Assembly (NCBI GenBank): GCA_030539565.1
Contig: JAUNYA010000003.1
Location: forward strand, 1-33,460
Length of the DNA: 33,460 nucleotides
From: Thermoplasmata archaeon
GTDB lineage: Archaea > Thermoplasmatota > Thermoplasmata > Methanomassiliicoccales > Methanomethylophilaceae
Reading direction: 5' to 3'
In this document: positions 1-33,460 of the stretch, in pieces
Layout of the letters: each line of letters starts with the position of its first letter
How positions within the stretch are numbered: position 1 is the stretch's first letter
Notes under the pieces: generated by a model
What the model was told of the DNA's origin: nothing
Databases searched by the model: none
Seen by the model: only the letters and a program-made list of their open reading frames with translations
Program-made: the position numbers and the translations under genes

Positions 1-2
1 TC

Positions 3-113
3 TTCGGAGGCGCCCCCTGCAGCCAGGCCTGGTGCGACGAGATCAACGCCGACGGATACTCCGAGACCGCGAACGAGATCATCGGACTCGTCGACAAGCT
101 CGTCGCCGAGTGA
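3..113 (+). CDS. mtmC: Monomethylamine corrinoid protein MtmC, C-terminal 36 residues (partial)
   Basis: The frame is open from the window edge to a TGA at 111-113 and encodes the last 36 residues of a protein. It begins FGGAPCSQAWC and ends in a helix rich in acidic and aliphatic residues. A GGAP segment followed by a short amphipathic C-terminal helix is typical of the end of the cobalamin-binding Rossmann domain in methylamine corrinoid proteins (MtmC/MtbC/MttC). MtmC carries the methyl group from MtmB to the CoM methyltransferase MtbA. The choice of MtmC over its paralogues rests on the gene that follows, mtmB, 34 nt downstream with its own strong ribosome binding site. The cobalt-ligating DxHxxG motif lies outside the window. 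Confidence 0.75.
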   Translation, partial: FGGAPCSQAWCDEINADGYSETANEIIGLVDKLVAE

Positions 114-132
114 TTCCAAACACCAACAGAAC

Positions 133-139
133 AAGGAGG
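133..139 (+). promoter_or_regulatory. Strong Shine-Dalgarno of mtmB1
   Basis: AAGGAGG lies 8 nt before the ATG at 148. It fixes the start and shows translation from an internal position of an mtmC-mtmB mRNA, unlike the many apparently leaderless genes in the window. Confidence 0.8.
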
Positions 140-147
140 AAAGTAAA

Positions 148-1536
148 ATGGCAGCAACAAGGCCCCTCACAATCCCCGACGTCTACGACAGGTTCGTCAG
201 GGGGAAGAAAGTCAAGGTCGAGGACTGGGACTACAAGGTCATCCCCGAGAACCTCACCGCACTCAAAGAGAAGTACAACATCAAGATCGAGGAGAACTCC
301 ATCATCCCCGAGGACAAGGAGCTCATCAACAACCTGTTCCAGGCCGGTCTCGAGATGCTCGTGACCACCGGATACTACTGCCAGGACCTGGGCCGCGTCA
401 TGCACGTGACCGAGGAGGAGGTCTGGGAGGGAATCAAGAAGACCCCGACCAAGCTCATCCTGGGAGAGGGGAAGGACATCGCCAGGTTCTACCCCAGGCA
501 CGGGAACTCCTCCGTGAAGCCCATCATCCAGGGCGGACCCACGGGATCCCCGATCTCCGAGGACGTGTTCGTGCAGATCATGCAGTCCTACGCCCAGGAG
601 GGAATCGTCGACGACCTCGTGAACGGAGTCATGACCACCATCGAGGGCCACCCCGCGAAGTCCAAGACCCCCTACGAGATCCGCGCCACCATGGCGGAGC
701 TAAGGGCCACGAAAGAGGCCCGTGTCAGGGCCGGAAGGCCCGGCCTCGGTGTTTAGGGACCCGAGACACCGCTCTCCGAGGCGGCACGTCTCTGCGCAGA
801 CCTCCCCAACGCGGGCCACAGGATCACCGACGCCCACGAGTGCTCCCAGCTCAACGAGCTGAAGATGGACATGACCGGACTCAACATGCTGGCCGGCTGG
901 ACCACCGTCGGAGACACCATCATGATCGAGCAGATGCCCATCCTCGGTGGATACACCGGAGGAGTCGAGGAGACCGCCATCTGCGACGTTGCGACCACAC
1001 TCGGTTCCTTCGCCTGCTTCAGCGGAAACTTCCACCTCGACGGACCCATCCACATCAGGTGGGGAACCACGATGGCCAGGGGAACCCTCCAGGTCGCTGC
1101 CCACGCCGCTGCCGCCATCGACGCCAACACCGACCTGCTCCTCGCCAACCAGTACTACCCCATCGCCGGCCCCTGCACCGAGATGTGCCTGCTGGAGACC
1201 GCCGCCCAGGCGATCACCGACACCGCGTCCGGAAGGGAGCTCCTGTCCGGATCCGCCGCCGCCAAGGGTGTCGTCCAGGACAAGACCACCGGAATGGAGG
1301 CCAGGATCATGGGAGACGCCGCCATCGCGACCGCCGGCATGAAGATCTCCGACGTCAACGAGATCCTGAACAAGCTGGTCCCGTCCTACGAGGCGCACTA
1401 CACCGACGCGCCCCAGGGCAAGACCTTCCAGGAGTGCTACGACGTCAAGACCGTCAAGCCCACCCAGGAGTACCTGGACGTGTACGACAAGGCCGTCGCC
1501 TCCCTCAGGGATCTCGGCCTCGACATCAAGCACTGA
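148..1536 (+). CDS. mtmB: Monomethylamine:corrinoid methyltransferase MtmB, copy 1, with in-frame amber (pyrrolysine 203)
   Basis: Transfers the methyl group of monomethylamine to the Co(I) corrinoid of MtmC, the first step of methanogenesis from methylamine. Two ORF pieces (148-756 and 757-1536) are in the same frame and separated only by TAG at 754-756. Read through, the protein has 462 residues with pyrrolysine at 203. MtmB of Methanosarcina is about 458 residues with Pyl202, whereas the dimethylamine and trimethylamine enzymes carry Pyl much later, so this is MtmB. Residues after the amber codon (GPETPLS, then EQMPILGGYTGG, HLDGPIHIRWG, NQYYPIAGPC) follow the family closely, which excludes a pseudogene. 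The ATG at 148 is set by the AAGGAGG at 133-139. It follows mtmC by 34 nt and probably shares its transcript. The true stop is TGA. Confidence 0.95.
754..756 (+). other. Amber codon read as pyrrolysine (mtmB1)
   Basis: TAG in frame, flanked by conserved MtmB sequence on both sides (RPGLGV before, GPETPLS after). The position matches Pyl202 of Methanosarcina MtmB. Needs the pyl tRNA and synthetase, which are not in this window. Confidence 0.93.
769..784 (+). promoter_or_regulatory. Candidate PYLIS-like hairpin downstream of the amber codon (mtmB1)
   Basis: CCGC (769-772) can pair with GCGG (781-784) across an 8-nt loop, starting 13 nt after TAG. An equivalent hairpin at the same distance occurs in mtmB2. 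Because the two genes encode similar residues here, the pairing may be a by-product of protein conservation. Confidence 0.35.
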
Positions 1537-1570
1537 AGGCAACGAGAACTGTTCCTTGAAAACCACTTAG

Positions 1571-1630
1571 CCGCCCCTCCGGGGGCGGTCCTCCGCCCCG
1601 GTACCTTTGCTGTTTTCCTCGCCGGGGCGG
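1571..1630 (+). terminator. Two GC-rich hairpins between convergent genes
   Basis: A first hairpin has arms CCGCCCC (1571-1577) and GGGGCGG (1582-1588). A second has perfect 9-bp arms, CCGCCCCGG (1593-1601) and CCGGGGCGG (1622-1630), with a T-rich stretch in its loop. The first left arm could also pair with the last right arm. The position between the convergent ends of mtmB1 and the minus-strand gene suggests a bidirectional terminator or RNA-stabilising element. Confidence 0.6.
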
Positions 1631-1647
1631 CCTCACGCATTCTGATT

Positions 1648-2085
1648 TCACCGGGACGAGAGCCTCTGGCAGAGGAGAACGAACTCCGCCGGATTAGACG
1701 GGGCCTCGCCGCTGGACCTTATTATCTGGAACCCGCCCTCCGCGTAGTGGTTCATGAGTGCGCGGCCCTCCTCGCTGAAACCCTCGGCTGCGTCGGTGAG
1801 CCTGGTGAAGAGGTCTGTGATCGTGTCCCTGGAGTAGCCGATGCCGCGGCGCTCGATCTCGGACGAGACGAGGGCGGCCGCCATCTCCCCCATGACGCCG
1901 TTGTACGGGCGGTCCACGGTCTTGGAGAACTCGACGGTCCTGGCCTCGGAGGAGACGCGGCGGTTCGACATGCCGGTCATGGCGCACATGTAATAGTAAT
2001 CCCAGAGCGAGAACCCGGCGCCCTTCCACCCGTCGGCGACGCTCTTGTAGAGCGCCCTGGAGTCGCGGGATATGCGGTACGTCAT
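1648..2085 (-). CDS. Uncharacterised 145-aa protein, partner of the SMC-like ATPase
   Basis: Not recognised with confidence. The protein is soluble and mostly alpha-helical. It starts MTYRISRDSRALYKSV, has an aromatic run WDYYYMCAMTG near residue 28, then a helix containing EMAAALVSSEIERRGI, and ends in NHYAEGGFQII and an AEFVLLCQRL helix. The ATG overlaps the TGA of the upstream gene by 4 nt (ATGA at 2082-2085), so the two are translationally coupled and probably form a complex. The layout of a SMC/RecF-like ATPase followed by a small helical protein resembles DNA-modification or defence gene pairs such as DndD-DndE, but no family assignment is claimed. The gene ends in TGA, convergent with mtmB1, with hairpins between them. 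Confidence 0.75.
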   Translation of the reverse strand: MTYRISRDSRALYKSVADGWKGAGFSLWDYYYMCAMTGMSNRRVSSEARTVEFSKTVDRPYNGVMGEMAAALVSSEIERRGIGYSRDTITDLFTRLTDAAEGFSEEGRALMNHYAEGGFQIIRSSGEAPSNPAEFVLLCQRLSSR

Positions 2086-3566
2086 CGCTCCGCCTCCCTG
2101 AATTCCATGAGGGCGTCCAGCTCCCCGGACGGGTCGGTGACCACGAGCGCCGGCGAACCGTGCGACATGCCGGAGACCGCCGCCAGGTAGAGCGCGTTGA
2201 CTGTGGCCGACCCGACGTCGGAGTACAGCTCGGCCACCGAGTCCCCGGAGATCCTGAAGGGCTCGTTGACGTCGTAGGACCTGAACGCCCCGTTGACGGT
2301 CTCCGCGCCGGAGACCCTCAGGGCGGATACTACCATGTCGCGCGCATCCGCGAGTATCTCCTCGAGGACGGCGGCCCTCTTCTGCATCTCCTGGCCCTTG
2401 ATCGATGCGTCCAGATCCCTCCTGGCCTCCTGTATGGCGGCCCTGCACGCCGCGAGGTTGTTGTGCGGATCGTAATCGGAGCCGGGGCGGGTTATCATGT
2501 CGATCTCCATCTTCAGAGCCGCGGCCTCGTTGTTGTAGTAGGTGACCTGCGTCAGCGGGTCGGACACGCCGGCGGGGGCGTCCTCCTCGAGGCGCATGAG
2601 CTGCGGGGAGCGCTGGACGTCCCCGACGGTCTCCCTGACGGACCTTATGACCCCGTACGGGTGCCTAACGGACAGGCCGCTGAGCACCTCGGATACGTGG
2701 ATGCGGGAGCGGACGTCCATGTCCCTTCCGCAGATGCACTTGCTGTTGTACTCCAGCGCCCTCAGGTAGCCGGGCATGCTGCTGACCGGGTGGTCGATCC
2801 TCTGGATGTGGCTCTGGAGCGTGCTGATGGAATCGAAGAGCGGGGCGGAGAACAGGACGGGGTTGGTCAGCGGGTACACCGCATCGCCCATGGCGGACGA
2901 GTCCTCCGGAGTCATAGCGGCCAGACGATCCGCGACCACGGAGCGGGCGGCCTCGCCGACCCTGCCGACGGCGGCCATCTTCTCGTCCATGAGGTACTCC
3001 TGCCTGGTGAGGAGCTCTCCGCGGATCTCCTTGAGCTCGATCTCGTCGAAGCGGTGCCTGTTCAGTGCGGTCTGGAGCCTGGCGGAGCGCCCGGCCGGAT
3101 ACCTCCCGTTCTTGCCGGTCTCGGCGGCTACCACCTCGGAAAGCCTGGCCGAGGTCTCGTCGAAGGCGCCGATGCGCACCGGCCCCTCGAGGACCGCGCG
3201 CTCCGCATCGCTTCCGAAGACCCTGCGACCGAGGTCGCCGACGTCCAGGAAGGCGTTGCGGGCCGGACCGGGATGCTGATCGATGGAGCAGGCCCCCGAA
3301 TCGGGGTCCATCGAGATACGTGCCCTGCGGGAACCGTCCAGCTCCAGATCGACGACCGTTCCGCCGGAGCCGCAGACCGACCTGGCGTCGGAGGGGTCCG
3401 GGTCGTCGCCGGACAGGACGGACCGGATGATCCTCGAAAGACGGTCGCCTCCGGGCCCGCGGATAACCACGAGCCTCCCGGAGCCGACGGCGACGCTCCA
3501 TACCGAGAGTCCGTCGGATACGCCGTCGGCCTCGATCTTCCTGATCCGAGAGTCCAAGCATATCAC
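2082..3566 (-). CDS. SMC/RecF/DndD-like ATPase with degenerate nucleotide-binding motifs
   Basis: A 494-residue protein with the layout of a short SMC/RecF-like ABC ATPase. Near the N-terminus RLVVIRGPGGDRLSRII (31-47) sits where Walker A should be, but the invariant lysine of GxxGxGKS is replaced by leucine. Helical, probably coiled-coil segments occur at about 165-215 and 340-410. Between them CICGRDMD (277-284) resembles the zinc-hook-like CxCG turn of DndD/RecF relatives. Near the C-terminus PALVVTDPSGELD (472-484) resembles Walker B plus D-loop, without a clear LSGG signature. The family normally couples ATP to DNA binding; catalysis here is doubtful. The chosen start is a GTG at 3566 with no clear ribosome binding site, and translation may instead enter from the upstream frame starting at 3747 (see that entry). 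It overlaps the next gene by 4 nt. Confidence 0.7.
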   Translation of the reverse strand: MICLDSRIRKIEADGVSDGLSVWSVAVGSGRLVVIRGPGGDRLSRIIRSVLSGDDPDPSDARSVCGSGGTVVDLELDGSRRARISMDPDSGACSIDQHPGPARNAFLDVGDLGRRVFGSDAERAVLEGPVRIGAFDETSARLSEVVAAETGKNGRYPAGRSARLQTALNRHRFDEIELKEIRGELLTRQEYLMDEKMAAVGRVGEAARSVVADRLAAMTPEDSSAMGDAVYPLTNPVLFSAPLFDSISTLQSHIQRIDHPVSSMPGYLRALEYNSKCICGRDMDVRSRIHVSEVLSGLSVRHPYGVIRSVRETVGDVQRSPQLMRLEEDAPAGVSDPLTQVTYYNNEAAALKMEIDMITRPGSDYDPHNNLAACRAAIQEARRDLDASIKGQEMQKRAAVLEEILADARDMVVSALRVSGAETVNGAFRSYDVNEPFRISGDSVAELYSDVGSATVNALYLAAVSGMSHGSPALVVTDPSGELDALMEFREAER

Positions 3567-3747
3567 CGGTCATGGTATCGATGAGCGATAGGAAGTCTTC
3601 GTCCAGGCAGTTGCCGGCCGCGACGTTCCCGACGAGAGCCGCCAGTGGTGCCACGAAATCCTCGTCCTGCCCGTGGGATGCGCACGATGCTGATATGGCG
3701 TCAAGGAAAAGGGACCGCAGATCGCGGTCTCCGGGCACATCCTCCAT
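3567..3747 (-). CDS. Short N-terminal frame upstream of the ATPase (possible separate peptide or frameshifted N-terminus)
   Basis: An ATG at 3747 lies 27 nt downstream of the centre of a TATA box (3771-3776, minus strand), the spacing of a leaderless archaeal transcript. It opens about 60 residues, beginning MEDVPGDRDLRSLFLDAIS and including DFVAPLAALVGNV and DEDFLSLIDTMTGDML. The frame then enters the ATPase gene one base out of phase and stays open to 2665, but beyond about residue 65 it becomes arginine-rich and looks like a shadow. The start signal is convincing while the end is not. Either this is the true N-terminus of the ATPase joined through a frameshift (real, programmed or an assembly error), or it is a separate small protein whose end is obscured. 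Confidence 0.45.
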
Positions 3748-3770
3748 GGTTCCGAATCCTAGCTGGACGG

Positions 3771-3776
3771 TTTATA
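3771..3776 (-). promoter_or_regulatory. TATA box of the ATPase cluster
   Basis: On the minus strand the sequence reads AACTATAAACC, centred 27 nt before the ATG at 3747. This predicts transcription starting at or next to the start codon. Confidence 0.6.
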
Positions 3777-3854
3777 GTTTGCCACAGCCACATCGGCCGA
3801 AATGCAGGACGTTTCCGAAGAGTGGTCCTGTGTCTCGGAAACCACATCGAAATC

Positions 3855-3882
3855 TTATAAAACGCACGCGCACGCGCGTTTT
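3855..3882 (+). promoter_or_regulatory. TATA box and overlapping palindrome upstream of mtmB2
   Basis: TTATAAAA at 3855-3862 is a good archaeal TATA box, predicting a start near 3884 and a 5' leader of about 70 nt. Overlapping it is an inverted repeat, AAAACGC (3859-3865) and GCGTTTT (3876-3882). The bases 3862-3879 alternate purine and pyrimidine without a break. The placement between TATA box and transcription start suits a repressor operator. A second weaker TATA-like element, CTTAAGTA at 3925-3932, lies 28 nt before the ATG and could give a leaderless mRNA. Confidence 0.5.
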
Positions 3883-3955
3883 AGGCCAGCAATCTTCCCG
3901 ATACGAGGTATGTCCAGCGATTGTCTTAAGTACCATCCCGAGAAATCCAAATCGG

Positions 3956-5335
3956 ATGACTGCCAAGAGGTACGTGGACATCTACGAAGCGTACGACCGC
4001 TTCTTCGAGGGGGAGAGGATCAGGGAGGACCAGTGGGACTACACTGTCGTCCCGAACAACGCCTCCCAGATGAAGGAGAAGTATGGCATCAAGTTCTCCA
4101 AGGACATCATCCCGACGGACGAGGACCTCTGCGAGCGCCTCTTCCTGGCCGGTCTCGAGATGCTCCTCGTCACCGGATTCTACAACACCGACCTCGGGCG
4201 CGTCATGAGGATCAGCGAGGACGAGCTGTTCGAGGGCCTCAAGATGGCCCCGCAGAAGCTCAAGCTCGGATCCGGGAAGGACGAGCGCGAGTGCGTGGCC
4301 AGGCGTGGCAACGACAGCCGCAAGCCCATCATCCAGGGCGGCCCCACCGGAGCTCCCGTCTCGGAGGGCATGTTCGTCCCCGTGATACGCTCCTACGCCC
4401 AGGAGCCCGTCGTCGACACCATCGTCAGCGGTGTCCTGAACACCGTGAACAACCACGCCGCTACGACCAACACGCCATGGGAGATCCGTGCGACGATGGC
4501 GGAGATCAGGTACGTCCGCGAGGCGTGCCTCATGTCGCAGCGCCCCGGGATGTGCATATAGGGACCCCAGACCCCGCTGTCCGCGGCGGGGAGGATCTCG
4601 TCGGACCTGACGCAGTACGGGATGAAGCCCTTCGACGCCCACGAGGTCTCGCAGCTCAACGAGATGAAGATGGACATGGCCGGCCTCAACATGCTTGCAG
4701 GCTGGGGCGCCAACGGCGACATCGTCATGATGGAGCAGATGCCCATCTTCGGCGGCTACGTCGGCGGAGTCGAGGAGACCGCGATCTGCGACGTCGCCAC
4801 CATGATCGCGTCGTTCGCCATCTTCGACTGCGACATCCACCTGGACGGGCCGATCCATATCAGGTGGGGCACCACATCCACCAGGGAGACCCTGCAGATT
4901 GCCGCCCACGCTGCAGCGGCGCTCGACCAGAACACCGACTTCCTGCTCGCGAACCAGTACTACACCCTGGCGGGACCGTGCACGCAGATGTGCCTGCTCG
5001 AGATCGCCGCCCAGGCGATGACCGACACCGCGTCGGGGAGGGAGCTGCTCTCCGGAGTGGCATCCGCCAAGGGGGTCGCCCAGAACATGACCACCGGCAT
5101 GGAGGCCAGGATGATGGGCGAGGTCTCGCTCGCCACCTGCGGCATGGACGTCGCGGATGTCAACCCGGTCATCGACAGGGTGGTCGGCCTCTACGAGAGG
5201 GACTTCGGGCACGCGCCCCAAGGCAAGCGCTTCCAGGACTGCTACGACGTCAAGGAGCTGGAGCCCACCGACGAGTACGTCGACCTCTACGACCAGACGA
5301 TCGACCTTCTCGGCAACTGCGGCCTCGACATGTGA
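3956..5335 (+). CDS. mtmB: Monomethylamine:corrinoid methyltransferase MtmB, copy 2, with in-frame amber (pyrrolysine 202)
   Basis: Second MtmB, 459 residues, with TAG at 4559-4561 exactly at codon 202, the Methanosarcina position. The reading frame continues to TGA at 5333-5335 with all family landmarks: KPIIQGGPTG, WEIRATMAE, then after the amber GPQTPLS, EQMPIFGGYVGG, HLDGPIHIRWG and TDTASGRELLSG. By eye it is only roughly half identical to copy 1 in the N-terminal part and closer in the C-terminal part, so it is an old paralogue and not a recent duplication. Unlike copy 1 it has no adjacent mtmC, has its own promoter region, and lacks a Shine-Dalgarno before the ATG. It must share a corrinoid protein encoded elsewhere. 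An upstream extension of the frame to 3572 has no promoter or homology support. Confidence 0.94.
4559..4561 (+). other. Amber codon read as pyrrolysine (mtmB2)
   Basis: In-frame TAG at codon 202, flanked by RPGMCI and GPQTPLS. Confidence 0.93.
4572..4591 (+). promoter_or_regulatory. Candidate PYLIS-like hairpin downstream of the amber codon (mtmB2)
   Basis: CCCCGC (4572-4577) pairs with GCGGGG (4586-4591). Its core starts 13 nt after TAG, as in mtmB1. Relative to copy 1 the stem is longer because paired positions changed together. Confidence 0.4.
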
Positions 5336-5337
5336 GT

Positions 5338-5676
5338 TCAGGCTTCCGGATCGTCGGACACCAGGTTCAGCCCGACGACGCCTCCGACTATCAGCGCGAT
5401 GCACGCCCATCCGGCCAGATTCAGCGTGTCATCGAAAGCGAGAACGCCCACCAGCACTGATCCGACCGCGCCGATCCCGACCCAGACCGCATAGCAAGGC
5501 CCCGTCGGGAGTCCCGCGCGGAACCCCATGTTGAGCAGGTACATGCTCACCGCCAGGAAGGCCAGCATCAGCACGACGTAGAGGATGTCGGTGAACCCGT
5601 CGGACATCTTCATGAAGGTGGCCCAGGCGGTCTCTGCGACCCCTCCGGCAAGCACCCACATCCATCCGCGGTTCAT
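5338..5676 (-). CDS. SMR-family small multidrug/guanidinium exporter subunit (second gene of the pair)
   Basis: A 112-residue inner-membrane protein with four predicted transmembrane helices. It has the SMR signature GGVAETAWATFMKMSDGF near the N-terminus, containing the essential glutamate (E15) of helix 1, and YAVWVGIGAVGSVLVGVLAF in helix 3. SMR proteins exchange protons for cationic drugs or guanidinium. Two adjacent SMR genes with a 4-nt ATGA overlap usually encode an antiparallel heterodimer (EbrAB, YkkCD type). The helix 3 end carries DD where many members have GE. Substrate cannot be told from sequence. The gene ends 2 nt after mtmB2, convergent with it. Confidence 0.85.
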   Translation of the reverse strand: MNRGWMWVLAGGVAETAWATFMKMSDGFTDILYVVLMLAFLAVSMYLLNMGFRAGLPTGPCYAVWVGIGAVGSVLVGVLAFDDTLNLAGWACIALIVGGVVGLNLVSDDPEA

Positions 5677-6005
5677 TGCGAAGCCCCCGCGAAAAGCTCG
5701 AGCCCGACCACTCCGGCCAGGATCATGCCGACGAACACCATCTTCAGCGCCCCGACCCTCTCCCCGTACAGCAGGTACCCGGCAATCATCGTGCAGACCG
5801 CACCGATGCCCGTCCAGACGGCATACGCCACTCCGACGGACATGGTCTTCATGCCCATGCCCATCAGGCAGGGGCTGAGGACGGCGAAGAACACTGCGGC
5901 CAACCCCCATGCGAGGGTGCGCCTCTCGTCGAACCTCTTGAGTGCGACGACCCACACGGGCTCCAGGAGCCCGCCGGCGACAACCCAGAGAATGGCCGCG
6001 TCCAT
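5673..6005 (-). CDS. SMR-family small multidrug/guanidinium exporter subunit (first gene of the pair)
   Basis: A 110-residue, four-helix SMR protein. The helix 1 glutamate is in VAGGLLEPVWVVALKRFDE and helix 3 contains YAVWTGIGAVCTMIAGYLLYGE, closer to the family consensus than its partner. Its TGA overlaps the start of the second SMR gene (ATGA, 5673-5676), which argues for a coupled heterodimer. The ATG at 6005 lies 25 nt from the centre of a TATA box at 6027-6033 on the minus strand, so the mRNA is probably leaderless. It is divergent from the DtxR-type regulator at 6163, about 157 nt away, so regulation by that protein or by metal is possible but unproven. Confidence 0.85.
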   Translation of the reverse strand: MDAAILWVVAGGLLEPVWVVALKRFDERRTLAWGLAAVFFAVLSPCLMGMGMKTMSVGVAYAVWTGIGAVCTMIAGYLLYGERVGALKMVFVGMILAGVVGLELFAGASQ

Positions 6006-6026
6006 GGATGCGCCATGCCCCGCGCG

Positions 6027-6033
6027 TTTATAA
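6027..6033 (-). promoter_or_regulatory. TATA box of the SMR pair
   Basis: Minus strand TTATAAACG, centred 25 nt before the start codon at 6005. Confidence 0.6.
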
Positions 6034-6113
6034 CATGGACTGTCCGCCGACAGTCGGGTCCGCAGGACCTCGATGGGGTGATGTCCAGCATGCCAGTCGC
6101 ATCCTCAATCATA

Positions 6114-6127
6114 TAAGGCTTACCTAA
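6114..6127. promoter_or_regulatory. Candidate DtxR/IdeR-type operator
   Basis: TAAGGCTTACCTAA is an imperfect palindrome whose arms match the TTAGG/CCTAA half-sites of the DtxR iron box. It ends 4 nt before the TATA box of the DtxR-family gene, so binding would block transcription factor B or RNA polymerase. This suggests autoregulation. Confidence 0.5.
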
Positions 6128-6131
6128 CAAG

Positions 6132-6138
6132 TATAAAT
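6132..6138 (+). promoter_or_regulatory. TATA box of the DtxR-family gene
   Basis: TATAAAT centred 28 nt before the ATG at 6163, which favours that ATG over the upstream TTG at 6148. Confidence 0.65.
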
Positions 6139-6162
6139 CCCCGTTCGTTGATTCACGTGGTA

Positions 6163-6831
6163 ATGACGACAGGCAACCGCGAGGACTACCTCATCAACAT
6201 CTTGAGGCTCACCGAGGGCGACGGAGTGGCCAAGACCACCGAGCTCGCCTCATACATGGGGGTGTCTCCCGCGAGCGTTAGCGAGATGATCAAGGTCCTG
6301 GCCAAGGAGGGACTCGTCGACTACGAGAAGTACAAAGGCGTCTCCCTGACCGAGAAGGGCCTGACCTACGCGCGCCAGCTCCGCAAGAAGCACCATGTCG
6401 TCGAGCGCTTCCTGACGGACTACCTCAACGTGGACCACAAGACCGCCCACGAGGAGGCCTGCCGCATGGAGCACGCGATCTCGGACGAGTCCGCCATCAA
6501 GATGTGCCATATGATGGGCACGCCGGTGGACGTCGACTGCCAGAGCTGCGTCACGCCATGCAAGGCCGTGTCCGAGGGGATCATGAACATCCTGCCCCTC
6601 AACAAGCTCTCCCAGGCCCAGTCCGGGAAGATTTCTCACATAAAGTCCGACGACGCCGAGGTCGTCAAGAAGCTGATCTCCATGGGATTCGTCCCCGGGA
6701 GGGAGATCTCGATCGAGGCGATCCTGTCCGACGGCGGACCCCGCGTCGCCCGCATCGGCGAGGCCACCATGGCCCTGGACTACAGGCTTGCATCCTGCAT
6801 CTTCGTCGACGTCGCCGCCACCGAGAACTGA
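6163..6831 (+). CDS. DtxR/IdeR-family metal-dependent transcriptional regulator
   Basis: A 222-residue regulator. Residues 1-65 form a winged helix (AKTTELASYMGVSPASVSEMIKVL). The dimerisation and metal domain carries EEACRMEHAI (98-106), in which C100, E103 and H104 match the C102-E105-H106 primary metal ligands of DtxR, so iron is the likelier signal than manganese. An unusual cysteine-rich segment, DCQSCVTPC (125-133), replaces the common HPxTCPHG loop. The C-terminus is a FeoA/SH3-like domain (MGFVPGREISIEA). The start is the ATG at 6163 because of the TATA box 28 nt upstream; the frame could extend to a TTG at 6148. A candidate operator lies just upstream of its promoter. Confidence 0.88.
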   Translation: MTTGNREDYLINILRLTEGDGVAKTTELASYMGVSPASVSEMIKVLAKEGLVDYEKYKGVSLTEKGLTYARQLRKKHHVVERFLTDYLNVDHKTAHEEACRMEHAISDESAIKMCHMMGTPVDVDCQSCVTPCKAVSEGIMNILPLNKLSQAQSGKISHIKSDDAEVVKKLISMGFVPGREISIEAILSDGGPRVARIGEATMALDYRLASCIFVDVAATEN

Positions 6832-6841
6832 TCCCCGGCGA

Positions 6842-6855
6842 TGCCCGCGCGGGCA
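6842..6855. repeat. Perfect 14-bp palindrome between dtxR-type gene and ubiD
   Basis: TGCCCGCGCGGGCA lies 10 nt after the TGA of the regulator and 6 nt before the ubiD TATA-like box. It could be a termination hairpin or a regulator site for ubiD. Confidence 0.4.
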
Positions 6856-6861
6856 CCGAAC

Positions 6862-6870
6862 GATATTAAC
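6862..6870 (+). promoter_or_regulatory. TATA-like box of the UbiD-family gene
   Basis: GATATTAAC centred 26 nt before the ATG at 6892, consistent with a leaderless transcript. Confidence 0.5.
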
Positions 6871-6891
6871 CCTGAAGTGGATTGAGGGTTC

Positions 6892-8157
6892 ATGACAGTC
6901 AGAAGCTCCGTCCCCGCCGGCGCGACCGTCGTGACCTGCCCCATGGCCAGGGACGACTGCTCCGTCACGGGTTTCCTTCTCGAGAAGCAGGGCGAATCGG
7001 TCCTATTCGAGAACCTCGAGGGCGGGAAGGCCCTCGGAAACAGGTTCTCCACCAGGGAGAAGATGGCCGCGGCCCTCAACATCCCTAAAGACGGCATAGT
7101 CAACCACATCCTCGACGCCGTCTCCCACCCCAAGGCCTGCCAGGTCGTCGACGACCCCGAGTTCAGGCAGGTGGAGATGGAGGTGGACCTCACCAAGCTG
7201 CCCATCCCCAAGTACTTCCCCGAGGACGGCGGACGCTACATCACATCCGGAGTCATCGTCACCGAGTACAACGGCATCAAGAACGTGTCGTTCCACAGGA
7301 TGATGATCATGGGCCCGAAGCAGATCGCGGTCAGGCTCGTGCCCAGGCACCTGTTCACCATCCACAGGATGGCCAAGGAGAAGGGCGAGGAGCTGAAGGT
7401 CTCAATCTGCATCGGCGCCCAGGCCGAGGTGCTGCTCGCCGCCGCCACGTCGATGGACTTCGGCGCCGACGAGCTCGAGGTGGCCTCCGCGATACACACC
7501 GCCGGACACGGCACCCCCCTGAGGGTCGGCCGCTGCGACAACGGCCTGCTGGTCCCCGCGGACACGGACTACGTGTTCGAGGGCAGGATCACCCTGGAGG
7601 AGACCAAGGAGGGGCCGTTCGTGGACATCACCGGCACCTACGACTTCGAGCGCCAGCAGCCCGTCATCGCCATCGACAGGATATGGAGCTGCAGGGACCC
7701 GATCATGCACCTCCTCCTGCCCGGGGGATGGGAGCACTACCTCCTGATGGGCCTCCCGAGGGAGCCCATGATCCTCCGCGCGGTCCGCCAGGCCGTGCCC
7801 GGCGTGAGGAACGTCAGGCTCACCGAGGGCGGATGCTGCTGGCTGAACGGCGTCGTCTCCATCAAGAAGAACAAGGAGGGCGACGGAGTCAACGCGGGAA
7901 TGGCCGCGCTGTCCGGGCACACCTCGATGAAGCAGGTCATCGTCGTCGACGAGGACATCGACATCTTCGACGACCGCGAGGTCGAGTGGGCGGTCGCCAC
8001 CAGGATGCAGGCGGACCGCATCGTCAGGATCCCCGGCGCCGCCGGATCGTCCCTGGACCCCAGCTCCCACGGGAGCACCACGTGGAAGGTCGTCTACGAC
8101 GCCACGATACCGCTGAAGGCCGACCTCTCCCTCTACAGGAAGGCCAGGCTCGAGTGA
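6892..8157 (+). CDS. UbiD-family decarboxylase, probably trans-anhydromevalonate phosphate decarboxylase
   Basis: A 421-residue UbiD-family protein, which uses prenylated FMN to decarboxylate unsaturated acids. Recognisable family segments are DGGRYITSGVIVTEYNG and NVSFHRMMIMGP (about 113-142), IGAQAEVLLAAATS (about 178-192), and near the C-terminus LDPSSHGSTTWKVVYDAT. Short UbiD proteins of about 420 residues in archaea include the trans-anhydromevalonate 5-phosphate decarboxylase of the modified archaeal mevalonate pathway described in Aeropyrum. That role is inferred from lineage and length, and no pathway neighbour is present here. The required UbiX-type flavin prenyltransferase is not in the window. 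The gene stands alone, with its own promoter and a probable leaderless start. Confidence 0.85.
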   Translation: MTVRSSVPAGATVVTCPMARDDCSVTGFLLEKQGESVLFENLEGGKALGNRFSTREKMAAALNIPKDGIVNHILDAVSHPKACQVVDDPEFRQVEMEVDLTKLPIPKYFPEDGGRYITSGVIVTEYNGIKNVSFHRMMIMGPKQIAVRLVPRHLFTIHRMAKEKGEELKVSICIGAQAEVLLAAATSMDFGADELEVASAIHTAGHGTPLRVGRCDNGLLVPADTDYVFEGRITLEETKEGPFVDITGTYDFERQQPVIAIDRIWSCRDPIMHLLLPGGWEHYLLMGLPREPMILRAVRQAVPGVRNVRLTEGGCCWLNGVVSIKKNKEGDGVNAGMAALSGHTSMKQVIVVDEDIDIFDDREVEWAVATRMQADRIVRIPGAAGSSLDPSSHGSTTWKVVYDATIPLKADLSLYRKARLE

Positions 8158-8170
8158 CGGCTCACCCGTC

Positions 8171-8176
8171 AAAAAA
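8171..8176 (-). terminator. Oligo-T tract downstream of the 89-aa gene
   Basis: AAAAAA on the plus strand gives T6 in the minus-strand transcript, 13 nt after the gene's stop. Runs of T are typical archaeal terminators. Confidence 0.5.
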
Positions 8177-8188
8177 CCCCTTACGCGC

Positions 8189-8458
8189 TCACTCGGGCGC
8201 GGATTCCGCCGTCTCCCCCACGTTCTGCATGAGGAGGCGGCCCTTGTCCGTCAGCACGAGGACGTCGTCGACGTACTCCATGTACCCGATGGTCATGATC
8301 GTGTGGACGGACCTGTTGGCGAGGTAGTCCTTCTCCACCTGCTCGCGGGTCCAGCCCTCGTACTTGCGGACGTCCCTCTGGAGGGACGACACGTAGCGGG
8401 GGCGATCCCTTTGGTTTCCCGCATTGCTGCGGCGCGAGCGGAAGAACATAAGTTTCAC
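8189..8458 (-). CDS. Small hypothetical protein (89 aa)
   Basis: Not recognised. The chosen start is a GTG at 8458; an ATG at 8449 gives an 86-residue version starting MFFRSRRSNAG. A TATA-like stretch (TTATATA, minus strand, around 8479-8485) is centred 24 nt from the GTG, which favours it slightly. The N-terminus is basic. The second half, with a segment VHTIMTIGYMEYVDDVLVLTDKGRLLMQ, looks like a small winged-helix tail in which a short strand pair is followed by a TxKG(R/K) turn, so a DNA-binding role is conceivable. There is no membrane segment. It is convergent with ubiD, and is separated from the adhesin gene by an AT-richer spacer. Confidence 0.65.
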   Translation of the reverse strand: MKLMFFRSRRSNAGNQRDRPRYVSSLQRDVRKYEGWTREQVEKDYLANRSVHTIMTIGYMEYVDDVLVLTDKGRLLMQNVGETAESAPE

Positions 8459-8704
8459 ACCGTCCGATACGTTCCTAGTATATAATTTTAGTATACACCT
8501 GACCTCTTTACAACCAGCGATACAGATGAGCCAGACGACTGAATCTATATTCTTATTACCTTAATCCTAGCGGAAAGGTATGAATGCCTGCCGAAAAAGC
8601 GGGTTCTTAGTTTCCTAGACCGTATACACGCCTTCCTCCGGTTATATCGTATGAGCGCGACACCCCCTCTGCACCGCCCTTCCGCGGTGCGGAGACAGGA
8701 TAAG
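8459..8704. other. AT-richer intergenic region between divergent genes
   Basis: About 245 nt of markedly lower GC than its surroundings, containing the promoter of the 89-aa gene (TATATAA near 8479-8485) and probably that of the adhesin (TTATATC near 8641-8647). The sequence GTATACAC occurs twice (near 8491 and 8623). I see no tRNA fold, CRISPR repeat or conserved protein. A frame extension of the adhesin to an ATG at 8651 is possible but less likely than the start at 8705. Confidence 0.5.
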
Positions 8705-11407
8705 ATGAACAAGACCACTCTGGCGGTCTGCATGGTCATGCTGGTGCTCTGCATGACCGTGGCCGCCGACATGGCCGGGGACAGGCAGGTCAACGCGGTG
8801 AGCGAATTCACCGACACGGGCCTGGACGTCTCCGGCGTGAGCAACAGGAGCACGACAAGCTTCGCAGAGGAAACGTACTACGTGGTGAAATCCCTCTCGG
8901 GGAACGATTTCACCGGCCAGTCGCTCAGCTACACCCGCGTGATCGTGGACTGCGCCGAGATCCCCGCCGGGGCCTTCTCCAAATCGACGATCAAGGAGCT
9001 CGTCCTCACCGACACCGTGGAGACGATATGCGAGGGCGCGTTCACGGACTGCACCTCGCTCGCCTCGATATCGAAGGTCGGCAACACAGACATCGTCATC
9101 GAGGCCGGCGCGTTCACCGGATGCACCGGTCTGAAGCTGATCGACGCGAGGACCTACGGAGAGATACGGGACGGGGCCTTCCCCGACGACTGCTCCGCCT
9201 ACGTCCTGGTGGACGACTCCAGGATACCCGAGATCTCCACCGGGGGCACCGTCATGATGGAGGTCCTCGGATCCGACGTCAGCTTCATCGGCTGGGAGAC
9301 CAACTACGTGCGCGTCGTCTACATCGGCTACGGGGCCCTGAAGGGGACCTTCGAGGACGGTACCGACACATCGCAGTCGTCCAGCGTCAAGACCTACGGC
9401 GAGATATACCGCTTCAACGTGAGCAGCGGGATGTCCGTGACCATCGACTACAGGACGGCCTCGGTGTCCTACGGGGGAGTGTTCGGCCTGGAGGACGAGG
9501 TCCTCGTGATGGACCAGTTCGAGGTCGACCTCGCGACGCCCCCCGAGGGGGCCATCGGCGTGACGTTCTACGGCTGGAACACCGATTCCGGAGCGGGGCT
9601 CGGGACCTCCCTGAGCCGCAGCGAGCTGGCCGCCCTGAGCTACGGCCCCCTCACCCTGGTGCCTAGCATCGGGAGCTTCACCGTGACGTTCGCGTTCTCG
9701 GAGCTTCCGGAGAGCGAGACCGTCCCGACGATGTCGTCGCAGAACAGCACCTACGGGAGCACGTACCCGACATGCAAGAGCACCGAGCACTACAACTTCG
9801 CCGGATGGTCCGTCGAGGGATACGACGAGCCGTTCCAGGCCGGGGACACCATAGTCCTGTACGCGGCCCACACCGCCACGGCCGTCTGGGAGCCCAAATC
9901 CCACAGCGCGTACTGCGTCACGTACCTCAACGTGGACGGCACCGTCGCCGGCACCTCGGAGACCGTCGGATACGGACAGGCCGTGACGATAGGCGACATC
10001 GCCCCCGCAGACGAGACCGCGACGCAGATGCTGGACGGATGGAGCGACGGCTCCTCGTCGGACCTGCTCCGCTCCGGGGACTCCGTCGTCCTCGAGGACG
10101 ACCTGTCGCTCACCCCCGTCCTCAGGGACAGGGCCGCGTACGACATCAGGTTCCTGGACGGGGAGACACTGCTGCACGAGTCTACGGCCTACGAGGGGCT
10201 GGACTTCGCCATCGACGCGGAGGACCCCTCGTCGGACGGCAAATCGTTCTCCGGATGGGAGCTGGCCGGGCACGACGGGCTCCTGAAGGCGGGTGACACG
10301 ATTTCCGTCACGGCGGACGCCGACCTCACCGCCTCGTGGAGCGAGATCGTCTACCGCACCGTGAAGTACGTCTCCGACGGGACGACCGTGTCGCAGACGC
10401 AGGTCGCCGACGGGACGGAGGTGACGGTCGCCGCCGCGGTCGAGAAGGACGGCTACACATTCAAGGGCTGGAGCGACGGCGTGAACACGCATGACGCGGG
10501 AAGCTCCGTCACGATCTCCGCGGACACGGTGTTCAGCGCCGTGTGGGAGAGGCTTCCGACGTACACCGTCACATTCCACCTCGCGGACGGGACCACGAAA
10601 GCGGTCTCGGACACCTCCGGAGAAGAGGTGACGGCGCTCTCCTCCGCAGGCACGAAGGACGGATACTCCCTGTCGGGATGGTCGACAACGTCTACGGGCA
10701 GCGTGGAGTACGCGGCAGGCTCGTCCATCGTCCTGACCAAGAGCATCGACCTCTACCCCGTATGGACGAAACTGGCAACCTACACCCTGACATTCCACCT
10801 CGCGGACGGGACGACGTCGGAGGTTTCGGGAACGGCAGGGAAGGAGGTGACCGTGCTCTCGTCCGCGGGGACGAAGGACGGATACGCCCTCTCCGGATGG
10901 TCGACCACGGCGACCGGAACCGTCGAGTACGCCATAGGCTCGAAGATCGTCCTCTCCAAGAGCATGGACCTCTACCCCGTATGGGAGGAGCCCACCAGGT
11001 ACACGGTGACGTTCCATCTCGCCGACGGGACCACGACGACCGCGTCCGGGACTACCGGGGAAGAGGTCGCAGTGCCCTCCTCCGCGGGGACGAAGGACGG
11101 CTACGAGCTCTCGGGCTGGTCGATGTCGTCCACAGGATCGGTCGAGTACGCCGTCGGCTCGACGGTGGTCCTCAGCAAGAACCTGGACCTCTACCCCGTC
11201 TGGAAGGCGGTCGAGAATGAGGAGCAGACCCCCGAGGACGATGACGACGGGGATGGCGACACGGAGTCAGGGAATTCCGGATGGATCACCCTGGACGACT
11301 TCTCGAACCGCCTGTCGAACCTCTCCGACACCGAGAAGGCCATCACGATGGGGGCCGTCGCCGCGACCATCGTGGCCCTGATGCTCGCCGTGCTCAGGCG
11401 TAGCTGA
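8705..11407 (+). CDS. Surface adhesin-like protein: signal peptide, LRR, InlB-type repeats, C-terminal membrane anchor
   Basis: A 900-residue exported protein. MNKTTLAVCMVMLVLCM is a signal peptide, which fixes the start at 8705, with GGAG about 10 nt upstream; an in-frame ATG at 8651 would bury it. Residues about 80-165 contain BspA-type leucine-rich repeats (AGAFSKSTIKELVL, EGAFTDCTSL, AGAFTGCTGL). From about residue 330 there are seven repeats of the InlB B-repeat/Listeria-Bacteroides type, each with a YxVTF-like strand, a GW turn (FAGWS, LSGWS) and a closing PVW or AVW. The last three are nearly identical, 73 residues each. An acidic spacer (EDDDDGDGD) precedes a transmembrane helix (AITMGAVAATIVALMLAVL) and a short RRS tail. 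Such proteins are common in gut archaea and bacteria and are thought to bind host or neighbour surfaces; the ligand is unknown. Confidence 0.85.
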   Translation: MNKTTLAVCMVMLVLCMTVAADMAGDRQVNAVSEFTDTGLDVSGVSNRSTTSFAEETYYVVKSLSGNDFTGQSLSYTRVIVDCAEIPAGAFSKSTIKELVLTDTVETICEGAFTDCTSLASISKVGNTDIVIEAGAFTGCTGLKLIDARTYGEIRDGAFPDDCSAYVLVDDSRIPEISTGGTVMMEVLGSDVSFIGWETNYVRVVYIGYGALKGTFEDGTDTSQSSSVKTYGEIYRFNVSSGMSVTIDYRTASVSYGGVFGLEDEVLVMDQFEVDLATPPEGAIGVTFYGWNTDSGAGLGTSLSRSELAALSYGPLTLVPSIGSFTVTFAFSELPESETVPTMSSQNSTYGSTYPTCKSTEHYNFAGWSVEGYDEPFQAGDTIVLYAAHTATAVWEPKSHSAYCVTYLNVDGTVAGTSETVGYGQAVTIGDIAPADETATQMLDGWSDGSSSDLLRSGDSVVLEDDLSLTPVLRDRAAYDIRFLDGETLLHESTAYEGLDFAIDAEDPSSDGKSFSGWELAGHDGLLKAGDTISVTADADLTASWSEIVYRTVKYVSDGTTVSQTQVADGTEVTVAAAVEKDGYTFKGWSDGVNTHDAGSSVTISADTVFSAVWERLPTYTVTFHLADGTTKAVSDTSGEEVTALSSAGTKDGYSLSGWSTTSTGSVEYAAGSSIVLTKSIDLYPVWTKLATYTLTFHLADGTTSEVSGTAGKEVTVLSSAGTKDGYALSGWSTTATGTVEYAIGSKIVLSKSMDLYPVWEEPTRYTVTFHLADGTTTTASGTTGEEVAVPSSAGTKDGYELSGWSMSSTGSVEYAVGSTVVLSKNLDLYPVWKAVENEEQTPEDDDDGDGDTESGNSGWITLDDFSNRLSNLSDTEKAITMGAVAATIVALMLAVLRRS
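10562..11218 (+). repeat. Three tandem 219-bp repeats in the adhesin gene
   Basis: Units begin at 10562, 10781 and 11000, exactly 219 bp (73 codons) apart, each starting at a TACAC(C/G)(G/C)TGAC-like sequence followed by TTCCA(C/T)CTCGC. Strong nucleotide similarity shows recent duplication or gene conversion. Copy number may vary among strains. Confidence 0.85.
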
Positions 11408-11442
11408 AATATAGGCCCCAAGCCTAGTCCCCCGGGAGAACC

Positions 11443-13377
11443 ATGGGTGCTATACGTCTCGGGAAGAACCACCTAAGGTGGTGCCGCAAATGCAACCTCC
11501 CCATTCTGGAGTCCAAGGACTGCCCGGTGTGCGGGGGTCAGACCGAGGAGATGGTGCTCACTCCCCCGGGGGACGCCAGGCCGGCGTTCCCCTACGACAT
11601 CGAGATGATCAGGGCCCTGGTCGACATGGACTACGGCCCCGGGTCCGGCGAGGCCCTCCTCCCGGAGGGCCACGTCGTCATCCTCAGCAAGGCGCCCGCC
11701 CTCGACCGCATGGACGAGGTCGTGGTGGACGGCGACATCGTCGCATCCGTCCGCTTCGACATGGGCGTCGGCTGGAAGGTCATCCTCAGGATGCAGGGGG
11801 GCTACCGCCTGGCCAAGGTGGCCACCAAGGGATGGGTGATCTGCGATCCGGGGGCGATCAAGTTCGTCCAGGAGAGCAAGAACCTCATGGCACCGGGCGT
11901 GACCGACGCGGACCCCGGGATCGAAGAGGGCGACGAGGTGCTCGTGCTGTCCCCCGAGAGGGAGCTGGTGTCCACCGGCATGGCCAGGATGACCGGCCCC
12001 CAGATGGTCGCCGAGTCTAAGGGCGTCGCGGTCAAGACCAGGTGGTACAAGCCCGAGGAGTACAAACCATCGGACATCGCCCGCACCTGGGACGACGTCG
12101 TCGAGGCGAACAGGCAGGTCATGGAGAAGAGGATCACCGAGGCGACCGGTTTCATCAGGAACACCATCGCCAAGAACGACCTCCCCGCGATCGTGTCTTT
12201 CTCAGGCGGCAAGGACAGCCTGTGCACCCTCCTGCTGACGATCGACGCCGGCCTCAGCCTCCCTGTGCTCTTCGTGGACACCGGGCTGGAGCTGGACGAG
12301 ACCGTGGCCCACGTCCACGACGTGTGCGAGAGGCACAACCTGAAGCTCATAGAGGAGCACGCCCCCGCGGACGCGTTCTTCGGCAACCTGGTGTACTTCG
12401 GCCCCCCGGCCAAGGACTACAGGTGGTGCTGCAAGACCAACAAGCTCGGACCCACCGTCGGGGCGATCAACAAGAACTTCCCCAACGGGGTGCTCTCGTT
12501 CATCGGCCAGAGGAAGTACGAGTCGGAGGCACGCAACGCCAAGCCCCGCATCTGGAGGAACCCCTGGACGCCCGGGCAGCTCGGGGCGTCCCCGATCCAG
12601 AACTGGTGCGCGATGCACGTCTGGACGTACATCTTCATGAAAAAGGAGCCCTACAACGTGTGGTACTCCCGCGGCCTCGACAGGATCGGCTGCTTCCTGT
12701 GCCCCGCGTCCGACCTGGCGGAGTTCGAGATGATCTCCGGCAAGAGCGGCAGGTGGGCCCAGTGGGACGAGTACCTCGACAGATACATGGCCGACCGCGG
12801 GCTCCCGCCCGAGTGGAAGGAGTACGGCCTGTGGAGGTGGAAGAACGCCCCCAAGTCCATCCGCGAGGAGGTCAGCAGGGTCACCGGCAAGGGCGTCGCC
12901 GAGCTCACGAAGCAGACCAAGGTCCCCGAGACGGGACCGCTCACCATCAAGGTGCAGGACGGGTTCAGTCCGTGCACCATGGGGTACAGCGTGGAGGCGG
13001 CCCTCTCCAGGCCGATCGACCTGAAGGCCGTGGAACCGTTCTGCCACGCGCTGGCCTGGGTGCTGGACATGGACCCGGACGGCGAGTACATCAACGCCGG
13101 CTTCACCACCATATACAGGGAGGGCTCCATCATCGCCAAGGCGAACGTGGAGAACGATGCCAGGCAGCACATAGACCACGCGTTCCAGGTCATCGTCCGC
13201 GCCGAGCAGTGCGTCGGCTGCGGGCTCTGCGCCACCAGGTGCGACCCCGGGGCGCTCTACATGGAGAACGGCAGGGTCAGGATACACGAGGACGACTGCG
13301 TCTTCTGCAGGGACTGCTTCGGCCCCTGCCCGTCCGTGGACTTCGCCAGAGACAACGACGAGGGATTCGACCAATGA
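11443..13377 (+). CDS. PAPS reductase-like protein: zinc ribbon, PUA, PP-loop and 2[4Fe-4S] ferredoxin domains
   Basis: A 644-residue multidomain protein. Residues 14-30 hold a zinc ribbon (CRKC...CPVC). Residues about 95-205 form a PUA-like RNA-binding domain (ending MAPGV...[21 protein letters not shown]). Residues about 250-450 are a PAPS reductase-type PP-loop ATPase, with SFSGGKDS near 252-259 and cysteines in [12 protein letters not shown] and IGCFLCPAS that may hold an iron-sulfur cluster. The C-terminus is a ferredoxin with [11 protein letters not shown] and [11 protein letters not shown]. Archaeal homologues are annotated as PAPS reductases, but PUA plus ribbon points to RNA, for example tRNA thiolation, or to sulfur transfer in a reducing cell. 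The ATG is preceded by GGGAG (11433-11437). The stop overlaps the CysE start by 4 nt, linking it to cysteine synthesis. Confidence 0.85.
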
Positions 13378-14036
13378 AGCAGATCGACTACGACATCGAC
13401 CCTGACGACCTGGCGGCCGCCATGGCGCTGGACCCGGCCATCGTCGACGAGGAGGACGCCCGGAAGTTCCACACCGGGCTGCAGGCGGTCAGCATGTACA
13501 GGCTGAGCCACAGGCTCTGGCTGGAGGGCAGGAAGCTCGAGGCCAGGGAGATCAACTACGTGGCGCACCAGATGACCGGCTGCGACATCCACCCCGCCGC
13601 GGAGATCGGCAAGAGGTTCTTCGTGGACCACGCCACGGGCGTCGTCATCGGGGAGACCGCCATCATCGGGGACGACGTGATGATCTACCAGGGAGTCACC
13701 CTCGGAGGGGTCTCCACCAGCAAGGGCAAGAGGCACCCCACCATCGGCAACCACGTGGTCATCGGCGCCAACGCGTCGGTGCTCGGGGACATCACCATCG
13801 GGAACAACGTGCGCATCGGCGCGGGATCCGTCGTCCTGAAGGACGTGCCGGACGACTGCACCGTCGTGGGCATCCCCGGGAAGGTCGTCAAGAAGGCCGG
13901 GATAAAGTGCGTCGGGGACGAGCTCATGCACAACGAGCTGCCCGACCCGGAGAAGGACAGGATAGCCCAGCTCGAGCGCGAGATCTCGATGCTCAGGGCC
14001 CAGCTCGCCACGCTCGAGAAGAAGCTCGACGACTGA
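13374..14036 (+). CDS. cysE: Serine O-acetyltransferase CysE
   Basis: A 220-residue serine acetyltransferase, which makes O-acetylserine from serine and acetyl-CoA as the acceptor for sulfide. The left-handed beta-helix hexapeptide region is clear: [26 protein letters not shown], then [16 protein letters not shown], and [12 protein letters not shown]. The histidine in DHATG and the loop [12 protein letters not shown] are catalytic and CoA-binding elements of CysE. The protein ends in a short coiled coil ([19 protein letters not shown]), which short bacterial CysE proteins often lack. The ATG overlaps the TGA of the PAPS-reductase-like gene (ATGA at 13374-13377), so the two are co-translated. 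An O-acetylserine sulfhydrylase is not in the window. Confidence 0.92.
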
Positions 14037-14134
14037 AGTTCCGACAACCTTAAACCGCTTGTCTGGGTCATTGCGGATTCCGACCTTCTCAAGCGTTTCC
14101 TTTTTCTATCTGAAAGGCATCGCCCGCCGATTAG

Positions 14135-15547
14135 ATGGCACTCCGCATCCATAACACTCTCACCGACTCGGTTGAGGAATTCAGGCCTTTGGAACCCGGA
14201 AGGGTCAAGATGTACGTCTGCGGGGTCACCGTCTACGACGACATCCACATGGGCCATGCTAGGAGCATCATCGTCTTCGACACAGTGGCGCGCTACCTCC
14301 GCTACATCGGCTACGACGTCCAGCTGGTCACCAACTTCACGGACGTCGACGACAAGATCATCGTCCGCGCCGCCAAGGAGGGCGTCGAGCCCCTGGAGCT
14401 GTCCAGGAGGTACATCGACCGCTACTTCGAGGACATCAAGAAGCTCCACGTCACCGGCGCGTCCTGCTACCCCAAGGCGAGCGAGAGCATCGGCGACATC
14501 ATCGAGATGGTCGGGAAGATCATCGACAACGGCTACGGGTACGTGGCTCCGGACGGTAGCGTCTACTTCGACGTCTCCGAGGTGAAGGACTACGGCAGGC
14601 TGACCAACCAGAAGGTCGACCAGCTCCAGTCCTCCGGCAGGATCGCCGACGACCCCAACAAGAGGGGACCGCTGGACTTCGCCCTCTGGAAGGCCGCCAA
14701 GCCCGGCGAGATCTCCTGGGACTCCCCCTGGGGCCCCGGCAGGCCGGGATGGCACATCGAGTGCTCCGCCATGATCTACAGGAACATGGGCGAGCAGATC
14801 GACATCCACGGCGGCGGGAACGACCTCATCTTCCCGCACCACGAGGACGAGATCCTACAGACGGAAGCCGTCACCGGACGCCCCCTGGCCAACTACTGGA
14901 TGCACAACGGCATGCTGCAGGTCAAGGGCCACGGGATGAGCAAGGAGGAGAAGATGTCCAAGTCGCTCGGCAACTTCTTCACCGTCAGCGACGTCCTTCA
15001 GAAGTTCGACGGCCGCACCGTGCGCTTCTACTTCCTCAACACCCACTACATGAGCCCCCTGGTCTACGGGGAGGACATGCTCCAGGAGGCCGATGCCGCC
15101 AGGGGCAGGCTCGTCAACAACTACCGCGAGCTGCAGTCCTACGCGAAGACCGCCCCGGACGGGGAGTCCGCCGCGGACCTCGTCGACGGCTACCGCGCCA
15201 GGTTCCGCGAGGCCATGGACGAGGACTTCAACACCCGCGAGGCCATCGGCGTCATGTTCGAGATGGCCAGGGCCTCCAACAAGGCGATGGCCGACGGCAC
15301 CATGTCCAAGCAGGCCGCCCTGGAGCAGATCGCCCTGATCCGCGAGTTCGACGGCATCATCGGCATCATGCCCGAGGACTCCGACGACGACTCGATGGAC
15401 GACGTCATGTCCATCCTCATAGACCTGCGCAAGGAGCTGCGCGCCAGGAAGATGTACGATCTGTCCGACCTCATTCGCGACCGCCTCAAGGAGGCAGGCA
15501 TCGTGCTGGAGGACTCGGCGGAGGGCGCCAAATGGAAGAGGGCCTGA
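14135..15547 (+). CDS. cysS: Cysteinyl-tRNA synthetase
   Basis: A 470-residue class I synthetase that charges tRNA-Cys. HMGH (38-41) is the HIGH motif and [10 protein letters not shown] (about 271-280) the KMSKS loop. The zinc-binding residues are present: C29 in [10 protein letters not shown], the cysteine of HIECSAMI, and the HHEDE segment. The length is normal. Many methanogens instead make Cys-tRNA by the SepRS/SepCysS route, so a canonical CysRS next to CysE suggests cysteine is made and used in the bacterial manner here. The intergenic spacer of about 100 nt contains TTAAACC (near 14050) and a T-rich run, probably promoter sequence. The 3' end overlaps the next gene by 16 nt. Confidence 0.95.
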
Positions 15548-16560
15548 CCAGGAAGGCGGAGCTGATACGCGGAGGGGGCGTGCGCCTCCCCGAGGGATAC
15601 CAGCTCCCCTGCCGCATCTCCCATTCCATCGCCGGCCCGTGCGCCGGGAGGGAGGCGGCCGTGTTCGCCTTCGGCGGATTCAGGGTGAAGAAGCCCGTGT
15701 CCCGCGACGAGGGGGAGTTCGAGCTCCGCGTGGCGGAGGACGGCTCCCTGTCGATGTACAGGGGCGGGGAGGTCTTCCTGGAGTCCGTCCAGGTCCAGCC
15801 AGTCGTGCGCCACTGCCCCGAGCAGGCCGTGTTCTGCCTCGACACCCGCAGCATCCACCGCAGGGCGTTCTCCACCCACCCGGAGGACCTCCTGGCCGAG
15901 GGGAAGCCCCTGACGGTCGACCGCATCATGGCGATGATCTCCGAGTCGGCCGCGGAGGCCAAGGTCAAATCCGTCTCGTTCACCAGCGGCGTCTCGGATA
16001 CCGTGGACGCCACTGTGGACCGCATCTGCGAGGCCGTGGCCGCGGTGCGGGAATCGTACCCCAAGATGACCATCGGCGTGGAGGCCTATGTGGAGCAGGC
16101 TGAGCAGATCGCCAGGCTCAGGGAGGCCGGGTCCAACGAGATCAAGATCAACGTGGATTGCGCCCGCCCGGACATCCACGAGAGGATGTGCCCCGACACC
16201 GACTACGAGACGGCGTTCTCGATGCTGAAGGAGGCCAACCAGTACTACAAGAAGGGCAAGCTGGCCTCCAACGTGATCTACGGGCTCGGGGAGACCGACC
16301 AGGACATCGACATGGTCCTGGAGAGGCTCTGCCGCATGAACGTGCTGCCCGTCCTCAGGATGGTCCGCATGAACGATTTCAACAGGGAGCGCCTGATCGG
16401 GGCCGGAGCCCCGGCGGAGCCCCCCACGGTCCTAAGGACCCTCTTCCTGTCCAGCCTGCAGAAAAGCGCCATGAAGCGCCACGGCCTGAACCCCGAGCGC
16501 TTCCACTGCATGTGCTTCTCCTGCCAGTGCTGCGACCTCGTGCCCTTCACCGATTTCTGA
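15532..16560 (+). CDS. Radical-SAM-fold protein without the CX3CX2C cluster motif
   Basis: A 342-residue protein with a radical SAM-type TIM barrel. SVSFTSGVSD (about 145) sits at the GGE position, REAGSNEIKINVDCARPDIHERMCP follows, and SNVIYGLGETDQDID is the usual strand 5 GLGET turn. The canonical CX3CX2C motif that ligates the [4Fe-4S] cluster is absent. In the expected place TRSIHRRAFS (105-114) has S107, R111 and S114 at the spacing of the three cysteines, preceded by HCPEQAVFC (94-102). The C-terminus has a dense cysteine cluster, HCMCFSCQCC (325-334), which may bind a metal or cluster. The gene overlaps cysS by 16 nt and is probably coupled to it. Its 3' end overlaps ttuA on the other strand by 14 nt. 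The substrate is unknown. Confidence 0.8.
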   Translation: MEEGLTRKAELIRGGGVRLPEGYQLPCRISHSIAGPCAGREAAVFAFGGFRVKKPVSRDEGEFELRVAEDGSLSMYRGGEVFLESVQVQPVVRHCPEQAVFCLDTRSIHRRAFSTHPEDLLAEGKPLTVDRIMAMISESAAEAKVKSVSFTSGVSDTVDATVDRICEAVAAVRESYPKMTIGVEAYVEQAEQIARLREAGSNEIKINVDCARPDIHERMCPDTDYETAFSMLKEANQYYKKGKLASNVIYGLGETDQDIDMVLERLCRMNVLPVLRMVRMNDFNRERLIGAGAPAEPPTVLRTLFLSSLQKSAMKRHGLNPERFHCMCFSCQCCDLVPFTDF

Positions 16561-17473
16561 TCCTGGAGCGCGCGCGGTCCAGGAGCTGGCATGACTTGCA
16601 GCTGTCCCCCACCGTCGGCTCGCCGCATCTGGGGCACGGGTGCAGGTCCGACCTCGGGAGGTCCTTCCAGAGCATCGGGCGGATCGCGTCGAAGGACGAC
16701 AGTATCCCGTACCTGGCGCCGGGCGACCTATCCTCCAGTCCGTCTATGACGTCGCGGTACTGGTTGCGGAGGGCCGCCTCCCAGTAGGGGCACGTCCCGT
16801 CCCAGAACTCTGTCCCGGACAGTATCGCGTAGAGCAGCGTCTCCTTCTCCGGGATCTCCCTCAGGGGCATGAAGCGGGGGACCAGGCCTGGCATAACGGT
16901 CTGGTGCGGAGCCATGCGCGCAAGACGGTCCACATCCCCGCGGACGAAGTTCATCATCACCGACTGGGCGGTGTCGTCCAGGTTGTGGCCGGTGGCGAGG
17001 AACCTGGCGCCGATGTCGCGGGCCTCGCCGTTCATGAGCATCCTGCGGAACACGCCGCAGTACGTGCACGGCGAACTGTCGCCGCACACGGGCGCGACCT
17101 CGTCCATGGTGACCCCGAGCTCCGAGAAGGAGCGCAGGTGGAACCCCACATCGTTGGCGTCGCAGAAGCGACGGACGATGTCCACGCTCGGCGGGCGGTA
17201 TCCGTCTATCCCCTCGTCTATCGTGATGGCGTGGACCTCCACGCCGTTCCTCTCGTTGAACACGGAGGACAGCAGCCTCAGGGCGACCATGCTGTCCTTT
17301 CCCCCGGACACCGCCACGGCTATCCTGTCGCCGCGGTGCACGTCGATCTGCTTGCGGATCTCCCTCTTCACCCGGCGCTCCACGTAGCTCATGAAGTGCT
17401 CGGGGCACAGGTGCGTGCCGTTGTAGCGGACGAACGTCGCCGCCTCGCGCCCGCAGATGTCGCAGGCCGTCAT
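16547..17473 (-). CDS. TtuA/Ncs6-family tRNA 2-thiolation enzyme
   Basis: A 308-residue PP-loop ATPase of the TtuA/Ncs6 (CTU1) family, which adenylates and thiolates tRNA uridine. An N-terminal zinc finger (C4, C7, C23, H26) precedes the PP-loop SGGKDS (56-61). The three cluster ligands of TtuA, a CxxC plus a distant cysteine, are present as C136, C139 and C228. A C-terminal zinc finger uses C280, C283, C292 and C295. TtuA acts at U54 in thermophiles, whereas Ncs6 acts at the wobble U34; archaeal homologues may do either, so the target base is left open. The start is the ATG at 17473, immediately after the recognisable end of cdc6, in the same operon. The stop overlaps the convergent radical-SAM-like gene. 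Confidence 0.9.
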   Translation of the reverse strand: MTACDICGREAATFVRYNGTHLCPEHFMSYVERRVKREIRKQIDVHRGDRIAVAVSGGKDSMVALRLLSSVFNERNGVEVHAITIDEGIDGYRPPSVDIVRRFCDANDVGFHLRSFSELGVTMDEVAPVCGDSSPCTYCGVFRRMLMNGEARDIGARFLATGHNLDDTAQSVMMNFVRGDVDRLARMAPHQTVMPGLVPRFMPLREIPEKETLLYAILSGTEFWDGTCPYWEAALRNQYRDVIDGLEDRSPGARYGILSSFDAIRPMLWKDLPRSDLHPCPRCGEPTVGDSCKSCQLLDRARSRIRNR

Positions 17474-18626
17474 CGCGGTCTCCGTAGTCCAGGAGGGACT
17501 CCATCTTCTCCGCCAGCACCTTCGAGGGGATGTCCGGCAGCGAGATCATCGCGGTCCTGCCGGAGCTGTCGTTGGTCACCGTCACGCGGATCACGCCGAT
17601 CTTGTCCAGGTCCTGGAGGTACGTCCAGAACTGGGTGTGCTTCCTCGCCGGGACGCCGTACTCCTCGCACACTATGGCATAGGTCTTCTCGGCCGCCGCG
17701 GAGGGGATCGATAGGTTCTTCTTCATCGCCCTAGCGATCGCCAGGAGGACGATCATCCTGTTCACGTCCAGGGACCTGAGCTTCGAGTCGGAAACGGAGC
17801 TGTATATCATGGCCTTGGCGGCCCTGACGTGCTCGGTGGTGACCTCGCCCTCGTCGTCGTCCTCGGCTATGTTGGCGGCCCTGTCCAGGAGCTCTATGGC
17901 CATCCTGGCGTCCCCGTACTCGGAGGACTCCTCCGCTATGAGGTCGAGGGAGTCGTCGGAGTACGTCCCGGGGAACAGCGCCTCCTCCGCGCGGGCCGCG
18001 ACTATCTCGCGGAGCTCCGAGCGGCTGTAGCGGTTGAACTTGACGGTGTTGGACCTGCGGAACGTGGACATCGAGGCCTCGTCCAGCAGGGACTCCACGG
18101 CCTCCTGGGAGATCATGATGAGCGACACGGGGGCGGTCTGTCCGGTGCGTGCGCGGGTGAGCTGGTAGACGATGTCGGTGGACCCGCGCTTAAGCAGGAC
18201 GTCCACCTCATCCAGTATAACAACGAGTCCGCGGCTGTTTCCCGCGAGATGCTGGGCGAGCACGCGTGCCATCTCCTCTGTGGAGAACCCGCGCTCCGGG
18301 AACCCGCGGTCGTAGTGGCGGATGATCTGCAGTAGCGTCCCCGCCTCGGAGGAGTTCCTGCAGTTCACGTAGACAGTGTCGACGGGCCTGCCGTGCTCCG
18401 AGAGATACACGGCCATGTCGTCGCAGAACCTGCGGGCCGTCGCCGTCTTCCCCGTCCCGACGCCCCCGGTGAGGAACGCGGAGCACGAGCGTCCGTCCGT
18501 CGCCAGCGGACGGAACAGCGTCTCGAGCCTGGACATCTGGTCCTCGCGGTGGACGAGCGCCTTCGGTACGTACCCGTAGTCCAGCTTGGACCCGTCGCGG
18601 ATGATGGAGGACTTCCTGTCGAACAT
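17472..18626 (-). CDS. Orc1/Cdc6 replication initiator (C-terminal end unresolved)
   Basis: An origin-recognition AAA+ ATPase of about 385 residues. Walker A is GGVGTGKT (54-61), Walker B is LVVILDE (134-140), and a winged-helix domain fills about 285-380 (CEEYGVPARKHTQFWTYLQDLDKIGVI). The protein binds origin repeats and loads the MCM helicase. Homology ends at MESLLDYGD, where a normal member would stop, but this frame has no stop there: it runs out of phase through ttuA to 16728, adding about 240 arginine-rich residues that look like shadow. The TGA overlapping the ttuA ATG is one frame away, so a 1-nt indel near the 3' end, natural or in the assembly, is likely. Coordinates mark the recognisable part. 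It follows the NIF3 gene by 1 nt. Confidence 0.85.
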
Positions 18627-18627
18627 G

Positions 18628-19590
18628 TCAGTTCCTGCTGCAGCGTATGAGCCCCGAGCACGGGACCACGTCGATGCCGTTCCGCTCCCAGACGTCGCAG
18701 ATCAGATTGATCCCCAACGAATCAGAGGGCATGTGGCCGGACACCACCAGGTTCACGTGCGCTTCCCTGGCAGCGTCGTAGTGGCTCTCGGGGAAGTGCA
18801 TCCCCACGACGGTGCCCACGCCGGCCCTGCAGAGGGCCTCGTACATCTCCTTGGGCCCGGACGTGCCGCCGGTCATCTTGCACATGACCCTGCCGCAGCG
18901 GGAGCCCTTTGACCCGACCATTATCTTCGGACGGGCGTTGCTCTTCGCGGCCTCGCGGTACTCGGGCTCGGCCATGAGGATGTCCACGATGTCCCCGAGG
19001 GTGCGGGGCCCCCTGGACTCGAACAGGCGGGTGAGGTAGTCCTGGACCATGTTGTCGGCCGCGGAGTGCACGTTGAACAGCGGGATGCCCAGCAGCCTCG
19101 CGGCGTCCACGGCCTGGTTGTGGTTGACGCCCATGATGTTCCTGAGGGCCTCGTCGGTGCGGGGGCGCATGATGGCCTCGGACACGTTGATGGGGACGCC
19201 CTCGGAATGGTACATGTCGGCCTGCATGTCCATGACCTGCGGGAACAGCACACGGGAGGAGCCGAGCGGGTGGTGGGCGACGATCGCGTCGATCCTGCGG
19301 CCCTTCTCCCTCAGGCGGTCGGCCAGGAGGACCTCCCCGGTCCCGATGTCGATGCCCCACATCATGGACTCCGCCTCGGCCTCGCGGGCCTCCTCGGCGC
19401 CGTAGGAGAAGCGGCAGTCGTGGTAGGGGTTCCAGAGGCGCTCCCGGTCGAAGAGCTCCCTCTCCCCCTCGTCGGCGGAATCGTACTCGCGGCGGGCCTC
19501 GTCCAGGACGCGCCTGACCTCCGACTCCGGACGGGGGTCCTTGGACATTCCCGTCTTGATAGCGAGCTCGTAGGCCTCGTAAACCTTCAT
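18628..19590 (-). CDS. NIF3-family (DUF34) metal-binding protein
   Basis: A 320-residue NIF3/DUF34 protein. The AHHPLGSS segment (around residue 105) matches the double-histidine metal site, and the C-terminal SGHMPSDSLGINLI matches the GHxxSE-type second site with serine and aspartate variations. Members bind two metals. Some have been annotated as GTP cyclohydrolase I type 2, but the cellular role is unsettled. It carries an N-terminal helical extension of about 75 residues rich in charged residues compared with simple members. The ATG at 19590 lies 25 nt from the centre of a TATA box (19612-19619). It heads an apparent NIF3-cdc6-ttuA operon with 1-nt spacing to cdc6. Confidence 0.85.
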   Translation of the reverse strand: MKVYEAYELAIKTGMSKDPRPESEVRRVLDEARREYDSADEGERELFDRERLWNPYHDCRFSYGAEEAREAEAESMMWGIDIGTGEVLLADRLREKGRRIDAIVAHHPLGSSRVLFPQVMDMQADMYHSEGVPINVSEAIMRPRTDEALRNIMGVNHNQAVDAARLLGIPLFNVHSAADNMVQDYLTRLFESRGPRTLGDIVDILMAEPEYREAAKSNARPKIMVGSKGSRCGRVMCKMTGGTSGPKEMYEALCRAGVGTVVGMHFPESHYDAAREAHVNLVVSGHMPSDSLGINLICDVWERNGIDVVPCSGLIRCSRN

Positions 19591-19611
19591 GATGGGGTGG
19601 ATGCCCAGCCG

Positions 19612-19619
19612 ATTAATAA
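19612..19619 (-). promoter_or_regulatory. TATA box of the NIF3-cdc6-ttuA operon, overlapping the upstream gene's stop
   Basis: Minus strand TTATTAAT, centred 25 nt before the ATG. The TAA stop of the isochorismatase-like gene (19613-19615) is part of this box. Confidence 0.6.
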
Positions 19620-20152
19620 GGTCGCGCGCGGAAATCCCTGTTCGCGCGTATCCCCTCGGGGCCGATGGTCCTGCAGACGGCCTCCACGTTCCCCGTGTCG
19701 ACGGGATCCGACGAGCCGGATCCGCCCTTCAGGAGATAGGGGCAGATGTCGTTGTCGTAGGCGCCGAAGTAGGTGGATATGACGCACCACCTGGAGACCA
19801 GCCCGCAGACGACGACGCCGTCCACGCCCATGGTCCTCAGGACGTCGGCCAGACGAGTGCGGCAGAAAGCGTTCATCTCGGCCTTGTCGACGACCGTGTC
19901 CGTATCGAGGACATCCAGTCCCGGAACGAACCCGTCCGGGTCCTCCATGTCCTCCGGAATCCCGTGGCCCTCGCCCTCCATGCGTATGAACACCACGGGC
20001 CTGCCGGCCTCCCTGAACATCGATATCGCGGAGTTCACCGCCGGGAGGATCCCCCTCGAGGCCTCGAGGAGGGGGCCCTGGGTGAACTTGTTCTGCATGT
20101 CGACGACCACGAGCGCCAGGCTCTTCTCCTCGATGTCGGCTGTCTGTATCAT
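19613..20152 (-). CDS. Isochorismatase-like cysteine hydrolase
   Basis: A 179-residue member of the isochorismatase-like hydrolase superfamily. The Asp-Lys-Cys catalytic triad is present: D18 in VVVDMQN, K90 in VVDKAEMNAF and C123 in CGLVSRWCV. Members cleave amides such as nicotinamide, or isochorismate, ureido compounds and others. The usual TD before the cysteine (ATDVC) is replaced by SR, so a common assignment such as nicotinamidase is uncertain. It is the third gene of an apparent MFS-marR-hydrolase operon, which suggests a detoxification role. The ATG at 20152 overlaps the tail of the marR frame. The stop is TAA, one of only two non-TGA stops seen. Confidence 0.85.
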   Translation of the reverse strand: MIQTADIEEKSLALVVVDMQNKFTQGPLLEASRGILPAVNSAISMFREAGRPVVFIRMEGEGHGIPEDMEDPDGFVPGLDVLDTDTVVDKAEMNAFCRTRLADVLRTMGVDGVVVCGLVSRWCVISTYFGAYDNDICPYLLKGGSGSSDPVDTGNVEAVCRTIGPEGIRANRDFRARPY

Positions 20153-20597
20153 CGGAGGCTCCGGCGGGGTCGTAGGACGCCATCAGGTCGGACGCACCGT
20201 CCAGGACCTCCAGGAACTCGGAAACCCTCCTGTCCCCGTAGCGCTCCCTCAGCGACTCCACTATGGAGTCGAGAACCTCCCACTCGCGTTTGTAACCTTC
20301 GGCCATGCCCCCGGTCAGACGGAGGTACACGACGCGGCGGTCGTCGTCGCTCCTCTCCCTCTCGACGAGGCCGCGCTTCACCAGGCTGTTTATCCTGGAT
20401 GTGACTGTCGGCTTCGTCACGCTGGCCAGCTCCGCGAGCCTTGAGACGGTGCAGGTGCCCTCGTCCGCTATGATGTTCATGTAGAGCACGTCCTTGTAGG
20501 ACAGCGGGCAGTCGAGCTCCGGGTCGGCGTGCATCAGCCTCAGCTCCAGGACGGAGTTGTTGGCCAGGTACCTGCCGAGGCTGCTCCCTCCGGTCAT
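20153..20597 (-). CDS. MarR-family transcriptional regulator (C-terminal end unresolved)
   Basis: A winged-helix regulator of about 150 residues. Helices include LSYKDVLYMNIIADEG, then the HTH CTVSRLAELASVTKPTVTSRINSLVKRGLVER, and the wing SDDDRRVVYLRLT, which is the MarR signature. The start ATG overlaps the TGA of the MFS gene (ATGA, 20594-20597). A normal MarR protein would stop near GASDLMASYDP, but the frame runs on, one base out of phase with the isochorismatase-like gene, to a TGA at 19587-19589. The TGA expected in an ATGA overlap with that gene is a frame away. The coordinates mark the recognisable part. It probably represses its own operon in response to a compound exported by the MFS protein. 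Confidence 0.8.
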
Positions 20598-21982
20598 TCC
20601 GAACCCTTCCTGTCGACCTTGAGGGCCCACGAGAGGATTATGGAGACCACGGCGAGGACGATGGCGACGATCATGCACAGGTGGAACCCGTCCATGAACG
20701 CGTCCGTCGAAACGTCGGAGATGGAGCCGGATCCCTCGCCGGAGCCCAGCCCGAACAGGCCGGCGAACAGCGCGGTGCCCAGGGCTGAGCTGAAGTACAT
20801 CACGAACGAGATCATCGAGGAGCCGGAGCCCCTGTCCTCGTCGTCCAGCGAGTCCACCATCCTCGCGCCCATAGGGCCTCCGCCGATGCCCCAGATGCAC
20901 CCGCTCACCAGGAGAGACGCCCCGAGGTACAGGAGCGAGGTCTCCGTGTCCACCATCGCCACCAGGATGGTGAACACCAGCATGATGACGCAGGCCAGGA
21001 TGGCGAACGGACGGTCGCCGCGTTTGTCCGATATCCTGCCGACTACGAGGCAGCAGGCTATCATCGACAGCGACTGGAGCGACAGGAACAGCCCGCTCTC
21101 CAGCGTCGTCAGGCCCATGATCTGCTTCAGCAGGAAGGGCATCAGGTAGACGATCCCCATGATCGTCAGGTTGACCAGCATGTAGGCCATGGTGGCCATG
21201 TCGAAGTTCCTGTTGCGGAACAGGTTCAGGTTCAGCACCGGGCTGGCCCTGCCCCTCTCGTAGCGGATGAACACCGCGAAGAGGACGACGCATCCCACGA
21301 GCGCCACGAGGCTGGACGCGGATATACCGACGGACGGTATGCGCTCGATGACGAACAGCCCCAGGACGATGGCCGCGAACAGCAGGGCCGAGCCCCTGAG
21401 GTCCAGGTCCCCCTTCTCCAGCCCCTTGTCGGCCGGTACGGCCTTGTGGGCCATCAGGATGGCCAGGATGCCTATGGGCACGTTGATGAAGAAGATCCAA
21501 TGCCAGGAGGAGTACTCCGTCAGCACGGCCCCCACGGTGGGCCCTAGCGCCACGCCGAACGAGGATCCAAGGACCACGAGCGACATCGCGAGCCCCAGCT
21601 TCTCCTTCGGGAGGTACTTCACGCCGAGCATGACCGCGGACGAGGCGATCATGGCGGCTCCGACGCCCTGGAAGGCGCGGCTCAGCAGCAGGATGGTCAG
21701 CGACGGGGACAGGCCGCAGAACAGGGAGCCCAGTGTGAATATCCCCATCCCGATGATGAGCACCCTCTTGATGGCGCCCATGTCGCAGATCCTTCCGAAC
21801 ACAAGGATGAGCCCGGACATCATCAGGAAGTAGACCGTGACTATCCACGAGGTGTCCCCCGTGCCTATGCCGAAGTCGTCGGCTATGCTCGGAAGAGCGA
21901 CGTTCACGATCGTGCCGTCGAGTCCGTCCAGGAACATGCTGATGGCGATGGTGGCCAGCAGCAGCCCGTGTCCCGCTTTCAT
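20594..21982 (-). CDS. MFS drug:H+ antiporter, DHA2 type (14 transmembrane helices)
   Basis: A 462-residue major facilitator with about 14 hydrophobic segments. The N-terminal LDGLDGTIVNVALPSIADDF is the DHA2 motif D1. Motif A is GRICDMGAIKRVLI, and motif C-like sequence is GSSFGVALGPTVGAVL in helix 5. Members export drugs, dyes, bile acids or other amphipaths using the proton gradient. The start at 21982 (MKAGHGLL) is chosen because a TATA box (22002-22011) is centred 26 nt upstream; the longer frame from 22003 would start inside that box. It is the first gene of an operon with MarR and an isochorismatase-like hydrolase. Confidence 0.88.
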   Translation of the reverse strand: MKAGHGLLLATIAISMFLDGLDGTIVNVALPSIADDFGIGTGDTSWIVTVYFLMMSGLILVFGRICDMGAIKRVLIIGMGIFTLGSLFCGLSPSLTILLLSRAFQGVGAAMIASSAVMLGVKYLPKEKLGLAMSLVVLGSSFGVALGPTVGAVLTEYSSWHWIFFINVPIGILAILMAHKAVPADKGLEKGDLDLRGSALLFAAIVLGLFVIERIPSVGISASSLVALVGCVVLFAVFIRYERGRASPVLNLNLFRNRNFDMATMAYMLVNLTIMGIVYLMPFLLKQIMGLTTLESGLFLSLQSLSMIACCLVVGRISDKRGDRPFAILACVIMLVFTILVAMVDTETSLLYLGASLLVSGCIWGIGGGPMGARMVDSLDDEDRGSGSSMISFVMYFSSALGTALFAGLFGLGSGEGSGSISDVSTDAFMDGFHLCMIVAIVLAVVSIILSWALKVDRKGSE

Positions 21983-22001
21983 GCGCCCGGCCATCGCCTG
22001 C

Positions 22002-22011
22002 ATTTATTAAA
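22002..22011 (-). promoter_or_regulatory. TATA box of the MFS-marR-hydrolase operon
   Basis: Minus strand TTTAATAAAT, centred 26 nt before the ATG at 21982. Confidence 0.6.
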
Positions 22012-22064
22012 GGCTTGTGATTTGTTCGATTTATCTAACTAATTTTCCGAGGCGAAGCCAAGTG

Positions 22065-22071
22065 TATTAAT
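22065..22071 (+). promoter_or_regulatory. TATA box of rfcS
   Basis: TATTAAT centred about 32 nt before the ATG at 22100; transcription would start a few bases before the codon. The region 22013-22060 to its left is AT-rich and shared with the divergent MFS operon. Confidence 0.5.
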
Positions 22072-22099
22072 GTGCTCGGCCATTCCGCCGTTGGTTCCC

Positions 22100-23062
22100 A
22101 TGAACGAGATCTGGACGGAGAAGTACAGGCCCAGGACGCTGGACGACGTCGCGGGGCAGAAGCATGTCACCGACAGGCTGAAGGCCTACGTCAAATCCGG
22201 CAGCATGCCGCACCTCCTGTTCACCGGGCCCGCGGGCACCGGGAAGACCACCTGCGCCCTCGCCCTCACCAGGGAGATGTTCGGCGACAACTGGCAGGGG
22301 AACTACATCGAGCTCAACGCCTCCGACGAGAGGGGTATCGACGTCGTCCGCGGCAAGATCAAGGAGTTCGCCAGGACCTCGCCCATCGGCGGGGCCCAGT
22401 TCAAGATCATCTTCATGGACGAGGCCGATGCTCTGACATCGGACGCGCAGGCCGCCCTCAGGCGCACGATGGAGAAGTACTCCGGCATCTGCCGGTTCAT
22501 ACTCTCGTGCAACTTCTCGTCCAAGATAATAGACCCCATCCAGTCCAGGTGTGCGGTCTTCAAGTTCAAGCCCCTCTCCGACCAGGAGATAACCGAGTTC
22601 CTCTCCCGCATCGTCTCGACCGAGAGCGTCGACATCGACGCGGAGGCCCTGGACGGCCTGGTGAAGATCGCACGCGGAGACATGCGCCGCGCGGTCAACT
22701 CGCTGCAGGTGGCCGCCTCCCTCGGGAAGAGGATCGACCTGGAGCTCATCTACCAGACCGCGGGACTAGCAAATCCCGAGGTCATCGGGAGGATCATCAC
22801 GACGGCGCTCGACGGCAACTACATCGGCGCCAGGGACCTCCTCGAGGGCACCATGGTGGAGTACGGCCTGTCCGGCCAGGACATCATCAAGCAGATCCAC
22901 TCCGGGATCTTCGGCCTGGACATCTCTGACTACGAGAAGGTCCGCCTGATGGAGAAGACCGGCGAGTGCGAGTTCAGGATCGTCGAGGGGAGCAACGAGA
23001 GGATCCAGCTGGAGTGCCTGCTGGCCTCGATGGCCCTCATCGGCGGGAAGATGAAGGGCTGA
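22100..23062 (+). CDS. Replication factor C small subunit
   Basis: A 320-residue clamp-loader AAA+ subunit that, with RfcL, loads PCNA onto primed DNA. The N-terminus WTEKYRPRTLDDVAGQ is the RFC box II. Walker A is GPAGTGKTT (43-51), Walker B IIFMDEAD (about 100-107), sensor 1 FILSCNF, and the arginine finger is in IQSRCAVFKF. The C-terminal collar domain is present and the length is typical. The ATG at 22100 begins the conserved N-terminus, so the GTG at 22070 is not used. The 3' end overlaps the convergent inositol-phosphatase-family gene by 26 nt. Confidence 0.95.
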   Translation: MNEIWTEKYRPRTLDDVAGQKHVTDRLKAYVKSGSMPHLLFTGPAGTGKTTCALALTREMFGDNWQGNYIELNASDERGIDVVRGKIKEFARTSPIGGAQFKIIFMDEADALTSDAQAALRRTMEKYSGICRFILSCNFSSKIIDPIQSRCAVFKFKPLSDQEITEFLSRIVSTESVDIDAEALDGLVKIARGDMRRAVNSLQVAASLGKRIDLELIYQTAGLANPEVIGRIITTALDGNYIGARDLLEGTMVEYGLSGQDIIKQIHSGIFGLDISDYEKVRLMEKTGECEFRIVEGSNERIQLECLLASMALIGGKMKG

Positions 23063-23822
23063 TCCTCGGGAGGAGCTCCGACAGCGCCTCGTCCAGAACC
23101 TCGCGGGACGAGCACATTATCAGGATCCCGGTATCGTCCAGGAGGTCCCTGTCGTAGACGGCCCCGGCCATCTCTGCGAGGTACATCCCGGGCATGAAGT
23201 CCCATACCTTGTTGACGAACCTCACGTGGACGTCCGACCTCCCGGATGCGAGGTATGCGAAGTCCACGCAGGCGGCGCCCAACATCTTGAAGCGGGCGAT
23301 GCAGTCCCTGCAGTCCGACATCAGGCGGGCCTGCATGAGGCGGTACTCCTCGGAGCGGCGGCTGAAGTCGCCGGTGGTGAGGATGCACTCCCTCAGGGGC
23401 CTCGGGTCCGCCGTGCGGATCGGCGAGCCGTTCATGAACGCGCCATCGGAGGAGGCCCAGTAGAGCTCGTCCTGACAGGGAAGGGATATCGCGGAAGCGG
23501 AAGGCCTCCCGCACTCCATGAAGACGCCCTGCATCCCGTAGATCGGTATGCCGCGGGAGAGGTTGACGGAACCGTCAATCGGATCCACGGCCCATGTGCG
23601 TTCCGAGCCCTTCGCATCGGGTGACGACTCCTCGGAGATTATCGGGTCGTCCGGGAAGGCGGAGCGTATCGCCCCGAGGATGATGTCCTCGGCCCTGCGG
23701 TCCGCGTCGGTCACGACGTCGAAGACACCGGTGACCGTGGGCTTCGGGTCGACGGCTCCTATCCCGCCCAGCGACTCCCTAGCGGAGCGCAGCGCATCCA
23801 GGAGGACTTCCAGCTCCCTCAT
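23037..23822 (-). CDS. Inositol monophosphatase/fructose-1,6-bisphosphatase family enzyme
   Basis: A 261-residue lithium-sensitive-type phosphatase. Motif 1 is WAVDPIDGSVNL (77-88), with D80 and D83 as metal ligands. IISEES (61-66) provides the acidic residue of the upstream site and VVTDAD (36-41) the threonine-aspartate region. The late motif, KVWDFMPGMYL, holds the third aspartate. Archaeal members often have both inositol phosphatase and fructose bisphosphatase activity, so either gluconeogenesis or inositol lipid synthesis is possible. It begins 1 nt after the end of the phenylacetate-CoA ligase-like gene and is the last gene of the Sel1 operon. Confidence 0.88.
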   Translation of the reverse strand: MRELEVLLDALRSARESLGGIGAVDPKPTVTGVFDVVTDADRRAEDIILGAIRSAFPDDPIISEESSPDAKGSERTWAVDPIDGSVNLSRGIPIYGMQGVFMECGRPSASAISLPCQDELYWASSDGAFMNGSPIRTADPRPLRECILTTGDFSRRSEEYRLMQARLMSDCRDCIARFKMLGAACVDFAYLASGRSDVHVRFVNKVWDFMPGMYLAEMAGAVYDRDLLDDTGILIMCSSREVLDEALSELLPRISPSSSRR

Positions 23823-23823
23823 G

Positions 23824-25059
23824 TCAGTACCTGTTGTCGAAGATCCTGTTGGTCTTCTTCTCGCTCCTCGGGAGGTATCCGCGGGGGACGGCCTTGGGGA
23901 TCACGGTGACCCCCATCTTCGACTTGATCTTGGAGACCAGCTCCCTCTCCAGCGCGGGCATGCCCTCCTCGGGGACGGTGGTCTCGAAGTAGACGGTGAT
24001 CTCGTCCTTGCCCATCAGGTGGTCGATCATGACCTGGTACTCGCTCGAGGCCCCGTCGATGGTCGCGAGGACCTCGTCGAACTGGGCCGGGAACATGTTG
24101 CAGCCCCTGACCTTGATCATGTCGTCGGTCCTGCCGACGATGATGTCGATGCGGGGGAACCTGGAACCGCAGGGGCACTCGCCGGGGATGATCCTGGTGA
24201 GGTCGTGGGTGCGGTAGCGGATGAGGGGCGCGCCCTCCTTCCTCAGCGTCGTGATTACGAGCTCGCCCACGGTGCCGTCGGGGACGGTCTCGCCGGTGGC
24301 GGGATCGATGACCTCAAAGTAGACGTAGTCGTCCCACATGTGGATGCCGTTGCGGTAGTCGCAGCTTATCCCGATCCCGGGGCCGTAGATCTCCGTGAGG
24401 CCGTAGATGTCGTAGAACTCCACGCCGAGATCGTCGGCGATCTCCTGGCGCATCTTCTCTCCCCAGCGCTCCGACCCAATCACTCCCTTGCGGAGGCGGA
24501 GCTTCTCCTTCAGCCCGCGCTTCTTGATCTCCTCGGCCAGGAGCAGGGCGTAGGATGAAGTGGCCGTAAGAACGGTCGTCCCGAGGTCCTCCATCATGCG
24601 GAGCTGCTTCTCGGTGTTCCCGGGGCCCATGGGGATCGCCATGGCGCCGAGCCTCTCGCATCCGGCCTGGAACCCGATGCCGGCGGTCCACAGTCCGTAT
24701 CCCGGCGTGATCTGGACGCGGTCCTCCTCGGTGACGCCGGCCATGCGGTAGCAGCGCTCGAACATGACCGCCCAGTCCTCCACGTCCCTGGCGGTGTACG
24801 GGATGATCACGGGCGTCCCGGTAGTCCCGGACGAGCTGTGGATCCTGACGATGTCCCTCTCGGGGACAGCGGCGAGGCCCAGGGGGTAGGCCTCCCTCAG
24901 GTCGCCCTTGTCGGTGAACGGGAGGGTCTCGAACTCCTCCTGCGTGGTCATCGACTCGACGTCGATGCCCTCGAACTTCCTGGCGTAGAACGGGCTGCGG
25001 GCCTTGATGCCCTTCAGCAGGCGGAAGACGATCTCCTTCTGGTACTCGTTCATCCTCAT
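23824..25059 (-). CDS. Phenylacetate-CoA ligase-like adenylate-forming enzyme
   Basis: A 411-residue member of the PaaK group of acyl-CoA synthetases, which activates aryl acids to CoA thioesters through an adenylate. The phosphate-binding loop is SSSGTTGTP (about 75-83). IYGLTEIYGPGIG is motif A5, IRYRTHDLTRI contains the adenylate-contacting RxxD, and GRTDDMIKVRGCNMFP leads into the C-terminal domain. Methanogens often carry such ligases, probably to recover phenylacetate or indoleacetate for amino acids via oxidoreductases. GGTGAT about 6 nt before the ATG at 25059 is an ideal archaeal ribosome binding site and lies over the stop of the Sel1 gene upstream, showing coupling. An alternative start is the ATG two codons later. 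Confidence 0.9.
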   Translation of the reverse strand: MRMNEYQKEIVFRLLKGIKARSPFYARKFEGIDVESMTTQEEFETLPFTDKGDLREAYPLGLAAVPERDIVRIHSSSGTTGTPVIIPYTARDVEDWAVMFERCYRMAGVTEEDRVQITPGYGLWTAGIGFQAGCERLGAMAIPMGPGNTEKQLRMMEDLGTTVLTATSSYALLLAEEIKKRGLKEKLRLRKGVIGSERWGEKMRQEIADDLGVEFYDIYGLTEIYGPGIGISCDYRNGIHMWDDYVYFEVIDPATGETVPDGTVGELVITTLRKEGAPLIRYRTHDLTRIIPGECPCGSRFPRIDIIVGRTDDMIKVRGCNMFPAQFDEVLATIDGASSEYQVMIDHLMGKDEITVYFETTVPEEGMPALERELVSKIKSKMGVTVIPKAVPRGYLPRSEKKTNRIFDNRY

Positions 25060-25065
25060 CGAAAA

Positions 25066-25794
25066 TCACCTTCCCATCTGCGAAAGAATCTCCGCGGCCT
25101 CCCGGCTGCCGCGGGCCTTGGCCTTCTTGAGCCACTTGACGGCGTTGGCCTCGCTCTTCACCATGCCCTCGCCGGTGAGCGAAAGCCTGCCGAGCTCGAG
25201 CATGGCGTCCTCTGATCCGAGGTCCGCCGCCTTCGCCAATGATTTGACGGCCTTCTCCGGGCTCCTGGGGACGCCGTCACCGGAGAGCTGCATCGAAGCG
25301 AGCCTGACGCCCGCCTTTGGGTAGCCGCCCTCCAGGGCGCGGGAGAAGCAGTCCGCCGCGCGGACGGGGTCCCTGTCGCACCCCCTGCCCTCCTGGAGGA
25401 TGACGCCGAGCCTGTACAGCGCCGGGAGGCTGCCCGCCTCGGAGGCCCTGCCGTACCAGTACGCGGCCTTCTCCCAGTCCTGCTCCACGCCCTCCACGTC
25501 GGAGTACATGAAGCCCAGGTTGAACATGGCCGGCGGGTAGCCCAGCTCGGCCGATTTCTCGTAAAGCGATATCGCGACCTGGAGGTCGCCGCGGACGCCG
25601 TATCCGTGGGCCTTGATGTAGCCCAGGTTGCACATGGCCTCCGCGTTGCCCTGGTCGGCAGCGAGGCCGAACCACCTGGCGGCCTCCCTGCGGTCCTGGC
25701 CCACGCCGTCGCCGCGGAAGAAGAGGTAGCCCATCGCGACCTGCGCGTCCGCGTCCCCGTCCTGGGCGGCCTTGAGGACAGTCTCGAAGGACAT
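25066..25794 (-). CDS. Sel1-repeat protein (242 aa), third of the operon
   Basis: A protein made almost entirely of Sel1-like repeats, about 36 residues each, a TPR-like alpha-solenoid. Six recognisable units have the pattern AxxxLGxxYxxGxGVxxDxxxAxxWxxKAAExG (for example QVAMGYLFFRGDGVGQD, AMFNLGFMYSDVEGVEQD, ALYRLGVILQEGRGCDRD). Such proteins serve as adaptors in signalling or host interaction. There is no signal peptide or membrane segment, so it is predicted cytoplasmic. The ATG is 2 nt after the upstream Sel1 gene's stop, and its stop overlaps the ribosome binding site of the ligase gene. Confidence 0.85.
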   Translation of the reverse strand: MSFETVLKAAQDGDADAQVAMGYLFFRGDGVGQDRREAARWFGLAADQGNAEAMCNLGYIKAHGYGVRGDLQVAISLYEKSAELGYPPAMFNLGFMYSDVEGVEQDWEKAAYWYGRASEAGSLPALYRLGVILQEGRGCDRDPVRAADCFSRALEGGYPKAGVRLASMQLSGDGVPRSPEKAVKSLAKAADLGSEDAMLELGRLSLTGEGMVKSEANAVKWLKKAKARGSREAAEILSQMGR

Positions 25795-25796
25795 CC

Positions 25797-26885
25797 TCAC
25801 CGCCTCGTGTGGGTCCTGCGGGCGTAGATCTCTGGGTGGTCCACGTACTTGGAGAGGTAGTAGTACGCGGCCAGGAAGCCGTTGTAGGCCGCGTCGGAGT
25901 AGAGCTTGACGATCTGCGAGTCGTCCGTGGGGAACTTGCTGGACTCGTAGGTCCTGGCGAGGTAGAACTGGGCGTCCTCGGATCCGGCGTTCGCCGCGTG
26001 GGAGAGCTCCTTGATCGCGTTGATGTCGTCCCTCTCCACGCCGATGCCCTGGTGGAGCATCATGGCCTTGGCGAACATGGCCTCGGGGCTCCCGAGGCGG
26101 GCGGCGTGGTCGTAGGACTCGAACGCCTCCTCCATGAGACCGTCGTCGAAGAGCTCGTCGGCCGTGGCAAGAGCCCCGGCCCTCTCGTTGACCTCCCTCT
26201 GGGCCTCCGTCATCGAGAGACGGTCGAGGCGGTCCTCCATGGGCTCCCTGGGGGCCCCTCCGAGGCTCTCCATCACGGAGTTCCAGCACAGGATGCACTT
26301 CTCGTGGCCCATGTCGACGCCGTACTTGTACCACCTGGCGGCCTCAACCTCGTTGTGGACGATGCCGTTCAGCCCGTACTCGTAGCACATGCCGATGTCC
26401 ATGAACATCTCCGCCTCGCCGGTGATGCCGGCGGACGAGAACCATATCTCGGCCTCGGTGTCCGAGCGCTTGGTGCCGATCCCGTGGGCGTACATGTAGC
26501 CGACCGTGAACTTGGCGACGGACACCCCCTGCTCCGCGGAGCGGGTGTACCACTTCAGGGCCTCGGCCTCGTCCCTGGGGACCAGGCCGCCGGACATGTA
26601 CTCGTCGCCGAGGTACATCTGCGCGTCCGCGTTCCCGAGCTCGGCGGAGCGGATGAGATGCTGCGAGGCCACGGCCTCGTCCCTGGTGACGAACTCGCCC
26701 TCCAGGTAGATCCTGGTCAGCTCCCAGTGGGCGCGGGCGCACCCCAGGCTCGCCGCGCGCTCGTACCACGTGATCGCCTGCGGGATGTCCATGTCCATCT
26801 CCTTGCCGGTCTGCATGAAGTAGGCCAGCGCCAGGCATGCGTACGGGTCGCCGGATGCGGCGTCGCTCTGAAGTGCCGGTCTCAT
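25797..26885 (-). CDS. Sel1-repeat protein (362 aa), second of the operon
   Basis: A 362-residue Sel1-repeat solenoid. Clear repeats occupy about 1-200 (for example AQMYLGDEYMSGGLVPRDEAEALKWY and AKFTVGYMYAHGIGTKRSD). A divergent stretch around 200-250 (LCWNSVMESLGGAPREP) follows, then two more repeats (AMFAKAMMLHQGIGVERDD and AQFYLARTYESS), ending in YVDHPEIYARRTHTRR. The middle linker breaks the solenoid into two parts. The ATG overlaps the TGA of the first Sel1 gene by 4 nt (26882-26885). No secretion signal is visible. Function unknown; probably binds other proteins. Confidence 0.85.
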   Translation of the reverse strand: MRPALQSDAASGDPYACLALAYFMQTGKEMDMDIPQAITWYERAASLGCARAHWELTRIYLEGEFVTRDEAVASQHLIRSAELGNADAQMYLGDEYMSGGLVPRDEAEALKWYTRSAEQGVSVAKFTVGYMYAHGIGTKRSDTEAEIWFSSAGITGEAEMFMDIGMCYEYGLNGIVHNEVEAARWYKYGVDMGHEKCILCWNSVMESLGGAPREPMEDRLDRLSMTEAQREVNERAGALATADELFDDGLMEEAFESYDHAARLGSPEAMFAKAMMLHQGIGVERDDINAIKELSHAANAGSEDAQFYLARTYESSKFPTDDSQIVKLYSDAAYNGFLAAYYYLSKYVDHPEIYARRTHTRR

Positions 26886-28348
26886 CTGGATTTCTCCGAT
26901 TTTATCCTGTCTAGCAGCGCGGCGGCGTCGGGATCGCCCTGGCGCGCCGCCTGCCCCAGGAACCTCTTGGCCCTGGGGATGTTCCTCTTGACGTACTCGC
27001 CCTCGTAGTAGAGCTTGCCGAGGTAGTACTGCGCCTCGAAGTAGCCCTCCGCGGCGGTGTCCTCGAGCAGACGGAGGCCCCCCTCCACGTCCTGCTCCGT
27101 GCCGGTGCCGGTGATCTTGAGCATGCCGAGGAACGACTTGGCCCCCGGGTGACCCTGGTCGGCGGCCTGGTCGAACCACACGGCCGCCTGGGCGGGGTCC
27201 TTCTCGCATCCCCTGCCCTCGTAGTACATGCAGCCGAGGCAGTACTGGGAGTTGACCTCGCTCATCTCGGCGGCGTTCTTGAACCATCTGAACGACTCCT
27301 CGTCGTCCCTCTCGTAGTAGTAGCCGGAGCCGTACATGCACCCGAGCGCGTACTGGGCGTACCCGTTGCACTGGTTGGCGGCGACGGTGAACCACTTGGC
27401 GGCCTTCTCGTAGTCCTGCGGGAGCGCCTTGCCCTCGAAGAGCATGTTCCCGTAGTCGACCATGGCCTGCTGGTAGCCGTTCTCGCTGGACTGCTCCAGC
27501 CAGTAGGAGGCCTGGGAGGGGTCCCTCTGGATCCCCTGTCCGTAGGCGAGCATCATCCCGATCTGGTACTGGGCCTCCGCGTGGCCGTTCTCGGCGGCCT
27601 TCATGAACATCCTGGCGGCCTTCTCGTCGCTGGTCCACTTGGTCTTGGGCATCGAGTGGATGCACCCCATGGCGAACTGCGCATCGCGGTCGCCAGCCTC
27701 CGCCGCCCTCTCATACCACTGGACGGCCATCTTCAGATCGGGCTCGGTGTCCCCGAGGCCCTCGTCGAACATCTGCCCCAGGCGGTACATGGCGTTGGCG
27801 TCCCCGGCGTCGGCCGCGGCCCTCAGCCATTTCACGGCCAGGTCGTGGTTCTTGGGGATCCCCTTACCCTTGAGGTGCATGAACCCGATGGTGCGCTGCG
27901 CGTCGACGTCGTCGTTCTCGGCGCACACCGTGTAGAACCTGACGGCCTCCCCGTGGTCCTTGCGGATGCACTCGGCGCCGTTGTCGTAGAGGTCGAAGAG
28001 CCTAGCGCATGCGGAGGTGTCGCGCTCCTCGCCCCTGAGCCTGAGCCTCATGAGCCTCTCCTGGACGGAGGGCTCGTTCCTCTGGATCTCGGCTGAGACG
28101 ATCGCGGCCGGGCGGTGCCCCTCGGATGCCGCCAGGGACATGAGCTCCGCCGCCGTAGCGCGGTCCTCGATGGCCCCGCCCTCCCCAAGGTAGAGGAGGA
28201 GCGCGTGGATGTAGCGCGCATCGGGGTTTCCGTCGTTGGCCCCCTGCTCCGCCAGGGAGTCCGCCCTGCGGAGGTCGAATTCGGGGGAGGCGCAGTCCAT
28301 CAGCCTGCGGGAGGGCTCGTACTGCCACTCGTTTCCGGTCGTCTCCAT
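26882..28348 (-). CDS. Sel1-repeat protein (488 aa), first of the operon
   Basis: The largest Sel1 protein here, with roughly ten repeats from about residue 130 onward (AQRTIGFMHLKGKGIPKNHDLA, AMYRLGQMFDEGLGD, AQYQIGMMLAYGQGIQRD, AMVDYGNMLFEGKALPQD, AQYALGCMYGSGYYYERD and others). The first 130 residues are helical and less regular. The start is the ATG at 28348 (METTGNEW), because a TATA box (28367-28376) is centred 24 nt upstream; the in-frame ATG at 28369 lies inside that box. This gene starts a run of five closely packed genes ending at 23037. Confidence 0.85.
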   Translation of the reverse strand: METTGNEWQYEPSRRLMDCASPEFDLRRADSLAEQGANDGNPDARYIHALLLYLGEGGAIEDRATAAELMSLAASEGHRPAAIVSAEIQRNEPSVQERLMRLRLRGEERDTSACARLFDLYDNGAECIRKDHGEAVRFYTVCAENDDVDAQRTIGFMHLKGKGIPKNHDLAVKWLRAAADAGDANAMYRLGQMFDEGLGDTEPDLKMAVQWYERAAEAGDRDAQFAMGCIHSMPKTKWTSDEKAARMFMKAAENGHAEAQYQIGMMLAYGQGIQRDPSQASYWLEQSSENGYQQAMVDYGNMLFEGKALPQDYEKAAKWFTVAANQCNGYAQYALGCMYGSGYYYERDDEESFRWFKNAAEMSEVNSQYCLGCMYYEGRGCEKDPAQAAVWFDQAADQGHPGAKSFLGMLKITGTGTEQDVEGGLRLLEDTAAEGYFEAQYYLGKLYYEGEYVKRNIPRAKRFLGQAARQGDPDAAALLDRIKSEKSR

Positions 28349-28366
28349 GAACCACCCTAACGCGCG

Positions 28367-28376
28367 CATATTAAAA
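28367..28376 (-). promoter_or_regulatory. TATA box of the Sel1-ligase-phosphatase operon, overlapping the pdxT stop
   Basis: Minus strand TTTTTAATAT, centred 24 nt before the ATG at 28348. The TAA stop of pdxT (28371-28373) is inside the box. Confidence 0.6.
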
Positions 28377-28949
28377 AGCGATGCGTCGCTGGATGAGTCC
28401 CAGGAGGAAGCGATGCACGGTGAGGTCGTCCGTCAGCTCGGGGTGGAAGGCCGTGACCAGCTGGTTGCCGTACCTGACGGCCACGGGCACGCCGTCGACC
28501 TCGGCCAGGGTCTCGACGCCCTCCCCGACGGACACGACCGCGGGGGCGCGGATGAACTCCAGCGGGATCTCCCCCAGGCCGGCGAAGTCCGACACGGCGG
28601 AGAAGCTGCCGAGCTGCCTCCCGTAGGCGTTGCGCCTGACGGTTATCGGCATAGTTCCGAGATGGGTTATCCCGCCCTCGACGCCCCGGGCCAGGAGGAT
28701 CATCCCGGCGCAGGTGCCGAGGACGGGGGTGCCGTCCTCGATGAGTCCGCGGAGGCGGTCTAACATGCCGAGGTCGCGGGTCAGCTTCCCCATGACGGTG
28801 CTCTCCCCTCCCGGGATCACCAGGGCGTCCGGGCTCCTGCCGAGGTCCGCGGCCTTGCGGATCTCGTAGCACTCCGCCCCGAGGCGGGAGAGGGATGCCT
28901 CGTGCTCGACGAAGGCCCCTTGGACGGCGAGGACGCCCACCAGGGTCAT
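28371..28949 (-). CDS. pdxT: Pyridoxal 5'-phosphate synthase glutaminase subunit PdxT
   Basis: A 192-residue class I glutamine amidotransferase that supplies ammonia to PdxS. The start [14 protein letters not shown] is diagnostic. GGEST (about 47-51), the nucleophile in GTCAGMI (about 78-84) and the FHPE triad element (about 168-171) are intact. The ATG overlaps the TGA of pdxS by 4 nt, in the usual coupled arrangement, although here pdxS precedes pdxT. The stop is TAA and overlaps the promoter of the next operon. Confidence 0.96.
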
Positions 28950-29842
28950 TGTCCGCGCTCCGCCATGCGGATGTTCTCGAGCTTCTCTATCTCGTCCTTG
29001 TTGATGCCGACCATGGCCTCGCCGAGCCCCTCGGAGACCTCCGCCAGGACCTCAGGGTCGTTGTAGTCGGTGACGGCCCTGACGATGGCGGCGGCCCTCT
29101 TGGCGGGGTTGCCGGACTTGAATATGCCTGATCCCACGAACACGCCCTCGGCGCCCAGCTGCATCATCAGCGCGGCGTCCGCGGGGGTGGCGACTCCGCC
29201 CGCGGCGAAGTTCACGACCGGGAGCCTGCCGTTCTCGTGGACGTAGAACGCGAGGTCCAGGGGGACCTGCAGGGACTTGGCGTACTCGTAGACCTCGTCG
29301 TCGCTGATCGCCTTCAGCTCGCGGATCTCCCTGTTCATCTGCCTCATGTGGGAGACGGCCTGGATGACGTCGCCGGTCCCGGGCTCGCCCTTGGTCCTGA
29401 TCATGGACGCGCCCTCGCCGATGCGCCTGAGGGCCTCGCCGAGGTTCCTGGCGCCGCACACGAAGGGCACCTTGAACTGCCTCTTGTCGATGTGGTAGAC
29501 GTCGTCGGCGGGGGAGAGCACCTCGCTCTCGTCGATGTAGTCGATCTCGATGGCCTGGAGGATCTGGGCCTCGGCGAAGTGGCCGATCCTGCACTTGGCC
29601 ATGACGGGGATGGAGACGGCCTCCTGGATGCCCTTGATCATCTTCGGGTCGGACATCCTCGACACGCCGCCGGCCGCGCGGATGTCGGCGGGGATCCTCT
29701 CGAGGGCCATGACGGCGCAGGCACCCGCCTCCTCGGCGATCCTCGCCTGCTCGGGCGTGGTCACATCCATGATCACGCCGCCCTTCAGCATCTGGGCCAG
29801 CTCCTTGTTCAGCACATAACGGTCGGTACTCTCGCCGGTCAT
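28946..29842 (-). CDS. pdxS: Pyridoxal 5'-phosphate synthase subunit PdxS
   Basis: A 298-residue TIM-barrel lyase that makes pyridoxal phosphate from ribose 5-phosphate, glyceraldehyde 3-phosphate and PdxT-derived ammonia. Highly conserved segments are [61 protein letters not shown] and the phosphate loop [14 protein letters not shown]. The start is the ATG at 29842 ([13 protein letters not shown]); the longer frame to 29956 has no conserved sequence. A TATA-like box, GTAAATAC (29889-29896, minus strand), predicts a leader of about 24 nt. Confidence 0.96.
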
Positions 29843-29888
29843 TGTCTCGTCCTGCCGCCACTGCGGCTGGGCCTCCGATGACCGACGC

Positions 29889-29896
29889 GTATTTAC
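29889..29896 (-). promoter_or_regulatory. TATA-like box of pdxST
   Basis: Minus strand GTAAATAC, predicting transcription from about 29866. ATTAAAAAC at about 29930 is a second possible box. Confidence 0.4.
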
Positions 29897-29952
29897 ATAT
29901 TTCCTACCGCACCTGTGGAGAAATAGGGTTTTTAATCTCCGAACGGCCCGGC

Positions 29953-31281
29953 TCACTCCTTGGAGGCCATCCGGACCTCATCGATGCCGAACAGAGGGTC
30001 GGACGGGCCCCTCTCCCTGGAGACGATGAGCAGGATCACCGCGATGAGCGACGCGAAGGCCATGATGCCCCAGACGGCGGAGAAGTTCTCCAGCGAGTAC
30101 GTGGTCCCGATGATCCACCCGGACACGGTCGTCCCAATGCTGGCACCGAGGAACAGGAAGATGTTGGTGGCGGACACGGCGGTCCCCGCGACGGCGATGG
30201 GGTACCACTCCTTGACCTGGGTGAAGGTCAGGGTGAGGAAGCCCCCGAAGAACCCGAACAGGAAGCTGACGCCGAACCAGAACCAGTAGCTGTCGATGTC
30301 CCCCGCGAACAGGTAGATAATGAACCACACGGCGGTGAACGCTGCGCATCCGGCTATCATCGTCCTCCGCTTGGACCTGATGATCCCGCGGGTGGTGAGG
30401 GCGCCGATGACCACGGTGGTCAGGATCTTCCCGATGCCGAGCCCGGTGACCATCCACGCCGCGGACAGCGCGAAGTCGTAGACGTTGTTGAAGTAGGTGA
30501 CCGCCCAGGTCCCCTGGAATGTCATGATGCTGCCGTACACGAGGAAGTAGGCCAGCGCGCAGGGCCAGAACCTCCTCCCCCCGGAGACGACGATGCGCAG
30601 GCCCCTGAGCACGGGCACCTTCGCGTCGGAAGACTCCTCCGCCTCGATGCCCATGGACCTCTCCACGTCCTCCGTGGACGGCAGGCCCCTCTGGCTGGGG
30701 TGGTCCCTTATCACCGCGGCGCACGCGACGGCGAGGATCAGCGTGATGGTCCCCAGGATGAGGAAGACCTCCCTCCATCCGACGGCGTCCGCCAGCAGGC
30801 TCAGGGGCCCGGCGGCGGCGATGGCGCCGACGTTGCCGACGGCGATGACCACTCCGCTCAGCACCGCGTAGTCCCTCTTGGGGAACCACACGGACACGAG
30901 CTTCATCAGGGGCACGTAGATGACCGCCATCCCGGCGGCGATCATCATCTTGCCCAGGACCATCATCCAGAACTCGTCCCCGACGCATGTTATGAGCGAT
31001 CCGACCGACGCTATGACGAGGAAAACGGAGCACGAGGCCCTGGGTCCGAAGCGGTCCGTCAGCAGGCCGCAGGGGATCTGCATCGCGGTGTACGTCCAGA
31101 AGTAGACGCTGCTCAGGACCCCGATGGTCCCCCCGACATCGGAGACGATGTCGGAGCCCACGACGCTCACCGATATCCTGTGGAAGTACACGAAGAAGTA
31201 GCCGATGGTCAGCACGGCGAAGATCGCCCATCTGTGCACCCACAGGCGGCGTATCACCGCGTCGGAGTAGGATTCTGTCAC
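29953..31281 (-). CDS. MFS transporter, GlpT/NarK-like 12-helix type
   Basis: A 442-residue major facilitator with 12 predicted helices. The N-terminal [18 protein letters not shown] and the motif A sequence [17 protein letters not shown] are typical of organic anion or nitrate/sugar-phosphate porters of the OPA/NNP-like branch. A central acidic loop ([18 protein letters not shown]) joins the halves. Substrate unknown. The start is a GTG at 31281, supported by a TATA-like AAATAGTAA (31301-31309, minus strand) centred 24 nt upstream. An inverted repeat lies between this box and the start. Confidence 0.85.
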
Positions 31282-31298
31282 GCCAGGGGATTCCTGGC
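31282..31298. repeat. Inverted repeat between the TATA box and start of the MFS gene
   Basis: GCCAGG (31282-31287) and CCTGGC (31293-31298) flank GGATT. The position just upstream of a leaderless start suits a repressor operator. Confidence 0.45.
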
Positions 31299-31421
31299 CT
31301 TACTATTTGAATTGGACACATGGTTCCTGATGCGAACAACATCCCTTGAGCCCTTCCAGGGATTCGCGATACCCGCGGTTGGATGTGAAAACCACTGGAT
31401 TTCCTCCGGGAACCGACGCGC

Positions 31422-31429
31422 CTTTAAGA
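31422..31429 (+). promoter_or_regulatory. TATA-like box of the fourth Sel1 gene
   Basis: CTTTAAGA centred 29 nt before the ATG at 31455. Confidence 0.5.
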
Positions 31430-31454
31430 AGGACGAAGACATTGCGGTCGCCAG

Positions 31455-32216
31455 ATGAGCGCCGACGGTAAAAACATGGACCCCATGGAATGGGCCAAGT
31501 TCGTCATCAGGAACCGCGATGACAGGAACTACGTCGACGCATACTCCGTTTTCATCCGCGAGGCCCGCAACAACAACGCCGAGGCGGAGTACTGCATCGG
31601 CCTGATGTACGCCAGGGGTCAGGGCATCGAGAAGGACTACCCCGCCGCGATCTCGTGGTTCCAGAAGTCCTACGACCGCGGCCTCCAGAGCCCCGCGTAC
31701 TTCCTCGGGAAGATGCACCTGCTGGGCATGGGCACCGCCAAGAACCCCACCAAGGCCAGGATGTACTTCGAGGCCGTCGCCGCTCACGACGCCAGGGCCT
31801 CCTACGAGCTCGGGATCATGCACTTCACCGGCAAGGACGTGCCCCGCGACCTCGTGGAATCCGCCAAGTGGATGAGGAAGTCCGCCGAGGCCGGGAACGC
31901 GGAGGCGCAGTTCGTCCTCGGGCAGTTCTACAAGGCCGGCGCAGGCGTCCATAAGGACGTCCCGGAGGCGGTGAAATGGCTGACGTCCGCCGCCATAAAC
32001 AGGCACAAGGGCGCCCAGATCCTCCTCGGGAACATGTACCGCACGGGCGACGAGGTCGGCGTCGACATGGCCGAGTCCGACCGCTGGTACGACATGGCCG
32101 ACGGCAAGAGCAACGTCGAGGCCGTCAAGAAGCGCGTCCGATCGGAGAGGGCTCCTCTGGCGGATCCACCAGATCCAGCTGGTACCACGCGACGTCGTGC
32201 CATGACCCGTCCTTGA
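31455..32216 (+). CDS. Sel1-repeat protein (253 aa), separate from the operon
   Basis: A 253-residue Sel1-repeat protein with about five repeats (AEYCIGLMYARGQGIEKDYPAA, PAYFLGKMHLLGMGTAKNP, ASYELGIMHFTGKDVPRD, AQFVLGQFYKAGAGVHKD, AQILLGNMYRTGDEVGVD). The last 35 residues, rich in Arg, Pro and Ala, are not repeat-like and are encoded in the 92-nt overlap with the convergent acetyltransferase gene. This tail may be a by-product of a late stop codon. It is the fourth Sel1 gene within about 8 kb. No signal peptide. Confidence 0.85.
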   Translation: MSADGKNMDPMEWAKFVIRNRDDRNYVDAYSVFIREARNNNAEAEYCIGLMYARGQGIEKDYPAAISWFQKSYDRGLQSPAYFLGKMHLLGMGTAKNPTKARMYFEAVAAHDARASYELGIMHFTGKDVPRDLVESAKWMRKSAEAGNAEAQFVLGQFYKAGAGVHKDVPEAVKWLTSAAINRHKGAQILLGNMYRTGDEVGVDMAESDRWYDMADGKSNVEAVKKRVRSERAPLADPPDPAGTTRRRAMTRP

Positions 32217-32646
32217 AGCCCGACCTCTCGAACGCCCCGACCTTTCTGAAGCCCATCGACGCGTGGAACCCCTCGCTCTCCGGGTTGGGCGATGTGATGC
32301 AGGCGAACGCGTTGACGACCCCCATGCCGCGGAGCCGGTCCAGCAGCTCGGCGTACAGCATCCTGCCGATGCCCTCGCTGCGCCTGTCCGCATCCACGTA
32401 GACCGACGTCTCGGCGCTCCACGCGTACGCGGCACGGCCCATCAGGCGGTGGGCGTACGCGTAACCGACGACGCCGCCGTCCTCGCAGACCAGCCACGGG
32501 TACTCCGCCGTGACGGAAAGAAGCCTGGACAGGAACTCGTCCCCGGACGGGAGCGAGGTCTCGAACGTCACCGGCGTGCCGATGTACCCGCCGTAGATGC
32601 GGAGCATCGACGGCACATCCTCCGGGACGACGGGTCTTATTATCAT
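32125..32646 (-). CDS. GNAT N-acetyltransferase, Pat/MnaT-like
   Basis: A 173-residue GNAT protein of the group of phosphinothricin and L-methionine sulfoximine acetyltransferases. IRPVVPEDVPSMLRIYGGYI is the N-terminal strand-helix, VTFETSLPS the family-specific segment, and ETSVYVDADRRSEGIGRMLYAELLD contains the acetyl-CoA site (R/Q-x-x-G-x-G/A as RSEGIGR). EGFHASMGFRKVGAF is the C-terminal motif. Such enzymes acetylate amino-acid analogues or free amino acids; the natural substrate is unknown. The ATG at 32646 opens the conserved domain; the longer frame to 32910 is shadow over the FTHFS gene. Its 3' end overlaps the Sel1 gene by 92 nt. Confidence 0.9.
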   Translation of the reverse strand: MIIRPVVPEDVPSMLRIYGGYIGTPVTFETSLPSGDEFLSRLLSVTAEYPWLVCEDGGVVGYAYAHRLMGRAAYAWSAETSVYVDADRRSEGIGRMLYAELLDRLRGMGVVNAFACITSPNPESEGFHASMGFRKVGAFERSGFKDGSWHDVAWYQLDLVDPPEEPSPIGRAS

Positions 32647-32660
32647 GACAGAAGGGGGAT

Positions 32661-32683
32661 CGGGCCGGGTCCTCCCCGGCCCG
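32661..32683 (-). terminator. Perfect 9-bp hairpin after the FTHFS gene
   Basis: CGGGCCGGG (32661-32669) and CCCGGCCCG (32675-32683) with a 5-nt loop lie 7 nt beyond the FTHFS stop. There is no clear T-run, so it may stabilise or attenuate the transcript continuing into the acetyltransferase gene. Confidence 0.5.
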
Positions 32684-32690
32684 TGGTTCG

Positions 32691-33460
32691 TCACTTGAGT
32701 CCGACGATCCTGCCGTCGTCCAGCAGGTCCATCCTCATGGCCGCTGGCACCAGGGGCAGGCCGGGCATCAGGGTGAGCGTCCCGCAGACCGGGACGACGA
32801 ACCCGGCGCCGGCGGACAGCTGGACCTCCCTGACGCTGAGGGTCCATCCCCTGGGGGCCCCCTTGACCTTCGAGTCGTCGGTGAGGGACGCCTGCGTCTT
32901 CGCTATGCACACGGGCAGGTTCCCGTAGCCGTCCTTCTCCATCTGGGCGATGGACTTCTCCGCCTCCTTGGTGTAGGTGACGGACCCGGCGCCGTAGATG
33001 TTCCTGGCGACGGCCTCGATCTTATCCTTGATGGGCGCATCGACGGGGTACAGGCAGTGGAAGTCCGTGGTCTCGTTCTCCAGCGCGTCGAGGACGGTCC
33101 TGGCGAGCTCCTCGGCACCCTCGCCGCCCTTGGAGAAGGCCTCGGAGAAGGCGCACCTGACGCCCAGCTCCCTGCAGTGCTCCAGGACGATGTCCATCTC
33201 GGCCTGGGTGTCGTGGGCGAAGCGGTTCGCGGCGACGACCACGGGGACGCCGTACGACGACATGTTCTCTATGTGCTTGTCCAGGTTGCAGAGGCCCTTC
33301 CTCAGCGCGTCCTCGGTGATGGTCGAGGGATCGTCGAGCTTCGCCCCGCCGTGGGTCATGAGGGCCCTGATGGACGCGACGATGACGACGCAGTCGGGCC
33401 TGAACCCGGACTCCCTGCAGACGATGTCCATGAACTTCTCGCCGCCCAGGTCGGACGCGA
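32691..33460 (-). CDS. fhs: Formate-tetrahydrofolate ligase, C-terminal 256 residues (partial)
   Basis: The frame runs off the window edge. It begins within SDLGGEKFMDIVCRESG, the conserved FDLGGEKFxDI segment, and includes ANRFAHDTQAE, EAFSKGGEGAEELA, IYGAGSVTYTKEAEK and the C-terminal VREVQLSAGAGFVVPVCG, all typical of FTHFS. The enzyme makes 10-formyltetrahydrofolate from formate with ATP. Methanomassiliicoccales lack the methyl branch of CO2-reducing methanogenesis, so this is a likely source of one-carbon units for purines and serine. About half of the usual 555 residues is present. The stop is TGA at 32691-32693. Confidence 0.95.
   Translation of the reverse strand, partial: ASDLGGEKFMDIVCRESGFRPDCVVIVASIRALMTHGGAKLDDPSTITEDALRKGLCNLDKHIENMSSYGVPVVVAANRFAHDTQAEMDIVLEHCRELGVRCAFSEAFSKGGEGAEELARTVLDALENETTDFHCLYPVDAPIKDKIEAVARNIYGAGSVTYTKEAEKSIAQMEKDGYGNLPVCIAKTQASLTDDSKVKGAPRGWTLSVREVQLSAGAGFVVPVCGTLTLMPGLPLVPAAMRMDLLDDGRIVGLK

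Follow-up and report, generated by a model that had tools for sequence, protein, structure and literature searches.

A three-gene unit between two pyrrolysine mtmB genes as a diverged relative of the CxC-ATPase/DndE core, with lost ATP motifs

What is an SMC-like protein with an apparently dead ATP site doing between two monomethylamine methyltransferase genes? The question is raised by a 33,460 nt stretch of DNA from a gut-type methanogen of the Methanomassiliicoccales, here called the window, in which an earlier note had described a minus-strand unit of two translationally coupled genes lying as an island between mtmB1 and mtmB2 (Table 1). In six congeners the two mtmB genes are adjacent with a gap of 235-340 bp, whereas they are 2.45 kb apart in the window, hence we conclude that the unit was inserted into an existing pair. 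The insertion point lies after a terminator-like hairpin of mtmB1, and the unit is divergent from mtmB2. On the minus strand, two overlapping genes of the small multidrug resistance (SMR) type at 5338-6005 probably encode a paired SMR transporter; the first of these was tested against Pfam.

Table 1. Features of the locus in window coordinates
Feature	Position	Strand	Remarks
mtmB1	148-1536		Monomethylamine methyltransferase; in-frame TAG (pyrrolysine) near 754-756
PbeD-like ORF	2085..1648	minus	145 aa; clade-2 DndE-like; 4-nt ATGA overlap with the PbeC-like stop
PbeC-like ORF	3566..2082	minus	GTG start, 494 aa; CxC-type ABC protein, coiled coil with CICG hook motif
Small first gene	3565..3747	minus	About 61 aa recognisable; PbeB/'SP' position; lacks an in-frame stop where it should end, open to 2665
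TATA-like AAACTATAAA	3780-3771	minus	Candidate promoter of the trio, from sequence only; the first ATG (3747) follows after about 25 nt
Imperfect palindrome TAAAACGCACG-cgca-CGCGCGTTTTA	3858-3883		From repeat search; between the trio and mtmB2, touches the mtmB2 TATA-like element
mtmB2	3957-5335		Monomethylamine methyltransferase; in-frame TAG (pyrrolysine) near 4559-4561; tandem with mtmB1

It should be noted that this GC-rich stretch is open on both strands, the strand opposite the PbeC-like region carrying an ORF of 474 aa, so that the openness of a frame is by itself no evidence of coding. The GC content at third codon positions is however 0.82-0.95 through most of the PbeC-like frame and 0.90-0.94 in the PbeD-like frame, and its peak changes frame at the junction of the two. 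Together with homologues in two other genomes this demonstrates that both ORFs are truly coding, and an artefact of GC-rich DNA is excluded on the same grounds. The 4-nt overlap that was taken to couple the two genes is present, and the TATA-like element in Table 1 is consistent with the suggestion that the unit has a promoter of its own.

A sequence search of 147 genomes of the order found the pair as a unit in the window genome (G000) and in G063 and G066, which share its family but belong to another genus; the remaining 144 of the 147 are without it. A profile built from the three sequences revealed no further copies in the order, and a search of the contigs returned the same two loci only. 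When the profile was run on 390 genomes of the phylum, it gave only marginal matches outside the trio (E 0.003-0.009), which we do not find credible, and no relatives turned up in viral contigs or in the phage and plasmid collections searched.

All three copies consist of a small gene, the ATPase-like gene and a gene for a protein of 145-158 aa, the small gene (54-61 aa) lying directly upstream of the PbeC-like gene. The coupled pair therefore stands as described, while a third member between 3747 and about 3565 had been overlooked. In G066 (L007) and in L055, the G063 contig abutting L008, a separate gene of 54-57 aa precedes the ATPase, and the window frame opening at 3747 matches these genes in the pattern QDEDF...LxALVGNxAAxNxLDEDFxSLI. 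The local alignment scores were 66 against L007:13410-13571(-) and 92 against L055:71-292(-), and none of 2000 shuffles scored as high in either case (maxima 49 and 45, respectively). That the upstream ORF might be fused to the ATPase was rejected, as the relatives carry two separate genes, and the PbeC-like start is at about 3566 or 3557 and not at 3747. Compared with both relatives, the window small gene misses its stop through a 1-nt frame offset around 3550-3600 on the minus strand, either by a real frameshift or by an assembly error. No sequence similarity to canonical PbeB was detectable; PbeB-like genes are too divergent to be linked by sequence, and the gene is assigned to PbeB by position, size and linkage only.

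To which family does the trio belong? Searches of the single window proteins against Pfam, NCBIfam, PADLOC and PHROGs gave no significant family. The only useful match of these family searches was that of PADLOC PbeC to the G066 orthologue of the PbeC-like protein (E 0.0024). This match, with published work, pointed to the CxC ABC-ATPase systems. The CxC ABC-ATPase/DndE system of Rakesh et al. 2024 (PMC10853773) is the PbeABCD of Xiong et al. 2019 (PMC6459918). Canonical loci were taken from the Methanomassiliicoccales genomes G039, G072 and G103, from haloarchaeal and bacterial plasmids and from other Thermoplasmatota; the genes stand in the order A-B-C-D, and in most of the loci B, C and D overlap or lie close together.

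Profile-profile alignment (hhalign) of the PbeC-like protein with 20 canonical PbeC sequences gave a score of 101 (P 2.8e-12), whereas 15 column-shuffled controls reached at most 19; for the PbeD-like protein and 20 canonical PbeD the score was 51 (P 2e-8), with 15 controls up to 13.7. Both scores rose as true relatives were added, from 90 to 101 for PbeC and from 42 to 51 for PbeD on going from 14 to 20 canonical members. Over both rounds the shuffled controls stayed at or below 19.2 and 13.8, respectively, and when C was crossed with D the scores were 11-16. The canonical HMMs placed the three copies at ranks 1-3 among 700 ORFs, and an independent sequence search of the PDB matched the N-terminal lobe of Rad50 (5f3w, E 5e-4). 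The PbeD-like orthologues in G063 and G066 adjoin the PbeC-like gene and are 38-43% identical to the window protein, which has the motif YAxGG in common with canonical PbeD. Structure models from three sequences were of low confidence (pLDDT 61 and 39) and lend no support to the complex: the AlphaFold2 model of the PbeD-like protein, in which the two ribbon-helix-helix domains of clade-2 DndE were looked for, was that of pLDDT 61 and had no usable fold match, and the PDB fold search was empty. Judged by sequence, the trio has diverged from the CxC-ATPase/DndE core of systems of the PbeABCD type and keeps the PbeB position, PbeC and PbeD in canonical order. The likeness to DNA-modification and defence pairs proposed in the earlier note is borne out by homology to PbeC and clade-2 DndE; an SMC/Rad50/DndD-like architecture also holds, with the specific relative being the PbeC branch and not DndD proper, SbcC or RecF.

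The ATP motifs of this copy are gone. Where canonical relatives read IHGENGSGKTSLL, the window alignment shows IRGPGGDRLSRII, and in place of the Walker A consensus GxNGxGK[ST] the three copies have GPGGDRLS (window), AEKSRDLV and VEKDKDLT, confirming the missing lysine and the dead ATP site first seen in the window. The Walker B, previously called weak, is degenerate in the alignment (PALVVTDPSGELD in the window) and mostly lost or degenerate in the dead copies, the ABC signature is lost, and the head is cut short at its C-terminus. The window ATPase is about 80 residues shorter than its relatives. Walker A is present in none of the three dead copies, in 20 of 20 canonical PbeC and in 3 of 3 DndD, although the canonical sample was gathered by an intact-family profile or by similarity to an intact member and is thereby biased, so that the 20 of 20 does not show dead forms to be rare elsewhere. 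The PbeC-like protein is thus a derived, ATPase-dead relative and not a working member, and most simply the ATP chemistry was lost before the three copies split. The hook is kept: CICG or CVCG is found in all three copies, aligned with the canonical CICG, and the hook-like turn reported for the window reads KCICGR. From the alignment, CxCG is predicted to lie at the apex of the coiled coil.

Such losses might suggest a decaying Pbe remnant, caught before its reading frames break, in line with the loss of PbeA and of the ATP motifs, the missing stop of the window PbeB-like gene and the shortened PbeC-like C-terminus. The selection data speak against this. The G066 and G063 copies are 71% identical in protein and differ with a dS of 0.8, and the dN/dS (Nei-Gojobori) of the PbeC-like gene is 0.20 (N-terminal head 0.19, middle 0.17, C-terminus 0.31), equal to the 0.20 of the PbeD-like gene; the neighbouring PhoU/TrkA-type gene has 0.05 for comparison. 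A dN/dS of about 0.2 across the dead ATPase, the head included, means that the protein is maintained in the genus of G066 and G063. The window copy is saturated at synonymous sites relative to G066, and no dN/dS is given for it; its frames are nevertheless open with third-position GC up to 0.95, and the same trio is kept in two genera. We therefore regard decay of the trio as unlikely, while the lost stop of the small gene and the shorter ATPase could reflect early decay of the window copy.

The trio could still serve defence, with the dead proteins forming a sensor or specificity unit that recruits a nuclease or methylase encoded elsewhere. According to PMC10853773 and PMC6459918 the family is a counter-invader system, the intact-Walker homologues thus belonging to a conflict system and not to a housekeeping family. 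The trio is moreover patchy in occurrence, as the earlier note had expected, and inserted between genes, and other Methanomassiliicoccales carry complete Dnd or Pbe systems. The defence island also expected is absent: no PbeA, nuclease, modification gene or other defence gene adjoins any copy. Elsewhere in the three draft genomes the search for PbeA returned generic helicase-motif matches only (positive control G039, 2.7e-83), although the assemblies are 69-81% complete and might lack a partner that is encoded elsewhere. In addition, the family is supposed to be driven by ATP-dependent scanning, which is impossible here, and we find the recruiting unit a rather unlikely role.

Among the genomes of the order, DndC-DndD-DndE operons were seen in three Methanomassiliicoccales (L031, L032 and L033), with further ATPase-like genes nearby in two. 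A complete PbeABCD is carried by L034 (G103:C96); the ORFs around it make this contig look foreign, and it may be a contamination of the methanogen bin.

The neighbours allow for another reading, in which the trio acts as a repressor or chromatin factor for the adjacent methylamine genes. In G063 the trio occupies a different site, where it is divergent from an MttB-family gene that has no amber codon and from the accompanying gene for a corrinoid protein (L055 866-3011). A methyltransferase is thus the divergent neighbour at both insertion sites, which with two cases is suggestive, and methyltransferase genes are few (4 found in G000 and 6 in G063, fragments included). PMC10853773 further attributes ribbon-helix-helix DNA-binding domains to DndE, and the intergenic region shared with mtmB2 holds the palindrome of Table 1, which occurs only once in the 1.4-Mb assembly at two or fewer mismatches. 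Being found nowhere else in the genome, it would be a private operator at most; it could also be chance in GC-rich DNA, and no matching palindrome was found in G063. As there are only two sites, and the neighbours differ (a pyrrolysine mtmB and an MttB homologue lacking the amber codon), we consider this role quite unlikely. The MttB-family and corrinoid-protein genes of L055 may form a methyltransferase pair for a quaternary amine.

A dead subunit can have a dominant-negative effect. The trio, being an insertion, might then be a decoy that poisons active Pbe or Dnd complexes, as anti-defence cargo of a mobile element. At 1e-15 the three host genomes yielded no canonical PbeC, and no phage or plasmid homologue is known from the collections searched, hence we hold this to be very improbable.

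The reading that we favour, with about even chances, takes up the scaffold idea of the earlier note: the trio, acquired and lacking PbeA, would be a repurposed, ATP-independent DNA-binding scaffold that acts by occupancy with its ATPase dead. As expected from the family, the PbeC-like protein would still dimerise through its coiled coil and the CxCG zinc hook, and the dimer would hold two DndE-type DNA-binding subunits. The lack of ATP turnover excludes scanning and loop extrusion, so that binding or bridging of a static kind is left; unable to open and close by means of ATP, the complex would be a static, sequence-directed DNA clamp or bridge. Its occupancy might block replication or transcription of incoming DNA or repress a chromosomal promoter, with no loop extrusion or cleavage involved. 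Both the DNA binding and its target are inferred from the family only. Xiong et al. (PMC6459918) reported that PbeABCD halts the replication of virus DNA with no cleavage to be seen, and that low-level resistance remains when PbeBCD is present and PbeA is not. The weak protection by PbeBCD, along with a block that shows no cleavage, makes action without PbeA conceivable and gives occupancy a precedent of sorts.

Further we speculate, more tentatively, that the trio represents an SMC/Rad50-like lineage that gave up ATP, a zinc-hooked and DndE-guided DNA clamp kept by selection in methanogens after its split from the nuclease. ATP-driven action is the defining trait of SMC-like and DndD-like proteins, and the trio keeps the hook and the DNA-binding partner but neither the ATPase nor the nuclease. 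If the speculation is true, the trio would set DNA recognition apart from the motor and from cutting within this defence family. It also offers a simple three-protein test case for the role of PbeBCD without PbeA, which the 2019 and 2024 papers left open, and illustrates that dead relatives slip past current defence-gene models.

Among known systems, Rad50 resembles the PbeC-like protein in its detectable N-terminal lobe and in the zinc-hook principle, but the hook of the trio is CxC and not CxxC, the coiled coil is short, and there are no ATP motifs and no adjoining Mre11. RecF and SbcC do not fit in partner genes or hook type. The DndD-DndE core of Dnd also pairs an ABC coiled-coil ATPase with DndE, and the trio shows weak profile similarity to the DndE of G074. 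DndD however lacks the CxC hook and goes with clade-1 DndE and DndC, whereas the window trio has CxC and no DndC beside it; the DndD profile, of three sequences only, scored 29 against 90 for PbeC, and membership in DndD was rejected on these grounds. PbeABCD is matched in the order of small protein, CxC ATPase and DndE, in overlapping genes, in the CxCG hook, in YAxGG and in the sizes of the small genes. The trio departs from it in lacking PbeA (HKD nuclease and SF2 helicase) and nearby modification genes, in its erased ATP motifs, and in an identity of 11-14% to canonical members in the profile alignment. In the passages of PMC10853773 consulted, inactivity is described for other domains but not for the ATPase of a CxC protein. 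The CxC ABC-ATPase/DndE family is already known, and what appears to be new here is a PbeC-like form without ATP motifs.
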